64,000 nucleotides of DNA, taken from the NCBI RefSeq assembly GCF_002160985.1, contig NZ_NFLQ01000005.1, positions 124,001 through 188,000 of the forward strand, in the 5' to 3' direction. Within the stretch, counting starts at the first letter, position 1. Each line of letters starts with the position of its first letter. The stretch is from Lachnoclostridium sp. An118. Lineage in GTDB: Bacteria; Bacillota; Clostridia; Lachnospirales; Lachnospiraceae. The notes beneath the pieces are model-generated. The model was given only the letters and a program-made list of their open reading frames with translations. It made no database searches and was not told where the DNA came from. A program made the translations under genes and the position numbers. This document shows, piece after piece, positions 1 to 64,000 of this stretch.

Positions 1-196
1 CGTCAGGCAGCATCACATCCAGGATAGCCAGCTCCGGCTGAAGATCCGCAGCCGCCTCCAGGGCTTCCCTCACGGTCCCGGCCCTTTGGATGTGGCGGTA
101 TCCCTCCTCCATTAAAATAGAACAAACCATGTCCAGCAGTTCCTCCTCGTCGTCCACAAGGAGGATGCGCTTTCCTTTCAGATATTCTGTGTCCAT
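1..196 (-). CDS. response regulator, receiver domain (3' part outside window)
   Basis: Only the first ~65 codons are present; the gene runs off the left edge. The start is ATG at 196, behind a GAGGAAAGG-type ribosome binding site. The protein opens with the receiver-domain acidic pocket (LLVDDEEE) and has the phospho-acceptor Asp in LAILDVMLPD at about residue 60. The output domain is not visible, so OmpR versus another class cannot be read directly. It is divergent from a lantibiotic-protection-type ABC operon, an arrangement often controlled by an adjacent two-component system, so it probably regulates 430-3013 (inference). Confidence 0.85.
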   Translation of the reverse strand, partial: MDTEYLKGKRILLVDDEEELLDMVCSILMEEGYRHIQRAGTVREALEAAADLQPELAILDVMLPD

Positions 197-230
197 AGCC
201 TTTTGTTTCCTTTCCTCAGATTGCGGCAGA

Positions 231-275
231 TGCGCAGCGGATTTCTGCGGTTCCGCAGAAACCGCTCTATGCGCA
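231..275 (-). promoter_or_regulatory. long imperfect hairpin in response-regulator leader
   Basis: The core at 242-261 is a perfect 9-bp inverted repeat (TTTCTGCGG-TT-CCGCAGAAA). It is extended by GCGG/CCGC after a one-base bulge and by outer TGCGCA/TGCGCA arms. It lies between the divergent promoter region and the regulator start codon, so it would fold in the 5' leader of the regulator mRNA. Function unknown; attenuation or mRNA stability are possible. Confidence 0.5.
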
Positions 276-306
276 GGTATAATAACCACGCTGTGGTTAT
301 TATACC
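276..306. promoter_or_regulatory. 31-bp palindrome containing back-to-back TATAAT boxes
   Basis: A perfect 14-bp inverted repeat with a 3-bp centre (GGTATAATAACCAC-GCT-GTGGTTATTATACC). Each arm contains TATAAT, at 278-283 on the plus strand and 299-304 on the minus strand. It sits in the divergent region between the response regulator and the ABC operon. It is probably an operator overlapping a -10 element. No good -35 is visible on either side, as expected for an activator-dependent or repressed promoter. Confidence 0.5.
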
Positions 307-341
307 ATATTTCCCCGCTCTCACTCCATCTCTCCTCTCTT

Positions 342-396
342 TGTAAGGTAAATGTAAGGCAGGGGAAATGTGCCTGTAAGGATGGCCCGGTACAAT
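342..396 (+). promoter_or_regulatory. three phased TGTAAGG repeats and -10 box of the ABC operon
   Basis: TGTAAGG occurs at 342, 353 and 375, so the copies are 11 and 22 bp apart, on one helix face. A TACAAT -10-like box follows at 391-396, then AAAGGAGG at 411-418 and the ATPase start at 430. Direct repeats in 11-bp phase just upstream of a -10 are typical of OmpR-family activator sites. The divergent response regulator is the obvious candidate binder (inference). Confidence 0.55.
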
Positions 397-429
397 AGAG
401 CCAGAAAGACAAAGGAGGCACACAAAGCT

Positions 430-1185
430 ATGAAACCGATCATCGAGACACACGAACTGACAAAGACATACGGAAATTTCACAGCCGTCTACCGGCTGAA
501 CCTTCATATAAGGAAGGGGACTGTATACGGATTTCTGGGCCCCAACGGGGCCGGGAAGTCCACCACCATGAAAATGTTCCTGGGGCTTGTGCGCCCCACT
601 GTCGGCACATTCACCATCGATGGGATGGCCTACCCCAGGGACCGGATGGAGATCCTGCGAAGGACCGGCTCCCTCATCGAGGAACCCTCCTTCTACGGCA
701 ATCTGACGGGCCGGGAAAACCTCGACCTGATCCGCCGCATCCTGGGACTTAAGCCCTCCGCTGTGGACGACGCCCTGGAGCTGACAGGTCTGACCCGGTT
801 CGGGGACCGCCCGGCAAAGAAATACTCCCTGGGCATGAAGCAGCGGCTGGGCCTTGCGGGAGCCCTCATCGGCCGGCCGCCCCTCCTCATCCTCGACGAG
901 CCCACCAACGGGCTGGACCCGGTGGGCATCCACGAGATACGCACGCTCATCCGGTCCCTGCCCGAGAAGATCGGCTGCACGGTCCTCGTCTCCTCCCACC
1001 TCCTGCCGGAGATCGAGCTCATGGCGGACGACGTGGGGATTTTAAACCGGGGCCATCTCCTCTTTGAAGGCAGCATGGAAGAACTGCGGGAGACGGCGGC
1101 CATGAAGGGGCTTCCCTCCGATAACCTGGAGGAGACCTTCCTGGCTCTGGTGGACGAAGACAACAGGAAACGGAGGCCTATGTGA
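430..1185 (+). CDS. ABC transporter ATP-binding protein, lantibiotic-protection (LanF/BcrA) type
   Basis: A 251-residue ATPase that would energise the two following membrane proteins. The Walker A motif is GPNGAGKST near residue 40, the ABC signature YSLGMKQR is followed by Walker B LLILDEPTNGLDP, and the H-loop is SSHLLPEIE. ATG 430 is chosen because AAAGGAGG lies 11 bp upstream; an upstream in-frame extension to 370 has no such site. The gene is translationally coupled to the permease at 1185. The set of one ATPase and two ~250-residue permeases matches LanFEG/MutFEG immunity exporters that expel lantibiotics or bacitracin-like peptides. The substrate is not readable. Confidence 0.9.
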   Translation: MKPIIETHELTKTYGNFTAVYRLNLHIRKGTVYGFLGPNGAGKSTTMKMFLGLVRPTVGTFTIDGMAYPRDRMEILRRTGSLIEEPSFYGNLTGRENLDLIRRILGLKPSAVDDALELTGLTRFGDRPAKKYSLGMKQRLGLAGALIGRPPLLILDEPTNGLDPVGIHEIRTLIRSLPEKIGCTVLVSSHLLPEIELMADDVGILNRGHLLFEGSMEELRETAAMKGLPSDNLEETFLALVDEDNRKRRPM

Positions 1186-1904
1186 TGACGATCGGTATAG
1201 AACTGAAAAAACTGAAATCCACAGGATTTTTTACATCCTTTTTTGTGGGAGGCCTGGTGGCGGCCCTCGTGCCCATAGCCAACACAGGATTCCGGACAGA
1301 GCTTTTCACCTCCCTGGAGGGCTCGCCCCTGTCCATCCTCCTTAATGCCAACCTGCAGATGGTGACCATGCTGAACCAGATACTCATCATCTGCGGAGCC
1401 TGCCTGATGTACCATACAGAATACGCGGACCACGCCATCCGCAGGATGCTGACCCTGCCCCTCAAAGGAGAGTCCCTGTTTTTCGGGAAGTCTCTCCTCC
1501 TGGCCCTGGGATTTTTCTTTCTCCTGGTCCTGGAGAGCGCTTCCTACGCCTTCTGCACCATGCATTGGTTTAGGATGACAGACGGTTTTCTCCCGGAGCT
1601 TTTAAAAAACATGGGATTTGCCACTCTCCTCACACTTCCCACCCTGCTCTTTATGCTGCTGGTGGCGTCCGCCTGCCAGAGTATGTGGGTGAGCCTTGGC
1701 ATCGGCGTCATCTTCATGTCCATGGGAACCGTCCTGCCGGAGGGCCCCTTCCCTCTCACGCTTGTTCCCTTTGTCACGCCCTTTAAGACACTGGCCGATG
1801 CGGGGAGCGGCTGGGCCGCCTACGCCGCCGCATCGGGTGCGGAGCTTCTGCTCCTCGCCCTTGCCGCCTGCATGTTTATCCGAATAAGGAGGTACTCACT
1901 ATGA
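1185..1904 (+). CDS. ABC transporter permease, LanE/MutE-like
   Basis: A 239-residue integral membrane protein with about six hydrophobic segments, typical of ABC-2 permeases in peptide-protection transporters. The start is taken as ATG 1185, overlapping the ATPase stop (TGATG), with GGAGG at 1172-1176; a GTG three bases earlier is possible. It has an early cytoplasmic IGIELKKLKSTG segment before the first helix, as seen in this permease class. It ends overlapping the next permease by 4 bp. Half of a heterodimeric channel (inference from operon). Confidence 0.82.
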   Translation: MTIGIELKKLKSTGFFTSFFVGGLVAALVPIANTGFRTELFTSLEGSPLSILLNANLQMVTMLNQILIICGACLMYHTEYADHAIRRMLTLPLKGESLFFGKSLLLALGFFFLLVLESASYAFCTMHWFRMTDGFLPELLKNMGFATLLTLPTLLFMLLVASACQSMWVSLGIGVIFMSMGTVLPEGPFPLTLVPFVTPFKTLADAGSGWAAYAAASGAELLLLALAACMFIRIRRYSL

Positions 1905-2668
1905 ATCTATTTGCACTCACTGCTGCCGAGCTCAAAAAAATACGGCGCTCTTTTATCCTGCCCCTTCTCTTTGTCCCCCTGGTGATCCTTTGGGTCCCCA
2001 ATATCATCAATGCGGACAAGAGCCTCACCCCTGTGATGGCGGGCATCACGCCGGAGAACAACTTTTTCATCCAGAGCTTTATGGGCTTTGCCTGGTTCAT
2101 CTTTCCCGCCAGCATCATCGTGTGCACCGTTCTTTTGCAGCAGCTGGAGCAGAAAAACAAGGGGCTCCTGAAAATGCTGGCGCTTCCCATAAATCCCAGG
2201 CTCCTGTGCCTTGCCAAATTCCTTGTCCTTGTGCTCCTGGCCTTTATCCAGGCAGCGGCCATGACAGGGCTCTACTTCCTCTGCGCCCGCATCGCCTCCT
2301 CCTACGTGGGCGCCGGCCTGATGGCCCAGACCGGCATGGTGCTGCGGATATCGGGTACCCTCTTCCTCTCCTCCCTGCCCATGATGGCTCTGTACTGGCT
2401 GATGTCCGTCTGCCTGACCACACCAGTGTTCTCCATCGGACTGGGGCTGGCCACCATGGTCCCCTCCGTTCTCCTGATGAACACGAAGCTATGGTTCCTT
2501 TACCCGCCCTGCTATCCCTTCTATGTGGTCACGTCAAACTACATGAAGCTGTCCACAGATCCGGACAGCGCCATCGACCTGGTCCCCTGGGTCCCTGCGG
2601 CGGCAGGCATTTCTATCCTGTGCCTGCTCATCGCCTGTCTGGCCTTCGGACACAGGGAGAGAAAATAA
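1901..2668 (+). CDS. ABC transporter permease, LanG/MutG-like
   Basis: A 255-residue membrane protein. It starts at ATG 1901 in an ATGA overlap with the previous gene, behind AAGGAGG. The N-terminus ALTAAELKKIRRSFILP resembles its neighbour's, followed by about six membrane segments and a basic tail ending in GHRERK. It is the second half of the predicted LanFEG-type exporter. Sequence similarity to the first permease is low, as is usual for the E/G pair. Confidence 0.82.
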   Translation: MNLFALTAAELKKIRRSFILPLLFVPLVILWVPNIINADKSLTPVMAGITPENNFFIQSFMGFAWFIFPASIIVCTVLLQQLEQKNKGLLKMLALPINPRLLCLAKFLVLVLLAFIQAAAMTGLYFLCARIASSYVGAGLMAQTGMVLRISGTLFLSSLPMMALYWLMSVCLTTPVFSIGLGLATMVPSVLLMNTKLWFLYPPCYPFYVVTSNYMKLSTDPDSAIDLVPWVPAAAGISILCLLIACLAFGHRERK

Positions 2669-2707
2669 GAAAAATGAAAACAAGAACGCAAAAGGAGTGA
2701 TATTTTT

Positions 2708-3013
2708 ATGCGCACACCCAAGACAGACCCGACAAAGGCGGCCATCCTGACTGCCCTCTGCACCATCATGGTCTTTATCCCATGGACCATCTTCCCCCTC
2801 CGCACCCAGCCCTGGGCGCTGGAGATCCCGGCCGCCGGCATGATCATAGCATGCTATGCGATTTTCATGATATTTTCCGGTATTTTCACTCTCATATGTT
2901 ACTCAAAATACCGGGCACAGAACACGCTGATGAAGATCTGCGTGGTCATCAATCTCATCTACGCCATTTTCGGCGTGGCGGCCCTGGGGATGATGGCTGT
3001 GACGGCGGCGTGA
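2708..3013 (+). CDS. small membrane protein of the ABC operon
   Basis: A 101-residue protein with about three hydrophobic helices (from about 14-30, 45-65 and 75-98). It starts at ATG 2708 behind AAAGGAG, 39 bp after the second permease, and is the last gene before a stem-loop. It has no recognised family. Its position suggests an accessory subunit or immunity-like helper of the transporter, but nothing in the sequence proves that. Confidence 0.7.
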   Translation: MRTPKTDPTKAAILTALCTIMVFIPWTIFPLRTQPWALEIPAAGMIIACYAIFMIFSGIFTLICYSKYRAQNTLMKICVVINLIYAIFGVAALGMMAVTAA

Positions 3014-3076
3014 CAGCGTCATGACAAAGGCTGCCGGGGCTGTCCGGCAGGCAGGCCCTTTTCATCTTTTATATGA

Positions 3077-3110
3077 GAAGCGCAGGCAGTCCGGCGGCTG
3101 CCTGCGCTTC
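3077..3110. terminator. perfect 13-bp stem-loop after the ABC operon
   Basis: GAAGCGCAGGCAG is separated by 8 bases from its exact complement. No clear T-run follows on either strand, so it may be a weak terminator or an mRNA 3'-end stabiliser between the plus-strand operon and the convergent DUF3795 gene. Confidence 0.5.
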
Positions 3111-3214
3111 TTAAATACAGTTCCCTGTCATTACTTTATATCGCCACTTTACTTCGACTATTTTACTTCGCTGAGCCTCTCCTTTAATTCAATTGTTTTG
3201 CCTCTGTCGGCGTC

Positions 3215-3766
3215 TCATGATTGGCAGCCTTTCTTTCGAAGCCGCAGCTCAATCTTTTGCTCAGCCACTATCCTTTCCAGTACATCTGCGGCGTGCCGGC
3301 TTTTCTCCTTATCCGACAGTTCATCCAGGTCTGCCTCTTCTTTAATCTGCAACAGGGCTTCCCGCAGCTCCGGCAGCTCCAGCAGATTGACAGCCAGGCA
3401 GAAAAAGGTCTTCCTTCGCCCATCATTATAGTGGGCAAGAAGGTCTTCCAGTATCCTGGCCTTTTCCTCCTGTTCCAGATTATAAGCCTCTATCCCTATA
3501 TTTCTGGCTCTCTCCAAATCCAGCTTCTGCCTCCTGTGGGTGATAAAGGAGTCGTACTCATCAATATGCAGATACCTATCGCAGGGATATTTCTCACACT
3601 CATAGCAGTATTCAATCTTGCCCTGCTCCAGGCTGCACCTGGCTATCCCGCAGGATTGATTTCCGTTGCCGCAGCCGCCACAGTATTTCCCGATGAACAT
3701 GGGACACAGCCCGCAGTTCAGACCGCAGAGTGACAAAAGCTGATTTTTACGTACAAATCCTTTCAT
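3215..3766 (-). CDS. DUF3795 cysteine-rich protein
   Basis: A 183-residue protein of the DUF3795 type. The N-terminus has closely spaced cysteines (CGLNCGLCPM, then CGGCG, CGIARC, and CYECEKYPC), which look like metal or Fe-S ligands. The C-terminal half is helical and charged. The function of the family is unknown. The start ATG 3766 is preceded by a 12-G tract instead of a normal Shine-Dalgarno. Two further DUF3795 relatives lie at 13931-14305 and 14302-14586. Confidence 0.8.
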   Translation of the reverse strand: MKGFVRKNQLLSLCGLNCGLCPMFIGKYCGGCGNGNQSCGIARCSLEQGKIEYCYECEKYPCDRYLHIDEYDSFITHRRQKLDLERARNIGIEAYNLEQEEKARILEDLLAHYNDGRRKTFFCLAVNLLELPELREALLQIKEEADLDELSDKEKSRHAADVLERIVAEQKIELRLRKKGCQS

Positions 3767-3769
3767 AAT

Positions 3770-3781
3770 CCCCCCCCCCCC
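3770..3781 (-). repeat. 12-base poly-G tract three bases upstream of a start codon
   Basis: Read on the minus strand the order is G12-ATT-ATG, placing the homopolymer where the ribosome binding site should be. Tracts of this length are prone to slippage. No other homopolymer of this length was noticed in the window. Confidence 0.85.
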
Positions 3782-3786
3782 AGAAT

Positions 3787-3978
3787 TTACGGCCTTTTTT
3801 CTATGATGTAGGACTGCAGACTTTTTTGGCAGCCATTCTTCTCATAAAATCCTTCCACCCCTGGCTGAGCTCCAAAAAACAGCATGCTGGGAGTGTTCTC
3901 CCGGGCCAACTCAAGAAGCCTGCTGCCTATCCCCTTTTTCTGATACTTAGGAAGTAAAAGCCGTAAGCTTCCTGTCGT
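3787..3978 (-). pseudogene. GNAT acetyltransferase, C-terminal remnant
   Basis: A 63-codon open stretch with no usable start codon. It encodes the acetyl-CoA-binding motif A (PKYQKKGIGSRLLE) and the C-terminal FYEKNGCQKSLQSYI segment. An in-frame TAG lies just upstream at 3979-3981. The N-terminal half of the GNAT fold is missing. A fragment with a near-identical tail is at 5037-5090. Confidence 0.7.
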
Positions 3979-4015
3979 CTACTATGTATTCCATCTGTCT
4001 CCTCCGCTAAAATTT

Positions 4016-4474
4016 TTATCTCATACAGGCGTTTACGAATTTCATCGGCACATCCATGCGCTCTGCCGTCTGCTCCGGTGTCATTCCGCTATCCAGGAAG
4101 CGCCGGCATACTGCTTTCAGGTTCTCCCCAACCTCTATGATATGCCTGTCCGGGTCATAGAAGCGGACAACACGCTGGCCCCAGGGGTGTTCTGTGACCG
4201 GGTGGACATACTCCACATCACATTCCTTCAGCTTATCGACAAATTTCTCAAAATCATCCTCTTCAAAATAAAGTTCAAAGTTGTTGCCGCCAAACGAGAT
4301 TTCCGTTGTGCCGATAAAATCCTTATATGTATCAGCTGTCTGCAGGGCCAGGCCGCCGGTCAGAGTCTTATTGGCTCCAAAGTCCATAATGACATGAAGG
4401 CCGAAAACTTTTTTATAGAACTCAACCGACCTGTCGATATCTGTTACCACCAGCATAGGATTTTTCAATTTCAT
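4016..4474 (-). CDS. VOC family (glyoxalase/bleomycin-resistance fold) protein
   Basis: A 152-residue VOC-superfamily protein. The repeats read MLVVTDIDRSVEFYKKVFG at the N-terminus and FYDPDRHIIEVGE near residue 115, as in metal-binding glyoxalase-like enzymes. A ~30-residue C-terminal helical extension (MTPEQTAERMDVPMKFV) is extra to the core. The second ATG (4474) fits the GAGGAG site better than the first at 4480. Substrate unknown. Confidence 0.8.
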   Translation of the reverse strand: MKLKNPMLVVTDIDRSVEFYKKVFGLHVIMDFGANKTLTGGLALQTADTYKDFIGTTEISFGGNNFELYFEEDDFEKFVDKLKECDVEYVHPVTEHPWGQRVVRFYDPDRHIIEVGENLKAVCRRFLDSGMTPEQTAERMDVPMKFVNACMR

Positions 4475-4594
4475 TTTCATCTCTCCTCATCATGCCATTT
4501 TCGTTTTTCCATTAAACAGACCCATTCTCTGGATCTCAACATTACGGTCCGACGTGGTACTGACGCCGCGATTAGAGGAGCGATCTACTCCAGG

Positions 4595-4972
4595 CTACAA
4601 AATACCATTTAAAAGTGTCCCTGCAAAAATGGAGGCCGCCCCAACGATCACGAACATCGTTCCGACTACGCACTGGATAAGCTGTCCGCTCTTTTTGATG
4701 TACGAAGCTTCCGGCTTTTTCAAATTGTAAATAACACTGCATTCATTTCCCTCAACAAAAATCCCGTTTGAAGTCCAGCCTGTGTTTTGCGTATAGCTTC
4801 TTCCGCATACATGATACTCAAACACAGCTCTTGTACTCTGTCCGTCCGTTTCAATCTTGATGACTCTGCCTGTTGTCTGGCCCTTGTATTTTATAAACCT
4901 AATGTATCTGGGAACAGAGACTATAAGCCCCACCACCAGAAACAACCCTCCCATGATCCAGAACACTGCCAT
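4595..4972 (-). CDS. DUF3592-like small membrane protein
   Basis: A 125-residue protein with one N-terminal membrane helix (about 4-22), a soluble beta-rich middle (GRVIKIETDGQSTRAVFEYHV, then a Cys) and one C-terminal helix (about 98-122). This helix-domain-helix layout matches DUF3592. ATG 4972 has GGAGGG upstream. It is AT-richer than the core genes and belongs to the accessory island. Function unknown. Confidence 0.65.
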   Translation of the reverse strand: MAVFWIMGGLFLVVGLIVSVPRYIRFIKYKGQTTGRVIKIETDGQSTRAVFEYHVCGRSYTQNTGWTSNGIFVEGNECSVIYNLKKPEASYIKKSGQLIQCVVGTMFVIVGAASIFAGTLLNGIL

Positions 4973-5036
4973 ATCTGTCTCCCTCCATTTCTACCTTAGT
5001 CTGAAAATCTTCTCTTTGTCTCCTATACTCCAGAAA

Positions 5037-5090
5037 TCAAGGACCCTTTTCCATGATATAGGACTGCAGGCTTTTGGGGACAGCCATGCG
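5037..5090 (-). pseudogene. GNAT acetyltransferase tail remnant
   Basis: The last ~18 codons of a GNAT-like gene (KSLQSYIMEKGP then stop). At the DNA level it is clearly related to the tail of the remnant at 3787-3978. A small insertion shifts the frame upstream of KSLQ. No gene is recoverable here. Confidence 0.5.
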
Positions 5091-5225
5091 GGCCTTACAT
5101 TTCCAAATCTATCGTAGGGAAGTTTCTCGCATTTTCCACAACACTTCAACTTCTGCTTATTTTCGCAGCAATCATATATACCGCAGCAACTAATAATTTC
5201 ATCTATTTATGTTGCTCTATACAAA

Positions 5226-5954
5226 TTAGGATTTGTTTATTTCATCTTCTTCGATATTTTTTTTGGTCTGCTCTATTGCCGCTGTTACTATACCTCGAAT
5301 TTTTTCTTCTGTTATGCTTTCATCTCCAAAACGAAATGTCATTACCGCTGTATGTCCTTGCATGTGATATAGACAAGTTAATTGCCCCCAACAGGGGATA
5401 CTATAGTAGTTAATTTCCCCAGTCGAGAAACTTCCAGCTTCTTTGGGATACATAATTTGCGGAGTATCAACACTATTTAGAATCTTTTTTACCATTTCAG
5501 AAATTCTATCTATCGAATCAGAGCTATCAGTGTTTTCATCGCCCTCAATGCCTATGGTTTCCTCCGAATAATCAACATTGAATCCATATTCTTTGGCAAT
5601 ATCACTTACTTTATTTAGGTAATCCTGACTCTCCAACAGAACTTTTAAATAGTCGTTTCTACATCCAAAATGATATGTATTATCATAGATCAGACCGTGT
5701 ACCGTGAACTCTATTCCGTTTTTATCTTCAAATTTTCCTGAATCATTTTCTTTATTAAACGATTCCACAACCACAAAATCATGTTCTGGATATTCTTCCT
5801 CGAGACACATTATAATGCGTTCATCTGTGTTCTTCCCACTTAAAGGATTATTCTCACCGTACGTATCCTTCGTTAATTCAACTAATTCAGAACAACCGGA
5901 TAAGGATACACACACTAATAATAAGGTGAGCAAAAACATTCCTAATTTTTTCAA
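5226..5954 (-). CDS. predicted lipoprotein
   Basis: A ~242-residue exported protein. TTG 5954 is the likely start because AGGGGGA lies just upstream; an in-frame ATG at 5978 has no such site. The signal peptide (basic KK, then a leucine-rich core) ends in a lipobox LSGCSEL, so it should be a membrane-anchored lipoprotein. The mature part is acidic with no recognised domain. It is AT-rich and unlike its GC-rich surroundings. Its start is flanked by one of the recurring junction repeats (5968-5981). Confidence 0.65.
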   Translation of the reverse strand: MKKLGMFLLTLLLVCVSLSGCSELVELTKDTYGENNPLSGKNTDERIIMCLEEEYPEHDFVVVESFNKENDSGKFEDKNGIEFTVHGLIYDNTYHFGCRNDYLKVLLESQDYLNKVSDIAKEYGFNVDYSEETIGIEGDENTDSSDSIDRISEMVKKILNSVDTPQIMYPKEAGSFSTGEINYYSIPCWGQLTCLYHMQGHTAVMTFRFGDESITEEKIRGIVTAAIEQTKKNIEEDEINKS

Positions 5955-5967
5955 ATTATGTCCCCCT

Positions 5968-5981
5968 ACAAATTCCAATTT
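5968..5981 (-). repeat. junction repeat copy 1 (ACAAATTCCAATTT on plus strand)
   Basis: A short dyad-like sequence just upstream of the lipoprotein start. On the minus strand it reads AAATTGGAATTTGTAGGGGG. Related sequences occur at 5221-5236, 6671-6686, 24870-24884, 25169-25184, 25853-25868 and 26437-26452, always at the start or end of an AT-rich accessory gene. Confidence 0.45.
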
Positions 5982-6146
5982 CTATCCTTTTTTCTTATTT
6001 CATTCTCCAAACTCAACCTGCTTATTTAAAAGCCATACTATTTCAACGGCTATAAATCCACTCTAAATCCACTATCCACAAAACGCTTGCAAACCGTTTT
6101 TAGTGTAAGGTATAGAACAGTCAAATCAGAATTCTGCAGCTTAGGC

Positions 6147-6653
6147 TCATACTTTTAAATCATATTCTCCTGGACTTTGAACACTTATAGTTGCAAATCT
6201 TAATTGCTCTTTTTTATCATAAGCATTTTTTAATATCATATATCCGTTGACTATGCTAACAGCATATCTCTTCATGATACTCTTTAAATTGTTGTATACT
6301 CTTTTGCTGCTTTCATCATACCAAATTGTAGATACAGTTGTAGGCAAAATAGTATTTTCATCATATGATCCACCCAGATCGATAACAATACTTGTTTCAT
6401 TTAATTTTTGATTTATATGTTTATATTTATCAAGTCTCACTGTTTCATCATCTTCTATAACAAGATATTGATTTCCTATATGACGCCCACTAAGAGAAAT
6501 GCCAAAGTTGTCGATTTTAGTAATATCTGTTATCTTATCGCTATCGCTTTTGCCACACCGATAATATTTTATCATATTGTTCTTTTGGAATTCTCTGAAT
6601 ATGTTTTCTAAATCTTTTTTCGTTCCAAACACTCTAAAGCTTCTTGAACTCAT
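6147..6653 (-). CDS. uncharacterised 168-residue protein, paralogue A
   Basis: A soluble, AT-rich protein with no signal peptide, membrane segment or known motif that I recognise. It opens with SSRSFRVFGTKKDLENIF and contains a conserved YRCGKSDS segment. A close paralogue is at 25914-26423 on the same strand; nearly every position aligns, with scattered substitutions. Both copies sit beside predicted secreted or anchored small proteins in AT-rich patches. A role as an immunity-type protein is possible but unsupported by motif. Confidence 0.6.
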   Translation of the reverse strand: MSSRSFRVFGTKKDLENIFREFQKNNMIKYYRCGKSDSDKITDITKIDNFGISLSGRHIGNQYLVIEDDETVRLDKYKHINQKLNETSIVIDLGGSYDENTILPTTVSTIWYDESSKRVYNNLKSIMKRYAVSIVNGYMILKNAYDKKEQLRFATISVQSPGEYDLKV

Positions 6654-6670
6654 TTTATTTTATCACCCGT

Positions 6671-6686
6671 ACAAATCCTGATTTGC
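6671..6686 (-). repeat. junction repeat copy 2 (ACAAATCCTGATTTGC)
   Basis: A dyad-like sequence 18 bp upstream of paralogue A's start codon. The stretch between repeat and ATG (GTACGGGTGATAAAA on the minus strand) closely matches the corresponding stretch before paralogue B (GTAAGGGTGATTAAA). Confidence 0.45.
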
Positions 6687-6811
6687 ATTTGACATGAGAA
6701 CAAAACCAACAAACCTGTTCTTACTGCTTTGTGCGGCATCGGTCTGCTCCTTTTTCTTTTTCATTTTATCAAATAATCCCCTATTTTTAGACCTCACACC
6801 GTATTTTTCAG

Positions 6812-7159
6812 CTATTTACTGTCGCCAACATAAAGAATGGCATAGACTTGATTTATCCTTGCCGGGTCTGTTTCTTCTACACTACCGTCATAATATACCG
6901 CTACTTCATCGCCAATTTCACCGCCAAAAGCGCCGTCTTTTCTCTCGACATTTCGCGAAACTTCTATATTTTTATAACTTTTATACAGCTCATCATCCTC
7001 ATTTACGCTGATCACAATATAGGTTTCGCTTATTTGAGAAACAACACCTTTTACGCATGGCTCATTATCGACAATATAATTGATGTCCCTTGCACAGCCG
7101 GATAATGCAGATATACAAATAATAAGTGAAACTATTGTAAATATATTGATTTTTTTCAT
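6812..7159 (-). CDS. small predicted lipoprotein
   Basis: About 115 residues from ATG 7159 (AGGAG upstream); a longer in-frame start at 7204 would add residues before the signal peptide. The signal peptide MKKINIFTIVSLIICIS leads to a lipobox LSGCARD. The mature part is a small beta-rich domain (GVVSQISETYIVISV, GDEVAVYYDG), resembling OB-fold-like exported proteins. Function unknown; AT-rich. Confidence 0.65.
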   Translation of the reverse strand: MKKINIFTIVSLIICISALSGCARDINYIVDNEPCVKGVVSQISETYIVISVNEDDELYKSYKNIEVSRNVERKDGAFGGEIGDEVAVYYDGSVEETDPARINQVYAILYVGDSK

Positions 7160-7225
7160 TATGAAATCACCGCTCCTGCATCGCAATATCAGGTATTCCC
7201 GCATTCTCGTTTTTATGATATTATC

Positions 7226-7933
7226 TCACAAGGTAAATTCTTTCTTCAATTTCTTATATGAAGGCTTACTGGCGAAGAAATCTCTTCTGCGTGCGATCAT
7301 TTCGCACACCATTTTATATGCCGTTTCTTCGGATTTCAGTTCAGGACAAAGATGTTTGATACAATGATCATATAATTCTTCATGCCATTCAATATACAGT
7401 TTTCCTACATAAAAGGAGTCCTTGAGTATCTGAAGAAAACGACCAAAGTATTCTTTTCCCTCCTCAAAATCTCTTTTTAGAAAGCAGAGCATAGCCAATT
7501 CATAGACTTCCCAGAACACTCTGTGTCCCGGCATGTCATTTAGCTGACTTTCCATCTGTTCTTTTGCATAACCCATATCGCGGAAAAGGCGGTATTCCCT
7601 CACTTTTTCCAAGGCAGCTTCAGCAAAGTGTTCCATTTTTTCCTCATAGGCGGCATCATTGCCTCTATACGAAGCATATCCCGCCTTATCTACACGATAA
7701 CCGATATTAAACGCCAGTGTATCGTTTAAGCCTTTACTGGCTTCCCATAAGAAACTGATCCCAACATTCAGATATGAACCTCTGTCATATGCACTGGGCT
7801 GAAATTCTACCTGTATTACAAAATACCCGTTATCATCAATCCATCTTCTGGAAGCCCCCACTCTGAAGAGTCCTTCGGGGGCAAGTATTTTCTTAGCTGC
7901 TGCATTTATGATTTTGTTATGTTGTCCTGGCAT
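7226..7933 (-). CDS. DUF4304-like protein
   Basis: A 235-residue soluble protein starting at ATG 7933, with AGAGGA just upstream; the in-frame ATG at 7960 lacks a site. The N-terminal third (INAAAKKILAPEGLFR, then WIDDNGYFVIQVEFQ) resembles DUF4304. The C-terminal part is alpha-helical and rich in Tyr, Glu and Lys. DUF4304 proteins are of unknown function and often occur among immunity-like genes. It lies 40 bp downstream of the small protein at 7974-8276 in the same orientation. Confidence 0.55.
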   Translation of the reverse strand: MPGQHNKIINAAAKKILAPEGLFRVGASRRWIDDNGYFVIQVEFQPSAYDRGSYLNVGISFLWEASKGLNDTLAFNIGYRVDKAGYASYRGNDAAYEEKMEHFAEAALEKVREYRLFRDMGYAKEQMESQLNDMPGHRVFWEVYELAMLCFLKRDFEEGKEYFGRFLQILKDSFYVGKLYIEWHEELYDHCIKHLCPELKSEETAYKMVCEMIARRRDFFASKPSYKKLKKEFTL

Positions 7934-7973
7934 TTTTCCTCTCAATCGTAATCTCCTCACAGATCAGGAGTTG

Positions 7974-8276
7974 TCAATATAACTCTATTTCCTCTGAGCC
8001 TTCAAATGTGGGTTCAGCAATGTATTCTTTTACGCACCACTGTTTAATATATTGTGCAGCCCTGTGTTCTGCATATTTTGCATTTAGGACCTCTCCATTT
8101 TCATCAAGTTCAAGGTTATTCATAAATATTGCATATACTGTTTCTAATAAACTTGGGCTTTCTTTAAATTCACTAAAATAATCTATTCCTTCTAATAATG
8201 GATAACCCACTGTCCCATTTGCGATCCAATATGAAAATTGTCTAACAGCACCGCTTACCGAATGACTTAACTTCAT
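7974..8276 (-). CDS. uncharacterised 100-residue protein
   Basis: A short acidic soluble protein with strong AGGAGG spaced 4 bases from ATG 8276. No domain recognised. Size, acidity and location next to a DUF4304-like gene and a toxin-antitoxin pair would suit a stand-alone immunity protein, but this is only inference. Confidence 0.6.
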   Translation of the reverse strand: MKLSHSVSGAVRQFSYWIANGTVGYPLLEGIDYFSEFKESPSLLETVYAIFMNNLELDENGEVLNAKYAEHRAAQYIKQWCVKEYIAEPTFEGSEEIELY

Positions 8277-8328
8277 ACATCCTCCTTATAAGGTTAAATG
8301 TTTTTCCAACATAATCGAATTGCCCGTC

Positions 8329-9369
8329 TTACTCTTCCAACAATCTCACGGCCTCTACCAGATATCCAAAGGATCCCAATTTCTGTTTCTTCATATAGCT
8401 GAATTTTTTATACTTGCTCTGTCCAATACTCGCCGCTATGTATTTCTCCGGATTTTCGATTTCCCGGAAGGGCTGTTTCATAAGCAGACAAGCAGCCAGA
8501 TACATCGTCTTGCAGGCCTGGTGAGCGGCAATTTCACCACTGTATCTTTGGTCCATCACATGGCTGTCCAACGCCTGGATGCCTCGAAGATACAGAGGGT
8601 ACTCTTCTTTATCTACACTGCCTTTTCCAATAATACATGCGGCTGCCCGAATCGTGTCACGCAGCACATCTTCCCCTCTCAACTCTAGGCCCCGATACGC
8701 AAGTTCTTCTGCCACTGCTTTGTCATATGTTTTTTTAAGTGCCTCCTGATCAGAGAGGACCTCCGTCAGCGTTGTCACATCATAGAGCTGTTTGATTATT
8801 TCCAGCTCTTTATTGACACCAAGAGGAACGCCCGTGGTATGCGGAGCAAAGGCTGTCAGTTTATCCCCAAGGATACATTCCGGACTGGGGATTGTAACAG
8901 ATACCGGCGCTCCTTCATTCCAGAGCAGGGAACTTTCAATACCTCTCTATATTGTTACCAGGTAGGGACTCTCTGCAAAAACCACATCCAGCAGGATATA
9001 AAATTCTGTATTGCGAAGCGGCGAGTCATACACAAACTTAAAGTGTCTCTTTTCAATATGGTTTTTCCCCAATCGTTTCTGTTCCTCATAGGTTTTAAAC
9101 GGGAAAATCTTTGCCGCTTCCATGATATACCGGTCAATATCCGTTCCCGGCTCTACCAGGATATCTATGTCAGTTGAAAGCCGCCGGGGCTGATCTGTCA
9201 TCAGCATCAGACAACTTCCGCCCTTAAATACAAATGGCATACCTACCTGTGCAATAGCCTCCAACAGTCCAAACGCATATAAGACTCGTTCCAGAAGCCC
9301 AGGATCTTTTTTATATTTACTGCGCAGCTCTCGTATATGCTCTATCTCATAATTTTCTCTTGTCAGCAT
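8329..9369 (-). pseudogene. AbiEii-like nucleotidyltransferase toxin, interrupted by an amber codon
   Basis: A single 347-codon frame is open except for one TAG at 8947-8949 (codon 141). The N-terminal part has the AbiEii-type motif: FVFKGGSCLM, then STDIDILVE with the catalytic Asp-x-Asp. After the TAG the same frame continues (RGIESSLLWNEGAPV, then CILGDKLTAFAPHTTG) through the C-terminal helical domain to the natural end. No frameshift is needed to join the halves. The AbiEi-like antitoxin ends 10 bp upstream. The toxin is probably inactive unless the amber is read through. A sequencing error cannot be excluded. Confidence 0.8.
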
Positions 9370-9379
9370 CTCGTTTCTT

Positions 9380-10120
9380 TTATTCTCCTGGCGTCAGTTG
9401 TACATTCGTTTCCTGACGGATAAATGCTTTCATCTTTGTTTCTACATTGCGCCGCCTTGCATAACGGAACATCTTGGTCGTATCCAGATAATATTTGTGG
9501 AAGGCGTCTTCCATGATGGCCGGATACTCACTTTTTTCAATAAGATAGCCGGTAAACTTGCTTGTAAAGAGATCCACAAGAAGCTTCTCCAGCCGGCTGC
9601 TATGTCCTTCCCGGGGCTTTGGCGCTTCCGAAATCAGTTTTAATACAACAACCGTGTTTTCTTCCCCTTTATGCCGATAATAGTATTCCATCTGAGGTGA
9701 ATAGAGTACATAAGGATATTCCCTATGCAGAGTATCAAACACTGTCTCCTCAAGCATATTTTCCACTTCCACCACAATCAGGTTCTTTGCAATCTGATGG
9801 TTCACAAATTCGTTAAACTGTATCAATTCCCACATCTGGAATTCTACCAGAGGATATTCTTTTGTAATCTTTCTTTCAATGTCCCGGTATTCTTTAGAGT
9901 GAGTGTAACCATATTGGTTCTTCTCTGCCATATCCGACATTCGCTCATATTTTCCCTGTCCAACTGCTATGATCTGATTTTCTTTTTTTAGTTTTTCCAG
10001 GAGCCAATTGATAGAGGATTCCGCATATTCTGGATTTAATGCATGGACTGCTTTCCTGAACTGGCTTTTTGTAAAAGTCTTCCCTGGGAAAAAATTCTTC
10101 AGTACAGTTTCCTGATCCAT
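9380..10120 (-). CDS. AbiEi-like antitoxin (DUF6577-type)
   Basis: A 246-residue cytosolic protein upstream of the AbiEii-like gene, as in type IV toxin-antitoxin operons where the antitoxin comes first and autoregulates. The N-terminal ~60 residues look like a winged helix (KSQFRKAVHALNPE, then INWLLEKLKKENQI and VGQGKYE). The C-terminal part is the larger mixed domain typical of DUF6577 partners. It is intact, with no internal stops. Only 10 bp separate it from the toxin frame. Confidence 0.65.
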   Translation of the reverse strand: MDQETVLKNFFPGKTFTKSQFRKAVHALNPEYAESSINWLLEKLKKENQIIAVGQGKYERMSDMAEKNQYGYTHSKEYRDIERKITKEYPLVEFQMWELIQFNEFVNHQIAKNLIVVEVENMLEETVFDTLHREYPYVLYSPQMEYYYRHKGEENTVVVLKLISEAPKPREGHSSRLEKLLVDLFTSKFTGYLIEKSEYPAIMEDAFHKYYLDTTKMFRYARRRNVETKMKAFIRQETNVQLTPGE

Positions 10121-10210
10121 CTTCTCACCACCGTTATTAATCCGGCAATTTTTATCATTTTTGCCGATTTTATAATGATATTATATGCGATCCGTTCCCC
10201 AAAATCAAGG

Positions 10211-10522
10211 TTAAACTTCCCTCATCGGAAAATACAGATAACTCTTTCCTGTTGCCGGGTCAGTATAGTCGTGAACTGCTCCGACCAGAGGGACACCCTC
10301 CTCCTTCATTTGTCCGAGGGTTTCCTCAAACGCTCCACTATGGTTTTCAACAACTATATACTCATAACCCGGTATTGTCCACTTGGTCCATCCATCAGGA
10401 GCTTCTGCATGGTCCACGCATTCCACTCCCGCCAGATACAAGCCTTTGCCAAATCCCTCACCGTCTGATGTTGAACCCTCTTTTCCAATGACAACAAATC
10501 CGTCCTTTTTCACCTTAACCAT
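10211..10522 (-). CDS. GyrI-like effector-binding domain protein, short form
   Basis: A 103-residue protein starting at ATG 10522 behind GGAGGG. It has family hallmarks KDGFVVIGKEGS at the start and GLYLAGVECVD plus VGAVHDYTDPATGK later. Family members I know are about 150 residues; here the early strand jumps almost directly to the LYLAGVEC region, suggesting an in-frame loss of about 45 residues. Probably a small-molecule-binding protein, possibly no longer functional. It overlaps no neighbour and follows the reductase at 10546. Confidence 0.65.
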   Translation of the reverse strand: MVKVKKDGFVVIGKEGSTSDGEGFGKGLYLAGVECVDHAEAPDGWTKWTIPGYEYIVVENHSGAFEETLGQMKEEGVPLVGAVHDYTDPATGKSYLYFPMREV

Positions 10523-10545
10523 TCTATCCCTCCTCAAATAGCAAT

Positions 10546-11076
10546 TCATCTTTTTATATAGACTAAATCCGTCATACCATCATACGACCGTGTTCTGAGC
10601 AGCCTCAGCTTGATTTCACGGTCAGCCTTTTCAAAAAGCCGAATGCCTGAGCCAAGAATTGTTGGGATAACAGTAATATGATAGCGATCGATCATATCTT
10701 CTCTGACCAACTGCTGGACCAGATTTGCCCCTCCGCATATCCAGATCCCTTTTCCGCTTTCTTCCCGCAGCCTTTTTAGCAGCAGGGTGGGATTCTTACT
10801 GGTAAAGCGGATTTTATCAGAGGATGCTTTGGAACGGTGCGTCACAACATAGGTTGTAAGGTCGTTATAAACCCACTCATTTGGCGAGAGCTCCGTGACA
10901 ATCTGATGGTAGGTATTCCAGCCCATTATCACCGTATCAATATCTTTCACAAATTCAGAATATGCGTCAATGCTCTCATCCCCATTGCCCTGACCGGTCA
11001 GCCAGTCAACACTGCCCTTCCCGTCTGCGATATAGCCATCAAGGCTCATCGCTATGAACAAACTGATTTTTTTCAT
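10546..11076 (-). CDS. dihydrofolate reductase family (RibD C-terminal type) protein
   Basis: A 176-residue cytosolic NADPH-type reductase. The start MKKISLFIAMSLDGYIADGK and GNTY-like WNTYHQIV segment are typical of the RibD-C/DHFR-like family, and the glycine-rich nucleotide loop is IWICGGANLVQQL. AGGAG precedes ATG 11076. These proteins are often annotated as general reductases, and no specific substrate is readable. Confidence 0.82.
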   Translation of the reverse strand: MKKISLFIAMSLDGYIADGKGSVDWLTGQGNGDESIDAYSEFVKDIDTVIMGWNTYHQIVTELSPNEWVYNDLTTYVVTHRSKASSDKIRFTSKNPTLLLKRLREESGKGIWICGGANLVQQLVREDMIDRYHITVIPTILGSGIRLFEKADREIKLRLLRTRSYDGMTDLVYIKR

Positions 11077-11106
11077 GATCTCTCCTATCGCCTCACAGAT
11101 GGAAAA

Positions 11107-11559
11107 TCATCTGTGGATATACATTCTTATCAGATTGGGTCCGTCCTCATCCCGGACCATACATAAAAATTCCCAGCCATACCTCTCATAGAAGGTTGTG
11201 TGGTCTGTGACCAGATAAAGCGGGGTTATCCCCTTAGACTTCATATCCTTCACAACTATGTCAAGTAATCGCCCCGCGATCCCCTGACAGCGATACTCCT
11301 TCTCCGTATACACCGCACATACATTGGGCGTAAGGTCTTTCCTGTCATGAAAATCATTTTCAATGACTCCAAGGCCGCCCACAATTTGTCCGCTGTCCAG
11401 GCAGAGATACCAGCCATATTCGGTTTCATTGTCAAGATAGGCTTCCATACATTCAAGATAAGCTTCCTGCGGCACTCCCCATTTGTCATGGAACCATGCC
11501 GCAGCCTCTTCTTTTAGTTCGGGCTTTTGTCTCAAAGTGACATAGGTATATTCTTTCAT
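11107..11559 (-). CDS. GNAT family N-acetyltransferase
   Basis: A 150-residue GNAT with motif A VYTEKEYRCQGIAGRLLDIV and the C-terminal LVTDHTTFYERYGWEF segment. ATG 11559 is chosen because GGAGGG is 5 bases upstream. Intact, unlike the remnants at 3787, 5037 and 25218. Substrate unknown; the adjacent genes are unrelated one-off accessory genes. Confidence 0.85.
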   Translation of the reverse strand: MKEYTYVTLRQKPELKEEAAAWFHDKWGVPQEAYLECMEAYLDNETEYGWYLCLDSGQIVGGLGVIENDFHDRKDLTPNVCAVYTEKEYRCQGIAGRLLDIVVKDMKSKGITPLYLVTDHTTFYERYGWEFLCMVRDEDGPNLIRMYIHR

Positions 11560-11580
11560 ATCGCCCTCCAAAATTTCGGT

Positions 11581-11967
11581 TTATCTGTTCTGCTTATCGA
11601 TAAATATGGGTTTCTCTCCATCGTCAATCTCAAACCTGTGGCCATCCACTCTTATATACGTGCTGCCTGTCGCAGAGTGCAGATAGGGAATGATATCTCT
11701 GTCATAGTTACAGATCGTATTGATCGCAAAAATATGATGATTGCCGGGATTTGCCATATATTCATCATCTTCATTGCCAGCCATAAATCTCCAGCCGCTG
11801 TCTGGATTTTCCCCGACAGGTTGTTCACGATACATATATCCGACTTTAAAACCTTCCTTCGTTATTTTATCGGATACGATACATCCCTCTCCGTTGGGTT
11901 CATTCCACTCGATCAACTTTTCAACTTCTATTTTAATAAAATCATTTCCCTTGTCAGATGTTCCCAT
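11581..11967 (-). CDS. DUF2185 protein (immunity-type fold)
   Basis: A ~128-residue protein starting at ATG 11967 behind GGAGGG. The core CIVSDKITKEGFKVGYMYRE, then SGWRFMAGNEDDEYM and HHIFAINTICN, matches DUF2185. This domain is often found as a stand-alone immunity protein against polymorphic toxins. No toxin is adjacent. Assignment from memory of the family pattern. Confidence 0.7.
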   Translation of the reverse strand: MGTSDKGNDFIKIEVEKLIEWNEPNGEGCIVSDKITKEGFKVGYMYREQPVGENPDSGWRFMAGNEDDEYMANPGNHHIFAINTICNYDRDIIPYLHSATGSTYIRVDGHRFEIDDGEKPIFIDKQNR

Positions 11968-12007
11968 AACCTGTCCCTCCATGCCATATACTATACTGCT
12001 TGCCGAT

Positions 12008-12565
12008 TTACCGGGAAAATGCCCCGGCTGTCTTCCTGACTGTATTGGCCGTTCTGATCGTCAGTTTTCCGGCAATGTCAGAGCTTGCCGTTTTGGACCA
12101 CCAGTTTGTCTTTTGGTAATCCTTTCGCACAAAGGACCAGAAGACGGCGTTTTTGTAATCCATGACCCTCTCCAGGCCTTCTTTCGGCTCCCCGATCTCA
12201 CGGAGCACATCCGTAAATGTAAGCGGCGGCAGGATAAAAATAAGGTTATCATAGATGTCTTTATTTTCATCGTCCCACCAGTCAGGCGCGTGCTGCAGGA
12301 TGTCCTCCAGCTCCTCACTGGAAATGACAAACACCGGGACTTCAAGCCCAAACTCATCTTGCACCATCCCTTCAATCTGCCCTGCCAGCCTGTCTGTATC
12401 GTCCTCCTCGCTGGAGAAAACCACGTTCCCGCTGTTCAGGTATGTCTTCACTCCCTCAAGTCCCAGCTTTTCAAAGCCTTTCTTCAGCTCTGTCATTGGG
12501 ATCTTGTTTTTGCCGCTTATGTTGATGCCGCGCAGGAATGCGGCAAAGCTTTTCTCCTCTTCCAT
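12008..12565 (-). CDS. DUF1697 family protein
   Basis: A 185-residue cytosolic protein. The N-terminus FAAFLRGINISGKNKIPM and TYLNSGNVVFSSEE are the family signature. The C-terminus KLTIRTANTVRKTAG is also conserved. DUF1697 function is unknown. AAGGAGG precedes ATG 12565. Intact. Confidence 0.85.
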   Translation of the reverse strand: MEEEKSFAAFLRGINISGKNKIPMTELKKGFEKLGLEGVKTYLNSGNVVFSSEEDDTDRLAGQIEGMVQDEFGLEVPVFVISSEELEDILQHAPDWWDDENKDIYDNLIFILPPLTFTDVLREIGEPKEGLERVMDYKNAVFWSFVRKDYQKTNWWSKTASSDIAGKLTIRTANTVRKTAGAFSR

Positions 12566-12593
12566 AAGACACCTCCTTTTTCTCAGTATCCCA

Positions 12594-13294
12594 TCACTTA
12601 TCCGCCCTCACATGGATGCGGCGGAAGGTTTCAAAGCAGGTCCCGTCTGCCTGCAGTGTCCTGTCCAGCATAGCCCTGACAACCTCATCGCGAAACTTTT
12701 CCCTTACTCCCTCGGGAAGAGCCCTGACAAAAGGCACGATGCTGGGCTGGTCTATCCACCTGATCATCTCATCCGCATCGGAGAAAAACCTGTCTCTGTT
12801 GACCTCCGAAATATTACAGGAAGAAAAGCCGAAGGCGGCCACTATCTTTGCGTAATCCTCCCTGGATGGCATATACCAGGGCCACTCAAACTCTTTAAAA
12901 TACTGCCCATACTCTTCGCTTTCCATTTCTTTGCGGATGACATCAAAGAAGTTGGAACAGTTTCCGTCCCCTGCAAAATCCCACAGGAGGTGGCCGCCAT
13001 CTTTTAATGCCCTGAATGAATTTTTAAGGAGTCTGCCGTGGTCCTTGACCCAGTGGAGCGCCGCATTGGAAAAAATGACGTCAAACTCATTTTGAAAATC
13101 CATGTCATTCATATCCATCTGCACAAATGTCAGGTTCGGTTTTGACCTGCTCTGCGCCGCGGCGATCATTCCCGCAGACGCGTCTATTCCCACAACTTTT
13201 CCATCTGGCACCAGCTCTGACAGCTGCCCCACTCCTTCTGGTGCCTGGACGCCTTTTTGTATTTTTCTCCGTCAAATTCAAATGTAGGACTCAT
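12594..13294 (-). pseudogene. class I SAM methyltransferase (trans-aconitate type) with deletion of motif I
   Basis: The true start appears to be ATG 13294 (GGAGGTGAT upstream), giving MSPTFEFDGEKYKKASRHQK. At about 13232 the frame must shift to join QLSELVPDGKVVGIDASAG and the rest (212 codons in the second frame). Compared with the usual order of this family, the segment carrying SAM-binding motif I (DLGCGxG) is absent between the two parts. A deletion of roughly 25-30 codons with loss of frame explains both features. The remaining domain (VIFSNAALHWVKD) is intact in sequence but should not bind SAM normally. Confidence 0.75.
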
Positions 13295-13315
13295 AATACT
13301 GCTATCACCTCCGAC

Positions 13316-13927
13316 TCAAATATGCAGCAGTTCACCATACGGCGAGCTCCCATCCAGAACAGTTCCATAGGTATCCACCCATGCAGGGATGTATCCGCAT
13401 CTTGCCGCCACCATCTGAGAACCTATGTTGGTAACCGAAGCTGAATAAAAGGGAACTACATCCCGCTCCAGGAGCTCACCGGTCAGCTTTGTCACCAGGT
13501 ATGTCCCCATTCCGGAATTTCTGTATTCAGGCAGGACATCCACTCCCACTTCCCACAGGCCCTCCGGTGACACCGGCGCCGCCCCGGATACACCTGTGAT
13601 CATATCGACATTTCTTGCAAGACAGGCAGCTTTCGTGGGCGTATGGCCCCTGTCGTCAAAGGCCAGAGAATTGTCAAATCCCTGCAGACCCCTCAGCGAA
13701 AAAATCTCATCCCTGCTTTTGTTCTCCACCAAGTCCCTCACCCGCCCGGCCAGGTCCTTTGACGTGCAGACAACTACCGTGTCTCTGTACGCCATGATCT
13801 TAATATAGGGCCGGTCAGCTGCCCCATGAACGGTGTAGACGGTGCCTCCCGCACGCAGCCTGGACGGACTGCACCAGTACTCCCTGGCCAGGTATTCCTC
13901 CACTTTGTTCCTTATCATCTCTCTCAA
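13316..13927 (-). CDS. GNAT family N-acetyltransferase
   Basis: A 203-residue protein. The acetyl-CoA motif is WEVGVDVLPEYRNSGMGTYL in the C-terminal half, followed by FYSASVTNIGSQMVAARCGY. The N-terminal ~100 residues are a separate alpha/beta part, as in larger two-part GNATs. It ends 3 bp from the DUF3795 gene upstream, suggesting co-transcription. Substrate unknown. Confidence 0.8.
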   Translation of the reverse strand: MREMIRNKVEEYLAREYWCSPSRLRAGGTVYTVHGAADRPYIKIMAYRDTVVVCTSKDLAGRVRDLVENKSRDEIFSLRGLQGFDNSLAFDDRGHTPTKAACLARNVDMITGVSGAAPVSPEGLWEVGVDVLPEYRNSGMGTYLVTKLTGELLERDVVPFYSASVTNIGSQMVAARCGYIPAWVDTYGTVLDGSSPYGELLHI

Positions 13928-13930
13928 AAT

Positions 13931-14305
13931 TTACCGCTCTCCCGTTTTAATAAAATGGATCAGCTCTTCCACGTCCTCAAAGTCATCGTAATCCCCGAGT
14001 ATGCCTTCCCGGTGGTACACAATCCCGTTTTTTTCATTTCGCTCAAGGCAGTCCAGCAATTCTTCCATGCCGTATCGCCTGATGAACAGCGTAAAACCAT
14101 AGGGCTTGATTTTTCCAAGCAGTCCCTTTTTGCAGTCCAGGTCACACTCAGAGCAGTGAGAAACACGCTTCTCCAAAGTGCATTTCCTGTTCTCACACCA
14201 GTCCTTATCCGGACACTCTCCTGAATTGCAGCCGTGGCAGCTCGTATTCTCCCCGCAAAGACAGCAGGCAAGGCCGCATCTTGCTATTCCCAGTTCCCGT
14301 TTCAT
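13931..14305 (-). CDS. DUF3795 cysteine-rich protein
   Basis: A 124-residue protein with CGLACCLCGENTSCHGC, then CPDKDWCENRKC and HCSECDLDC, an N-terminal metal-ligand-like Cys cluster followed by a helical C-terminus. Shorter than the relative at 3215-3766. It overlaps the truncated DUF3795 at 14302 by 4 bp (ATGA), so the two are probably translated together. Confidence 0.78.
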   Translation of the reverse strand: MKRELGIARCGLACCLCGENTSCHGCNSGECPDKDWCENRKCTLEKRVSHCSECDLDCKKGLLGKIKPYGFTLFIRRYGMEELLDCLERNEKNGIVYHREGILGDYDDFEDVEELIHFIKTGER

Positions 14306-14586
14306 ATCCTGTTTCTCCTGTCTCTTTTTTCCAGTTCTTTCCTCATGCAGACAGAGTCCGGCAGGTCCCTGATCAGTTTTTTCGCCTTTTCCTGTGCTGC
14401 ATTATTCAATCTCTCGTAAACGTAGTTTCCGGCTTTCCAGTTATCCAGGTTGCGAAGTCTTGCTCCGCTATCGCCATGCTCCGGGTCATCGAACAGCTCT
14501 CTCAGCTTTTGGCAGGGCATATTCGGGCATTCCCCGCAGTGTTCCATCCCCTTCTCTTTCCACAGCACTCGATCATTCTCCGCCAT
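14302..14586 (-). pseudogene. DUF3795 C-terminal fragment
   Basis: About 94 codons encoding only the second half of a DUF3795 protein (WKEKGMEHCGECPNMPC, then a helical tail). The N-terminal Cys cluster is missing. The first codons lie inside the 3' end of the MGMT-like gene in another frame, consistent with a deletion that fused the two genes' ends. It could still be made as a short protein. Classed as a remnant. Confidence 0.55.
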
Positions 14587-15076
14587 CTTCCGGCGCCTGG
14601 TTAAGGTCAAAGAGGACCTTCTCATAGTCCTTCACATAGTATCTGATGTTCTTTCTTCCCCTCTCGACAATGGTATGCCCCTCCGCTTCCAGCTTCTCTT
14701 TCTGGGCATCAATGCCTCCGGGATATTTTGCGTTCAGCTCCCCATTTGCCTTCAGGGTCCGCCAGTAAGGTGTCTTGTCTTCATGGCGCTGATGGCTGGC
14801 CCAGGCTGCGATGGACACGAAGATCCCGGCTGTGATGGGATCCGTAAAGTCAGCGTTGTTCTTTCCTGCCAGGTAATCCCTGACAGCACCGACCGTGATG
14901 ACTTTTCCAAAGGGAACCTTCTTCATGATCTCGTCATAGGTGACCGGAGGCGCAAAATACATCCTCTCCCCGCCGTATTTCTTTATGGTGGCTTCATCCG
15001 TGACGATATGCATTTTGGGCATATCCGTTTCCCTGTGCAGCATTGCGTTGAAATCCTTCTTCTCCTCATTTGCCAT
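14573..15076 (-). CDS. MGMT-family alkyltransferase-like protein lacking the acceptor cysteine
   Basis: A 167-residue protein with the DNA-binding wing of O6-alkylguanine transferases (KVITVGAVRDYLAGKNN) and the segment TPYWRTLKANGEL at the position of the PCHR active site. Cys is absent, so it should bind alkylated DNA without transferring the alkyl group, as alkyltransferase-like (ATL) proteins do. ATG 15076 is chosen, with GGAGG upstream. A GTG three codons earlier is weaker. Confidence 0.75.
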   Translation of the reverse strand: MANEEKKDFNAMLHRETDMPKMHIVTDEATIKKYGGERMYFAPPVTYDEIMKKVPFGKVITVGAVRDYLAGKNNADFTDPITAGIFVSIAAWASHQRHEDKTPYWRTLKANGELNAKYPGGIDAQKEKLEAEGHTIVERGRKNIRYYVKDYEKVLFDLNQAPEDGGE

Positions 15077-15349
15077 GTCTCCCACCTCCTGCCCTCATTA
15101 TATAAAAGCACACTCTGTCATGCAATGAGGCGGTCTTAAGATTTCTTTAATTTTATCTGCTTCCTATTGTCAGGGTGCTTTATGTCAGGTGTAATGTAAA
15201 CCATTCAACGGGAAATTCTTTTTCCCCTGTGTCATTGCAAAATGACATTCTTTTACTCAAGCGGCGGGTTCCGCCCTACATTCCCTTTTATATGAGCTCA
15301 TAAAAGGTTGCAGCTTTCGGTTTTTATGTCTATAATGGAGGTGTAGCAT

Positions 15350-15928
15350 TTGAAAATGGATTTGATCAACACAGAAGAATATCCCCAAGCTGACAGACAG
15401 TACAAGGACCGGCTGTTCCGCTTTATTTTCCAGCGGCCCGCCGACCTTCTGGACCTGTACAACGCCGTCAACGGGACGGACTACTCAGACCCCGGCGCCC
15501 TGGAGTGCGAGACCGTGATGCTGAATATCAACTACGGGCACAACAGGGCTTTGATGGAGAAGTGCCGCCGTCTGAAGGAGTACGCCATCTTCGTAGCCAC
15601 AGTCCGGGAGAACCTGGAGCGTCCGCTTCCCCTCAGGGAGGCAGTGGCAGAGGCGGTGGATACATGCATTGAAAACAATGCGCTGAGGGATATCCTGTTG
15701 GAGCAAAAAGCGGAGGTGATCCAGATGGTTCTGGAGACATTTGACCAGGAGAAATATGAAAAGGCCATGCACCAGGAGGGGTACGAAGACGGCTACCAGG
15801 ATGGCAGAAGAGACCTGCTCCGGGAACTGATCCAGAAGAAGCTGGCAAAGGGCAGATCCATAGAGGCCATTGCCGGGGAGCTGGAGGTGGCCCCTGAGAC
15901 AGTGCAGGAGCTGGCAAAACAGACGTAA
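15350..15928 (+). CDS. Rpn-family (PD-(D/E)XK) nuclease/transposase-like protein with internal deletion
   Basis: A 192-residue protein, starting at TTG 15350 with GGAGGT 7 bases upstream; ATG 15356 is possible. The N-terminus (YKDRLFRFIFQRPADLLDLY, then NAVNGTDY) and the C-terminal two thirds (TVMLNINYGHNRALMEKC, then YEDGYQDGRRDLLREL) are typical of these proteins. In complete relatives I know, about 90 residues carrying the nuclease core separate the two blocks; here they are fused in frame. It is therefore probably catalytically dead. The tail repeats YEDGYQDG-type turns and ends in a small helix-turn-helix-like segment. Confidence 0.7.
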   Translation: MKMDLINTEEYPQADRQYKDRLFRFIFQRPADLLDLYNAVNGTDYSDPGALECETVMLNINYGHNRALMEKCRRLKEYAIFVATVRENLERPLPLREAVAEAVDTCIENNALRDILLEQKAEVIQMVLETFDQEKYEKAMHQEGYEDGYQDGRRDLLRELIQKKLAKGRSIEAIAGELEVAPETVQELAKQT

Positions 15929-15937
15929 GATATGACT

Positions 15938-15962
15938 TGAGGGCAGGAAACTCCTGCCCTCA
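15938..15962. terminator. 11-bp stem-loop between convergent genes
   Basis: TGAGGGCAGGA and TCCTGCCCTCA are exact complements with a three-base loop, 10 bp after the Rpn-like stop and just before the Mur ligase stop. T-richness after the stem is weak on both strands, so efficiency is uncertain. Confidence 0.5.
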
Positions 15963-15980
15963 CTTATTGCTTACTATTTA

Positions 15981-17510
15981 CTATTTCTCTGCTCTCTCAT
16001 CGTACTCTGCCAGATACTTCTTCACATAGTCCACATCGGAGGGGCAGTCCAGATAATCGCTTCCGTACTTCTGCCTTGTCTCAGCGCCCTTTCCGGTGAT
16101 GAGGAAGAGAGTCTTTCCCTCAGAGCTCTCGATGGCATCTTTTATGGCCTCGCCCCGGTCCTCGATCATCTCATATGGACAGTTCTGGGCCTTTACGTAC
16201 TGGGCGATATCGGCAGATATGTCAGCCACCGGTTCGTATCCCGGGTCCTCCGCTACAAGGTAGACCTTCTTTGCGTACTGGCCCGCCACAGTGCCCAGGT
16301 CCCGGCGTCGGATCAGCGCCTTCTTGCCAGGACAGCCGAAAATGGAGACAATGCCGTAATCCGGGTACTCCTCCTTCATGGAGGAGAACAGCTTCTCAAA
16401 GCTCAGCTTGTTGTGGGCGTAGTCCACGATCGCGATCTTTGTCTTATCCCTGCTTGCATAGAGCTCCATGCGCCCGCTGGACCTGGCCCTCTCAAGACCG
16501 GAGTGGATATACTCCCGGGGGATGCCCAGCTTTGTGGCCGCCGCTATGACGCCCAGGGCGTTTTCCACATTGAAAAGTCCTGGCATGGTGAGGACAAACT
16601 CCTCGTCAAAATCTGCGCATTTCACAGAGAACAGCGTCTCGTGCCCGTCTTTTCGGATATTGTAGGCGTAGAAATCTGCCTCCGGGTTCTTCGTGCTGAA
16701 GGTAAAATACTCTTTCGCGTCTTTGGCGTATGTCAGGATACGCTCAATGTGATCTGCGTCCAGGTTGACAAAAGCCCGGTCCGCCTTGGCGAACATCCGC
16801 ATTTTGGATGTGAAATAGTCTTCAAAGTCTTCGTGTTCAATGGGGCTGATGTGGTCCTCCGAGATATTGAGGAAGATGGCCGCGTCAAACCGCATGTCGT
16901 CCACCCGGTGGTATTTCAGCGCCTGGGAGGAGACTTCCATCTCCGCGTACTCAATGCCGCAGTCCAGCGCATTTCTCAGGTGCTGCTGCAGCTCTACCGC
17001 CTCCGGTGTTGTGATGTGGGACTCCACCAGGCTCTTGCCATCGTAGATGTCAATGGAGGAAATGACGGCGCTCTCCTTTTTCCCCTGAGCCGCCATATAG
17101 TCGTCCACCACTGCCTTCATATAGTAGGCGGAGGTGGATTTTCCCTTTGTCCCGCCAATGCCTGTCACCACCAGGTCCTCCCAGGGACGGTTGTAGAAGA
17201 AGTTGGCCAGGACGGACATGGCCTCCCTGATATCTTTTACAAGAATGTACGGCACCTGCCGCTCCAGGTCGAAGGTCTTCTCACTGATATAGCAGACCGC
17301 TCCCCTATCCACTGCCTCCCGCAGGTAGGCCAGCTTGAAGGCCGCCCCCTTGCAGATGAACATAGTGTCGGCTCCGGCCTCCTTTGAGTTGTAGGTGAGG
17401 TTGCGGATCACATGGTCCGTCGCTCTATCCACGTCTGCTTCCAGGAGCATCCCCCTTTTCTCAAGCAGCTCCACATATTCCTTCACGGTATAATACTGCA
17501 TTTTTCCCAT
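15981..17510 (-). CDS. MurE-like Mur ligase (UDP-MurNAc-dipeptide amino acid ligase type)
   Basis: A ~509-residue ATP-dependent ligase expected to add the third amino acid to the peptidoglycan stem. The Mur P-loop is TGIGGTKGKSTSAYY near residue 115, the substrate motifs are SSIDIYDG and HITTPEA, and the central Mur signature reads FLNISEDHISPIEHEDFEDY. The C-terminal domain has VDYAHNKLSFEKL. The position of the DNPR motif that marks meso-DAP-specific MurE reads EDPGYEP, with Gly instead of Arg, so DAP is unlikely and Lys or another amino acid is more likely (inference). The last gene of a three-gene run with a racemase and an ATP-grasp ligase. ATG 17510 fits GAGGGAGA better than TTG 17519. 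Confidence 0.8.
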   Translation of the reverse strand: MGKMQYYTVKEYVELLEKRGMLLEADVDRATDHVIRNLTYNSKEAGADTMFICKGAAFKLAYLREAVDRGAVCYISEKTFDLERQVPYILVKDIREAMSVLANFFYNRPWEDLVVTGIGGTKGKSTSAYYMKAVVDDYMAAQGKKESAVISSIDIYDGKSLVESHITTPEAVELQQHLRNALDCGIEYAEMEVSSQALKYHRVDDMRFDAAIFLNISEDHISPIEHEDFEDYFTSKMRMFAKADRAFVNLDADHIERILTYAKDAKEYFTFSTKNPEADFYAYNIRKDGHETLFSVKCADFDEEFVLTMPGLFNVENALGVIAAATKLGIPREYIHSGLERARSSGRMELYASRDKTKIAIVDYAHNKLSFEKLFSSMKEEYPDYGIVSIFGCPGKKALIRRRDLGTVAGQYAKKVYLVAEDPGYEPVADISADIAQYVKAQNCPYEMIEDRGEAIKDAIESSEGKTLFLITGKGAETRQKYGSDYLDCPSDVDYVKKYLAEYDERAEK

Positions 17511-17554
17511 TTCAAACAATCTCCCTCAATGATTTTCTTATGTATGACTGATTT

Positions 17555-18271
17555 CTATTGATACTCCGCCCCCGAGCGCAGGATGGCCTCCCGCACCAGC
17601 ACATCCATGGCATCCAGGCATATGGTGGGTATCTCGTGCTTTCCCTTAAATACAGACAGCTCCGTGCAGGCCAGGATCACTGCATCGCAGTTTTTCCTCA
17701 TGAACTCGCTCATGACCCTGTCGAATTTTGCCCGGTCTCCCCGCTTTCCGCTCTTGATGTCGTCGTAGATGAGGGACATCACGTCCTTCTGCCTCTCCGG
17801 CGAGGGCTTTACCGGTGTCACTCCGAGCTTTCTGCACTCCCTGTGATAAATCCTGGAACCAATGGTACCGTCTGTCCCCATAATGCCGATCCGCTTCACC
17901 TCCGGCAGCTCCCGCACCGCATAGGCCACGCTCTCGTGTATCATATTGATGATAGGTACGGACACGGCCTTCTGTATCTGGTCATAGTAATAGTGGGACG
18001 TATTGCAGGTGATGGCTATGTTGGCCGCCCCCAGCTTTTCCAGCGTTCTTGCGTCCTCCTGCAGCATATGGACCAGCTTTTCGCTGTCCCCGCTCTTGAT
18101 GGCCTCCGTCCGGTCCGGTATATCCGCATGGCTGAGGATGACCATATTCAGATGATCCTGGTCCCTCTGCGCCTTTGTGTGGGCGATGACATTCTCATAA
18201 AAGTAGCTGGTGGCCTCCGGCCCCATGCCTCCGATCACGCCGAGTATCTGTTTTCCTCTTCCTTCTTCCAT
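17555..18271 (-). CDS. aspartate/glutamate-type amino acid racemase
   Basis: A 238-residue PLP-independent racemase. The N-terminus is ILGVIGGMGPEATSYFYE. The two catalytic Cys are in ITCNTSHYY (about residue 86) and VILACTELS (about 200). It lies 26 bp downstream of the ATP-grasp gene and 44 bp upstream of the Mur ligase. An aspartate racemase supplying D-Asp to the adjacent ligase is the simplest reading; glutamate or another substrate cannot be excluded. Confidence 0.88.
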   Translation of the reverse strand: MEEGRGKQILGVIGGMGPEATSYFYENVIAHTKAQRDQDHLNMVILSHADIPDRTEAIKSGDSEKLVHMLQEDARTLEKLGAANIAITCNTSHYYYDQIQKAVSVPIINMIHESVAYAVRELPEVKRIGIMGTDGTIGSRIYHRECRKLGVTPVKPSPERQKDVMSLIYDDIKSGKRGDRAKFDRVMSEFMRKNCDAVILACTELSVFKGKHEIPTICLDAMDVLVREAILRSGAEYQ

Positions 18272-18297
18272 TGGCTTTCCCCTTATTTTCCACAGCT

Positions 18298-19509
18298 TTA
18301 CTGGTAATATTTATTGAAATAGCCGTACTGTTTCCAGTGGGTCTTCAGCATCCGCAGAAAGCGCATGGGCTTCAGATCCCCCCGCATGAAGACAGGATTG
18401 ACCATTTTCCCTTCTTTTACGAGCTTCTTCATCTTTGCCACCATGGCAGGGTCCTTCACGTGCTTGTAGGCAACGCCCTTGGGCACGGTCATCCAGAGAT
18501 GCTCCTCTGTGGCCTCCTCGTAGGGAAGCTCCCGGTTGTAGATATAGTCCTCTACAAAATATTTCGCTACATTAAAGCCGGAGCCTGTCACGTAGTAGTT
18601 GCTGCGCCCCTGTCTCGTGTTGATCTCAAAGAAGCGGTAGGTGCCGTCCCTTCTGTCGTACTTGATATCAAAATTGGAAAATCCCACATAGTGGAGGTCC
18701 TCCAGAAGGTTTTTCACCCTTCCCATGAGCTCCTGGTTTGGCTCTGTGATGATGACCGCATGGTTGCCCAGGCCGTGGGGAGTGTGTTCCTCAAGGAGCA
18801 CATGTCCCAGGCACATCATCTTCACCTTCCCGTTCCGGTCAGAGTAGGATGTAAGGACCCGCATGTACTCGTCATTTCCCGGGATCATGTCCTGGATGAT
18901 CAGGTCGTCGTCATATCCCGCATCATAAATCTGGGTGATGATTTCCTCCAGCTCCTTCCTGCTGCCCGGCTTGTAGATCTTGTTCTGTGTGGGGAAGGGA
19001 TGCTCCCAGTAGGCGATGCTGTTGGACGGCTTCAGGATCACCGGGTAGGGGAAGTCGCAGGCAAATTCAAGGCCCATCTCCTTTTTGTACACGATGGTCT
19101 TTGGATAGTCCACGCCGTGCTTCTCGCAGAGCTGGTAAAACCGCTCCTTCTGCTGCAGGCTGTCCATCAGATCGAAGTCGATGTAGGGGGCAATGACATT
19201 GTCCGGCAGCTTATTTTTATGCCGGCTTGCCAGCGCCACATAGCTGTCCCCGCAGCCGATGAGCAGGATTTTCTTGTCCTTATGCTCCCCGGCAAAGCGG
19301 CTGATCCTCTCCAGGAAATAGTCGTCTGTGTCAATCTTCGGATTTCCCTCATAGACTGTGATCTGGCTGTTGAAGCTGGGTCCTGTCTGATACTTTCCAA
19401 AGACATAGGATTTCACCTGGTACTGCTCGTAAAAAGCCCGCGCCACGCTGTAGGTATTGATATCCCCGCCAAGGAGGACGGGAATGAATGTTTTCTCTTT
19501 AAATTCCAT
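18298..19509 (-). CDS. ATP-grasp ligase resembling D-aspartate ligase of peptidoglycan bridges
   Basis: A 403-residue cytosolic ATP-grasp protein. The opening FIPVLLGGDINTYSVARAFY and later VKMMCLGHVLLEEHTPHGLG, VGFSNFDIKYD and FFEINTRQGRS closely follow the pattern I recall for enterococcal D-aspartate ligase (Asl), which attaches D-Asp to the side chain of L-Lys in peptidoglycan precursors. The Mg/ATP-binding Glu-x-Asn (EINTRQGR) is intact. First gene after the promoter at 19549-19579, followed by the racemase. Family match is from memory. Confidence 0.78.
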   Translation of the reverse strand: MEFKEKTFIPVLLGGDINTYSVARAFYEQYQVKSYVFGKYQTGPSFNSQITVYEGNPKIDTDDYFLERISRFAGEHKDKKILLIGCGDSYVALASRHKNKLPDNVIAPYIDFDLMDSLQQKERFYQLCEKHGVDYPKTIVYKKEMGLEFACDFPYPVILKPSNSIAYWEHPFPTQNKIYKPGSRKELEEIITQIYDAGYDDDLIIQDMIPGNDEYMRVLTSYSDRNGKVKMMCLGHVLLEEHTPHGLGNHAVIITEPNQELMGRVKNLLEDLHYVGFSNFDIKYDRRDGTYRFFEINTRQGRSNYYVTGSGFNVAKYFVEDYIYNRELPYEEATEEHLWMTVPKGVAYKHVKDPAMVAKMKKLVKEGKMVNPVFMRGDLKPMRFLRMLKTHWKQYGYFNKYYQ

Positions 19510-19548
19510 GCTTTCTGACCTTCTCTCCGTACAGATTTATACCAGCAT

Positions 19549-19579
19549 ATTATAACGCAGGAGCACCCTGACTTGTCAA
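19549..19579 (-). promoter_or_regulatory. promoter of the ATP-grasp/racemase/Mur ligase run
   Basis: On the minus strand TTGACA (19574-19579) and TATAAT (19549-19554) both match consensus exactly, with a 19-bp spacer, slightly long. The start codon is 40 bp downstream. Spacer length is the only weakness. Confidence 0.55.
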
Positions 19580-19643
19580 GTAATGCGCCCCTTTTATATG
19601 GCCCTTTTGTGCCCCTTTCGACCTCCGTTTACAGGGATCCCGT

Positions 19644-20513
19644 TTACAACTCCTCCAGCTCTTCCTTGAAGCCCTCTCCCACGACCTCGTTTGACTCCAT
19701 GATAATAGTGAAGGATTTGGGGTCCACCTTTCTGGCCAGTCTCTTGATGGTGTACATTTCCTTGTTGTTGCTGGCGCACATGACAACGTCCTTCTCCTGC
19801 CCCGTGTAGCTTCCGGTCCCCCTGATGATGGTGGAGCCTCTGTCCAGGTATTCGTCGATCTTTCCGGCCACCTCTTTACCCTTGTCCGTGACAATGAGGG
19901 TCATCTTGCCCTCATCGATACCGTACATGATACGGTCCATGACCGTGGCCATGAGATAGGTCACGATAAGTCCGTATATAAAACCGTCCACGTCCTTGAA
20001 CACGATCACGCTTCCCAGCAGGATAGTCAGCATATCCAGCACAAACGTGATGACGCCCAGTGTCATGTGGGGCTTGACCTTCCGGATCGCCACACTGATA
20101 AAATCCTGTCCTCCGGTGGAGGAGCCTCTCATAAAGATCAGCGCGTACCCGATGCCTGTCAGCACGCCCATGCAAAGAGCGGCCAGAAGCCGGTCTCCCT
20201 CATACACAGGAAGAAGAGGGGACACATAGTCCATCAGAAATGAAGAGATGACCATGGATTTCACTGACTTCAGGAAGAAAGTCCTTCCCAGGAATTTATA
20301 GCAGAAGATCGCCACCGGCACATTCAGTATTATAGTCCCCGCGCCCACCGGAATGCCCAGGAGGTGATACAGGATAATAGCCATGCCGGAAAATCCCGCC
20401 ACCGGGAAATTGGCATACAGGGCAAAGTTATAGATTCCTATGGCAATGACCATACCCGCTGCGATATCTATCAATATGTCCATGCCTATCTCTTTCCAGT
20501 TGATGCTTTTCAT
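19644..20513 (-). CDS. YitT family membrane protein (DUF2179 C-terminus)
   Basis: A 289-residue protein with five to six membrane helices in the first ~200 residues, including GTIILNVPVAIFCYKFLG and MRGSSTGGQDFISVAIRK, which is typical of YitT. A cytosolic DUF2179 domain follows (about 205-289; TIIRGTGSYTGQEKDVVMC). The transport role is unproven in the family. ~130 bp upstream of the ATP-grasp gene with its own promoter in between. Confidence 0.88.
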   Translation of the reverse strand: MKSINWKEIGMDILIDIAAGMVIAIGIYNFALYANFPVAGFSGMAIILYHLLGIPVGAGTIILNVPVAIFCYKFLGRTFFLKSVKSMVISSFLMDYVSPLLPVYEGDRLLAALCMGVLTGIGYALIFMRGSSTGGQDFISVAIRKVKPHMTLGVITFVLDMLTILLGSVIVFKDVDGFIYGLIVTYLMATVMDRIMYGIDEGKMTLIVTDKGKEVAGKIDEYLDRGSTIIRGTGSYTGQEKDVVMCASNNKEMYTIKRLARKVDPKSFTIIMESNEVVGEGFKEELEEL

Positions 20514-20548
20514 TTATTCTATCTTCCTTTCTCACACGATATGTCACA

Positions 20549-20600
20549 ACAAAAAAGCAGCTGCAAACTATAAAAATATAATTCGCTGCTGCTCTTTTAC
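20549..20600 (-). terminator. Rho-independent terminator after dinB
   Basis: On the minus strand AAAGAGCAGC pairs with GCTGCTTTTTT (one G-U), with a 23-base AT-rich loop and a T6 run. It lies 32 bp after the dinB stop and before the YitT start. Confidence 0.55.
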
Positions 20601-20631
20601 TTATTCATTATATCGGTCTTCCGCAGGTCTG

Positions 20632-21927
20632 TCAATCGGATGTATCATCTTCCGATCTTTTGAGGAAGCTGCCTCTCATCACCGCGTCCTCTCCAAACTT
20701 CTGTCGGATTTCATCCAGGGCCCTTGACAGCTTTTCCTGCTTCAGAGCATTTGCGGAGCTCCTCTCCTGCTTTCCGGCTTCTGCCGTCTCCTCACCCGGC
20801 ACGCTCCCGGCCTTCCCGCTGTTTTTCACCGGCGCCTGGGGCAGGTCAAAGATGCTCATCTGCCAGGGCTCATCCTCCCTCACCAGCTTGGAGGTGCGGA
20901 TGCCAAGAAGGCGGATAGGCCGGCCGTCCCACAGCTCGTCAAAGAGCTCCATGGCCGCCTGGTAGAGCACCGTATCGCTTGCCGTCTCCCCGAAGAGCTG
21001 CTTCTGGTGGGAGCTGGTCTCAAAGGTGGCGTACTTGATCTCCACACTGACCATTCCTGCCTTCTGACCGGCTTTTCGCAGCCTTCCGCCCACGCTCTCG
21101 GCCAGTCCGAGGAGGATCTTCGCTGCCTCCTCCCGCTCTGTCACGTCCGCAGGCAAGGTGGTGGAGTTGCCGATGCCCTTCGCCTCTGTCTTCCAGGTGA
21201 CCACGGGGGAGTCATCGATCCCGTTGGCAAAATTCCACAGCATCCTGCCGTGGCTTTTCAGATGCAGCTCCAGTATCTTAGGGTCCGCCTGAGCCAATTC
21301 TCCGATGGTGCGGATGCCCAGCTTTTTCAGCGTCTCCACGCTGGAACCGCCGGCCATGTACAGCTCCCGTACAGGGAGGGGCCACATCTTCACCTTAATC
21401 TCTTCCGGGAAAAGGGTGTGGACCCTGTCCGGCTTCTCAAAGTCCGAGGCCATCTTGGCCAGCAGCTTGTTGGAGGAGATACCTATATTGACTGTAAATC
21501 CGAATTTCTCCCGCACCCTGTCCTTGATCTCAAAGGCCGCGGACACATAGGAGTGATACCTGTGGGCGATGCCGGTGAAATCCAGGTAGCACTCGTCCAC
21601 GCTGACCTGCTCAATGTCCGGCGTATAGGTGTGCAGGAACTCCATCAGCCTTCTGCTGTACTCGTGATACAGGGCATGGTCCGGCGGCTCCATGTGGATG
21701 TCCGGACACTTCCGCAGGGCATTTGCCACCGGCTCTCCGGTGTGTATCCCGTACTTTTTTGCCGGGATAGATTTGGCCAGCACTACGCCGTGTCTGGATT
21801 TCCGGTCCCCGCCTATGATGGCGGGAATGGTCCTGATATCAAGCGCGGCGCCGCTTTTCAGCTGCTCTACAGCAGTCCAGCTCAGGTACGCCGAATTGAC
21901 ATCGATATGGAATATGATGCGGGACAT
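20632..21927 (-). CDS. dinB: DNA polymerase IV
   Basis: A 431-residue Y-family translesion polymerase. The palm motifs are IIFHIDVNSAYLSW at the N-terminus (catalytic Asp) and VSVDECYLDFTG near residue 100 (catalytic Asp-Glu). Helix-hairpin-helix segment LGIRTIGELAQ, and the little-finger domain follows. The C-terminal ~50 residues are a low-complexity charged tail rather than a textbook clamp-binding peptide. ATG 21927 is chosen because GGAGG sits 7 bases upstream. The longer in-frame start at 21972 lacks one. Confidence 0.93.
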   Translation of the reverse strand: MSRIIFHIDVNSAYLSWTAVEQLKSGAALDIRTIPAIIGGDRKSRHGVVLAKSIPAKKYGIHTGEPVANALRKCPDIHMEPPDHALYHEYSRRLMEFLHTYTPDIEQVSVDECYLDFTGIAHRYHSYVSAAFEIKDRVREKFGFTVNIGISSNKLLAKMASDFEKPDRVHTLFPEEIKVKMWPLPVRELYMAGGSSVETLKKLGIRTIGELAQADPKILELHLKSHGRMLWNFANGIDDSPVVTWKTEAKGIGNSTTLPADVTEREEAAKILLGLAESVGGRLRKAGQKAGMVSVEIKYATFETSSHQKQLFGETASDTVLYQAAMELFDELWDGRPIRLLGIRTSKLVREDEPWQMSIFDLPQAPVKNSGKAGSVPGEETAEAGKQERSSANALKQEKLSRALDEIRQKFGEDAVMRGSFLKRSEDDTSD

Positions 21928-22074
21928 AGGCTTTCCTCCTCTCCCCCCGGATCCGCGGATTTCTTCTTTCATTGTATCCGGCCCGCCGCAAATGTCAATA
22001 AATACACGAAAAAAGGGGCGACGCCTCTGTAAAGCGCCTCCCCTGTGTGTTTCATTTCTGGATATTGCGGACTA

Positions 22075-24675
22075 CTATACAGCTGTCAGTCCCTCTTTTA
22101 CCCTGGCCGTCAGTTTTCCATCCTGGTCATCTATGAGGATCGTGTCGCCGCTGCCCACATTGCCCTCAAGCATCAGCCTTGCGGCCGTTGTCTCCACATT
22201 TTTCTGCAGATACCGCTTCAGCGGTCTTGCGCCGTACATGGGCTCGTATCCGCCCTCCACGATGCGGGCCTTGGCAGCCTCTGTCAGCTCAATGCCGACC
22301 TCCTTCTCTCTCAGCCTGCGGTTCACGTCCGCCACCAGCAGGTCGATGATGTGGTAAATGTTGTCCTTTGTCAGAGGCTTGAACATGATGATCTCGTCCA
22401 GACGGTTCAGGAACTCTGGGCGGAAATGGGCCCGCAGGTCGTCCGTCACCGCCTTCTGGCTTGCCTCGCTGATGTTTCCGTTCTCGTCAATCCCTTCCAG
22501 CAGGTAGGCTGAACCGATATTGGATGTCATAATGAGAATGGTGTTCTTGAAGTCCACGGTCCGCCCCTGGGAGTCTGTGATACGGCCGTCATCCAGCACC
22601 TGGAGGAGCACGTTGAACACATCCGGGTGGGCCTTCTCCACCTCGTCAAAAAGGACCACGGAGTAGGGCTTTCTCCTGACCGCCTCTGTGAGCTGTCCGC
22701 CCTCATCGTACCCCACATATCCCGGAGGAGCTCCGATGAGCCTGGACACGGAATATTTCTCCATATACTCACTCATATCGATGCGGACCATATTGTTCTC
22801 ATCGTCAAACAGGCTCTGGGCAAGCGCCTTTGCCAGCTCTGTCTTACCCACGCCCGTGGGTCCAAGGAAGAGGAAGGAGCCGATGGGTCTTGTCGGGTCC
22901 TTGATCCCGGCCTTGGACCGGATGATGGCCTCTGTCACCAGCTCTACAGCCTCGTCCTGCCCTACCACACGCTTGTGCAGCTCGTCGGCCAGGTGCAGGG
23001 TCTTGCTCCTCTCACTCTCGTTCAGCTTTGCCACCGGAATGCCGGTCCACTTGGAGACGATCTTAGCGATCTCATCCTCTGTCACGCTCTCATGTACAAG
23101 GGAGAGATCCTCGTCTTTGACCTTCGCCTCCTCGGCCTCCAGCATCTTCTGGAGCTCCGGCAGCTTCCCGTACTGCAGCTCCGCCGCCTTCTCCAGGTCG
23201 TAGGACTGCTGTGCCTTCTGGATGTCGCCCCGTATCTGCTCAATCTGCTCCCTCAGCTTCTGCACTCTCTCCACGCTGACCTTCTCGTTGTCCCACTGGG
23301 CTTTCCTTGTGGCAAACTCAGCCCGCAGCTCTGCCAGCTCCTGCTGCAGATGCGCCAGGCGGTCCTGGCTCAACCGGTCGTCCTCTTTCTTAAGGGCAGC
23401 CTCCTCGATCTCAAGCTGCATCACTTTCCTGCGCATCTCATCCAGCTCTGCCGGCATGGAGTCAAGCTCTGTCTTGATCATGGCGCAGGCCTCATCCACC
23501 AGGTCAATGGCCTTGTCCGGCAGGAACCTGTCTGAGATGTATCTGTGGGAGAGGGTGGCTGCCGCCACAAGGGCGCCGTCTGTGATCTTCACGCCGTGGA
23601 AGACCTCGTACCTCTCCTTCAGCCCGCGGAGGATGGAAATGGCGTCCTCCACTGTGGGCTCATCGACCATGACCGGCTGGAAACGTCTCTCAAGAGCCGC
23701 GTCCTTCTCTATATACTGTCTGTACTCATCCAGCGTAGTGGCTCCAATGCAATGGAGCTCTCCTCTGGCCAGCATGGGCTTCAGCATATTGCCGGCATCC
23801 ATGGCGCCGTCTGTCTTTCCGGCTCCCACGATGGTGTGGAGCTCATCGATAAAGAGGATAATTTTACCGTCGCTGTTCTTGACCTCCTCAAGAACGGCTT
23901 TCAGACGCTCCTCAAATTCTCCTCTGTATTTCGCACCGGCCACCAGGGCGCCCATGTCCAGGGAGAAGATCGTCTTGTCCTTCAGAGCCTCCGGCACGTC
24001 GCCGCTCACAATCCTCTGGGCCAATCCCTCCACGACGGCTGTCTTGCCGACGCCGGGCTCACCGATCAGAACCGGGTTGTTCTTTGTCTTCCTGGAAAGG
24101 ATCCGGACCACATTGCGGATCTCGCTGTCACGCCCGATGACAGGGTCCAACTTCTGGTCCCTGGCACGGTCCACCAGGTCTGTTCCGTATTTGTTCAGGG
24201 TATCGTAGGTGGCCTCCGGATTGTCGCTTGTCACCTTCTGGTTGCCTCTCACTGTGGAGAGAGCCTGCAAAAAGCCCTCCCTGGAAATGCCCAGCTCACG
24301 GAAGAGCTGCTTTATCTCCCGGCTGGGATGCTTCAGAAGTGCCAGGAAGAGATGCTCCACAGAGACGTACTCATCGCCCATCTGCTTCATCTCGTCCTCG
24401 GCGCTTATGAGTGCCTTGTTCAGGTACTGTCCCACATAGGGCTGGCCGCCCTGCACCTTGGGCCGCTTTGCTATGGCCTGCTCCACCCGGTCCACGACCA
24501 GATTTTTATCCAGGCCCATTTTCTCCATCATCTTTAAGATCAGGCTGTCATCCTGGGTCAGCAGAGCATAGAGAAGATGCTCCTGCTCGATTTCCTGGTT
24601 GCCGTACTCCATTGCTGTCTTCTCGCAGTCCTGGACCGCCTGCAGGGATTTCTGTGTAAATTTATTTATATTCAT
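22075..24675 (-). CDS. clpB: ATP-dependent chaperone ClpB
   Basis: An 866-residue Hsp100 disaggregase, the usual length. Order: Clp N-domain (1-145), NBD1 with Walker [14 protein letters not shown] near 205, middle coiled coil (about 405-525), NBD2 with [15 protein letters not shown] near 605, and pore loop [17 protein letters not shown]. It lacks the IGF/IGL loop for ClpP. It resolubilises aggregated proteins with DnaK. A CIRCE operator overlapping the promoter (24744-24786) puts it under HrcA-type control. Confidence 0.96.
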
Positions 24676-24743
24676 AAAGGTCCCTCCTTGCCTTTCACTG
24701 AAAAGGCGCCCTCTCAGGCACCTGGTTTTCCTGTTCTATTAGG

Positions 24744-24772
24744 AATATAACACTTTTTATCAGCACTGTCAA
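24744..24772 (-). promoter_or_regulatory. clpB promoter
   Basis: Minus-strand TTGACA (24767-24772) and TATATT (24744-24749) are separated by 17 bp. The -35 lies inside the CIRCE element, so repressor binding would block RNA polymerase. Confidence 0.7.
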
Positions 24773-24786
24773 CACTCGAGTGCTAA
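24760..24786. promoter_or_regulatory. CIRCE operator of clpB (HrcA site)
   Basis: TTAGCACTC-N9-GAGTGCTAA pattern. On the minus strand the left arm is exact and the right arm is CAGTGCTGA, 7 of 9 matches, with the correct 9-base spacer. HrcA is expected to repress here; hrcA itself is not in the window. Confidence 0.8.
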
Positions 24787-24869
24787 TTTCTGAATTTTTC
24801 AACCGTCTACCCCAACCTAGTAAAAATTCCCATAATATCCTCACTTTCAATTTTTAATTTCCTGTTCAG

Positions 24870-24884
24870 CAACTTAGGATTTAC
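24870..24884 (-). repeat. junction repeat copy at the 3' end of the DUF3781 gene
   Basis: Minus strand GTAAATCCTAAGTTGCTGAA begins within the last codons and stop of the DUF3781 gene. It matches the AAATCCTAATTTGT at the 3' end of the lipoprotein gene (5221-5236). Confidence 0.4.
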
Positions 24885-25129
24885 TTAACAATATGTGCCG
24901 TGATAATTGTATAACTATCTGAATTGATAGTGATTTTGATATTTTCAACTTCACAATACCAATTTTTACCTCGTTTGTATATATTGCATTTTTTATCTAG
25001 CATCTTATTTTTGCAATACTCAACAACATCATCTGTATCTATTTTTAGATTTCTTTTTATTCTACCAACTCCCATTTCAGTTGTATGAATTTTGTCAATA
25101 TTATCAAGTAATATCTTTTTATTTTCCAT
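24881..25129 (-). CDS. DUF3781 family protein
   Basis: An 82-residue basic soluble protein. The core IHTTEMGVGRIKRNL, then DDVVEYCKNKM and the C-terminal YTIITAHIVK match DUF3781. Function unknown. AT-rich, between two junction repeats in the second accessory patch. Confidence 0.75.
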   Translation of the reverse strand: MENKKILLDNIDKIHTTEMGVGRIKRNLKIDTDDVVEYCKNKMLDKKCNIYKRGKNWYCEVENIKITINSDSYTIITAHIVK

Positions 25130-25168
25130 TTTTCTCCTTAAATTCCAGTTTATCGCTCGTCATACAAA

Positions 25169-25184
25169 TAGGGATTTGTCAATT
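25169..25184 (-). repeat. junction repeat copy (ACAAATAGGGATTTGT)
   Basis: A clear dyad (ACAAAT-N4-ATTTGT) 40 bp upstream of the DUF3781 start. On the minus strand it runs on as ATGACGAGCGATAAACTGG, similar to the stretch upstream of paralogue B. Confidence 0.5.
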
Positions 25185-25217
25185 TCTTTTCATATACAAT
25201 AATGGATATGGATTCCC

Positions 25218-25331
25218 CTATACAACCAGTTCACCTATTGCATAATTTTCAATACCATATTGTAGTAACTGTTTTCCTACTCCTTGTCCTCTGTATTCAT
25301 TTGAAACAAATAACATTTTAGGCGTCCCATC
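25218..25331 (-). pseudogene. GNAT acetyltransferase fragment
   Basis: A 37-codon open stretch with motif A (MLFVSNEYRGQGVGKQLLQY) then a stop. A TGA lies just upstream in frame. N- and C-terminal parts of the fold are missing. It is AT-rich and diverged from the remnants at 3787 and 5037. Confidence 0.65.
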
Positions 25332-25397
25332 TCAAATCAAGTTTCATATCTTTTGCGATTTTCTCAACTCTATAACTGGTATTTGTCTATTAATCGC

Positions 25398-25838
25398 CTA
25401 ATATATTGCGTACGGTTCCGTACTTTTACCGTCATACACAAATACCTTTATTTCCGTATTTTCATCTACTTCGGCATGAACACCCACTGTATATTCTTTA
25501 TCGGTTACTTTCAGAAAAGAACAGCTGCCACCTGCGGGAATGTTATCAGAAACAATTTCCTTCTCTCCCGCGCTTAGTAAGTGAACAACAATATCAAAAT
25601 CATTTCTATTCTGAATCGTCAGTGCTCCTGTTTGGGATATAACCTTTACATCAGAATAAGTTATTACATACTCGTCAGAGGATTCTGCACAAGATACTGA
25701 GCAATCCCACTGTGTTATATTCCCTGTAGCTTGGTCTTTTCTATATGATTCAGAAGACCTGTATATTACGAATATAAGAATTGCAATTATAGCAAATACA
25801 AGCAATGAACTTAATAATAATGTTATTTTTTTCTTCAT
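25398..25838 (-). CDS. membrane-anchored exported protein
   Basis: A ~146-residue protein with a short basic start (MKKKI), one membrane helix (about 5-27) and an extracytoplasmic beta-rich domain. The outer part contains two Cys (CSVSC) close together. There is no lipobox in the helix. ATG 25838 fits GGAGGG better than the in-frame GTG/ATG starts upstream. No family recognised. AT-rich. Confidence 0.6.
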   Translation of the reverse strand: MKKKITLLLSSLLVFAIIAILIFVIYRSSESYRKDQATGNITQWDCSVSCAESSDEYVITYSDVKVISQTGALTIQNRNDFDIVVHLLSAGEKEIVSDNIPAGGSCSFLKVTDKEYTVGVHAEVDENTEIKVFVYDGKSTEPYAIY

Positions 25839-25852
25839 TGCCATTCCCTCCA

Positions 25853-25868
25853 CAAACTTCGATTTGTC
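25853..25868 (-). repeat. junction repeat copy (ACAAACTTCGATTTGT)
   Basis: Imperfect dyad upstream of the membrane-anchored protein. The GTGGAGGG ribosome-binding region begins inside it on the minus strand. The adjacent GTCGAACAAGACG resembles the GTCGAGCAG of the copy at 26437. Confidence 0.45.
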
Positions 25869-25913
25869 GTCTTGTTCGACTTCTTGAAAAACTATAATTT
25901 AGTCAACTTGGAA

Positions 25914-26423
25914 TTATAGTTTTAAATCATATTCTTTTGGGCTTTGAGCACTTATAGTCACAAATCTTAATTGCTCTTTTTTATCATAAGCATTTTTTAA
26001 TATCATATATCCATTGATCATGCTAACAGAATATCTTTTTATAATGCTTTTTAAATTGTTGTATATTTTTTTGCTACTTTCATTATCATACCAAATTGTA
26101 GATACCGTTGTAGGCAAAATAGTATTCTCAGCATATAATCCACCCAAATCAATAACAATACTTGTTTCATTTGACTTTTGATTTATATGTTTATAATTAT
26201 CAAGTCGTACTATTTTATCGCTTTTTATAACAAGATACTGATTTCCTATATGACTTCCATTAAGAGAAAAGCCAAAATTATCTGTTTTAGTAATGTCTGT
26301 TATTTTATTGCTATCGCTTTTACCGCATCGATAATAGTTTACTATATTGTTTTTTTGAAATTCATTGAATATATTTTCTAAATCTTTTTTCGTTCCAAAC
26401 ACTCGAAAGCTTCTTGAAATCAT
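25914..26423 (-). CDS. uncharacterised 169-residue protein, paralogue B
   Basis: Close paralogue of 6147-6653, starting MISRSFRVFGTKKDLENIF. Differences are scattered and conservative, with no gaps beyond one residue, so both copies look maintained. ATG 26423 is chosen by alignment with paralogue A and the AAGGGTGAT upstream; a longer in-frame start at 26519 adds unrelated residues. No known domain. It lies ~60 bp from a predicted membrane-anchored protein, as paralogue A lies between two lipoproteins. Confidence 0.62.
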   Translation of the reverse strand: MISRSFRVFGTKKDLENIFNEFQKNNIVNYYRCGKSDSNKITDITKTDNFGFSLNGSHIGNQYLVIKSDKIVRLDNYKHINQKSNETSIVIDLGGLYAENTILPTTVSTIWYDNESSKKIYNNLKSIIKRYSVSMINGYMILKNAYDKKEQLRFVTISAQSPKEYDLKL

Positions 26424-26436
26424 TTTAATCACCCTT

Positions 26437-26470
26437 ACAACTTCCAATTTTCTGCTCGACAACTTCCAAA
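26437..26470 (-). repeat. junction repeat copy with internal direct repeat
   Basis: Minus strand: GGAAGTTGT, then CGAGCAGAAAATT, then GGAAGTTGT, directly before the ribosome binding region of paralogue B. The fullest version of the recurring junction sequence. Confidence 0.5.
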
Positions 26471-26551
26471 TCATCAATCTATTTAGCCTATTATAACACC
26501 CTGAATATTCCCCTGTCATTCTATTTCTGGCTCATACGGAATGGCCATACA

Positions 26552-26587
26552 GAAAGGGAGCGGAACATCATCTGTCCGCTCCCTTTC
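26552..26587 (-). terminator. 13-bp perfect stem-loop after the C39 peptidase gene
   Basis: GAAAGGGAGCGGA and its exact complement are separated by 10 bases, 13 bp beyond the peptidase stop. There is no T-run on the minus strand, though an ATATTTTTT follows on the plus strand. Likely a 3' boundary of the operon. Confidence 0.55.
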
Positions 26588-26600
26588 AAATATTTTTTCA

Positions 26601-27515
26601 TCATCCTCTGGAGACCGTCCACATCTCCTTGATCTGGCCGGAGATATCGCTGTAGTTCCAGGTCTTCTCCGTGTTGCTGATGCTGAAGGGGTCGTTGACC
26701 GTCACCTGGCCGTTCTCATAGCCGGTGAGCACGATGAAATGTCCCCCGTCCGTGAAATCTCCCGGCAGCATGCTGCAGATCACAGGGTGTCCCGCCTGCA
26801 GCCGGGCGGCGAGGGTCTCCTCGTCCATCATCCCCTCCTGACAGCTCAGTCCCCACTGGCGGGCCGCACTGTCCAGGAACGCCCAGTAGGTATTGTTCTC
26901 CCCGTCTATGAAGCCGTTCTCCTCGCTGTATTTCGCAAGACGGTATGGCGTGGCCGTGGTATCCCCGGTAAGTCCCACAATGACCATGGACATGCAGGTA
27001 GGGCCGCACCCGCTGGAGGCGATCGTACTGGTGCCGTAGGAACTGTAGCCCCACCGCTCGTCCCACTGGAGATAGTGGGGAATGGCTCCGTTCCCTGTAG
27101 ATGCCTCCACCGTCTCCGGCACAGGATTGTCCTTATTCTCGGCATAGTCCCGCACAAAATCCAGGGTCTCCTCGTTCTGGTCAATGAGGCCGATGATCTC
27201 CTCCGGGCAGCCCTCCGCTCTCGCCTGCTCTTTTACTTCGGCAATCTCCCTGGCCTTCTCCTCCTCCGGCGTCAGCTGCTCCTCTTCTTCCCGGGCCTCC
27301 TGCTCCTCCCGGAGCTGCTGTTCCCTCTGCTGCTCCTCCCGGGCCTTCTCCCGGGAGCTGTGGGCCATGGCAAAGCCTCCCGCAATGCCGGCAGCCAAGA
27401 TCAGGATGGCTGTCCCGAGTATGAGCCTCCTCGTTTTTTGTCTTTCCCTCTGTTCCTTCATCCCCCTGCTGCCATCCGCAGACCTTTGGTTTTTGTCTGT
27501 CCTGTTATGTATCAT
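26601..27515 (-). CDS. membrane-anchored C39-family cysteine peptidase
   Basis: A 304-residue protein: membrane anchor at about 29-52, Glu/Arg-rich coiled coil at about 54-98, and an extracytoplasmic papain-like domain from about 140. The catalytic Cys is in IASSGCGPTCMSMV (about 169). The catalytic His is in DGGHFIVLTGYENGQ (about 255), followed by VNDPF with the usual Asp. C39-like stand-alone peptidases of this kind cleave peptides or cell-wall-associated proteins; target unknown. First of the minus-strand genes downstream of the LspA-like gene. Confidence 0.82.
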   Translation of the reverse strand: MIHNRTDKNQRSADGSRGMKEQRERQKTRRLILGTAILILAAGIAGGFAMAHSSREKAREEQQREQQLREEQEAREEEEQLTPEEEKAREIAEVKEQARAEGCPEEIIGLIDQNEETLDFVRDYAENKDNPVPETVEASTGNGAIPHYLQWDERWGYSSYGTSTIASSGCGPTCMSMVIVGLTGDTTATPYRLAKYSEENGFIDGENNTYWAFLDSAARQWGLSCQEGMMDEETLAARLQAGHPVICSMLPGDFTDGGHFIVLTGYENGQVTVNDPFSISNTEKTWNYSDISGQIKEMWTVSRG

Positions 27516-27539
27516 GTCTGTCTTCCTCTTCTGCTATGG

Positions 27540-27989
27540 TTATTTTCTTCTGGACAAAGCTGCCAGCAGTGTCCCTGCTGCAATACATACATCGCCCAGA
27601 TTAAGGGTCAGTCTGGAAAGTCTCTTCCATCTGCTCTTAAAGGCAAGATAATCCACTACCTTTCCCCGCATCACGCGGTCATAAAGATTGCTGAGAGCAC
27701 CTCCTGTGAGGAGCATCATCCCCGTCTTCTCCACTGTGTGTCCTTTTGTCCTCAGCAGAAATGCGTCTCGCACAAGAAGGACAGCTCCCAGCAGGGCTGA
27801 GAGCTTCATCACGAAACGGGGAGATTTCTCCAGCAAATTAAAAGCAGCGCCCCGGTTGTAGACCTTTCGGAGGACCAGGCGGCCGCCCGCCATCTCCCGG
27901 TCCTCACCCCCGGTCACATTGTCCAGGACATACTGCTTGACCCTAAGGTCCAGAGCCGCAGCCGCGGCCGCAATGGTACAAAATATCAT
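27540..27989 (-). CDS. lspA: signal peptidase II (LspA)-like protein
   Basis: A 149-residue aspartic peptidase-like membrane protein with the motifs VYNRGAAFN, GGALSNLYDRVMRGKVVDYL and LNLGDVCIAAG, which hold the two catalytic Asp of LspA. It has three to four membrane helices. Compared with standard LspA the region is divergent (SN for GN before the Asp). Starts by a 1-base overlap with the stop of the 96-residue gene (TAATG). It would cut lipoprotein signal peptides such as those at 5226 and 6812, and may be a second copy. Confidence 0.75.
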   Translation of the reverse strand: MIFCTIAAAAAALDLRVKQYVLDNVTGGEDREMAGGRLVLRKVYNRGAAFNLLEKSPRFVMKLSALLGAVLLVRDAFLLRTKGHTVEKTGMMLLTGGALSNLYDRVMRGKVVDYLAFKSRWKRLSRLTLNLGDVCIAAGTLLAALSRRK

Positions 27990-28279
27990 TACATTTCCTC
28001 TTTGATGCGCACGATCTGCTCCTCATACTTTTCAATCTGCTCATCCCGCTTTTCAATGGCTTCACAAAGAGCGATCATATCCATATCCTGTATCTCATTT
28101 TTGGTAAATTTTTCATATATGGCTTTCCCGATATCAACGAAATCCCTCTGGTTTCCTCTTTTCAAAAAGCGTATCTCGCTTTTCAGCTTCTGGACCTCTA
28201 TCGTGTCTCCCGCCTTTTTGCCCAGGTCACTTGCCACATCTGCCACTCTTTTCCCGAATCCATCAAAAAAATCTGCCAT
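27989..28279 (-). CDS. small coiled-coil protein
   Basis: A 96-residue charged, helical protein (MADFFDGFGKRVADVASDLG, then a long KLKSEIRFLKRGNQRDF helix and a C-terminal EKRDEQIEKYEEQ coiled coil). It resembles the small helical proteins often found near division or envelope genes in Lachnospiraceae, but I do not know a family. Coupled to the LspA-like gene. Confidence 0.65.
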   Translation of the reverse strand: MADFFDGFGKRVADVASDLGKKAGDTIEVQKLKSEIRFLKRGNQRDFVDIGKAIYEKFTKNEIQDMDMIALCEAIEKRDEQIEKYEEQIVRIKEEM

Positions 28280-28298
28280 GTTTCATCTCTCCTTTGCC

Positions 28299-30005
28299 TC
28301 AGATCTGTCTCAAACGGTCCAGCGTCCTGTACAGATCCAGGGTTCCGTACCCCCACTCTCTGTTGGGGTACTCCTCCCCCGGTCTCTGGCGCGCCCCGAG
28401 GATCAGCAGGTTCTTGAGCTGGAGGGTGTCCGCTCCCCTGCTGCCTGTGTAGTACAGGATCCACTCCATCAGGAGCGCCGCGGCTCCGGCTGTGATGGCC
28501 GCCGCACCGCTGGAACCGGACCGGACAGTGAATCTGCCGCCCGGCAGCGCCCCCTTTACATCCACTCCCGGGGCTGCCAGGTCCGGTTTTATCTTGTCAG
28601 TTCTAGTATATCCTCTGCCGGAATGAATATCAACACTATTCTCCCTTCCATCGTAGAAAGCCGCCGTGATGGCCGAGCGCACCGCAGACGGGGATGTGAG
28701 GGTGATATCCGGATCAGACCGGAGAAAAAACACCTCCCCGTCCAGGAACTCCTGCACAGGGAGCCACACGTGAAAGGCGCCTCCCGCCAGCTGCACCGGC
28801 TCCACCAAAATTTTCCATATGCCGGGGGCCGGCGCCCCGAACCGCAGGAAAATGAGCTGGGAGTCGTTCCTCTCCACCAGGAGCCGGTAATCCACCGTCA
28901 CAAGAGTCCCCTCGAAGACAAACCGGAACTGGGAGCTGCCCCCCTGGATGATGGGGATCCTCTCCCGCACCTCCCCGGAGGGAGACACAAGGGACACCGT
29001 GAGGATATTGGGGATATCTGTCCACAGCTCTGCGACAAACCCCCGCACATTTTCCCCCACCCGGATCTCCACCTCCTCCTGGTCGTCTCCGCTCTCCAGC
29101 ACGCCGTAAAAGTGGTGCCTCTGCGATGCCTCGTTGCCGGCCCCCACCACCACTCCCTTGTTGAGACTGTTGGAATAGTATTCCAGCATCACCGCCAGAG
29201 GGGTTGTGCCGTTGTGCCCTCCCATGGAGCTTCCAAGGGCAATGCACAGGATCAGGGGCAGCCCCCTCCTCTCCGCCAGGTCCACCAGATATTGTATGCC
29301 CAGCATAATATCGTTTTCCTGGTAGCAGTCTGCGTTTTCCGCTATATAGTAGAAATCCCTCAGATACCGCTTTGCTCCCTTCAGCTTGACGACCCCGATG
29401 GCCGCACCGGGGGCTGCCCCCAGGAACCGGTTCTCCTCATCCGCACTCCCCGCCGCCAGGCTGGCCACGTAGGTGCCATGTCCGTTCTCGTCCCGGCTTG
29501 GCACGATGGAAAAAGGGTCCTCTGCTCCCAGGGCCCTGTCTATATCCTCTCTCGTATACTCGCTCCCGTAGAGAAAGCCGGGAGGCTCCGTCCCCTCCTG
29601 CACAGTCTGGTCCCAGATCGCCTCGATACGGGTCCTCCCGTCCAGCTCCCGGAACACAGGATGCGTATAGTCAATGCCTGTGTCGACAAATCCGATCATC
29701 ACATTCTCTCCCATCAGCTCCAGGGTGGGATAGTTCTGCACCGGAGTGATGCCCGCCTGTCCCATAGCTTCCATGTCCAGGAGGGTGTAGCACTGGGGAA
29801 TGGAGCTGTAGGTAAAGCTGCCGAAATCCAGAGGATTGGCCAGGACCTGCTCCACATAGACCACATCGTACCCGGCCCGGGTCCCCTGACGGCAGAGCTG
29901 TTCCTCCGGCACTGTGAAGGCAATCCGGCTGCCCCCGGACTGGATGATGAAATCCCGGTACTCCTCCGAGAGTATCCTCTGACGGCAGAGCTGCTTTTCC
30001 GCCAT
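28299..30005 (-). CDS. S8 subtilisin-like peptidase, Csp (spore germination protease)-like
   Basis: A 568-residue subtilase. Triad: Asp in VMIGFVDTGIDYTHP (about 135), His in ENGHGTYVASLAAGS (about 188) and Ser in SGSSGAAAITAGAAAL (about 510). The Ser motif differs from the usual GTSMAAP. A large insertion between His and Ser, and a short N-terminal propeptide-like region, resemble clostridial CspA/B/C. Whether it acts in germination is inference. Its Shine-Dalgarno (GAGG) is inside the hairpin at 30016-30046. Confidence 0.8.
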   Translation of the reverse strand: MAEKQLCRQRILSEEYRDFIIQSGGSRIAFTVPEEQLCRQGTRAGYDVVYVEQVLANPLDFGSFTYSSIPQCYTLLDMEAMGQAGITPVQNYPTLELMGENVMIGFVDTGIDYTHPVFRELDGRTRIEAIWDQTVQEGTEPPGFLYGSEYTREDIDRALGAEDPFSIVPSRDENGHGTYVASLAAGSADEENRFLGAAPGAAIGVVKLKGAKRYLRDFYYIAENADCYQENDIMLGIQYLVDLAERRGLPLILCIALGSSMGGHNGTTPLAVMLEYYSNSLNKGVVVGAGNEASQRHHFYGVLESGDDQEEVEIRVGENVRGFVAELWTDIPNILTVSLVSPSGEVRERIPIIQGGSSQFRFVFEGTLVTVDYRLLVERNDSQLIFLRFGAPAPGIWKILVEPVQLAGGAFHVWLPVQEFLDGEVFFLRSDPDITLTSPSAVRSAITAAFYDGRENSVDIHSGRGYTRTDKIKPDLAAPGVDVKGALPGGRFTVRSGSSGAAAITAGAAALLMEWILYYTGSRGADTLQLKNLLILGARQRPGEEYPNREWGYGTLDLYRTLDRLRQI

Positions 30006-30015
30006 ATAGAAAACA

Positions 30016-30046
30016 CCTCATATACCTTTGTGATCAGTATATGAGG
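30016..30046 (-). promoter_or_regulatory. hairpin between clpX-like gene and subtilase, covering the Shine-Dalgarno
   Basis: CCTCATATAC and GTATATGAGG are exact 10-bp complements. On the minus strand the 3' arm contains ATGAGG, the ribosome binding site of the subtilase 12 bp on. It could be a weak terminator for the ClpX paralogue (TGTTTTC follows) or a translational switch. Confidence 0.5.
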
Positions 30047-30058
30047 CGAAAGACTGTC

Positions 30059-31489
30059 TTATCCCTCCAGACGCAGGGGCTCCTGTCCCCTCAGGGTGAT
30101 GACCGGTCCCCCGGTCCCCTCTATGTAGCTTTCGGTGATGGTCACCTGGCCGATGCTGTCATCCTTGGGGATCTCGTACATGATATCCAGCATAAAGTCC
30201 TCGATGATGGCCCGCAGAGCCCTGGCTCCGGTATCCTTCTTCATAGCCTTTCTGGCAATGGCACGGAGTGCGCCCTCGTCAAAATCCAGCTTCACTTCAT
30301 CCAGGGCCAGCAGCTTCTGGTACTGCTTGAGGATGGCGTTTTTTGGCTCCTTCAGTATCTTGACCAGCATATCTTCATCCAGCCCTCTGAGGGTACAGAT
30401 GATGGGAAGACGTCCCAGGAACTCGGGTATCATCCCAAAGCTCCGCAGGTCCTCTGTGGAGACCCTGGAGAGGAGGTCCTTATCGTTGTCGTATTTATCC
30501 TTCAGGTCCGCGTTAAAACCGATGGAAGACTGTTTGGTCAGCCTCTCCTTGATGATGTTGTCCAGATCCGGGAACGCGCCGCCACAGATAAAGAGGATGT
30601 TCCTGGTGTTGACCGTGGTCAGAGGCACCATGGCGTTCTTGCTGTTGGCCCCTACCGGCACTTCCACTTCACTGCCCTCCAGGAGCTTGAGCATTCCCTG
30701 CTGGACGGACTCGCCGCTCACATCCCGCTGGTTTGTGTTCTTCTTCTTGGCGATCTTGTCGATCTCATCGATAAAGATGATGCCCTGCTCCGCTTTCTCC
30801 ACATCATTGTCCGCGGCGGCCAGGAGCTTGGACACAACGCTCTCAATGTCATCCCCGATGTAGCCGGCCTCGGTGAGGGAGGTGGCGTCTGTGATGGCCA
30901 GCGGCACATCCAGCAGCCGGGCCAGGGTCTTCACCATGTAGGTTTTTCCCGAACCGGTGGGCCCGATCATGAGAATATTGGATTTCTCGATCTCTATGTC
31001 ATCCATGGTGTCAGTGGCCACACGCTTGTAGTGGTTGTAGACAGCCACGGAAATCACCTTTTTTGCGTACTCCTGCCCCACCACGTACTCGTCCAGCCTG
31101 GCCTTTATCTTGTGGGGTGCGGGAATGTGGTTGATGTCTATGAGGGGCTTCTTCTCCTCCCCCTCCTTTTTCTTCTTGACCTTCTGCTGGCGGGGGGCCG
31201 CGTTTTCCAGGTCGGACATGTTAAAGATCTGGACACCCGGTATGTTCATCAGTTTGCTGTAGTCGATCTGACCGCTTGTCATGGCGTCAAAACTCTTCTG
31301 CATGCAGTCCGAACACACGGAAATATTGTTGGGGAGGTCGATGAGCTTTCCCGTCACACTCTCGGGCCTGTGGCAGATAAAGCAGAACTTCTCGTACCCG
31401 TCGTCCTTCTTTTTCTCTTCCACATGCACGTCCTTGTCTTCCACTTTTTCTATCTCGTTTTCATTTCTGTTGTTCTCGTTCTCTGACAT
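30059..31489 (-). CDS. clpX: ClpX-type protease ATPase subunit, paralogue with N-terminal extension
   Basis: A 476-residue AAA+ unfoldase. It has an extra ~30 residue charged N-terminus before the zinc-binding domain (CFICHRPE, then CSDC). Walker A GPTGSGKT (about 170), Walker B IIFIDEIDKIA, pore loop GYIGDD, and the SSIGF tripeptide loop needed for ClpP docking are all present. Normal ClpX is about 420 residues without the extension, and the usual clpP partner is absent here, so this may be a second ClpX. Substrate adaptors unknown. Confidence 0.85.
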   Translation of the reverse strand: MSENENNRNENEIEKVEDKDVHVEEKKKDDGYEKFCFICHRPESVTGKLIDLPNNISVCSDCMQKSFDAMTSGQIDYSKLMNIPGVQIFNMSDLENAAPRQQKVKKKKEGEEKKPLIDINHIPAPHKIKARLDEYVVGQEYAKKVISVAVYNHYKRVATDTMDDIEIEKSNILMIGPTGSGKTYMVKTLARLLDVPLAITDATSLTEAGYIGDDIESVVSKLLAAADNDVEKAEQGIIFIDEIDKIAKKKNTNQRDVSGESVQQGMLKLLEGSEVEVPVGANSKNAMVPLTTVNTRNILFICGGAFPDLDNIIKERLTKQSSIGFNADLKDKYDNDKDLLSRVSTEDLRSFGMIPEFLGRLPIICTLRGLDEDMLVKILKEPKNAILKQYQKLLALDEVKLDFDEGALRAIARKAMKKDTGARALRAIIEDFMLDIMYEIPKDDSIGQVTITESYIEGTGGPVITLRGQEPLRLEG

Positions 31490-31525
31490 GTTACATCCTT
31501 TCTATATATAATGCACGGGCACTCC

Positions 31526-33487
31526 CTATTCCAGCATCTGAAGGAACTGTTCCTCCGTCAGTATGGGCACGCCCAGCTCCTTTGCTTTCCTGTTCTTGGA
31601 GGATGTGGAGGCAGCGTCGTTGTTGATGAGGTAGCTGGTCTTTGAGGTGACAGAGCCTGTCACCTTTCCGCCTTTGCTCTCGATGAGACTCTTCAGCTCA
31701 CTCCTGTTCGCGAAGTGCTCCACGCTCCCGGTAATGACAAAGGTAGTGCCCTCCAGGGTCCTTCCTCCCTCATCCGCCGTCTCCTGCTCAATATGCACCT
31801 CTCTCAGGAGCTCTCTGTACACCTGCCGGTGGGTCTCGTCCTCAAAGTAATCCACATAGGCCTTTGCGATGACACCGCCCACGCCGGGCGCTGCACTGAG
31901 CTCCTCCTCGGTGAGGTCCGGAAGGGCCTCCGGTGAGACCTTCATTTCCCGGCAGATCACCTTGGCGACCGCCACCCCGATGCCCGGGATGCCCAGGCTG
32001 TAGAGCAGACGGGGAAGGGTGGTCTCTCTGGCCCTCTCCGCGCTCTCGATCAGATTCTGGCAGGATTTCTCCCCGAAGCCCTCCATCTCCTGTATTTCCT
32101 CCCTGTGCCGGTCCAGATGGAACAGATCGCCGTAGGTCTGGATAAATCCTCTGGCAATAAATTTTTCAAGGGTGGCCTCGGAGAGCCCCTCTATATTCAT
32201 GGCATCCCGGCTCACGAACAGGGCGTAGGACTTTATCTGCTTTGCCTGACAGGACGGGTTGGTGCAGTACAGCGTCTTTGCGCTGCCCTCCTGCCGTATC
32301 TCGGTCGCGCCTCCGCACACCGGACAGACCCCGGGGATGTCCCTGACACCGCTGCGGGTAAGATTCCTGGCAATCTGAGGGATGATCATATTTGCCTTGT
32401 ACACTTCAATCCTGTCTCCGACGCCAAGCTCCAGCTCTTCCATGATGCTGATATTGTGGACACTGGCGCGGCTCACGGTAGTTCCCTCCAGCTCAACCGG
32501 ATCGAAGATGGCCACCGGATTGATAAGGCCGGTCCTCGATGGGCTCCACTCGATCTCCCGCAGAGTCGTCTCCCGGGTCTCGTCCGCCCACTTGAACGCA
32601 TAGGAGTCTCTCGGGAATTTTGCCGTCCTCCCCAGGGACTCACCGTACCTTATATCATCATATATTAGCACAAGACCATCTGAGGGAAAATCGTTTTGCG
32701 CTATTCTTTCTGAAAATTTAATAACTTCCGCCTCTATATCCGCCGGAGCCACCACGTAGTGCTCCACCACCTCGAAGCCCTGCTCCTTCAGCCAGTCCAG
32801 CTGAAAGGCCCTGGAGTTGTGGAAGTCCACATCCTCCGCCCGGACAAGAGAAAAGGCGTAGAAACGCACGTTCCTCCTGGCCGTGACCTCGCTGCTCAGC
32901 TGGCGCACAGAGCCGCTGCACAGATTCCGGGGATTTTTGTACCTGGCGTCCGCATCCGGGATTTCCTCATTGATGCGCTCGAAATCCCTGTAGCCGATGA
33001 CCGCCTCCCCCCGCAGGATAAGCTCGCCCTGGTAGGGAATGCGAAGAGGAATGTTCTTGAACACCCGGGCATTTCCGGTGATCACTTCTCCCACCTCCCC
33101 GTTTCCCCGGGTGACGGCCTTTGTGAGATTACCGCCCTGGTAGGTAAGGACAATGGTAAGGCCGTCCATCTTCCAGGACATGACCACGTCGTGGTCCCCC
33201 GCAAAGGCCCGCAGCTCCCCCACATCCTTGGTCTTGTCAAGGGAGAGCATAGGGCTCTCATGCCTCTCCTTTGGCAGCTCGCTGACCACCTCGTATCCCA
33301 CATGGATGGTGGGGCTGCCTGCCAGGGTGACATGGAGCTCCCTCTCCAGCTGTGTCAGCTCATCGTAGAGTGCATCGTACTCGTAGTTGCTCATGATCTC
33401 CCGGGACTCCTGGTAGTAGGCTCTCCCTGCCCGGTCCAAAAGCTCCACCAGCTCCTGCATCCTCTGCTTCTTCTTTGCTGTATCCAT
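31526..33487 (-). CDS. ligA: NAD-dependent DNA ligase LigA
   Basis: A 653-residue enzyme joining nicked DNA with NAD+. Adenylation Lys is in VMSWKMDGLTIVLTY. OB-fold follows, then Cys4 zinc finger (CPVCGG, then CTNPSCQAK), helix-hairpin-helix repeats (LGIPGIGVAVAKVI) and the C-terminal BRCT domain (TTFVITGSVEHF). ATG 33487 aligns with normal LigA starts and leaves 4 bp to the pseudouridine synthase gene; ATG 33511 would overlap it by 20 bp. Confidence 0.93.
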   Translation of the reverse strand: MDTAKKKQRMQELVELLDRAGRAYYQESREIMSNYEYDALYDELTQLERELHVTLAGSPTIHVGYEVVSELPKERHESPMLSLDKTKDVGELRAFAGDHDVVMSWKMDGLTIVLTYQGGNLTKAVTRGNGEVGEVITGNARVFKNIPLRIPYQGELILRGEAVIGYRDFERINEEIPDADARYKNPRNLCSGSVRQLSSEVTARRNVRFYAFSLVRAEDVDFHNSRAFQLDWLKEQGFEVVEHYVVAPADIEAEVIKFSERIAQNDFPSDGLVLIYDDIRYGESLGRTAKFPRDSYAFKWADETRETTLREIEWSPSRTGLINPVAIFDPVELEGTTVSRASVHNISIMEELELGVGDRIEVYKANMIIPQIARNLTRSGVRDIPGVCPVCGGATEIRQEGSAKTLYCTNPSCQAKQIKSYALFVSRDAMNIEGLSEATLEKFIARGFIQTYGDLFHLDRHREEIQEMEGFGEKSCQNLIESAERARETTLPRLLYSLGIPGIGVAVAKVICREMKVSPEALPDLTEEELSAAPGVGGVIAKAYVDYFEDETHRQVYRELLREVHIEQETADEGGRTLEGTTFVITGSVEHFANRSELKSLIESKGGKVTGSVTSKTSYLINNDAASTSSKNRKAKELGVPILTEEQFLQMLE

Positions 33488-33491
33488 TTTT

Positions 33492-34259
33492 CTATTTCCT
33501 GCCTCGCACATGTATTGCTTCTCCTGTCTGCTTTTTTGTGGGGCCTCCGGCCAGAGCCCGCAGTGTCTCCAGCTCCTCCCCTGTCACCTTCCGGTATTCG
33601 CCGGGTCTCAGATCCCCCAGCCTGATATTCATGATACGCACCCGCTTCAGCGTCCGCACGCGGCAGCCGCAGGCCCGGCACATCCTCCGGATCTGCCGGT
33701 TCAGCCCCTGGGTGAGGATGATGCTGAAGGTGTATTTCCCCTCCCTTCGGACTGTGCAGGGCCTTGTCACCGCGTCCAGCCCCTTCTCCTCGTCCACAAT
33801 GTGGACGCCGGCACTCATTTTCTCTATAAAATCATCCGTGACCTCCCGGTCTACGGTGACCCTGTACTCTTTTTCGTGAAGGTTCCTGCCCCGCATGATG
33901 CGGTTGATGAGGTCCCCGTCGTTGGTCATGAGGAGGAGGCCCTCCGAGTCCTTGTCCAGCCTTCCCGCGTAGGTGACCCGGACGGGGTATTTGAGGAAGC
34001 GGACAATGTTGTTCTTTGTCCTTCTGTCCTCTGTGCAGATGATACCCACCGGCTTGTAGACAGCCAGGATGACCTTCTCATCCTTCCCGCCGATGACCCG
34101 GTCTCCCACCTGCACCCTCTGGCCCGGCCGCACCTTCATGCCTCGCAGGGCCGGGACCCCGTCCACCAGCACCTGGCCCTTTTCGATGAGGCGGTCCGCC
34201 TCCCTGCGGGAGCAGATGCCTGCCTCGCTCATATATTTATTAAGACGGATCTCCTCCAT
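33492..34259 (-). CDS. 23S rRNA pseudouridine synthase, RluB/E/F family
   Basis: A 255-residue protein with S4 RNA-binding domain (NKYMSEAGICSRREADRLIE, then GQVLVDG) and the RsuA-type catalytic domain with Asp in YAGRLDKDSEGLLLM. RluF-like (U2604 type) best matches the length and S4 start. ATG 34259 is chosen by AGGAGGAT just upstream. The longer in-frame start at 34316 adds a basic tail without a site. It is coupled to ligA. Confidence 0.87.
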   Translation of the reverse strand: MEEIRLNKYMSEAGICSRREADRLIEKGQVLVDGVPALRGMKVRPGQRVQVGDRVIGGKDEKVILAVYKPVGIICTEDRRTKNNIVRFLKYPVRVTYAGRLDKDSEGLLLMTNDGDLINRIMRGRNLHEKEYRVTVDREVTDDFIEKMSAGVHIVDEEKGLDAVTRPCTVRREGKYTFSIILTQGLNRQIRRMCRACGCRVRTLKRVRIMNIRLGDLRPGEYRKVTGEELETLRALAGGPTKKQTGEAIHVRGRK

Positions 34260-34469
34260 GTATCCTCCTGCCTTCCTGCCTTTTCTCCCGCGCCCTGAGC
34301 GCAGGTATATATTCACACTGGGCTCGAAAGAACCTCGCCAAGTGTTCCTATTATACCATGCTTTCCAGCCCCTTGGAACACCCGGAGATCAAAAATCAGT
34401 GTTTGTAAAAAGACGGAAAATATACTAAAATAGATATAATGCTATTCACACTCAGAAAGGATTTTTTCT

Positions 34470-34952
34470 ATGATCATCTTAACGCTGGACACGAAAAAAT
34501 GTATGTCCTCCCTGCTTCTGTCGGAAGCGTTTGACCACTTCTTTTTCATCGAGGGAGAGATCACGACCTTTGGGAAATTTACCATGGACGGCTATATGCA
34601 GAAAGACTTTTTCGAGGAGCTCCCGCAGCAGTCCTACGCCTTCTGGAAGGACATCAGACCCTACTGCTTTTCTCTCATAAAAGGAAAGCGCACCCCTCTT
34701 GGCTTCCGGTTCATCTTCTCCCTGTCCGGCGACGACATTCCCGCCTTCCTGGAGGAGCACAGGCTGGACTTCACGCCCCAGGAGATCCAGGGACTCTTCC
34801 TGAATTTCCGCTTTGACGGCTCCCGCCTTTCCTGCACCACAGGGGTGTCTGTTTCAAAGTTCACACTGGACAAATCTCTTGAGCAGACCTGGGACAAGTG
34901 GGCACAGGCCTTCTTCGCAGACCTCCACATTCCCTTCGAGTCTGAGCTCTGA
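34470..34952 (+). CDS. DUF5721 family protein
   Basis: A 160-residue soluble protein, divergent from the pseudouridine synthase. Core: LDTKKCMSSLLLSEAFDHFF, then IEGEITTFGKFTMDGYM. DUF5721 is known mainly from Lachnospiraceae; function unknown. ATG 34470 has AGAAAGGAT upstream. Single gene; the minus-strand terminator after it serves the neighbour. Confidence 0.78.
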   Translation: MIILTLDTKKCMSSLLLSEAFDHFFFIEGEITTFGKFTMDGYMQKDFFEELPQQSYAFWKDIRPYCFSLIKGKRTPLGFRFIFSLSGDDIPAFLEEHRLDFTPQEIQGLFLNFRFDGSRLSCTTGVSVSKFTLDKSLEQTWDKWAQAFFADLHIPFESEL

Positions 34953-34962
34953 ACAGGGCTTT

Positions 34963-34994
34963 AAAAAAGGACTGCGCTCTCATCCGCGCAGCCC
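34963..34994 (-). terminator. Rho-independent terminator after the aldo/keto reductase
   Basis: On the minus strand GGGCTGCGC pairs with GCGCAGTCC (one G-U) over an 8-base loop, followed by TTTTTT. It lies 37 bp after the reductase stop, so it clearly belongs to that gene. Confidence 0.75.
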
Positions 34995-35030
34995 TTATGT
35001 ATCATTTTCCAGCTATCCTTTCCGGTCTCT

Positions 35031-36164
35031 CTATCCCTTCAGCCTCTCGGTGAAATCAGCCATTGCCTCTGAGATCTTGATCTGCTGGGGACAGACTGCC
35101 TCGCAGCTCCTGCAGCCGATGCAGGCGGAAGGTCTCTTGTCCTCCGGGAGCGTCGACACCACCATGGGCGCGATAAATCCGCCGCCTGTGAAGCAGTGCT
35201 CGTTGTAGAGCTCCAGGATCCTCGGGATATCCAGCTCTTGGGGACAGTGGCTCACGCAGTAGTGGCAGGCTGTACACGGAAGGACGATCTTCTTCACCAT
35301 GTCGTCGGCAATGCCAAGAAGGGTATCCATCTCCTCTTTATTCAGCGGCTTATCCTCCTCAAAGGTGGCGATATTCTCTATCAGCTGCTGTGCGTTTGAC
35401 ATGCCGGACAGAGTCACCTTCACCTCAGGCATGCTCTGCAGGAACCGGAACGCCCATGCCGGGATGCTCTCCTCCGGGCGGAGCGCCTCCAGCTTCTTTG
35501 CGGCCTCCTCGTTTATCTTTGCGAGGGAACCGCCGCGCAGCGGCTCCATCACCCACACAGGGATGTCATACTCCTTCAGGAGCTCCATCTTGCCCTTTGC
35601 GTCCTGGAATGTCCAGTCCAGATAGTTGAGCTGGATCTGGCAGAATTCCATGTCTTTTCCGTACTTCTCAAGGAAACGCTTCATCACGTCGTAGTTTCCG
35701 TGGGCGGAAAATCCCAGATGGCGGATACGTCCGTTTTTCTTCTGCTCCATGAGATATTTGTGGATGCCGTGGGACTCATCCAGGTAAGCGTCTATGTTCA
35801 TCTCGCACACATTGTGGAAAAGGTAGAAATCAAAATACTCTGTCTGGCACTTCTTCAGCTGCTCCTCAAAGATTTCCTCCACCTTGTCCATGTTGGAGAG
35901 GTCGTAGCCCGGGAATTTATCAGCCAGGTAAAAGCTCTCCCTTGGGTATTTGGAGAGAACGCGGCCCATCACCAGCTCGGAGGTGCCGTTGTGGTATCCC
36001 CAGGCAGTATCGTAATAGTTTACGCCGTGGTCCATGGCATACTGTACCATATCGGCTGTGGCGGCCTCGTCTACCTTCGCGTCATCGCCGTCAATGACCG
36101 GCAGGCGCATGCAGCCCATGCCCAGGGCAGACAGCTTTAAATCTTTGTAATCTCTGTAGATCAT
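35031..36164 (-). CDS. aldo/keto reductase with two C-terminal [4Fe-4S] clusters
   Basis: A 377-residue NADPH-type oxidoreductase. AKR catalytic residues: Asp and Tyr in YYDTAWGYHNG, Lys in LADKFPGY, His in FYLFHNV. After the (beta/alpha)8 core comes a ferredoxin-like domain with CTACHYCVSHCP (about 300) and CIGCRSCEAVCP (about 350). Electron transfer to an anaerobic substrate is likely. Single-gene operon ending at the terminator at 34963. Confidence 0.92.
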   Translation of the reverse strand: MIYRDYKDLKLSALGMGCMRLPVIDGDDAKVDEAATADMVQYAMDHGVNYYDTAWGYHNGTSELVMGRVLSKYPRESFYLADKFPGYDLSNMDKVEEIFEEQLKKCQTEYFDFYLFHNVCEMNIDAYLDESHGIHKYLMEQKKNGRIRHLGFSAHGNYDVMKRFLEKYGKDMEFCQIQLNYLDWTFQDAKGKMELLKEYDIPVWVMEPLRGGSLAKINEEAAKKLEALRPEESIPAWAFRFLQSMPEVKVTLSGMSNAQQLIENIATFEEDKPLNKEEMDTLLGIADDMVKKIVLPCTACHYCVSHCPQELDIPRILELYNEHCFTGGGFIAPMVVSTLPEDKRPSACIGCRSCEAVCPQQIKISEAMADFTERLKG

Positions 36165-36205
36165 CTTTGTCCACTCTCCTTCTCTTCATTTCAGTCATCC
36201 TGTAT

Positions 36206-36248
36206 AAAAAGTATCAGGGAACTATATTTTATTATAATTCCCCGATAC
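36206..36248 (-). terminator. Rho-independent terminator after htpG
   Basis: On the minus strand GTATCGGGGAA pairs with TTCCCTGATAC (one G-U) over a 16-base AT-rich loop, followed by TTTTTAT. It lies 55 bp after the htpG stop. Confidence 0.65.
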
Positions 36249-36302
36249 GAGAACCGCAAATACTTAAATAAAATACCCGGTCATACTTATTTTCTATACT
36301 TT

Positions 36303-38363
36303 TTATTTTGTCAGCAGCAGCATGATCTCGTTGCTCCTCTGTACAAAGGCTGTCATCTCCTCCGGTGTCAGAGGCTTGTGTGCCAGCATGGCCATGTCGT
36401 AGAGCTGTCTGCAGATGACAGGTGTGTTCTCATTGTCTCCGTGCTCTGCCACAAACTGTACAAGAGGATGGTTGGCGTTCAGCGTCAGTGTGATCTCGCC
36501 GCCAAACATGGATGCATCCATGCCTGCCATGCCGTACATTCTCATCATCTCCTGCATACGGCGGCTCTGCTCGGACAGGGTGATCATGGAAGCCACCTTG
36601 TCGTCTTTCAGTTTCTCCACTTTCACGTCCAGCTTGTCATTTTCCATAACTTTGCGGAATGTCTCCACAAGAGCGTCCGTTGTCTTCTGGAAAGCCTCTT
36701 TGTCTTCTTCTTTCACTTCCTCTTTTGCACTGTCCGTAATGTCCGCATCAATGCGCTGGAACTGCAGGTTCGGATTTCTCTGCTCAAGCTGGGTGATGAA
36801 CGGAGAGTCGATGTTGTGATTCAGGATCACCGCATCCTGCCCCTGGTTTTTAAACATGTTAATGTACTGGCTCTGCTGCTGCTCGTCAGATACATAGTAG
36901 ATGGTGGTCTTGGGCTCTTCCTTCTTCTCCTCGCCCTCCTTTGGCTCCTCTTTTTCCTCCTTGGGGTCGATGAGCTTACCGCCGTTTGCCTCCACGCACT
37001 CTTTCAGCGTCATGTATTTGTGATCCAGGTTCTTGAAGAGGATGTAGTCCATCATCTTGTCGCAGAATTTCTCGTCCTTCAGGCAGCCGAACTTGATGAA
37101 GGGGCTGATGTCATCCCAGTATTTCTCGTAGTTCTCCTTGTCGGTCTTGCACATGCCGCTCAGCTTGTCGGCAACCTTCTTGGAAATGTAGTCTGCGATC
37201 TTGTTTACAAATCCATCGTTCTGGAGCGCGCTTCTTGATACGTTCAGCGGCAAATCCGGACAGTCGATGACTCCCTTTAACACCATCAGGAACTCCGGAA
37301 TGACTTCCTTGATGTTGTCCGCGATGAACACCTGGTTGTTGTACAGCTTGATGGTTCCCTCGATGGAGTCGTACTCTGTGTTGATCTTGGGGAAGTACAG
37401 GATACCCTTCAGGTTGAACGGGTAATCCATATTCAGGTGGATCCAGAACAGAGGCTCCTTGTAGTCCAGGAATACCTTCCGGTAAAACTCTATATAATCT
37501 TCCTTTGTGCACTCATTTGGATGCTTTGTCCACAGAGGCTGGGTGTCGTTGACCGGAACAGGACGCTTGTTGATCTTCACCCTGTCTCTGGCAGGAGATA
37601 CTTCCACCATCTCCTTCTCCCCGTTCTCGTTCTCCTTCTCCTCCATCTTTGCATCCTCGTGGATGTGCTCTACGACCACATCGTCGTCCCGAAGGTCCGC
37701 CTCATCGATGGTCTCATACTCCTGCTCTGCATTGGCCTTCTCAAGGAAGATCTCCACCGGCATAAAGGAGCAGTACTTCTCCAGCACTTCACGCACTTTG
37801 TACTCGTTGGCAAACTGGAGGCTGTCCTCATTTAAGAACAGGGTGATCTCCGTCCCCACTTCCTGCCGGTCTCCGTCGGACATCTCATACTCTGTGCCGC
37901 CGTCGCTTGTCCAGTGCACAGGAGCTGCCCCCTCCTGGTAGGAAAGTGTGTCGATGTGTACTTCGTCCGCCACCATGAAAGCGGAGTAGAAGCCAAGACC
38001 GAAGTGACCGATCATGTCATCCTCTGTCGTCTTGTCCTTGTATTTCTCCAGGAACTCTGTGGCTCCGGAGAAAGCGATCTGGGTGATGTACTCCTCCACC
38101 TCGCCGGCCGTCATACCCACACCGTTGTCGATGAATTTCAGTGTCTTGTCCTCCGGGCTGACGATCACACGGATCCGGGCCTTGTAGTCATCCGGAAGCT
38201 GATACTCTCCCATCATGTCCAGCTTTTTCAGCTTGGTGATAGCGTCGCATCCGTTGGAGATCATCTCACGGACAAAGATATCGTGGTCTGAATAGACCCA
38301 TTTCTTGATAATAGGAAAAATATTTTCGCTGCTGATAGACAGACTTCCTTTTTTTGCTGCCAT
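36303..38363 (-). CDS. htpG: molecular chaperone HtpG (Hsp90)
   Basis: A 686-residue Hsp90. N-terminal GHKL ATPase motifs: ISNGCDAITK, IDNGVGMTAGE and IGHFGLGFYSAF. The middle domain and C-terminal dimerisation domain follow; the acidic KEEPKEGEEKKEEPKT linker lies near residue 465. ATP-driven folding of client proteins. The promoter and perfect CIRCE lie at 38427-38489, so it should be HrcA-controlled. Confidence 0.95.
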   Translation of the reverse strand: MAAKKGSLSISSENIFPIIKKWVYSDHDIFVREMISNGCDAITKLKKLDMMGEYQLPDDYKARIRVIVSPEDKTLKFIDNGVGMTAGEVEEYITQIAFSGATEFLEKYKDKTTEDDMIGHFGLGFYSAFMVADEVHIDTLSYQEGAAPVHWTSDGGTEYEMSDGDRQEVGTEITLFLNEDSLQFANEYKVREVLEKYCSFMPVEIFLEKANAEQEYETIDEADLRDDDVVVEHIHEDAKMEEKENENGEKEMVEVSPARDRVKINKRPVPVNDTQPLWTKHPNECTKEDYIEFYRKVFLDYKEPLFWIHLNMDYPFNLKGILYFPKINTEYDSIEGTIKLYNNQVFIADNIKEVIPEFLMVLKGVIDCPDLPLNVSRSALQNDGFVNKIADYISKKVADKLSGMCKTDKENYEKYWDDISPFIKFGCLKDEKFCDKMMDYILFKNLDHKYMTLKECVEANGGKLIDPKEEKEEPKEGEEKKEEPKTTIYYVSDEQQQSQYINMFKNQGQDAVILNHNIDSPFITQLEQRNPNLQFQRIDADITDSAKEEVKEEDKEAFQKTTDALVETFRKVMENDKLDVKVEKLKDDKVASMITLSEQSRRMQEMMRMYGMAGMDASMFGGEITLTLNANHPLVQFVAEHGDNENTPVICRQLYDMAMLAHKPLTPEEMTAFVQRSNEIMLLLTK

Positions 38364-38426
38364 TTATATCACTCCTTAAATCTCAATCTGTTTTGTGCGG
38401 GATCTGACCCGCACCCTCTGCATGTT

Positions 38427-38455
38427 ATGATAATACCCGGGAGCGCAAATGTCAA
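38427..38455 (-). promoter_or_regulatory. htpG promoter
   Basis: Minus-strand TTGACA (38450-38455), exact, and TATCAT (38427-38432) with a 17-bp spacer. 64 bp upstream of the start codon. Confidence 0.7.
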
Positions 38456-38462
38456 TATAAAA

Positions 38463-38489
38463 TTAGCACTCATCGCAAATGAGTGCTAA
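38463..38489. promoter_or_regulatory. perfect CIRCE operator upstream of htpG
   Basis: TTAGCACTC-ATCGCAAAT-GAGTGCTAA, both arms exact and spacer 9. It is 7 bp upstream of the htpG -35, and no other start codon is nearby. Confidence 0.9.
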
Positions 38490-38536
38490 TAACTTTATAA
38501 AATCCATAAACCTTCTATAAACTTTGCTTTTCATGT

Positions 38537-41500
38537 CTACTCCACGCTCTTCAGAGACTCTACCATGTCTATCTTCTTCAGCTTGAAGTACATGACCCAG
38601 TTGACGAACATGGAAAAGCCGAGCGTGAACAGGAAACTGTACAGATAGCTGGTAAGATCCAGCACCCTGCCGAACATGACGTCGTCCACCTCCACAGTGA
38701 CAATGACAAACTGCAGCAGCACCCAGCCAAGGGCCATGCCCGCCACCGCGCCAATGAGGGTGAGCAGGACATTTTCCCTGTACACATAGGCAGCCACCTC
38801 CGTGTCGTAAAAGCCCAGCACCTTGATGGTTGCCAGCTCCCTCTTTCTCTCCGTGATGTTGATGGTGTTCAGGTTGTAGAGAACGATAAAGGCCAGCATG
38901 CCCGCCGAGATGATCAGCACCACAATGACCAGGTTCAGACTCTGCAGCATATCGTCAAGGCGGTCCTCTATACTGGAGGTATAGCTCACGTTCAGCACAT
39001 TGCTGTCTCCAAGTAGCCTGCCGCCCACTGCCTCGATCTGGTCTGTCTGCCCCTCTTTCATCTTAAACAGCACGCCGTTGGAGGCGGCCTCTTTCCCGAA
39101 CAGCTCCCTGTAGTAGTCCGGCGAGAGGTACAGGTAGTGTCCCATATAATTCTCGCAGATGGCGTCTATGGTCACTTCCTTCACACCCATGCCGTCGTCC
39201 TCCAGAGTGACTGTATCTCCCACCTCCACGCCAAGGTCGCTTGCCGCCTTCTCGGTCAGGATCACCTGCTCCTTCTCCAGGGAGTAGGTCTCCGGCTTTG
39301 TCCGGCTGTGGAAATCCAGGAAATCGCCTACGTTTTCCAGATTTTCAGGCACTGTCAGATAGATTTCCATGGAAGTATCTCCCGCTGTCACTTCCAGGTT
39401 CTGCATGCGCACCATCAGCTCCCCGCTGACTGCTGACTCATCCCTGAAAAGGGCCGCTATCTCCTCCTTGTCCTCCCGGGAAATCCCCGCGTCAAAGTAC
39501 ACCGCCGCATCGTAGGTCTGGATGCTGTTGTACTGCAGCTCCGGTATGACAAAGATACAGTCCTTCAGTCCGAAGCCCACCACCATCAGGGCCATACAGC
39601 CTCCGATGCCAAACACAGTCATGAAGAAACGCTTCTTGTACCGCACCAGATTCCGGATAGAAGATTTCCAGGAAAAATTCAGATGCTTCCATATGATCTT
39701 CACCCGCTCCAGAAGGATGCGCTGCCCCTGCTTCGGTGCAGGCGGCCGCATGAGCTGGGCCGGCACGGAGGCAAGCTCCCTGTAGCAGGAGAAAATGGTT
39801 GCCGCCAGGGTGCACAGCACGGCGATCAGCGTGGCCTGCACGGCATAGCTCAGGTGATAGGGCATGAGGATGTCCGGTATGTGCTGATACATGATCTTGT
39901 ACGCATAGATGATGATCCAGGGGAACACCTTCTCACCGAACAGGACGCCCAGCACGCTCCCTCCCAGGGTGGCTGTCAGAGCGTAGGCTATGTATTTCCC
40001 GGCAATGGAGAGCTTGCTGTATCCAAGGGCCTTCAGCGTGCCGATCTGTATCCTCTGCTCCTCCACCATCCTGGTCATGGCAGTCAGGCTGATGAGAGCC
40101 GCCACCAGGAAGAAGACTGCCGGGAACACCTGCCCGATAGCCCGCATCCGGTCCGCATTGTCCCCGTACCCGTCATACTCGATGAGGGCGCTGCCGCGGT
40201 CCTGGACATACCACTGAGGATTTTCAATCTTGTCGATTTCCGCCTGGGCCTCCGCAATATCATTTTGCGCCTCCTCCAGCTGCCTCTCGCCGTCGGCGAT
40301 CTGCGCCTCCCCGTCAGCGATCTCCTGAGCCGCCTGGGCAGCTCCCTGCTCGTATTCCGACCAGCCGGAGGCAATCTCCTGCTCTCCCGCCGCCAGGTCC
40401 GCCTTTCCGCTGGCGAGCTGGCTTTCCTGACTGTTTATGAGAGCCCACGCCGCGTCGATCTGGGCCTGTCCGGCGTCAATCTGCTGTTTGGAGTCCTCCA
40501 GTGTCTGACGGGCGGCGGCCAGCTGCGCCTTGCCGTCCTCGATCTGCTGCCCGTAGGCGAGGAGCTCCTGCTCTCCGGCCAGGAGGGTCTGCTCCCGGGC
40601 GAGGAGTTCCTGCATTTTCCCCTGCAGCCCGGCCACTGCCTCCTCCGCACTCTCGTAGGAAAAATCCTCTCCCTGTTCTGCGAGGGCGTCAAGGGCCTCT
40701 TCTTCCGCGGCCTCGGCGTATGTAATGCTCTGTGTCTTCTCAGTCTCCTGCGCTTGGAGCTTCTTGGCCTCCTCAGGCCAGTCCTCTAAAAACTGCTTCT
40801 GCTCCTCCGTTCTCTCGCTGTCTGAGATAGCGCTGTATTCCTCATACTTTTTATTTCCCTCTGTCAGAGCATTGTTTATTTCCGCAAGCTCCTCCCTAAG
40901 AGAAGAAAGATGATCCGCCAGCGTCTCCATCTGGGAAATGGACGTTGTCAACAGCTCCTTCCCCGCCGCAATTTCCTGTTTTCCCTGCTCTATGAGGGGC
41001 ATCTGCTGGGCATACTGGGCAAGGTACTGCACCTCCGACGCGTCCAGCTGCGCCTGCTGCTGTTCCAGCTGGGCCATACCGCTCTCATACTGCTCCCTGC
41101 CGCTGTCCAGCGCCGCCTGCTGGGTGCTCAGCTCCTCCTTGCCCGCGGCAAGCTGGGCCTCCCCATCGGCGATCTGCTGCCGGGCCGCGTCCAATTGGGC
41201 CTGGGCGTCCTCCAGGGCCTGCCTGGCATCGGCAAGCTCCCGGGCAGCCTGGCTCCGCCCCTCCTCGAGCTCACTCCGGGCGTCAGCCAGCGTCTGGCTC
41301 TCCTCGTCCACTGTGGCCTGGGCATCGGCAAGCTCCCCCTCCGCCTCGTCCACGATCTCCTGCCGCCGGGCCTGGCACCTCTCATCCTCAATCTTCTCCA
41401 GGGCGTCCACGGCCGCGTCTGTCAGAGAGGTATATCCGTCCGTGTAGGCGATCTCCTGCTCCGCGTCCGTCACCCGCACGCAGATTTCCGAATAGACATC

Positions 41501-42121
41501 CATACAGAAAGAGTCCGGATCCACAGCGATAAAGCCGCTGACCTCACCGTTTCCTATGGTGCTGCTTCCCCTCCCGAAGGAAATATAGAGAGGGCTGTTC
41601 CCTATGCCGACGACCTCAAAGACATCCGTTGTCAGGCTGTCCTCCAGCGGGTCCTCATCTCCTGAAGACAGAGTGATGGTATCCCCCACTCCGTACCCGG
41701 ATGCCAGGGCGAACTCCTCATCCATGAGGCACTCCCCCTCTTTCTCCGGAAGGCGGCCCTCGCTCACCTGGACATCATTAAAGTGTTCCTGCATGGCCAT
41801 GACATGGACCACCTGCTCCGTGTCGCCTGTATTGCAAAGGGCGTCCATGCTGTAGGTACCCTCCGCCAGCTCGATACCGTCCACATCCTCTATGGCCTCC
41901 ACATCCTCCTCCGTCAGCCCCATGGTCCCCATGACCTTGATGTCCATGAGATGCTCTTTGTCAAAATAGGCATCCCCGGAGATGCGCATGGAAGGCTCCG
42001 AGGCGCGGATGCCCGCATAGAAGGCAACTCCAAGCGCCACTATGAGAAAGATGGAGATAAATCGTCCCCAGGATTTTCTGATTTCCATAAAGAAATCCTT
42101 GCGCAACATGTTTTTCTTCAT
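38537..42121 (-). CDS. MacB/FtsX-type ABC transporter permease with long coiled coil
   Basis: A 1194-residue permease. Helix at about 18-38, a MacB-type periplasmic-like core, then a very long heptad-rich coiled coil (about 255-640, rich in Ala/Gln/Glu). FtsX domain 1 follows with three helices (about 690-830) and a second half with FtsX domain 2 (1065-1194). It is paired with the ATPase at 42129-42833. Such large clostridial permeases export peptides or lipids or act on the envelope by mechanotransmission; substrate unknown. Only the ATPase is needed from its own operon. Confidence 0.87.
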   Translation of the reverse strand: MKKNMLRKDFFMEIRKSWGRFISIFLIVALGVAFYAGIRASEPSMRISGDAYFDKEHLMDIKVMGTMGLTEEDVEAIEDVDGIELAEGTYSMDALCNTGDTEQVVHVMAMQEHFNDVQVSEGRLPEKEGECLMDEEFALASGYGVGDTITLSSGDEDPLEDSLTTDVFEVVGIGNSPLYISFGRGSSTIGNGEVSGFIAVDPDSFCMDVYSEICVRVTDAEQEIAYTDGYTSLTDAAVDALEKIEDERCQARRQEIVDEAEGELADAQATVDEESQTLADARSELEEGRSQAARELADARQALEDAQAQLDAARQQIADGEAQLAAGKEELSTQQAALDSGREQYESGMAQLEQQQAQLDASEVQYLAQYAQQMPLIEQGKQEIAAGKELLTTSISQMETLADHLSSLREELAEINNALTEGNKKYEEYSAISDSERTEEQKQFLEDWPEEAKKLQAQETEKTQSITYAEAAEEEALDALAEQGEDFSYESAEEAVAGLQGKMQELLAREQTLLAGEQELLAYGQQIEDGKAQLAAARQTLEDSKQQIDAGQAQIDAAWALINSQESQLASGKADLAAGEQEIASGWSEYEQGAAQAAQEIADGEAQIADGERQLEEAQNDIAEAQAEIDKIENPQWYVQDRGSALIEYDGYGDNADRMRAIGQVFPAVFFLVAALISLTAMTRMVEEQRIQIGTLKALGYSKLSIAGKYIAYALTATLGGSVLGVLFGEKVFPWIIIYAYKIMYQHIPDILMPYHLSYAVQATLIAVLCTLAATIFSCYRELASVPAQLMRPPAPKQGQRILLERVKIIWKHLNFSWKSSIRNLVRYKKRFFMTVFGIGGCMALMVVGFGLKDCIFVIPELQYNSIQTYDAAVYFDAGISREDKEEIAALFRDESAVSGELMVRMQNLEVTAGDTSMEIYLTVPENLENVGDFLDFHSRTKPETYSLEKEQVILTEKAASDLGVEVGDTVTLEDDGMGVKEVTIDAICENYMGHYLYLSPDYYRELFGKEAASNGVLFKMKEGQTDQIEAVGGRLLGDSNVLNVSYTSSIEDRLDDMLQSLNLVIVVLIISAGMLAFIVLYNLNTINITERKRELATIKVLGFYDTEVAAYVYRENVLLTLIGAVAGMALGWVLLQFVIVTVEVDDVMFGRVLDLTSYLYSFLFTLGFSMFVNWVMYFKLKKIDMVESLKSVE

Positions 42122-42128
42122 ACAACCC

Positions 42129-42833
42129 CTACCATTCTATCGTCTCGACCGGCACCGGATGCGGGTTGGTCTCTATGCTCTCCGCCCTGCCGTTCTTGAT
42201 CCTTATGATCCTGTCTGCCATCGGCGCGATGGCGGAATTGTGCGTGATCAGGATCACTGTCATCCCCCTCTGACGACAGGTATCCTGCAGGAGCTTCAGG
42301 ATGGCTTTTCCCGTGTTGTAATCCAGCGCACCCGTAGGCTCGTCGCACAGGAGAAGCTTGGGATTTTTCGCCAGCGCCCGGGCGATGGAGACCCTCTGCT
42401 GCTCTCCTCCCGAGAGCTGGGCCGGGAAGTTATCCAGCCTCTCGCCCAGGCCCACATGCTCCATGACCTCTCTCGCGTCCAGCGGGTCTTTGCAGATCTG
42501 GAGAGCCAGCTCCACATTCTCCAGGGCTGTCAGGTTGGGGATCAGATTGTAGAACTGGAAGACAAATCCTATATCGTCCCTGCGGTATGCAGTCAGCTCC
42601 TTCCCTTTGTACTTCGTGATATCCTGCCCGTCTATCCACACTTCCCCGCTGGTGGCTGTGTCCATCCCCCCCAGGATATTCAGGACCGTCGTCTTTCCTG
42701 CGCCGCTGGGCCCTACCACCACGGCAAACTCCCCTTTTCTGATGTCAAATGTGATGCCGTTCGCCGCCGCGATGTCGATCTCACCCATGTGATAGATTTT
42801 TTTTACATCCCTCAGGGACACGAACTCTGACAT
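42129..42833 (-). CDS. ABC transporter ATP-binding protein, MacB/LolD type
   Basis: A 234-residue ATPase. Walker A is [11 protein letters not shown] (about 41), signature [15 protein letters not shown] (about 141), Walker [15 protein letters not shown]-loop ITHNSAI. The MacB/LolD group is marked by this short form with the TGALD segment. 7 bp separate it from the permease, which it must drive. Confidence 0.93.
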
Positions 42834-42937
42834 ATATGTATCCTCCTAACACAGACCGGCATGTCTCTGCTTATATAGTGCTATTATAACACCTGGAGGG
42901 ACGGATGTACTATCTGAAAAGGGAAGTTTATAAGAAT

Positions 42938-43135
42938 TTATTCCTCTGTCATGCAGCTCGCAATGGCCTCCTCGATATAATCCTTCAGATACTCGTCGAT
43001 TTCCTCCGCTGTATGGAAGGCGCCTTCCACGTCCGGTTCATAGGCGTAGTCCCGGTAAATCCTTGTGTTCCTTCCCGGGTATCTGCGCAGCATGTCCGAG
43101 CGGAACAGTTTGTCGCTGTCTGTGTACTGTTTCAT
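42938..43135 (-). CDS. small acidic protein downstream of the methylase-like gene
   Basis: A 65-residue protein, start ATG 43135 with AAAGGATGG upstream. Soluble, acidic at the C-terminus (TAEEIDEYLKDYIEEAIA). No family recognised. It begins 22 bp after the methylase-like stop on the same strand, so it is probably part of that transcript. Confidence 0.55.
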   Translation of the reverse strand: MKQYTDSDKLFRSDMLRRYPGRNTRIYRDYAYEPDVEGAFHTAEEIDEYLKDYIEEAIASCMTEE

Positions 43136-43156
43136 ATTCATCCATCCTTTCTGCAT

Positions 43157-44566
43157 TTACTGTTTTCCAAGCATCTTCTCCAGCTTTCTGATCTGTGCAG
43201 AGACCTTCTTCTCCATTTGTTTCAGCTCTGCAAGCAGCTTTTCCGCCTCCTCATAGTCCGCCGGGGGCACAGGACTTTCCCGGTAGCGGCCAAAAGACAG
43301 ATCGTACCCGTTGGCCGCCAGCTCTTCCCTGTCTACCAAAAACGACTTGCCGGACCTGTCACGGTCTTCTTCCTGCTCCCGGCAGTGGAACTTCCTGATC
43401 ACAGCCGGAATACCGTTCTCGCCGGCGAGGGTCCTTCTCCCATCCAGGCTCATCCCTACAGCCTCCAGCTCGAAGAACCAGACAAAGTCCGTTCTATCAC
43501 CGGCATCCCTGCACCTGGAAAAGACAAGCAGCGCGGTCCGGATCCCCGTGAAGGGCAAAAAGACACCGGCCGGGAGGCCTATCACAGCCTCCAGCCTGTT
43601 TTCCTCCACGATCTCCTTTCGCAGCGCCCTGTGGGACCGTGAGGATCCTGACAGCACATCCGGGCTCACGAGACAGGCGCACCTTCCTCCCGGCCGCAGC
43701 ATCCGAAGAAAAAGCTCCGGGAAAAGAAGTTCGGTCCTCTTTGACCTGAACCCCTTCTGGAGGTCCGGGGAAACCATATCGTAATCTGTCATACCCCGAA
43801 AAGGCGGCACAGACAGGATCAGGCTGCAGCAGCTCCTGTCTGTATTCTGCTCTGAGAGGCTGTCCAGACAGGAAAGAGAGACAGCCGCAGTGCCGCATCT
43901 GTTTAGATACGCGTTTCCAACACGGGTCAGCACCGGGTCCATATCATAGCCCTTCAGAATGTGAGCCGGCCTTTTCCCTTCCTTTTCACATTGTTCCGCA
44001 GCCGCCAGCAAAAGCTCCGGGATGCGGCAGGCGGGATCGCAGATGCTGTCTTCCGGCCCGGGCCGTGTCAGACCAGTCATCAGCTGAACGACAGGCGCAG
44101 GGACCCGGGCGCAAAGACCGCTTCCTGCACAGAGCTTCTCAAGCAGATATTCAAAGCTCTCTTTGGTGAGTCCTTCCAGCTCGTCCAGCAGCCCCAAAAT
44201 CCTGGCAAGCAGAGCGGGGCCGGCGATTTTGAAGACCGCCCCCCGCATACACGAGGGATCGCGGGACTCCAGAATGCCTTTCATAAACGGGAAGGCCCAG
44301 TCACGCACCGTCCGGTACTGTTCCTCCTCCGGAAACATCCGGAAGACACTCCACCGCAGATGAGCGCCGGGTACACGGCGCCCGCCCGCGCTTATCTCCT
44401 CCGGGAAAATGTCCCTGCACAAAGTCCCGTCAGCCTTTCTTTCCAGATCCCGGATCAGAAGCAGGCAGGCGATCTGGTCCAGCATCTCCATGCCTCTGCC
44501 CAGTCCGCTTCCCTCTAAAAGACGTATCAGGTCATCGAGTTCTTCCATCCTGGTCTTTTCGAGCAT
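43157..44566 (-). CDS. N-6 DNA methylase (HsdM)-like protein with degenerate catalytic motifs
   Basis: A 469-residue relative of type I restriction-modification M subunits. It keeps the N-terminal HsdM-type helices and the RWSVFRMFPEEEQYRTVRD region. But motif I reads DPACRIPELLL instead of DPACGTGGF, so the SAM loop is lost, and motif IV reads SVPPF instead of NPPF/NPPY. The QFxTP-type motif is also changed (CARVP). It is probably a pseudoenzyme. ATG 44566 lies 5 bp after the Fic-like stop with AGAGGTGA upstream. No specificity (HsdS) or endonuclease (HsdR) gene is nearby. Confidence 0.78.
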   Translation of the reverse strand: MLEKTRMEELDDLIRLLEGSGLGRGMEMLDQIACLLLIRDLERKADGTLCRDIFPEEISAGGRRVPGAHLRWSVFRMFPEEEQYRTVRDWAFPFMKGILESRDPSCMRGAVFKIAGPALLARILGLLDELEGLTKESFEYLLEKLCAGSGLCARVPAPVVQLMTGLTRPGPEDSICDPACRIPELLLAAAEQCEKEGKRPAHILKGYDMDPVLTRVGNAYLNRCGTAAVSLSCLDSLSEQNTDRSCCSLILSVPPFRGMTDYDMVSPDLQKGFRSKRTELLFPELFLRMLRPGGRCACLVSPDVLSGSSRSHRALRKEIVEENRLEAVIGLPAGVFLPFTGIRTALLVFSRCRDAGDRTDFVWFFELEAVGMSLDGRRTLAGENGIPAVIRKFHCREQEEDRDRSGKSFLVDREELAANGYDLSFGRYRESPVPPADYEEAEKLLAELKQMEKKVSAQIRKLEKMLGKQ

Positions 44567-44571
44567 TTCTG

Positions 44572-45498
44572 TCACCTCTCTTCGTTCCATTTGTACGACG
44601 TATAGCGTCCGCCGCTGATCTTCAGGATCTCGTTTTGTTCCTGGAGCTCCTTGAGAGCTCTCTGGATCGTGATCTGACTGATGTCCGGACATGCTTCCAT
44701 CAGCTCGGACTTGGTGATGCTGCCGGGATGATTCCTGACAGCCTCACGCACCCTCTCTTTTTTGGATACTCCACTGCAAAGAGGGGCTGTCCTCAGAGAG
44801 AACTCTCTGTATGTCTCCCGCAGCGCGCAGAGGAAGCCTGTCACCGCCCCATGCAGGCTTCCGGGCGATTCCGCCAGCCCCAGAAGGCCCTCTTCCAGGC
44901 ATGTGTAGCTGATCACATGGTGTCCGGAACGATACAGCAGCAGCCGGGCGAGGAGGCAGAAAAGACGCCGGTTCCCTCTCCGAAAGGGGCGGGCGGCCAG
45001 AAAGTCAAAAAGGAATACGGAAGTCAGCAAAAGCGGCTCCGTCCCGCCCGCATTGAGCAAATCCTCATATATCCGGCAGTCCTCCTCTATATCCGACATC
45101 CTCCGGCTGTCCCGCGGCCCCTTTCCCTGTCTCGTAGCCAGCTTTTTCTGGAACTCTGTCAGCAGAGGAAGGCCCATCTGCAGATACCTGTAGTCATTGC
45201 GGATCATCTCAAGCGCATCCCTGTACCCCGCCGCCTCCTTCTCCCCTTCCGTCACAGGGATCGTCTTATTCTGAGCCAGCTTTTTCAGGCGCCCCCTGGA
45301 TACCGCAGCCCCTGACAGCCTGCATGAGGCGTCTATGCTCCTGACCCTGGCATCTGCCTCCAGGTATACAAGGACATCCGCCCCCTCTTTTTCCAGGAAC
45401 GATTGTCTGCCCCTGCACTCATAAATTTCGGTAAGCAGGAGCACGATGTCCGGCGTGAGCAGACTGCGGCACTTTTTTTCATAAGTATCCTTTTCCAC
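44572..45498 (-). CDS. Fic-like protein with inactive active site and C-terminal winged helix
   Basis: A 308-residue protein related to clostridial Fic proteins. The active-site motif HPFxDGNGR is RPFRRGNRR near residue 175, with the catalytic His replaced by Arg and the Asp and a Gly also lost, so AMP transfer is not expected. The flanking FLFDFLAA and LFCLLARLLLYRSGHHV helices are well kept. The C-terminal ~60 residues form a winged helix (ITKSELMEACPDISQITIQR). The methylase-like gene follows by 5 bp. Together they look like a two-gene unit, function unknown. Confidence 0.75.
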   Translation of the reverse strand: MEKDTYEKKCRSLLTPDIVLLLTEIYECRGRQSFLEKEGADVLVYLEADARVRSIDASCRLSGAAVSRGRLKKLAQNKTIPVTEGEKEAAGYRDALEMIRNDYRYLQMGLPLLTEFQKKLATRQGKGPRDSRRMSDIEEDCRIYEDLLNAGGTEPLLLTSVFLFDFLAARPFRRGNRRLFCLLARLLLYRSGHHVISYTCLEEGLLGLAESPGSLHGAVTGFLCALRETYREFSLRTAPLCSGVSKKERVREAVRNHPGSITKSELMEACPDISQITIQRALKELQEQNEILKISGGRYTSYKWNEER

Positions 45499-45569
45499 CT
45501 TCTGTCCCCCCTCTCTACATCCTGATTATATCATCAAATCTGTAACCCAACATGCTCCCGCCCATTTTT

Positions 45570-45601
45570 AATTTAATCATTTTATAAGATTTGATTAAAT
45601 T
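45570..45601. promoter_or_regulatory. 10-bp inverted repeat upstream of the Fic-like gene
   Basis: AATTTAATCA and TGATTAAATT are exact complements, 12 bases apart, AT-rich, 72 bp upstream of the Fic-like start (45498). A TATAAT box lies at about 45533-45538 on the minus strand. A candidate operator for the winged-helix-containing protein it precedes, or the 3' boundary of the NSS gene. Confidence 0.4.
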
Positions 45602-45610
45602 AAAACCCGT

Positions 45611-45644
45611 AAAAAAACAGGGGGGCTGAAGGGGCGGGAGCCCC
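45611..45644 (-). terminator. Rho-independent terminator of the NSS transporter
   Basis: On the minus strand GGGGCT pairs with AGCCCC over an 11-base GC-rich loop, followed by CCTGTTTTTTT. It begins at the gene's stop codon. Confidence 0.6.
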
Positions 45645-46987
45645 TAGCCGATCCCCCCGTTGAGCGCCCCCAGGACAAACACGGCGATGGTGAGAATACA
45701 GAACACATATTTGTAGAGAGGATAATACCATTTTCCGATGGGATGCTTCCTCCCCGTGGACACAGCTTCCTCCACCGCTCTCCTGCCCCATACCCAGGCG
45801 AACATGATTCCTGCAAGCCCGGCTCCCAGAGGGCAGATGTAGATGGACACAAAGTCCATCCACTGGGAGACGATCCCCTGGATACACAGGGAGACTGCCG
45901 CTCCCACCGCCGCAATGACAATGACAGCCTTTGCCCGCCCAAACTTCAGGTTGTCCTGGAGCGTGGCCACCGGCGCCTCATAGAGATTGACAAGGGAAGT
46001 CATCCCGGCAAACAGGGCCGCCAGGAAAAAGATGAACATGACGATCTGCCCTCCGGGCATGTTGGAGAACAGGTGGGGCAGAGAGATGAACATCAGGCCC
46101 GGCCCGCTCTCGGAGAGCACAGCCCCCGTAGTGGCCATGGCGGGAATGATGACCAGGGCCGCCAGCATGGCTGCGCAGGTGTCGCAGATCGCCACCGTGA
46201 TGGCGGAGCTCACCGTGTCCTCCTTGTCCGACAAGTAAGAGCCGTAAATGATGGTCCCGTTGCCCGCCAGAGACAGAGAGAAGAAGGACTGCCCCAGGGC
46301 AAACACATACAGCATGGGGTCCTTAAAGGCCTCCGGCCGGATGGTGAACATCCACCTGTAACCGTCCGCCGCCCCGGGCTGAAGAGCCACGTAGACTGCC
46401 AGACCGATAAAAAGCACGTAAAAGACCGGGATCATGATCTTGTTGGCCTTCTCAATGCCGCTGCTGATGCCCGCCGCCATGATGATAAATGTCACCACAA
46501 GGACAAGGATAAGCCACAGATTATTGCCAAAGGCACTGGCCATCTGTCCGAATACAGCCCCGAATTCGTCCACACTTCCGGGCGCCAGGGCAGAGCCTGT
46601 GACGCTCCCTGTCATATACTTTACGATCCAGCCCACTACTACGGAGTAGCCTATGGCCAGGGCCAGCGCTCCCAGCATGGGGACCGCGCCTATGGCTCGC
46701 CCGAGATTCCGCCTGTTCTCACCTCTTGACGCGCAGGCCGTGCCGAAGGCCTCCACAGGGCCCGAGCGCACGGCCCGCCCAAAGCTCATCTCCCCTACCA
46801 CGCCGGAAAAGCCCAGCAGCACATCAAAGATCAGATATACGACCAGAAAGGAGCCTCCGTAGGCTGCCATCCTGTACGGAAAAAGCCAGATATTCCCCAT
46901 CCCGACCGCTGAGCCGACGCATGCCAGGATAAACCCTGTCTTTGAGTTCCACCAGTCTCTCTTTGCCGCTCTGTCTGTGTTTGTCAT
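45644..46987 (-). CDS. sodium-dependent transporter, NSS/SNF family
   Basis: A 447-residue membrane protein with about 11-12 helices. The sodium/substrate site of TM1 is ACVGSAVGMGNIWLFPY. Conserved FGRAVRSGPVEAF loop and the TM6 SFFSLSLAGNGTIIYGSY follow. Usually imports amino acids or amines with Na+. A possible structured leader is at 47031-47106. Confidence 0.9.
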   Translation of the reverse strand: MTNTDRAAKRDWWNSKTGFILACVGSAVGMGNIWLFPYRMAAYGGSFLVVYLIFDVLLGFSGVVGEMSFGRAVRSGPVEAFGTACASRGENRRNLGRAIGAVPMLGALALAIGYSVVVGWIVKYMTGSVTGSALAPGSVDEFGAVFGQMASAFGNNLWLILVLVVTFIIMAAGISSGIEKANKIMIPVFYVLFIGLAVYVALQPGAADGYRWMFTIRPEAFKDPMLYVFALGQSFFSLSLAGNGTIIYGSYLSDKEDTVSSAITVAICDTCAAMLAALVIIPAMATTGAVLSESGPGLMFISLPHLFSNMPGGQIVMFIFFLAALFAGMTSLVNLYEAPVATLQDNLKFGRAKAVIVIAAVGAAVSLCIQGIVSQWMDFVSIYICPLGAGLAGIMFAWVWGRRAVEEAVSTGRKHPIGKWYYPLYKYVFCILTIAVFVLGALNGGIG

Positions 46988-47030
46988 ATTTTTCTCCTTC
47001 TCTTACCAGCTTCCGCTGTTCTTTCTCCTA

Positions 47031-47106
47031 TGCCGGAGCCTCTCCTCCTTCACGGCACAAAAGAAGGCATCCACGCCGTAGGTTGACCCGGCGGCGGGGC
47101 GCCTTC
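47031..47106 (-). ncRNA. structured leader of the NSS transporter (candidate)
   Basis: Two nested or adjacent stems are visible on the minus strand: GAAGGC (47106-47101) with GCCTTC (47068-47063), with an inner GCCG/CGGC pair, and TGCCG with CGGCA (47057-47031). The region lies 44-120 bp upstream of the start codon. No known riboswitch consensus (glycine, lysine, T-box, guanidine, THF) was recognised. Confidence 0.3.
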
Positions 47107-47150
47107 CATCCTGTCTCCATCACTTTCGCGATCGTCTTCCAGTCAGTCTT

Positions 47151-48290
47151 CTAGTCATATGTGTAATAGCTCAGATAATCCTCAGATGCGATCGTTTCAC
47201 TTGGTATCAGCTCCAGCTCCAGAGCTTCGTCCATATTTGCGATCACGGCACCCTGAGGCAGTATCATATTCCGGTATACATTCTCCGTATCCGAGCTGTC
47301 TGAAATCCAGAGATAGACCGTGGTGAGCTCAGTCCCGTCTGTATCGTAGATCGTGATATCCGGGGAGCCATAGCCGCTGACAGCCTTCACATCATACACG
47401 CCCGCCGGGAAATCCCCACCTGCCGTCATGGTCTCTTCCGCGCCGATGCGGACGCTCTCAGTCAGCGGATTGGGCTGGCTGCTCATCTGCCCTGTCTGGG
47501 CATTATCCGCCGAGAACCTCAGGTATCCCTCACCGGACACGGAGACCTCCGCCCCCGCGTAGAGACGGACATCCTCCACCTTGACTGTTTCCTCGTCCAC
47601 GGACTCATACATATAGATACTGTTTTCCTTATCCTCCACAGTCAGGGAGAAAAAGGATTCCCCATCCCCCTCCACAATGTAGGTGCCTTCCGGTATATGG
47701 GTGCCGACTATATAATTCCCCTGCGCAAGCTGCTCCGAATAGGTCTCTCCATCCGCTGAAAGCTCCCTGGTCACATAGGCGTAGGGATCGTATTCATAGT
47801 CCTCATATGTGTAGTCATAATCATAATCCTCAAAGAAGGGTGCCTCCTGCCCGCTCCCACTCAGAAACTGGCTCAGGATGGGCGGCACGACAGACACAAG
47901 GAGGATAATGACAACAACAAATACAACAGCCTTTCCCACCCTGCTCTTGCGTCTTCTCTTTTCCTCTTCTATATATGTATTATAGGTCCGCTCCTTTTTC
48001 TTCCGCCTTCCTTCTCTCTCCACTGCCTGCCCGGGTACGCTCCTCCTGGCTTCCGTCTGCCCGGCCGTGCCTCCGGACTGCGCAGCCCTGGCCTGGGTCT
48101 GTGGAGAGCCGCCCGTATTCCCGCTGTAATACCGGGACCCATGTACGTGAGTGAGAGGCTGCCCGTCACAGCTGCTCCGGTTTACATGATAATGCTTTTC
48201 TGATTTATTATTGTCAAGGCCGCATTCTGTACATACCCTGTGACTGTCCAGCCTTCCGCCGCACAGACTGCATCGTTCCCCAAACAACAT
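47151..48290 (-). CDS. zinc-ribbon membrane protein
   Basis: A 379-residue protein with an N-terminal zinc ribbon (CSLCGG, then CTECG) and a low-complexity linker. One membrane helix (about 119-140) follows, then a Tyr/Asp/Glu-rich region and an extracytoplasmic beta domain (about 190-379). ATG 48290 is chosen by AAGGAGG upstream rather than the in-frame start at 48341. Similar zinc-ribbon membrane proteins are common in Lachnospiraceae; role unknown. Confidence 0.7.
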   Translation of the reverse strand: MLFGERCSLCGGRLDSHRVCTECGLDNNKSEKHYHVNRSSCDGQPLTHVHGSRYYSGNTGGSPQTQARAAQSGGTAGQTEARRSVPGQAVEREGRRKKKERTYNTYIEEEKRRRKSRVGKAVVFVVVIILLVSVVPPILSQFLSGSGQEAPFFEDYDYDYTYEDYEYDPYAYVTRELSADGETYSEQLAQGNYIVGTHIPEGTYIVEGDGESFFSLTVEDKENSIYMYESVDEETVKVEDVRLYAGAEVSVSGEGYLRFSADNAQTGQMSSQPNPLTESVRIGAEETMTAGGDFPAGVYDVKAVSGYGSPDITIYDTDGTELTTVYLWISDSSDTENVYRNMILPQGAVIANMDEALELELIPSETIASEDYLSYYTYD

Positions 48291-48391
48291 AACCCCGCCC
48301 TCCTTGTCTGTTTTCGCCGATACTTTCCTAGAGTATAACACATTGCGGGACTTTTTGCATCCGGCTGCGGGAAAACTTTTCCCCGGACAGG

Positions 48392-48607
48392 TCAGAATTT
48401 TCTCCCCACCAGATCGTCCAGGCTGACCTCAAAGATGTCTGCCATGCGGCAGAGCACAAAGATATCCGGCATCCTTTTGCTGTGCTCATATGAAGAAAGG
48501 GATGTCCTGTCCACCCCTATCTTTGCCGCCAGCTGGTCCTGTGTCATGTTCTTTTCAAGCCGGAATCGCCGTATCCTTATTCCAACGCTGCTCTCCACCG
48601 CTCTCAT
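48392..48607 (-). CDS. small XRE-family transcription regulator
   Basis: A 71-residue helix-turn-helix protein (IRRFRLEKNMTQDQLAAKIG, then TSLSSYEHSKRMP). It lies 4 bp after the larger XRE gene, so they are cotranscribed. No strong Shine-Dalgarno before ATG 48607. Confidence 0.82.
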   Translation of the reverse strand: MRAVESSVGIRIRRFRLEKNMTQDQLAAKIGVDRTSLSSYEHSKRMPDIFVLCRMADIFEVSLDDLVGRKF

Positions 48608-48611
48608 CTTC

Positions 48612-48944
48612 TCACATATTTTCCTCCAGATTTTCTCTCATATCCCGTATCATACGCCGGATGATCCTGAGCCGGGTACTGTCAAGCTGCTCCAGCTCGT
48701 CCGATATCTCGCTGCGGTAAATGCCGCCCGGATCTTCCAGGCTGTCACACAGAAGATGGTCCGTCGTTGTATGCAGGGCATTGGCCGCTTTCACGATAAA
48801 ATCCAGGCTCGCCTTTGTACTGCCGTTTTCCACATGACTGATATGCGGGATGGAATACTCAATCTCATAAGACAGGTCCTGCTGGGACATATTCCGCATT
48901 TTCCGTATTTCTTTCAGCCTCTTCCCAAGCATTTTGTAATCCAT
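48612..48944 (-). CDS. XRE-family transcription regulator
   Basis: A 110-residue protein with an N-terminal HTH (LKEIRKMRNMSQQDLSYEIE, then HISHVENGSTKAS) and a helical C-terminus (residues 75-110) for dimerisation. First of a tandem regulator pair upstream of the zinc-ribbon gene. Confidence 0.85.
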   Translation of the reverse strand: MDYKMLGKRLKEIRKMRNMSQQDLSYEIEYSIPHISHVENGSTKASLDFIVKAANALHTTTDHLLCDSLEDPGGIYRSEISDELEQLDSTRLRIIRRMIRDMRENLEENM

Positions 48945-49044
48945 CTTCCTACCTCCGGCGCTCGTACATTCATTTTATTAGAAAGCCTTTTCTTTTAACA
49001 TGCACCGAAGAGATACTTCTATGTATGCAGTTTAAAAACAAGTC

Positions 49045-49108
49045 AAAAAAAATTTCTCCACTGACCTCAATGCTGTGACAGTATTGATATTGTCAATGGA
49101 GAATTTTT
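49045..49108 (-). terminator. Rho-independent terminator of the ClC gene
   Basis: On the minus strand TTCTCCATTGAC pairs with GTCAGTGGAGAA (one G-U) and is followed by ATTTTTTTT; the loop contains a second small stem. It lies 9 bp after the gene's stop. Confidence 0.75.
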
Positions 49109-49117
49109 CTTTATTTT

Positions 49118-50692
49118 CTATATCGGCTCCCCGCAGATCCGTTCCATCTGTCCCATGATATCAGGGCTGTCATATTCGTCGGCCATAACGACCAGGCTGT
49201 CCCCCGGAAGCAGCCGGGTGCTTCCCTTGGGTATCAGTTCATTGTCTCCTCTTTTTACAGCCACAAGGAGACTCTCCCGGGGCCACTCCAGCTCACGCAC
49301 CTTCTTCCCCGCGGCCAGGGAGCCCTGGCTCACGACAAACTCTCTGAGCACCTTTTCTCCTCCTTCTGCCGGGATTTCGCCTCTCCTCTTCAGGAGTCCG
49401 GCAAGAAGGCTTTCATAAATGGGCTCCGAGCGCATCAGGGTCGCCACGATATAGGCACATATGGATACCACGGCCAGGGAGAACAGCTGGCTCACCGTCC
49501 CGGTCATCTCGAAGATGAGGATGATCCCGGTCAGCGGCGCCCGCACAATGGCGGTAAAGTACCCTGCCATGGCGAGGAGCACAAAATTGTTCAGGTACAT
49601 CATGTCAATCCCGAAAAGGGCATGTCCCGCACACGTAAAGATGCCTCCGATAAAGGCTCCCAGGATCAGCAGCGGGAAAAAGATGCCTCCCGGAGCCCCG
49701 GAACCAAAGCAGACAGCTGAAAAAAGGAATCTGCCCGCCAGCAGAAAGGCCATCGTCCCCACAGCCATGCCTCCGGCTGTCAGCTCATCCACCAGACTGT
49801 GCCCTGTTCCCAGAAGCTCCGGCGCCACAAGCCCCAGCACCCCCGCGATAAGGAAGGGGATCAGTATTTTCCCCGCTGTCGGGAGCCCGGTCAGGCGGTT
49901 GTACAGAGACTGTACCCAGAGAGTAAACCAGTTGTAAAACACGCCCAGGAAGCCCAGCACCACTCCCAGCAGGACCAGGAGCCCATAATACTCCGGCGGC
50001 AGCGCCTCTGTCAGCGTGAACTGGAACACAGAGTCCGTCCCCAGCACAGCCGTGCAGAGAAAGTCCGCTGTCAGAGACGCGGACATGACTGACAGGAGGA
50101 CAGCGGCCGAGAAATTCCTGTGTACCTCCTCCAGCGAAAACATGACGCCTGCCAGGGGCGCATGGAATGCGGCCGCAAGTCCGGCGCTGGCTCCGCATGT
50201 AAGAAGATAGCGCTCCTCCGTCTTCCCCCGGTCCAGATATCTGGAAGCTCCCTTTCCCACCATGGCTCCCAGCTGGATGGACGGGCCCTCCCTTCCCAGG
50301 GCGAGTCCGCCCAGGATGCACAGAAAGCCCCCCACAAATTTGGCCGGAAGGACCTTCCACCATACCTGGTCGATCTTACCGACCATCTCCCCCTCAAGCT
50401 GGGGAATCCCGCTGCCGGATATGAGCGGCTCAATAGTGACCAGACCGGCCACGACAAAGGCCAGCACAGCCAGCGCGGCAAACCACAGAAAAACCCAAAG
50501 CGGCCGCCCGTCTATAAAATCCAGGATCCACTGCATCCACCTTCCTGCGTTTTCCAGCAGCAGCCGGTAGAGGAGCACCACCATGCCGGCAAGGCCGCCC
50601 ACGATGATGCCCTCCCCGATGAGGATGACCCGGAACCGTTCTGCCCTCCTGAGAGTAGCGGAGATATCTTTTTTGTTTTCATCTTCCTTCAT
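49118..50692 (-). CDS. ClC-type chloride/proton antiporter with TrkA-C domain
   Basis: A 524-residue protein. Selectivity motifs: GSGIPQLEG, GREGPSIQLG (gating Glu) and GAPGGIFFPLL. A second Glu is in FSLEEVHR, as in proton-coupled ClC antiporters rather than channels. A cytosolic TrkA-C/RCK-C-like domain follows from about 440 (LEWPRESLLVAVKRGD). Exchanges Cl- for H+ and may aid acid tolerance. Confidence 0.92.
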   Translation of the reverse strand: MKEDENKKDISATLRRAERFRVILIGEGIIVGGLAGMVVLLYRLLLENAGRWMQWILDFIDGRPLWVFLWFAALAVLAFVVAGLVTIEPLISGSGIPQLEGEMVGKIDQVWWKVLPAKFVGGFLCILGGLALGREGPSIQLGAMVGKGASRYLDRGKTEERYLLTCGASAGLAAAFHAPLAGVMFSLEEVHRNFSAAVLLSVMSASLTADFLCTAVLGTDSVFQFTLTEALPPEYYGLLVLLGVVLGFLGVFYNWFTLWVQSLYNRLTGLPTAGKILIPFLIAGVLGLVAPELLGTGHSLVDELTAGGMAVGTMAFLLAGRFLFSAVCFGSGAPGGIFFPLLILGAFIGGIFTCAGHALFGIDMMYLNNFVLLAMAGYFTAIVRAPLTGIILIFEMTGTVSQLFSLAVVSICAYIVATLMRSEPIYESLLAGLLKRRGEIPAEGGEKVLREFVVSQGSLAAGKKVRELEWPRESLLVAVKRGDNELIPKGSTRLLPGDSLVVMADEYDSPDIMGQMERICGEPI

Positions 50693-50724
50693 TGTCTCAT
50701 TCCTCCGGAGACAATTTTACCATA

Positions 50725-53271
50725 TCAGCTCCCGGTTTGCACTTTTTTCCTGGGTGTGCCCCGCATATATTTTTTCCGCAGTGCGTCCGCCCCCAGAAAG
50801 AGCGCCGCCGCCAGGGACACCGCCAGTCCCGCCGCCTTTCCCGGCGCGTCATATCGTATCTCCACCTGGTGGCTTCCCGCCTCTGTTTCCGCTCCCAGGA
50901 ATCCACCGTTGACCTGGCTGGCCGGAACCTCCTTCCCATCTATATATACAGTGAAATGCTGGTCATAGGGGAGGGAGGTGATCAGCCAGCCGTCCTTCTC
51001 CGTCGTATAGCTTCCTGTCAGCCCGTCCCCGTCCGCCGTCAGCTCCAGGCCCGCATCCACATACTCTGCCTGGCCGCTCCCGGCGTCGTCAGCGCTTCCG
51101 TACCAGGCCTGGGCATCCGATATCTCATAACTTCCTTCGCCAAATGCAATTTCCACAGATGTCTGCCCCTCCTCCAGGGGACACATATAATAGAAAACCT
51201 GGTTTTCATTGTCATAGGCATAGCCCTGCGAAGCACTCTGCTTGTTCGTCTCCCCGTTCACCGAAATGCTCACGTCCCGGCGGGACCTGTTATTCTTTAC
51301 TTTAAAACTGAGAAAAAGATACTGGTCTGTCTCCTGTCTGTCCTCCAGCGCAAAGTCTTTTGTCTCCCCGCCGGAATCCACCTCATATTCTCCTTCCAGA
51401 GAACCAAGATCCGCCTCCCGGACCTGCGGCTGAAAGTCTGCCGTATCCTCCTCCCCGGCCGCCGCCAGGGTCAGAAGGGCCAGGGACTGCTCCGGCCAGG
51501 ACAGTTCCGCAAAGGTTTCTTTGGAGATCACCTGGTCTGTCACATAGCCCACAGGAGCCGTGCTTTCATTTTGATAGATCTCCACCGTCCCCACCTGGCC
51601 TGTCTTCTCGTAGCCCTCCGGGATCTCTGTTTCATTTCCCTCCCGCACCAGGAGATACTTCACCCCCATAAGCCGCAGAAAGACCGGATTTTCCGTGGAC
51701 TCCTGCATCAGCCCGTTTCTGGCCGGGCGGGCCAGATGCAGGATTTCCTCCCGGAATGTCTCATAGGCAGTGTTGCCCACGGAGGAATACAGGGTCGTCA
51801 GGTTCTGCCCTTCGGCCATCACCTGGTTGTCTGCCGCCTTCTCCTGCTCCCTCGTGCCCCGGACCTCCATCCGGTAGAGTCCGCTGTCCTCACTGCGGAT
51901 CTTCTGTGCCGCCTCCGCCATGTCTCCGCTTGAAAATTCCTTCATCCAGTCCGCCTTTACCAGACTGTCCTTTGAGAAGGCAATCTGTACGCAGGAGGCG
52001 CAGAGCATAACCGCCGCAAGGCCTGTGCACACAGCTCTGCGCCAGAGTTTTACGCCTGCCAGGAACAAAAGGCCACATACCAGAAGATCCACGTAGAGCA
52101 CTGCCCTTGCCCCGTCTGCGACACCATTTCCCATGCTTCCCCATACCAGAATGCAGACAGCCAGCGCATAGCCAGAGAGCAGCTTCCACCTGGCGATAAT
52201 GCCCCGGCGGAAATACCCGAAGAAGGCCGCCGCCAGATAACAAAGCAGCGGCAGGAAGGGGATGAAAGCCTTGGCTCTCATATACAGCCCGCCGTTCAGA
52301 ATGTAAGACGCCAGCGGGAAGAGGAGAAGAAGTCCCAGGCACATGGCCATGTATTTTTCCCTGCACCGGCAGTAAAACAGGCTGACGCACAGGACCACCA
52401 CCGCCATGGCCGTCAGCCCCATGCCGTAAGGTGAGTAGAGAACTTTAAAGAGACTTACTTCCGGCGTAATAAGATCCGACAACGCATAGCTGCTGTCATC
52501 GCTCCTTCCACCCAGCATGGCAAAACACACCGGCACCAGGTAGAAAAATGACAGAAGTCCCCCGAAGAAGGCAGGATAGAACTGTTTCCACAAAGACCGG
52601 ACAAGGACCCCAGGGGAGGAAGCCCACTCCTTCTTCCAGCCGCACAGTCCATAGATTAGAAGCGCCGCCACACCTCCCACCGCAAAGTAAAAGCTGGTGA
52701 GAGCCATGAGAAGCACACCCGCGGTCAGAAGGCTGTATTTTCCTGTGCTTACGTACCTGTCATAGCCTAGGAGCGTCAGAAGCAGGAAGGGCATATAGCT
52801 GACAAACATGATCTGCATGGAAGTATGGAATACCACAGGACCCGAAAGCACGAGGAGAAGGGCTGCAAAAAAACTGTCCTCCCGACGGAAGTGGTCGTTC
52901 TTCAGCCAGATGTAGCACAGCAGGCCGTCTGCGATCCAGGTCAGCGCCATGACCGCCTGCACGTAGTCGGACATTTTTACAAAGGGCAGGAGAAAGGACA
53001 GCAGATACAGGGGATTGTAGAGTCCGTAGTAGGCAAAATTCCATATATTCTGCCCGCCGCCCAGCTCCATGGCAAAATCCGGCCAGAGGTTGCCGGTCTC
53101 ATAAAATTTCTGCCGGAAATACTCGGGAAACACAATGTGCTGGGAGAGCCAGTCGGTCTCAGATCCCGCCAGATACCCTCCGCTTATCTTCATCAGAGTG
53201 AGAAGGACCGGTATAACTGTAAGTATCAATGGAAACAAAATTTTCCTGCTGCTTTTCATCTTCTTCATCAC
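50725..53271 (-). CDS. YfhO-family membrane protein
   Basis: An 848-residue polytopic membrane protein with about 13 helices in its first ~480 residues and a large extracytoplasmic C-terminal domain closed by a last helix. The TDWLSQHIVFPEYFRQKFYE and GQNIWNFAYYGLYNPLY segments mark the YfhO family. In Bacillus and Listeria, YfhO-type proteins add sugars to lipoteichoic acid from a lipid-linked donor made by a GT2 partner; such a GT2 gene is upstream. It overlaps that gene by 113 bp. Confidence 0.85.
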   Translation of the reverse strand: MMKKMKSSRKILFPLILTVIPVLLTLMKISGGYLAGSETDWLSQHIVFPEYFRQKFYETGNLWPDFAMELGGGQNIWNFAYYGLYNPLYLLSFLLPFVKMSDYVQAVMALTWIADGLLCYIWLKNDHFRREDSFFAALLLVLSGPVVFHTSMQIMFVSYMPFLLLTLLGYDRYVSTGKYSLLTAGVLLMALTSFYFAVGGVAALLIYGLCGWKKEWASSPGVLVRSLWKQFYPAFFGGLLSFFYLVPVCFAMLGGRSDDSSYALSDLITPEVSLFKVLYSPYGMGLTAMAVVVLCVSLFYCRCREKYMAMCLGLLLLFPLASYILNGGLYMRAKAFIPFLPLLCYLAAAFFGYFRRGIIARWKLLSGYALAVCILVWGSMGNGVADGARAVLYVDLLVCGLLFLAGVKLWRRAVCTGLAAVMLCASCVQIAFSKDSLVKADWMKEFSSGDMAEAAQKIRSEDSGLYRMEVRGTREQEKAADNQVMAEGQNLTTLYSSVGNTAYETFREEILHLARPARNGLMQESTENPVFLRLMGVKYLLVREGNETEIPEGYEKTGQVGTVEIYQNESTAPVGYVTDQVISKETFAELSWPEQSLALLTLAAAGEEDTADFQPQVREADLGSLEGEYEVDSGGETKDFALEDRQETDQYLFLSFKVKNNRSRRDVSISVNGETNKQSASQGYAYDNENQVFYYMCPLEEGQTSVEIAFGEGSYEISDAQAWYGSADDAGSGQAEYVDAGLELTADGDGLTGSYTTEKDGWLITSLPYDQHFTVYIDGKEVPASQVNGGFLGAETEAGSHQVEIRYDAPGKAAGLAVSLAAALFLGADALRKKYMRGTPRKKVQTGS

Positions 53272-54208
53272 TGGAACTCCTTAAGATATAGATTGGTCTG
53301 TCTTTGATCTCCGTGTAAGCCCGCGCCAGATACTGGCCCATGATGCCCATGCACAGAAGCTGGATACCGCCTATGAAAATGATGGCGCACATCATGGCAG
53401 GCCACCCTGCCACCGGGTCATGCCAGATCAGATTTTTGATCACGAGAAAAACGATCATGACAAAAGCCAGGCCGCAGAAAAAAATGCCTCCGTAGGAAGC
53501 CACGGACAGAGGGATGGTAGAAAAACCCAGTATGCCGTCCAGGGAATACCGGAAAAGCTTTGCCACGGACCACTTTGTGTCGCCGGCCGCCCGCTCCACG
53601 TTGTGGTAGGGAAGCCACTTTGTCTTAAATCCCACCCAGCCGAAAAGCCCTTTGGAAAAACGGTTCTTCTCGCCCAGGGACAGAAGGGCGTCCGTCATCT
53701 TCCGGTTCATCATCCGGAAGTCCCTGGCGCCCTCCTCAATCTTTACCTTTGAGAGTCTGTTGATACATTTATAAAAAGAAGCGGACAGAAAGGAACGGAA
53801 CCTTTTCTCCCCTTTCCGGTCCTCCCGCCGGGTGGCGACGCAGTCGTACTCTCCTTTCTTCAGCGTCTGGAACATAAGAGGGATATACTCGGGAGGATCC
53901 TGCAGATCCGCATCCATGACAGCCACATAATCCCCGAGAGCCGCCTGCATGCCGGCGTACATGGCCGCCTCCTTGCCAAAATTCCGGGAAAAGGAAAGAT
54001 AACGGTAATTCTGCCGCCTGCTGTGGAACTGCCGCAGCATCTCTGCCGTGCCGTCCGTGGAACCATCGTCCACAAAGATGATCTCCACCCGGGCCGTCTT
54101 CATCCCGCCAATGATACTCTCCATTTCCTTTATGTAGATAGGGAGAACTTCTTCTTCGTTGAAACATGGTACGATGATACTGATAAGTGGTTTTTGTTCT
54201 TCAAGCAT
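53159..54208 (-). CDS. GT2 glycosyltransferase, GtrB/CsbB type
   Basis: A 349-residue polyprenyl-phosphate glycosyltransferase. Nucleotide-sugar motif IIVPCFNEEEVLP, metal motifs VDDGSTDGT and VMDADLQDPPEY, then two membrane helices at about 230-260 and 268-298. It makes a lipid-linked sugar, probably used by the YfhO-like protein. The C-terminal ~50 residues beyond RPIYILRSS extend into the YfhO gene in another frame. Confidence 0.88.
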   Translation of the reverse strand: MLEEQKPLISIIVPCFNEEEVLPIYIKEMESIIGGMKTARVEIIFVDDGSTDGTAEMLRQFHSRRQNYRYLSFSRNFGKEAAMYAGMQAALGDYVAVMDADLQDPPEYIPLMFQTLKKGEYDCVATRREDRKGEKRFRSFLSASFYKCINRLSKVKIEEGARDFRMMNRKMTDALLSLGEKNRFSKGLFGWVGFKTKWLPYHNVERAAGDTKWSVAKLFRYSLDGILGFSTIPLSVASYGGIFFCGLAFVMIVFLVIKNLIWHDPVAGWPAMMCAIIFIGGIQLLCMGIMGQYLARAYTEIKDRPIYILRSSSDEEDEKQQENFVSIDTYSYTGPSHSDEDKRRVSGGI

Positions 54209-54342
54209 AAAAAAAGACTCCTTTCCGCAGCGCCCCTCTCCGCGGGGCCCTCGCCTTATCTCCAGACAAGTCTAAACTTAATTTGTGATAATTCGTGGAA
54301 AGAAATCTTAAAATTCGTTAAATATTATCTAAAGGTTTGTTT

Positions 54343-55653
54343 TCATATTTTCCGGATACATTTATAAATTTCCTCTATGGCATATAGAGGAAGATTGATG
54401 AGCCAGTCCTCTTTCTTATAGTCCGCCATGGATGTACGGACGGAAATCACAGGATGAAACCTGTCACGGAAGGTCTTCAGGCTCTTGGCTTTCAAATTCA
54501 CCTCCGCCTTCACCTCCACAGGTACAGCCGTCTCTCCGTTATCGATGATAAAATCCACCTCACATGATCCACGGTCATTTGTGTAGTAATAGATCCCCAG
54601 ATCCTCTATTGTCTTTAGCTGCTGACATACATACTGCTCAGTCAGCGCTCCCTTGAACTCAGTAAACAGATCATTTCCATCAAGCAGAGTTCCCTGGCGC
54701 AGTCCGGCCATACATCCCAGAAGTCCCACATCAACGACAAAAAGCTTAAATGCCTTTAGATCTTCATATGCTTTCAGAGGAATACCCGCCCCTTTTACAC
54801 GGCCGACTCTATGGACAAGCCCGCAATCACAAAGCCACATAATAGCGGTCTCATAGTCCTTTGCGCGTGCTCCTTCCCGCACAAGGCCATATACAAATTT
54901 TTTGTTTTCTCTGGCAAGCTGGGAGGGAATACTGTCCCATATCATTCGGATCCTGGGGACAATCTCAATTGGCGCATGTTTGGAAAAGTCCTGCTCATAG
55001 GCTGCCAGTATGCGCTTCTGGATCTTCCTCACCTCATTAAAATCCTTCTCCTGCGCAAAGTTCTGAACCGCTTCCGGCATTCCTCCTACATAAAAGTACT
55101 GTCTGAGTGCATCTGCAAATGTCTGCCTAAAGGAAGTGATCATGGCATAATCTTGATTATCCAGAAGCCCTGCAAACTGTTCTCCCACCACAGCTGTCAG
55201 AAACTCTTTAAACGATAATGGATAGAGACTCAGAAAATCCACCTTTCCCACCGGGAAAGATGTACCCTCATGGAGAGCGATCCCGAGCAGCGAGCCAGCA
55301 CAGACAATATGGTACTGCGGCGCGTCTTCATAAAAATATTTAAGGGAAGAGAGGGCCCTTGGCACCTCCTGCACCTCGTCAAATATAAGAAGTGTATTGT
55401 CCGGATCGATCTTCCTTCCGGCATACAGCTCAAGCCCCATGATCAGACGATCCGTATTCAGATCAGACTCAAAGAGGGCAGCCATTCTGGAGTTAGAGTC
55501 AAAATTTATATATACCATATCCTTATAGGCTTCTGTTCCAAACTGCTTCATCAACCACGTCTTGCCAACCTGTCTTGCCCCCTGGATGATCAGCGGTTTA
55601 CGGTTCCTGCCTTCTTTCCATCTGTAAAGTTGTTTTATTGCTGTCCTGTACAT
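54343..55653 (-). CDS. ATP-binding protein, AAA_14/DUF4143 family
   Basis: A 436-residue P-loop protein. Walker A QGARQVGKTWLM (about 27), Walker B TLLIFDEVQEVP, and the DUF4143 C-terminal domain with the endonuclease-like DFIIDNG, then VPVEVKAE motif. Such proteins are common in anaerobes and of uncertain function. ATG 55653 is chosen by AGGAGG 7 bases upstream; a GTG two codons earlier is weaker. Confidence 0.88.
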   Translation of the reverse strand: MYRTAIKQLYRWKEGRNRKPLIIQGARQVGKTWLMKQFGTEAYKDMVYINFDSNSRMAALFESDLNTDRLIMGLELYAGRKIDPDNTLLIFDEVQEVPRALSSLKYFYEDAPQYHIVCAGSLLGIALHEGTSFPVGKVDFLSLYPLSFKEFLTAVVGEQFAGLLDNQDYAMITSFRQTFADALRQYFYVGGMPEAVQNFAQEKDFNEVRKIQKRILAAYEQDFSKHAPIEIVPRIRMIWDSIPSQLARENKKFVYGLVREGARAKDYETAIMWLCDCGLVHRVGRVKGAGIPLKAYEDLKAFKLFVVDVGLLGCMAGLRQGTLLDGNDLFTEFKGALTEQYVCQQLKTIEDLGIYYYTNDRGSCEVDFIIDNGETAVPVEVKAEVNLKAKSLKTFRDRFHPVISVRTSMADYKKEDWLINLPLYAIEEIYKCIRKI

Positions 55654-55786
55654 ATGCACACCTCCTCAAACTCGCGTACTTATAGTTATAGGATACCCCG
55701 GGTTCGCAAAAAATACAACGAATATTTTGTATTTTATTACATTTTTTACACCGAATATTTGTTGTCTTTCTACATTTCTTGCAGCG

Positions 55787-55819
55787 AAAAAGCTCCCTGA
55801 GAACCTTTTCTCAGAGAGC
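55787..55819 (-). terminator. Rho-independent terminator of the hic locus
   Basis: On the minus strand GCTCTCTGAGAA pairs with TTCTCAGGGAGC (one G-U) over a four-base loop and is followed by TTTTT. It lies 17 bp after the hicB stop. Confidence 0.8.
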
Positions 55820-55836
55820 CCTGTGTTTTAAAATTA

Positions 55837-56250
55837 CTAATAGACCTTTTTTGATATTCCCAAAACCTGCATAATAGCTTCCTGAAGCAATTTGGAATAA
55901 TTGATCCCGGCTTTCTCCGCTTCTACATTCAGCCAATACGGAATGGTACAATTCTTTTTGACTGCTTTATTGTCTACTTTTTTTCTGTACTCCATAAAAT
56001 CAACGTCTACAAGCGTAACAATATCATCTTTATCTGCTATTACTTCTTTCGAACCTGGTTCCGGAATTTCCTTCCCATCATCCATGAAATCAATTCCCAT
56101 AAGTCCGATGGCATCCCTCGCCATTTCCATAGCATCCGCAATGCTTTCACCCTGAGTTGCAATATCAAAATCCGGGATTTCCACATAGAAAAATCCATCA
56201 CTTTCTTTTGATATCACAATCGGGTATGCCTTTCTCTCTTTAATTAGCAT
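55837..56250 (-). CDS. hicB: HicB-family antitoxin
   Basis: A 137-residue protein with the RNase-H-like HicB fold (YPIVISKESDGFFYVEIPDF, then DIATQGESIADAMEMARDAI) and a C-terminal DNA-binding part (IPYWLNVEAEKAGINYSKLL). It neutralises HicA and represses the operon. It is intact. Its hicA partner upstream is truncated (56286-56390). The operators upstream fit HicB binding. Confidence 0.88.
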   Translation of the reverse strand: MLIKERKAYPIVISKESDGFFYVEIPDFDIATQGESIADAMEMARDAIGLMGIDFMDDGKEIPEPGSKEVIADKDDIVTLVDVDFMEYRKKVDNKAVKKNCTIPYWLNVEAEKAGINYSKLLQEAIMQVLGISKKVY

Positions 56251-56285
56251 CGTTCACTCCTCCTGGTCTCTCAAAAAGCTGACTG

Positions 56286-56390
56286 TTAATGATATGCAAC
56301 ATTTAAGAAGAAGGGGTTATTTAAGCCACCATTTCTTTTTACATACCATCCATTGTCTTCGAGCAGCTTCACCAGCTCTCTGCGTTTCAT
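56286..56390 (-). pseudogene. hicA: truncated hicA toxin gene
   Basis: 34 codons from ATG 56390: MKRRELVKLLEDNGWYVKRN, the normal HicA N-terminus, followed by GGLNNPFFLNVAYH and a stop. The catalytic His segment (typically GGxHxxY) and the whole second half are gone, so no mRNA interferase can be made. A deletion or frameshift after residue 22 explains it. Confidence 0.75.
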
Positions 56391-56414
56391 CTACATGTGT
56401 CTCCCTTTTTATCA

Positions 56415-56499
56415 ATACGTATTCTATACGTATATTATACGTACAAAATCTCGGTCTGTCAAGATTTCTACACTTAAATCATACGTATATTGTACGTAT
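56415..56499 (-). promoter_or_regulatory. hic promoter with three ATACGTA-N5-TACGTAY operators
   Basis: The promoter on the minus strand is TTGACA (56457-56462), 17-bp spacer, TATAAT (56434-56439), all consensus. Operators are at 56415-56433, 56426-56444 and 56481-56499, with centres 11 and 55 bp apart, i.e. on one helix face. The middle site covers the -10, the first covers the start point, and the third lies upstream of the -35. A classic autorepression layout for a HicB-type antitoxin. Confidence 0.8.
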
Positions 56500-56541
56500 G
56501 CACAAAGTCCATTCTTATTCATATATATTGCACAAGGACAT

Positions 56542-56570
56542 AAAAAACCACCAGCCATTTCTGACTGGTG
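56542..56570 (-). terminator. Rho-independent terminator of the gal genes
   Basis: On the minus strand CACCAGTC pairs with GGCTGGTG (one G-U) over AGAAAT and is followed by GTTTTTT. It lies 55 bp after the galT stop. Confidence 0.75.
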
Positions 56571-56624
56571 TTATACTGTCATCCATATCAAATAAACCAG
56601 CTGTATAGCTCTGTACCGCTATGC

Positions 56625-58115
56625 CTACAGCGTCTCAATGAACCTCATGAACGCCCTGCGGCCTTCCTCCGTGCACTTGTAGACGCCTGCGTCCTCCAGC
56701 ACGTGGGTGAAGACGATGCCTGTCTCCTCCTTCAGAATATCCATCACATTGTCCTTTGTGATGCTGTCGTATTTCGGCAGGAAGGAGTCTGTCCAGTCGG
56801 CATGCTTGGCGATCTTCTCGTTGGAGCGGATGTCTTTGCCCTCCACGATATAGTCCGCCAGGATCTCCAGCTCCTCCTTCAGCCTGGAGGGAAGGACTGC
56901 CAGACCCATGACCTCGATAAGGCCGATGTTCTCCTTCTTGATATTGTGGTACTGTGCATGGGGATGGTACACGCCCAGGGGATGCTCCTCTGTGGTGATA
57001 TTGTTCCGCAGGGTCAGATCCAGCTCGTAGATGTCTCCCTTCTTTCTGGCGATGGGAGTGATGGTGTTGTGGGGTGTGCCGTCTGTCTCCGCGTAGATGA
57101 AGGCATCCTCGTCCGTGTATCCTCTCCATGCCTGCAGCACGTGGTCTGCCAGGTCGATGAGTCGCTTCTCATCTGCGTGGCGGATACGGAGCACGGAGAG
57201 GGGCCACTTCACGATGCCAGCCTCCACATCCTCGTAGCCGGGGATGGTCACCGGGATCTCTACGGGAGCCTTTGCCATGGCAAATGTGTAGTTTCCGCCC
57301 TGGAAATGGTCGTGGCTCAGGATAGAGCCGCCCACAATAGGAAGGTCCGCATTGGAACCCAGGAAGTAGTGGGGGAACTGCTTCACGAAGTCAAACAGCT
57401 TCACAAAAGCAGCCCGGTCGATCTTCATGGGCACGTGCTGACCGTTGAACACGATGCAGTGCTCATTGTAGTACACATAGGGAGAATACTGAAATCCCCA
57501 TCTGCTGTCATTGATGGTAATGGGGATAATGCGGTGGGTCTCCCTGGCCGGATGGTTTGCCCGCCCGGCGTAGCCCTCGTTCTCCATGCAGAGCTGGCAC
57601 TTGGGATAGCTGCTTGCCTTTGCCGCCCCTGCCGCCGCGATGGCCTTGGGATCCTTCTCCGGCTTGGACAGGTTGATGGTAATGTCGATCTCACCGTAGG
57701 GTGAGTCCACTTTCCACTTCATATCCTTCTTCACCCGGTAACGGCGGATGTAGTCGCTGTCCTGGCTGAATCTGTAGAAAAATTCTGTCGCAGCCTCCGG
57801 GGATCTCTCATATTCTTCCCAGAAAGTCTTCTGTACCTGGGCAGGTCTGGGCAGAAGGCAGTTCATCAGCTTCGTGTCAAAGAGGTCGCGGAACACCACG
57901 CTGTCCTCCACAAGTCCCCTTGCCACAGCCTCGTCAAGAAGCGCTTTTAAGATCTGCTCCAGGTCCAGCTCCTCGCCTTCTATGGACACGTCCTCATAGT
58001 CATCTTCTTTGAAAATCTCCAGAAGCAGGTTGGTGGTGTAGGTCCTCTCACACTCCGGCGTAAGACCGGTCTGAACACCGTACTCCACAAGCTTCTTTAT
58101 ATTCTTATATAACAT
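56625..58115 (-). CDS. galT: UDP-glucose--hexose-1-phosphate uridylyltransferase (Firmicutes GalT)
   Basis: A 496-residue enzyme of the Leloir pathway, converting galactose-1-P and UDP-glucose to UDP-galactose. It is the long Firmicutes type, distinct from the ~350-residue E. coli form. Motifs include SYPKCQLCMENEGYAG and MKIDRAAFVKLFDFVKQFPH. ATG 58115 is chosen by AGGAGG upstream. It lies 36 bp downstream of galK. Confidence 0.92.
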   Translation of the reverse strand: MLYKNIKKLVEYGVQTGLTPECERTYTTNLLLEIFKEDDYEDVSIEGEELDLEQILKALLDEAVARGLVEDSVVFRDLFDTKLMNCLLPRPAQVQKTFWEEYERSPEAATEFFYRFSQDSDYIRRYRVKKDMKWKVDSPYGEIDITINLSKPEKDPKAIAAAGAAKASSYPKCQLCMENEGYAGRANHPARETHRIIPITINDSRWGFQYSPYVYYNEHCIVFNGQHVPMKIDRAAFVKLFDFVKQFPHYFLGSNADLPIVGGSILSHDHFQGGNYTFAMAKAPVEIPVTIPGYEDVEAGIVKWPLSVLRIRHADEKRLIDLADHVLQAWRGYTDEDAFIYAETDGTPHNTITPIARKKGDIYELDLTLRNNITTEEHPLGVYHPHAQYHNIKKENIGLIEVMGLAVLPSRLKEELEILADYIVEGKDIRSNEKIAKHADWTDSFLPKYDSITKDNVMDILKEETGIVFTHVLEDAGVYKCTEEGRRAFMRFIETL

Positions 58116-58151
58116 TCCCTTTTCCTCCTGAATACAGGGCATCCGCCCTCA

Positions 58152-59318
58152 CTATGCCAGCCGGTGCGCCCCGTCGCCGACCTCAACTACGTAGAACTCT
58201 GCCGTTTTGTGGCATTTGTCCTTGTAGCCCTTTTTCACTGTGTCGATAAATGTGTCTACCGCGTCATTTTTCACAATGCTGACTGTACAGCCGCCAAATC
58301 CGCCTCCTGTGATACGTGAGCCGATGACGCCGGGCACGCTCCATGCCAGATCCACCAGCACGTCGATCTCCTGGCAGGACACCTCATAGTCGTCCCGAAG
58401 AGAAATGTGAGACTGGTTCATATACTTTCCGAACTGCTCCACATTTCCCTCTTTCAGCGCCGCCTCTGCGTGGATGGTCCTCTGGTTCTCGTACACCGCA
58501 TGCTTGGCCCGCTTCCGGCAGACTTCCTCCTGGATGGCGTCCTTGTGAGCCTCAAAGGCCTCCTCGGTCAGGTCTCCCAGGGCGCTGATATCCGTCACTT
58601 TCTTAAGATCTGCCAGAGCCCTCTCACACTCGTTTCTTCTGTCATTGTAGGCAGAGTCCACCAGGCTGTGCTTCACCTTGCTGTTGGTGATGACGATCTT
58701 TGCGTCCTCCAGCTTCACAGGCGCGTACTCGTACTGCAGCGTATTGGTGTCCAGGAAAATGGCATGGTCCTTCTTCCCCATGGCGCTGGCAAACTGGTCC
58801 ATGATCCCGCAGTTGCATCCATTGAAATTGTTTTCAGAATACTGTCCGATCTGCGCGATCTCCACCATGGATACCGGGAAGCCGTACAGGTCCTTCAGCA
58901 TGGTGCCTGTCAGCACTTCCAGGGAGGCTGATGAAGAAAGCCCGGAGCCGTTGGGGATATCGCCGTAGATGACTACGTCCAGACCACAGTCCATCTCGTA
59001 CCCTCTTCCCCTGAAGGCCCACATCACTCCCTTCGGGTAGTTGGTCCATCCGGCTTTCTTGTCCGGTGTAAGCTCGTCAAGGCTGGTCTCGATGACTCCC
59101 AGATCCCTGAAGTTCATAGAGTAGAAGCGGATCTTCCGGTCCTCCCGCTTTCTTGCCGCGCCGTATGTACCGATGGTCAGCGCGCAGGGAAAAACATGTC
59201 CCCCGTTGTAGTCCGTATGTTCCCCGATGAGGTTGACACGGCCCGGCGCGAAATACAGACGGATATCCCCGCCGTCGCCGTATTTTTCTTTGAAAACGCT
59301 CAATACTTTCTCTTTCAT
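58152..59318 (-). CDS. galK: galactokinase
   Basis: A 388-residue GHMP kinase phosphorylating galactose. Signature GRVNLIGEHTDYNGGHVF near the N-terminus, ATP loop PNGSGLSSSASLEVL and C-terminal SRITGGGFGGCTVSIVK. First gene of galKT. ATG 59318 has AAAGGTG about 10 bases upstream; a GTG four codons earlier lacks a site. Confidence 0.94.
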   Translation of the reverse strand: MKEKVLSVFKEKYGDGGDIRLYFAPGRVNLIGEHTDYNGGHVFPCALTIGTYGAARKREDRKIRFYSMNFRDLGVIETSLDELTPDKKAGWTNYPKGVMWAFRGRGYEMDCGLDVVIYGDIPNGSGLSSSASLEVLTGTMLKDLYGFPVSMVEIAQIGQYSENNFNGCNCGIMDQFASAMGKKDHAIFLDTNTLQYEYAPVKLEDAKIVITNSKVKHSLVDSAYNDRRNECERALADLKKVTDISALGDLTEEAFEAHKDAIQEEVCRKRAKHAVYENQRTIHAEAALKEGNVEQFGKYMNQSHISLRDDYEVSCQEIDVLVDLAWSVPGVIGSRITGGGFGGCTVSIVKNDAVDTFIDTVKKGYKDKCHKTAEFYVVEVGDGAHRLA

Positions 59319-59346
59319 TTCCACATACACCTTTCTACTGTTTTTC

Positions 59347-59401
59347 TATAATTATAGTTGGATTTCTCACCAAAAACTATAAGGATAGTTGCTGAAACTA
59401 T
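59347..59401 (-). promoter_or_regulatory. galK upstream region with ATAGTT palindromes
   Basis: ATAGTT-GCTGA-AACTAT at 59385-59401 is a perfect 6-5-6 palindrome. A second pair of the same half-sites lies between it and the gene, 15 bases apart. The minus-strand TATAAT at about 59350 is a likely -10. No good -35, so an activator or a GalR-type repressor could act here. Confidence 0.45.
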
Positions 59402-59420
59402 AAAAATATTGCGTTTTTCA

Positions 59421-60215
59421 CTAATCAATCAGCCCCAGATGCTTCATGGCCTGCCAGATGCCTTCCTCCTCCACTTTCGGAGCCACATATTCCGTGTACG
59501 GATCCAGCACTTTGTCGTGTTTCCCCATGGCAATTCCGTGAGCAGCGTACCGGAACATGGCCAGGTCGTTGCTGCTGTCCCCGAAGACATAGGAGCGCTC
59601 CCGCCCCAGATTAAAATAGTGCAGGATATAGTCGATGATGGTTCCCTTGGAATACCCCTTCACGATGCACTCGTAGGTGTTATCCCCCCGGTCCAGTATC
59701 TCCATATAGTCCGTGAGGAAATCAAAAAATTCTTCCTTTTTGCTCTCCCGGTCCGTGTAGGCAAAGATCTTGTCGTAGGGACAGCCGCTCTGCTCGATAT
59801 ACCTCTCTACTCCCAGCCCTCTGTTCTTCATGTATCTCCTGGTGTTCTCCAGGCTGTCAAACCGGGATATCCTGGAGGAGAAGTACACGTCCTCCATCCC
59901 CTCGTACAGGGCATCCACCCTGCACTTTTCCGCCATCTCCACAATAGAAGCAGCGGCCTTCGCATCCAGGTGCTCCTCGAAGATCACCTGTCCTCTGTAC
60001 TCCGCATAGATGCCGCACCCGCAAAGGATGCCGTCCACCGGGAGCCTGCGTATCTCCGGCGGCACAGAGCAGGCTGTCCGGCCGGTATTGATAAAGACCA
60101 GATGTCCCTTCCTCCTGGCCTCCTCCAGAGCGTGCACGGCACTCTCCGGTATGGTCCTGGTCACCTCGCTGAGCAGGGTGCCGTCTATATCGAAAAATAA
60201 AACTGCTCTCTCCAT
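59421..60215 (-). CDS. HAD-family hydrolase, Cof type
   Basis: A 264-residue phosphatase. Motif I FFDIDGTLLSE, motif II INTGRTAC and motif III/IV YVFGDSSNDLAMF. The C2-type cap lies in the middle. Cof-type HADs act on sugar phosphates or nucleotides. It is upstream of galK on the same strand, so it may remove toxic sugar phosphates (inference). Confidence 0.88.
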   Translation of the reverse strand: MERAVLFFDIDGTLLSEVTRTIPESAVHALEEARRKGHLVFINTGRTACSVPPEIRRLPVDGILCGCGIYAEYRGQVIFEEHLDAKAAASIVEMAEKCRVDALYEGMEDVYFSSRISRFDSLENTRRYMKNRGLGVERYIEQSGCPYDKIFAYTDRESKKEEFFDFLTDYMEILDRGDNTYECIVKGYSKGTIIDYILHYFNLGRERSYVFGDSSNDLAMFRYAAHGIAMGKHDKVLDPYTEYVAPKVEEEGIWQAMKHLGLID

Positions 60216-60336
60216 TCTTCTTTCTCCTCTTGACTTTTCCGCGGCAGCACGGGCCTTTCCCGGCTCTGCGGCCGCCTCTATTGTAGCATGACCAGAGTCG
60301 TTCGTAAATCCTGTTTCCTGCCCGCGCCGTTTCCTC

Positions 60337-60387
60337 TTGACATGAAATCCGAGTTCGGACTATAATATTTTTTGTCCGTTTTCGGAC
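60337..60387 (+). promoter_or_regulatory. MarR/MATE operon promoter with two TCCGA-type palindromes
   Basis: Consensus TTGACA (60337-60342), 18-bp spacer, TATAAT (60361-60366). TCCGA-GT-TCGGA (60348-60359) fills the spacer and GTCCG-TTTT-CGGAC (60374-60387) sits downstream of the -10. A third ATCCG half-site follows at about 60391. Both are probably MarR autorepression sites. Confidence 0.75.
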
Positions 60388-60428
60388 TAAATCCGTTTTA
60401 ATATGAACTTGCAGGAAGAGAGGACGCT

Positions 60429-60884
60429 ATGACAAAAAACAGGAAATCTCTGGAAAAATATTATAATCTCTGGCAGGAGACGACCATTCTGTACGAGAGA
60501 TGGGCGCGGCTCCACGGTCTCACCTACAACAGCCTGACTGTACTGATAGCGGTCGCAGACAGAAGGCGCGGGACCTGTACCCAGAAGAGCATCTGCCGGG
60601 AGTGGGCCCTCCCCAAGCAGACAGTCAACACGATACTGAAGGATTTTGAAAAGCAGGGCCTGCTGGAGCTTGTCCCGCTTGAGGAGGACCGGCGCAGCAA
60701 GGCCATACATCTCACAGAACAAGGGCGGGAATTCTGTGCGGAAACCCTCGGAAGCCTGAAAAAGCTGGAGCTTTTTATCATAGAACAGATGGACCCCGCC
60801 CTCGTGGACGCCATGATCGGCGGCATGGAGCTGTTCTGTCAGTATTTTAAGAAAGGAATGGAACAAAAGCATGAAGCTTTATAG
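60429..60884 (+). CDS. MarR-family transcription regulator
   Basis: A 151-residue winged-helix regulator. DNA-binding region: TCTQKSICREWALPKQTVNT and the wing LVPLEEDRRSKAIHLTEQG. It overlaps the MATE gene by 14 bp, so the two are translated together. Probably represses this operon until a drug or metabolite releases it. Confidence 0.9.
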   Translation: MTKNRKSLEKYYNLWQETTILYERWARLHGLTYNSLTVLIAVADRRRGTCTQKSICREWALPKQTVNTILKDFEKQGLLELVPLEEDRRSKAIHLTEQGREFCAETLGSLKKLELFIIEQMDPALVDAMIGGMELFCQYFKKGMEQKHEAL

Positions 60885-62193
60885 AGAATTTTTCAGCCAT
60901 GTCATCCCCTCACTCCTGGCCTTCGCCCTGTCGGGTGTCTACTGTATCGTAGACGGCTTCTTTGTGGGGAACAGCATCGGCGATGTGGGACTGACCACCA
61001 TCAACATCGCCTACCCGGTAGTGGCCCTCCTGCAGGCTGCCGGCACCGGCATCGGGATGGGCGGCGCCGTACACTATTCCATCCGGCTGGCAGCCGGGAA
61101 AAGGGAGGAGGCGGAGAGATACACAGACGGCACTGTACTCCTTCTCCTGGCCGCCTCCCTCATCTCCACCCTGGTCTTTTACCTGGCCTCCCCGTCTGTC
61201 CTGGCGGCGCTGGGGGCCTCCGGGCATATCCTGGACCTGGGGAACTCCTACCTGCGCATCATCGTCCTTGGGTCTGTGTTCCAGATCTTCGGCACAGGGC
61301 TTGTGTCCCTCATCCGCAACATGGGCGGCGCCTTCTACGCCATGATGATCATGGTGGCGGGCTTTCTCACAAACATTGTGCTGGACTACGCCTTTGTGTG
61401 GGTCCTGCACCTGGGCGTGGACGGTGCGGCCCTGGCTACCCTCATCGGGCAGGCGGTGACCATGGCGGGCGGACTCCTCTTTTTCCTGCGCAGGGGCGTA
61501 TCCTTCCACCTGCTCCGCTCTGTCTTCTCCTCCGGAAGGGCGGGCGGACTCCTCGGAGGCATTGTGAAGATCGGGCTGTCCCCCTTCGGGATCACCTTCT
61601 CCCCCAACATCACCATCATCCTCATGAACCGTTTTCTCATGGACTACGGCGGGGAGAAGGCAGCTGCCTGCTACGCCTGCATCGTGTACGTCATTGTCAT
61701 CGTGTACCTGCTGCTCCAGGGTGTGGGAGACGGCTGCCAGCCTCTCATCAGCAGGTACTACGGAGAAGACCAGGCAAAAAGCATGAAGAAGGTCTGCAGC
61801 CTGGCCTACCTGAGCGGAGTCCTCATCGCGGCCGCCTGCATGCTCCTCATCTTCCTGACCCGCTATCAGATCGGAGGGCTCTTCGGCGCCTCGGACCAGG
61901 TACGCGCGGAGGCCGGACAGGTCCTGCCCTGCTTCCTTATAAGCCTCGTCTTTCTGGCCTTTGTGCGGGTCACCACCTCCGCCTTCTATGCCACGGAAAA
62001 AACGTTCCTGTCCTACATCCTGGTGTATGCGGAGCCGGCGTTCCTCTTCCTTCTCCTTCTTTTTCTGCCGCGGCTGGCCGGTCTTACCGGCGTGTGGCTG
62101 AGCATCCCTCTTGCCCAGACGCTGACCTTTGTGACAGCGCTTGCCTGTAGGCTTTGGGTGTCATCCCGAAGCTCCGGCGGAACACGCGGTTAA
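60871..62193 (+). CDS. MATE-family efflux transporter
   Basis: A 440-residue membrane protein with 12 helices. The N-terminus VYCIVDGFFVGNSIGDVGLT is typical of clostridial MATE proteins. It exports drugs or metabolites using an ion gradient. Its last ~110 bp overlap the 3' end of the convergent AraC-type gene, so part of the C-terminal tail (LWVSSRSSGGTRG) is encoded opposite that gene. Confidence 0.9.
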   Translation: MKLYREFFSHVIPSLLAFALSGVYCIVDGFFVGNSIGDVGLTTINIAYPVVALLQAAGTGIGMGGAVHYSIRLAAGKREEAERYTDGTVLLLLAASLISTLVFYLASPSVLAALGASGHILDLGNSYLRIIVLGSVFQIFGTGLVSLIRNMGGAFYAMMIMVAGFLTNIVLDYAFVWVLHLGVDGAALATLIGQAVTMAGGLLFFLRRGVSFHLLRSVFSSGRAGGLLGGIVKIGLSPFGITFSPNITIILMNRFLMDYGGEKAAACYACIVYVIVIVYLLLQGVGDGCQPLISRYYGEDQAKSMKKVCSLAYLSGVLIAAACMLLIFLTRYQIGGLFGASDQVRAEAGQVLPCFLISLVFLAFVRVTTSAFYATEKTFLSYILVYAEPAFLFLLLLFLPRLAGLTGVWLSIPLAQTLTFVTALACRLWVSSRSSGGTRG

Positions 62194-63007
62194 AATAGGA
62201 AAGATTATTAAAGCCCGCGTCCAGGGCAATGTCCGTAATACTGGACCGGCCCTCGGACAGTCTGCCCGCGGCGATCTCCATCCGGTACTGATTGATATAC
62301 TCCACGCAGGTCATGTTCATATGCTGTTTGAAAAAGCGCATAAAATAGTACTCGCTGAGGTGGCAGACCTCTGCCAGCTCGGCCACGCTCAGTGGGTGCT
62401 GATAGTTTTCCTTTATGTACTGGAGGACCGCCCGGAGCTTCTCAATGACCTCCCGGTTCTCCTGTCTCTTCCTCTCAAACGGGACCTGCCTGTACAGAAG
62501 GAGCAGGATTTCCAGAAGCCCGGCCTTCACCTCCAGCTCATAGCCCTCCTCCTTTTCGACAAAGCTCCTCCTCAGCCGGCCGACCAGGCTCTCCAGCCTT
62601 TCAGAAAACTCCCGGCCTGTGTCCTCCGCCCGCACCACCGCCGGGAAACAGATCTCCCCCTTCTCCACAGGCGCAATGTACTTCACACCGCAGGCGTCCG
62701 TCCTGCCCCCCAGCATAGCGGGGTGGAAGACAAAGCTGTCTGTCTCCAGCAGCCTTGTCTTTCCCTCCGGTATCCCGTGGAGCATACCTGAGGGGAGAAA
62801 AAGGAAGTCCCCTTCTTTCACCTGGCAGGGCTCCAGGTTGATAAGATAGGTGCAGCTCCCCCGCTGCACCCGCGTGATCTCAAACTCCTCGTGCCAGTGG
62901 ACCGGAAGGCCGGCCAGCCCTGCCGGGTACACGCAGTGATAGTAATCTGCCGGGAACAGGCTTGTCCCGTGATGGCGCTTCTCAAGATACTGTCTTTTTT
63001 CCTCCAT
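62084..63007 (-). CDS. AraC-family transcription regulator
   Basis: A 307-residue protein with an N-terminal cupin (AGLPVHWHEEFEITRVQRG) for sugar binding and two C-terminal HTH motifs (SVAELAEVCHLSEYYFMRFF; SITDIALDAGFNNLSYFNRV). ATG 63007 is chosen by GGAGG 7 bases upstream; a longer in-frame start at 63037 is less likely. It is divergent from the GH31 gene, which it probably activates. Confidence 0.9.
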   Translation of the reverse strand: MEEKRQYLEKRHHGTSLFPADYYHCVYPAGLAGLPVHWHEEFEITRVQRGSCTYLINLEPCQVKEGDFLFLPSGMLHGIPEGKTRLLETDSFVFHPAMLGGRTDACGVKYIAPVEKGEICFPAVVRAEDTGREFSERLESLVGRLRRSFVEKEEGYELEVKAGLLEILLLLYRQVPFERKRQENREVIEKLRAVLQYIKENYQHPLSVAELAEVCHLSEYYFMRFFKQHMNMTCVEYINQYRMEIAAGRLSEGRSSITDIALDAGFNNLSYFNRVFRRSFGMTPKAYRQALSQRSASGQEGCSATRR

Positions 63008-63076
63008 ATCTTTTCCTCCATGGCAGGATTGTGTCAAAAACTGCTAGGAATATGCAAGTAAATCCTGCTTTTCACT

Positions 63077-63115
63077 TATATAATAGTAGCATACTACAAA
63101 CGGAACTGAAAGGAG
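63077..63115 (+). promoter_or_regulatory. -10 and ribosome binding site of the GH31 gene
   Basis: TATAAT at 63079-63084 and AAAGGAG at 63109-63115. No -35 match at the right distance, as expected for an AraC-activated promoter. Confidence 0.45.
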
Positions 63116-63123
63116 AACTACGC

Positions 63124-64000
63124 ATGATCCGCAAATATACTTTTGGAAACCCATTCCCCACAGAGGCAGTCGTAAAGGACATCCCCGCCTCCCAGGGAAC
63201 GCTCCCCTGTTTTTCCATGGAAGATGGAAGTCTCGTCCTCACCATGGAGAAGGGCGCCCCGGTGTACGGCCTTGGCGAGCAGGTGCGGGGCATCAACAAG
63301 AGAGGCTGGCTCTACACGAGCAACTGCACCGATGATCCCCACCACCTGGAGACCACCCACTCCCTCTACGGAGCACACAACTTCCTTCTCATAGGCGGCA
63401 GTGAGCCCTTCGGGATCTTCATCGACTATCCCGGGCGCCTCACCTTTGACATCGGCTACACGCAGAAGGACACCCTGCGCATCACCCCGGAGGACTGGGA
63501 CCTGGATATCTACGTCATCCAGGAGGAGGACGGCCTTCTCCCCTCTATCGTCCGCAGCTTCCGCCAGCTGATCGGCAGAAGCTACATCCCGCCGAAGTGG
63601 GCCTTCGGCTACGGCCAGAGCCGCTGGGGGTACAAAAACGAGGCGGATGTGCGGGAGGTGGCCGCAAAGTACCAGGAGGCCGGCATTCCCCTGGACGCCA
63701 TCTATCTGGACATCGACTACATGGAGCGATACGAGGACTTCACTGTGTCAGAAGAGAAATTCCCGGATCTGCCCGCCCTGGCTGCGGACATGAAAAAGGA
63801 GGGCATCCACCTGGTCCCCATCATCGACGCCGGCGTCAAGATCGAGGATGGCTACTCTGTCTACGAGGAAGGAAAAGCGGCCGGCTACTTCTGCAAGGAG
63901 GAGGACGGCACCGACTTTGTGGGAGCTGTGTGGCCGGGACGGGCGCATTTCCCGGATATGCTGAACCCGGCGGCCAGGAGATGGTTTGGTCTGAAATACA
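63124..64000 (+). CDS. glycoside hydrolase family 31 (alpha-glucosidase/xylosidase type), 3' end outside window
   Basis: The first 292 codons from ATG 63124. The N-terminal beta domain is followed by the catalytic barrel start (IPPKWAFGYGQSRWGYKNEA, then DAIYLDIDYM) typical of GH31. The catalytic nucleophile (xDMNE) lies beyond the window. No signal peptide, so probably cytosolic. It acts on alpha-linked glucose or xylose oligosaccharides; specificity cannot be read. Paired with the divergent AraC regulator. Confidence 0.87.
   Translation, partial: MIRKYTFGNPFPTEAVVKDIPASQGTLPCFSMEDGSLVLTMEKGAPVYGLGEQVRGINKRGWLYTSNCTDDPHHLETTHSLYGAHNFLLIGGSEPFGIFIDYPGRLTFDIGYTQKDTLRITPEDWDLDIYVIQEEDGLLPSIVRSFRQLIGRSYIPPKWAFGYGQSRWGYKNEADVREVAAKYQEAGIPLDAIYLDIDYMERYEDFTVSEEKFPDLPALAADMKKEGIHLVPIIDAGVKIEDGYSVYEEGKAAGYFCKEEDGTDFVGAVWPGRAHFPDMLNPAARRWFGLKY

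What the first reader, a model, noticed from the sequence alone, without database searches (positions are those of the whole stretch)
42938..45498. Fic-like and methylase-like pseudoenzyme pair, a candidate unknown system
Fic motif HPFxDGNGR is RPFRRGNRR; the methylase motif I is DPACRIPEL and motif IV is SVPPF. Both lose catalytic residues while the surrounding folds are well kept with no stops, frameshifts or gaps. Two adjacent genes degrading only at their active sites suggests selection for a non-catalytic role, such as DNA or nucleotide sensing, with the winged helix as DNA reader. A 65-residue acidic protein follows on the same strand. No HsdS or HsdR is nearby.
Basis: partly seen in the sequence, partly recalled or inferred. 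Interest (0 to 1): 0.66.

Follow-up and report, generated by a model that had tools for sequence, protein, structure and literature searches.

The report
Dead enzyme pair keeping DNA reader
Two neighbouring genes in a gut bacterium descend from a working virus-defence operon; both have lost their enzyme chemistry, yet one seems to have kept its DNA-reading part and the DNA site it probably reads, so they look like worn-down leftovers that may still act as a self-regulating DNA-binding unit.

Summary
Relatives are canonical: a SoFic-like class II Fic (HPFNDGNGR, inhibitory helix, C-terminal winged helix) beside HsdM, in several loci followed by HsdS, an integrase, HsdS' and HsdR. The window kept only Fic and HsdM. 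Erosion is not confined to active sites: Fic keeps 68 of 134 family-invariant columns and HsdM 92 of 176; canonical members keep 89-100%. Both have internal deletions. Still, it is not a simple pseudogene: no stops where neutral decay from a canonical pair predicts about 9-24, and dN/dS is about 0.24 against Claveliimonas monacensis. The winged helix keeps 17 of 18 invariant columns. A perfect 14-bp palindrome upstream matches a half-site (TGAYNNARTT, about 21-22 bp spacing) found before canonical fic genes, also on held-out loci (24 found, 1.6 expected). Best reading: a dead Fic kept as an autoregulatory DNA-binding protein with a non-catalytic HsdM partner. Main rival: a slowly decaying relic. 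The 65-residue ORF is not a conserved part. DNA binding and function are untested.

The parts
44572..45498 (-). Fic-like gene, 308 aa, GTG start; catalytically dead class II (SoFic-type) Fic with C-terminal winged helix
   Evidence: ORF; Pfam Fic 16.5 bits, below the 24-bit cut-off; 32-37% identical over nearly full length to its 16 closest Fic proteins, all with the HPFxDGNGR motif; AF2 pLDDT 85, pTM 0.76, Foldseek best 8uqu
44965..44991 (-). degenerate Fic motif RPFRRGNRR (family HPFNDGNGR)
44575..44793 (-). winged helix (residues 236-308), recognition helix SQITIQRALKEL
   Evidence: 17/18 invariant and 29/35 conserved columns kept, against 69/181 in the rest of the protein; helix listed
43157..44566 (-). 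HsdM-like gene, 469 aa, ATG 5 nt after the fic stop codon; non-catalytic N6-methylase fold
   Evidence: PF02384 E 8.5e-28; PADLOC MTase_I E 1e-79; 43% to the closest canonical HsdM; AF2 pLDDT 66
44012..44038 (-). degenerate motif I DPACRIPEL (family DPACGTSGF)
43799..43813 (-). degenerate motif IV SVPPF (family ANPPF); catalytic Asn replaced by Val
45566..45605 (.). proposed operator: perfect inverted repeat TTTTAATTTAATCA-N12-TGATTAAATTAAAA, half-sites 22 bp apart
   Evidence: the only such site in G000 at up to 3 mismatches; same kind of half-site upstream of canonical fic genes
45525..45533 (-). extended -10 promoter-like element TGATATAAT
   Evidence: read directly from the sequence; identical in C. 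monacensis; not picked up by the consensus scan
42938..43135 (-). 65-aa acidic ORF; not considered part of the system
   Evidence: no other match at E<0.01 in 387 genomes; 121 bp missing in C. monacensis

Best explanation
[quoted passage not shown] The specificity and restriction genes are gone (shown by comparison). In canonical members the Fic protein most likely doubles as a repressor of its own operon by binding TGAYNNARTT half-sites in the promoter (inferred from sequence). In the window the AMPylase and methylase chemistry is lost (inferred from residues), but the winged helix, its palindrome and the open reading frames have been kept (shown). I therefore think the Fic-like protein is retained as an autoregulatory DNA-binding protein (inferred), and the HsdM-like protein is a probably co-translated, non-catalytic partner or passenger (weakest step). 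No regulon beyond its own promoter is apparent.
For: Canonical operon context and intact motifs in relatives. Selective retention of the winged helix: Fisher p 1.3e-6 against the rest of the protein; the 20 canonical controls keep both parts. Half-sites: 57 in 30 fic upstream regions against 2.2 in shuffles; on 24 new loci 24 against 1.6, with 6 of 7 hsdM-linked ones having 3 or more and 1 of 17 unlinked ones having 2 or more. The window has two half-sites 22 bp apart, the spacing usual in canonical arrays. Palindrome arms identical in C. monacensis. Pair dN/dS about 0.24 from the counts, Fisher p 1.8e-5. Zero stops in the pair against means of 9-24, minimum 4, when a canonical pair is mutated at random to 75% or 52% identity. 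Precedent: CccR, a class II Fic with C-terminal HTH that represses its own promoter through a palindrome, its regulatory and toxic activities being independent (PMC9755527, passages).
Against: Half of all family-invariant positions are lost in both proteins. The HsdM-like model is poorly predicted, with pLDDT under 50 at 253-261 (motif IV) and parts of 333-381. The pair is present in 2 of 11 genus genomes and shared through a recent exchange block, so the selection estimate rests on 16 nonsynonymous and 21 synonymous differences; two of the seven Fic-like differences (R251C, K283R) lie in the winged helix, and dN/dS (0.20, 0.31) exceeds that of the flanking genes (0.03-0.12). Mutating the window pair itself at random to 90% identity leaves no stop in 3 of 60 runs, so a recent, short neutral phase is not excluded. 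Only one palindrome in the genome, so no target besides itself. The palindrome also sits inside a larger hairpin that could be a terminator of the preceding gene. Some hsdM-linked canonical fic genes show no half-site under the strict pattern (L011, L017, L041; L140). Helix and site variants agree only loosely and kinship was not corrected for.
Confidence: 0.5

Rival explanations
1. Slowly decaying relic: the operon lost hsdS and hsdR, and the remaining two genes erode without function; intact frames and the palindrome are leftovers of a long functional past and a short neutral present.
For: Half of invariant columns lost and deletions in both proteins; sister species G398 and G399 have the locus empty, G399 with a two-mismatch relic of the palindrome; third ORF cut in the sister; dN/dS raised relative to neighbours; 3 of 60 random runs to 90% identity from the window sequence leave no stop.
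Against: No stops despite a 2.7-3.5 substitutions-per-site branch; a 25% loss of identity gives at least 4 stops from a canonical start and at least 2 from the window's own sequence; dN/dS below 1; the winged helix is spared although the rest of the same protein is not.
Confidence: 0.33
2. Trans-acting silencer of incoming relatives: the dead Fic binds operators of newly arriving Fic-led restriction operons, or dead HsdM poisons their complexes, a kind of immunity against competing restriction systems.
For: The window half-site TGATTAAATT occurs in promoters of canonical relatives (L002, L005, L007; L139); G000 has no second Fic match at E 0.001.
Against: No functional data; G400 was not searched with a Fic query, and two genomes are too few for an exclusion test in any case; HsdM is eroded along its whole length.
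Confidence: 0.07
3. Non-catalytic sensor pair in phage defence, as the first reader proposed (nucleotide or DNA sensing by both pseudoenzymes together).
For: Origin in a defence operon (the canonical relatives of L071 match PADLOC SoFic and MTase_I); gene spacing that suggests co-translation.
Against: Flap, most of the Fic motif and inhibitory helix, and the glycine loop of HsdM motif I are lost; no effector gene of the canonical operon next to the pair; found in 2 of 11 genus genomes.
Confidence: 0.07
4. Ordinary regulator role for the adjacent ABC/FtsX transporter operon that lies downstream on the same strand.
For: Same orientation; 104 bp between the last ORF and the ABC gene.
Against: The ABC gene has its own TATAAT-like element in the gap, also present in the two species without the pair (sequences); no palindrome copy there.
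Confidence: 0.03

Closest known systems
SoFic-type class II Fic proteins (PADLOC SoFic; SoFic structures 3EQX/3ZCN; 8UQU)
   Same: Ancestral family: canonical relative L071 Fic hits PADLOC SoFic at 1.6e-39; the window model matches 8uqu, 4rgl, 3zcn and 3eqx; C-terminal winged helix.
   Different: Catalytic His to Arg, Asp to Arg, second Gly and distal Arg lost, inhibitory helix gone, flap deleted; the window protein matches the SoFic profile only weakly and over the winged helix (5.4e-4).
CccR (Yersinia pseudotuberculosis; PMC9755527, passages read)
   Same: Class II Fic with C-terminal HTH that autorepresses through a palindromic operator; DNA binding is separable from AMPylation. This is how the window protein is proposed to work.
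   Different: CccR is an active AMPylating T6SS effector; the words hsdM, methyltransferase and restriction do not occur in that paper's text; the window protein has no active site.
Type I restriction-modification HsdM (PF02384; PDB 5YBB, 2OKC, 3UFB by sequence)
   Same: N6-methylase profile match and gene order fic-hsdM as in canonical operons.
   Different: Motif I, FRTPRH and the catalytic Asn of NPPF are lost; no HsdS or HsdR.
RptR repressor of a type I restriction-modification island (PMC12255303, passages read)
   Same: First gene of a type I restriction operon represses its own promoter through repeated short sites.
   Different: RptR is a small (about 79-aa) four-helix protein; its site is TAGCTA; the word Fic does not occur in that paper's text.
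AS1, 47-aa antitoxin downstream of E. coli SoFic (PMC12249575, passages read)
   Same: A small ORF downstream of a SoFic-type gene, superficially like the 65-aa ORF here.
   Different: The window ORF follows hsdM rather than fic, has no other match at E<0.01 in 387 genomes and is cut in the sister species.

Membership tests
Class II Fic AMPylase (SoFic) | HPFxx(D/E)GNGRxxR motif with catalytic His | tested here: not met
   RPFRRGNRRLFC in window and in C. monacensis
Class II Fic AMPylase (SoFic) | N-terminal inhibitory helix (S/T)xxxE(G/N) | tested here: not met
   STEASNKIEG in relatives, SIDASCRLSG here
Class II Fic AMPylase (SoFic) | Fic fold plus C-terminal winged helix | tested here: met
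   AF2 pLDDT 85 and Foldseek to Fic structures; winged helix by Pfam at sub-threshold scores and by alignment
Class II Fic AMPylase (SoFic) | AMPylation activity | not testable with these tools
   predicted absent
Type I HsdM | SAM motif I and catalytic NPP(F/Y) | tested here: not met
   DPACRIPEL and SVPPF; 30 of 30 tabulated homologues keep a glycine-containing motif I and NPPF
Type I HsdM | HsdS and HsdR partners in the operon | tested here: not met
   no match in the window above chance; the HsdS matches of G000 lie on another contig, C11
Type I HsdM | N6_Mtase profile match | tested here: met
   PF02384 98 bits against a cut-off of 20.4
CccR-like autoregulatory Fic | C-terminal HTH plus palindromic site at its own promoter | tested here: met
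   sequence level only:
CccR-like autoregulatory Fic | binding and repression shown | not testable with these tools
   needs gel shift and reporter
Neutral pseudogene | stops or frameshifts, dN/dS near 1 | tested here: not met
   zero stops; dN/dS 0.20 and 0.31, from one species pair only; a short recent neutral phase is not excluded

The most novel reading that the evidence does not exclude
A toxin-type AMPylase and its methylase partner have been converted into a self-contained, non-enzymatic DNA-binding pair. The canonical parents form a class of type I restriction operons, not described in the papers I could find, that are repressed by their own SoFic-like Fic through arrays of TGAYNNARTT sites, so that the dead pair could silence incoming members of that class.
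Probability: 0.15. Interest if true: 0.75.

Novelty: new variant of a known kind. Interest (0 to 1): 0.5.

Why it matters
It is a possible case of two enzymes dying together while the regulatory wiring of their operon, DNA-reading domain plus binding site, stays intact. It also points to a simple rule in the living relatives: the Fic protein at the head of certain type I restriction operons probably controls that operon through repeated promoter sites. The discussion of PMC9755527 (passage) says that nearly nothing is known about functions and activity control of class II Fic proteins, and the motif makes one form of control directly testable with gel shifts and reporters in ordinary laboratory strains.

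Tried and rejected
Other degenerate pairs: among the best-scoring, listed matches of 397 family genomes I saw no second degenerate HsdM; motifs were read for the 30 fetched homologues only, not for every weaker match. Two of 11 genus genomes carry the pair. Lone odd Fic genes exist in G053 (RPFERGNGY, L012/L066) and G382 (HPFKDGNGK, L006/L067), but they have other neighbours and no half-sites. A common origin of L012 with the window is unresolved: long branches meet and the join may be an artefact. Viral contigs gave no relative of the HsdM-like protein, and plasmids 13 records with Fic proteins all below 60% identity. A wider regulon was sought with a relaxed palindrome; one site, its own, in each of G000 and G400. 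Insertion of the pair as a mobile element was considered; the relic palindrome in the empty site of G399 argues rather for loss in that species, but the order of events is not proven. An RNA element: no Rfam match at gathering score in the window. Paper searches for Fic operators or Fic in type I operons listed none that I recognised as describing it; I read passages of three papers and saw the others only in search listings; subscription journals and preprints are not covered. My half-site pattern was derived by eye and first counted on partly overlapping loci, so only one search is a hold-out; its loci are new but some Fic proteins there are close kin of earlier ones (for example L134, L135 and L137 of L004). 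The pattern misses variants such as TGACGAGATT in L083. I had first taken 46069 as an edge of the exchange block; that was merely the end of a fetched locus, and one search puts the edges near 35000 and 46500.
Full report
What is there. The finding lies in G000:C44, genus Claveliimonas by inference: a genome of the same genus code, G400, is identical over the 4,410 bases compared to a record titled Claveliimonas monacensis DSM 108991. The Fic-like gene (44572-45498, -) is followed after five bases by the HsdM-like gene (43157-44566, -), whose ribosome-binding-like GAGAGG overlaps the end of fic.

Relatives. In 397 family genomes (G000 included) the Fic-like protein has matches in 121 and the HsdM-like protein in 164 at E 0.001 (these include distant Fic and HsdM families). 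The closest relatives are about 32-43% identical and often adjacent to each other. Of the 20 stretches fetched, five show the full order fic-hsdM-hsdS-integrase-hsdS-hsdR (L068, L069, L071, L072, L084), two show it without fic (L081, L082), and several others show parts of it (families confirmed for representatives). The arrangement suggests specificity switching by recombination (inference). Of 26 Fic relatives aligned, 24 keep an HPFx(D)GNGR motif; L012 and L006 do not. All 30 HsdM rows tabulated keep motifs I and IV.

How worn are they. Against 20 canonical Fic rows the window keeps 68 of 134 invariant columns (50 changed, 16 deleted); against 29 HsdM rows it keeps 92 of 176 (rows dropped beforehand are named in Tried and rejected). 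Canonical rows left out in turn keep 96-100% (Fic) or 89-100% (HsdM). So the loss is general, not local. The Fic branch is 2.7-3.5 changes per site long against a median of 0.13-0.15. G+C content is 57-58% against 37-45% in the six relative genes measured.

What was spared. In the Fic-like protein, the winged helix (236-308) keeps 17 of 18 invariant and 29 of 35 conserved columns; the rest keeps 69 of 181 conserved columns (p 1.3e-6). By stretch, invariant columns kept are 8/11 (1-40), 14/27, 6/18, 18/40 and 5/20 before the winged helix. The 20 canonical controls keep most of both parts. AlphaFold2 gives a confident Fic-plus-winged-helix model (pLDDT 85; Foldseek best match 8uqu, then 4rgl and SoFic structures), whereas the HsdM-like model is weak (pLDDT 66).

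The palindrome. Upstream of the fic-like gene is a perfect 14-bp inverted repeat with a 12-bp spacer. Of 13 canonical fic genes examined, most have an inverted repeat in the same place, in some with longer arms (up to 17). Reduced to a half-site TGA[CT]NNA[AG]TT, 57 occur in the 180 bp before 30 fic genes against 2.2 in shuffles and 0.6 in similar windows of the same loci. On 24 loci not used to derive it, 24 occur against 1.6 expected; six of seven hsdM-linked loci have three or four, one (L140) has none; of 17 unlinked loci one (L141) has two and the rest one or none. In the first set several fic genes without hsdM also have half-sites (for example L003, L004, L009, L020, L025), and some hsdM-linked ones have none under the strict pattern (L011, L017, L041), so the motif seems to follow a branch of the Fic family rather than hsdM itself. 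Half-sites tend to recur every 20-23 bp; the window pair is 22 bp apart. Recognition helices and site variants agree loosely by eye: SRITVERAL goes with TGATGYARTT, and SQ..QR mostly with an A at the sixth position, though with several exceptions (for example sites in L010, L013, L015, L018); the window (SQITIQRAL, TGATTAAATT) fits. Kinship was not controlled.

Selection. Against C. monacensis the HsdM-like gene has 14 synonymous and 9 nonsynonymous differences (dN/dS 0.20) and the Fic-like gene 7 and 7 (0.31); the four flanking genes measured have 0.03-0.12. Together the deficit of nonsynonymous change is significant (Fisher p 1.8e-5; Fic alone 0.031). The two species are 97-99.6% identical from about 35000 to 46500 and about 72-93% on either side, so the shared pair reflects recent exchange, and the selection test covers only that short time. 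For the longer time, random mutation of a canonical pair to 75% or 52% identity leaves on average 9-24 stops, never fewer than 4 in 60 runs per setting; starting from the window's own sequence, 75% identity leaves 8.6 (minimum 2) and 90% leaves 3.5, with none in 3 of 60 runs. The real pair has none. Long neutral decay is thus unlikely; a short recent one is possible.

The empty sites. In G398 and G399 the two flanking genes are adjacent. G399 keeps a copy of the palindrome with two mismatches and a TATAAT element, which suggests it once had the operon here; it carries a Fic-HsdM pair with intact motifs elsewhere (L083), whose Fic is nearly the same as that of L011 (tree distance 0.003). G398 lacks the palindrome.

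Interpretation. The best-supported mechanism is a dead SoFic-type Fic kept as a DNA-binding autoregulator. CccR shows that a class II Fic with a C-terminal HTH can repress its own promoter through a palindrome independently of AMPylation (PMC9755527, passages), and RptR shows that type I restriction operons can be repressed by their first gene (PMC12255303, passages). I have no direct evidence of binding, of repression, or of any role for the HsdM-like protein. A fading relic remains a serious rival, and the palindrome might in part serve as a terminator hairpin of the preceding transporter gene (fold z -4.2), although its recurrence before canonical fic genes argues for an operator.

Verdict. 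It is a new variant of a known kind, moderately interesting, and cheap to test.

Noticed in passing
window about 35000-46500 against L112 (C. monacensis): A block of 97-99.6% identity between two species that are about 72-93% identical on either side, indicating recent homologous exchange that includes htpG, the transporter operon and the dead pair.
   Followed up: partly
L068, L069, L071, L072, L084: SoFic-like fic genes heading type I restriction operons with two hsdS genes and a phage-integrase-family gene between them, suggesting switchable specificity; L081 and L082 have the same order without fic in the fetched stretch.
   Followed up: partly
L066:9599-10498 (+): A lone Fic-like gene with RPFERGNGY and no inhibitory motif, next to a transglutaminase-like gene with DUF4214 repeats; possibly an independent dead Fic.
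   Followed up: partly
L067:9413-10396 (+): A Fic-like gene with HPFKDGNGK lacking the inhibitory helix, between an aldehyde-dehydrogenase-like gene and a gene with a weak metallo-beta-lactamase-fold match.
   Followed up: no
L082:8114-11372 (+): Two hsdM-like genes of one cluster in tandem at the head of a type I operon.
   Followed up: no
window 45554-45641: The palindrome is nested in a larger G+C-rich inverted repeat that folds better than any of 200 shuffles.
   Followed up: partly
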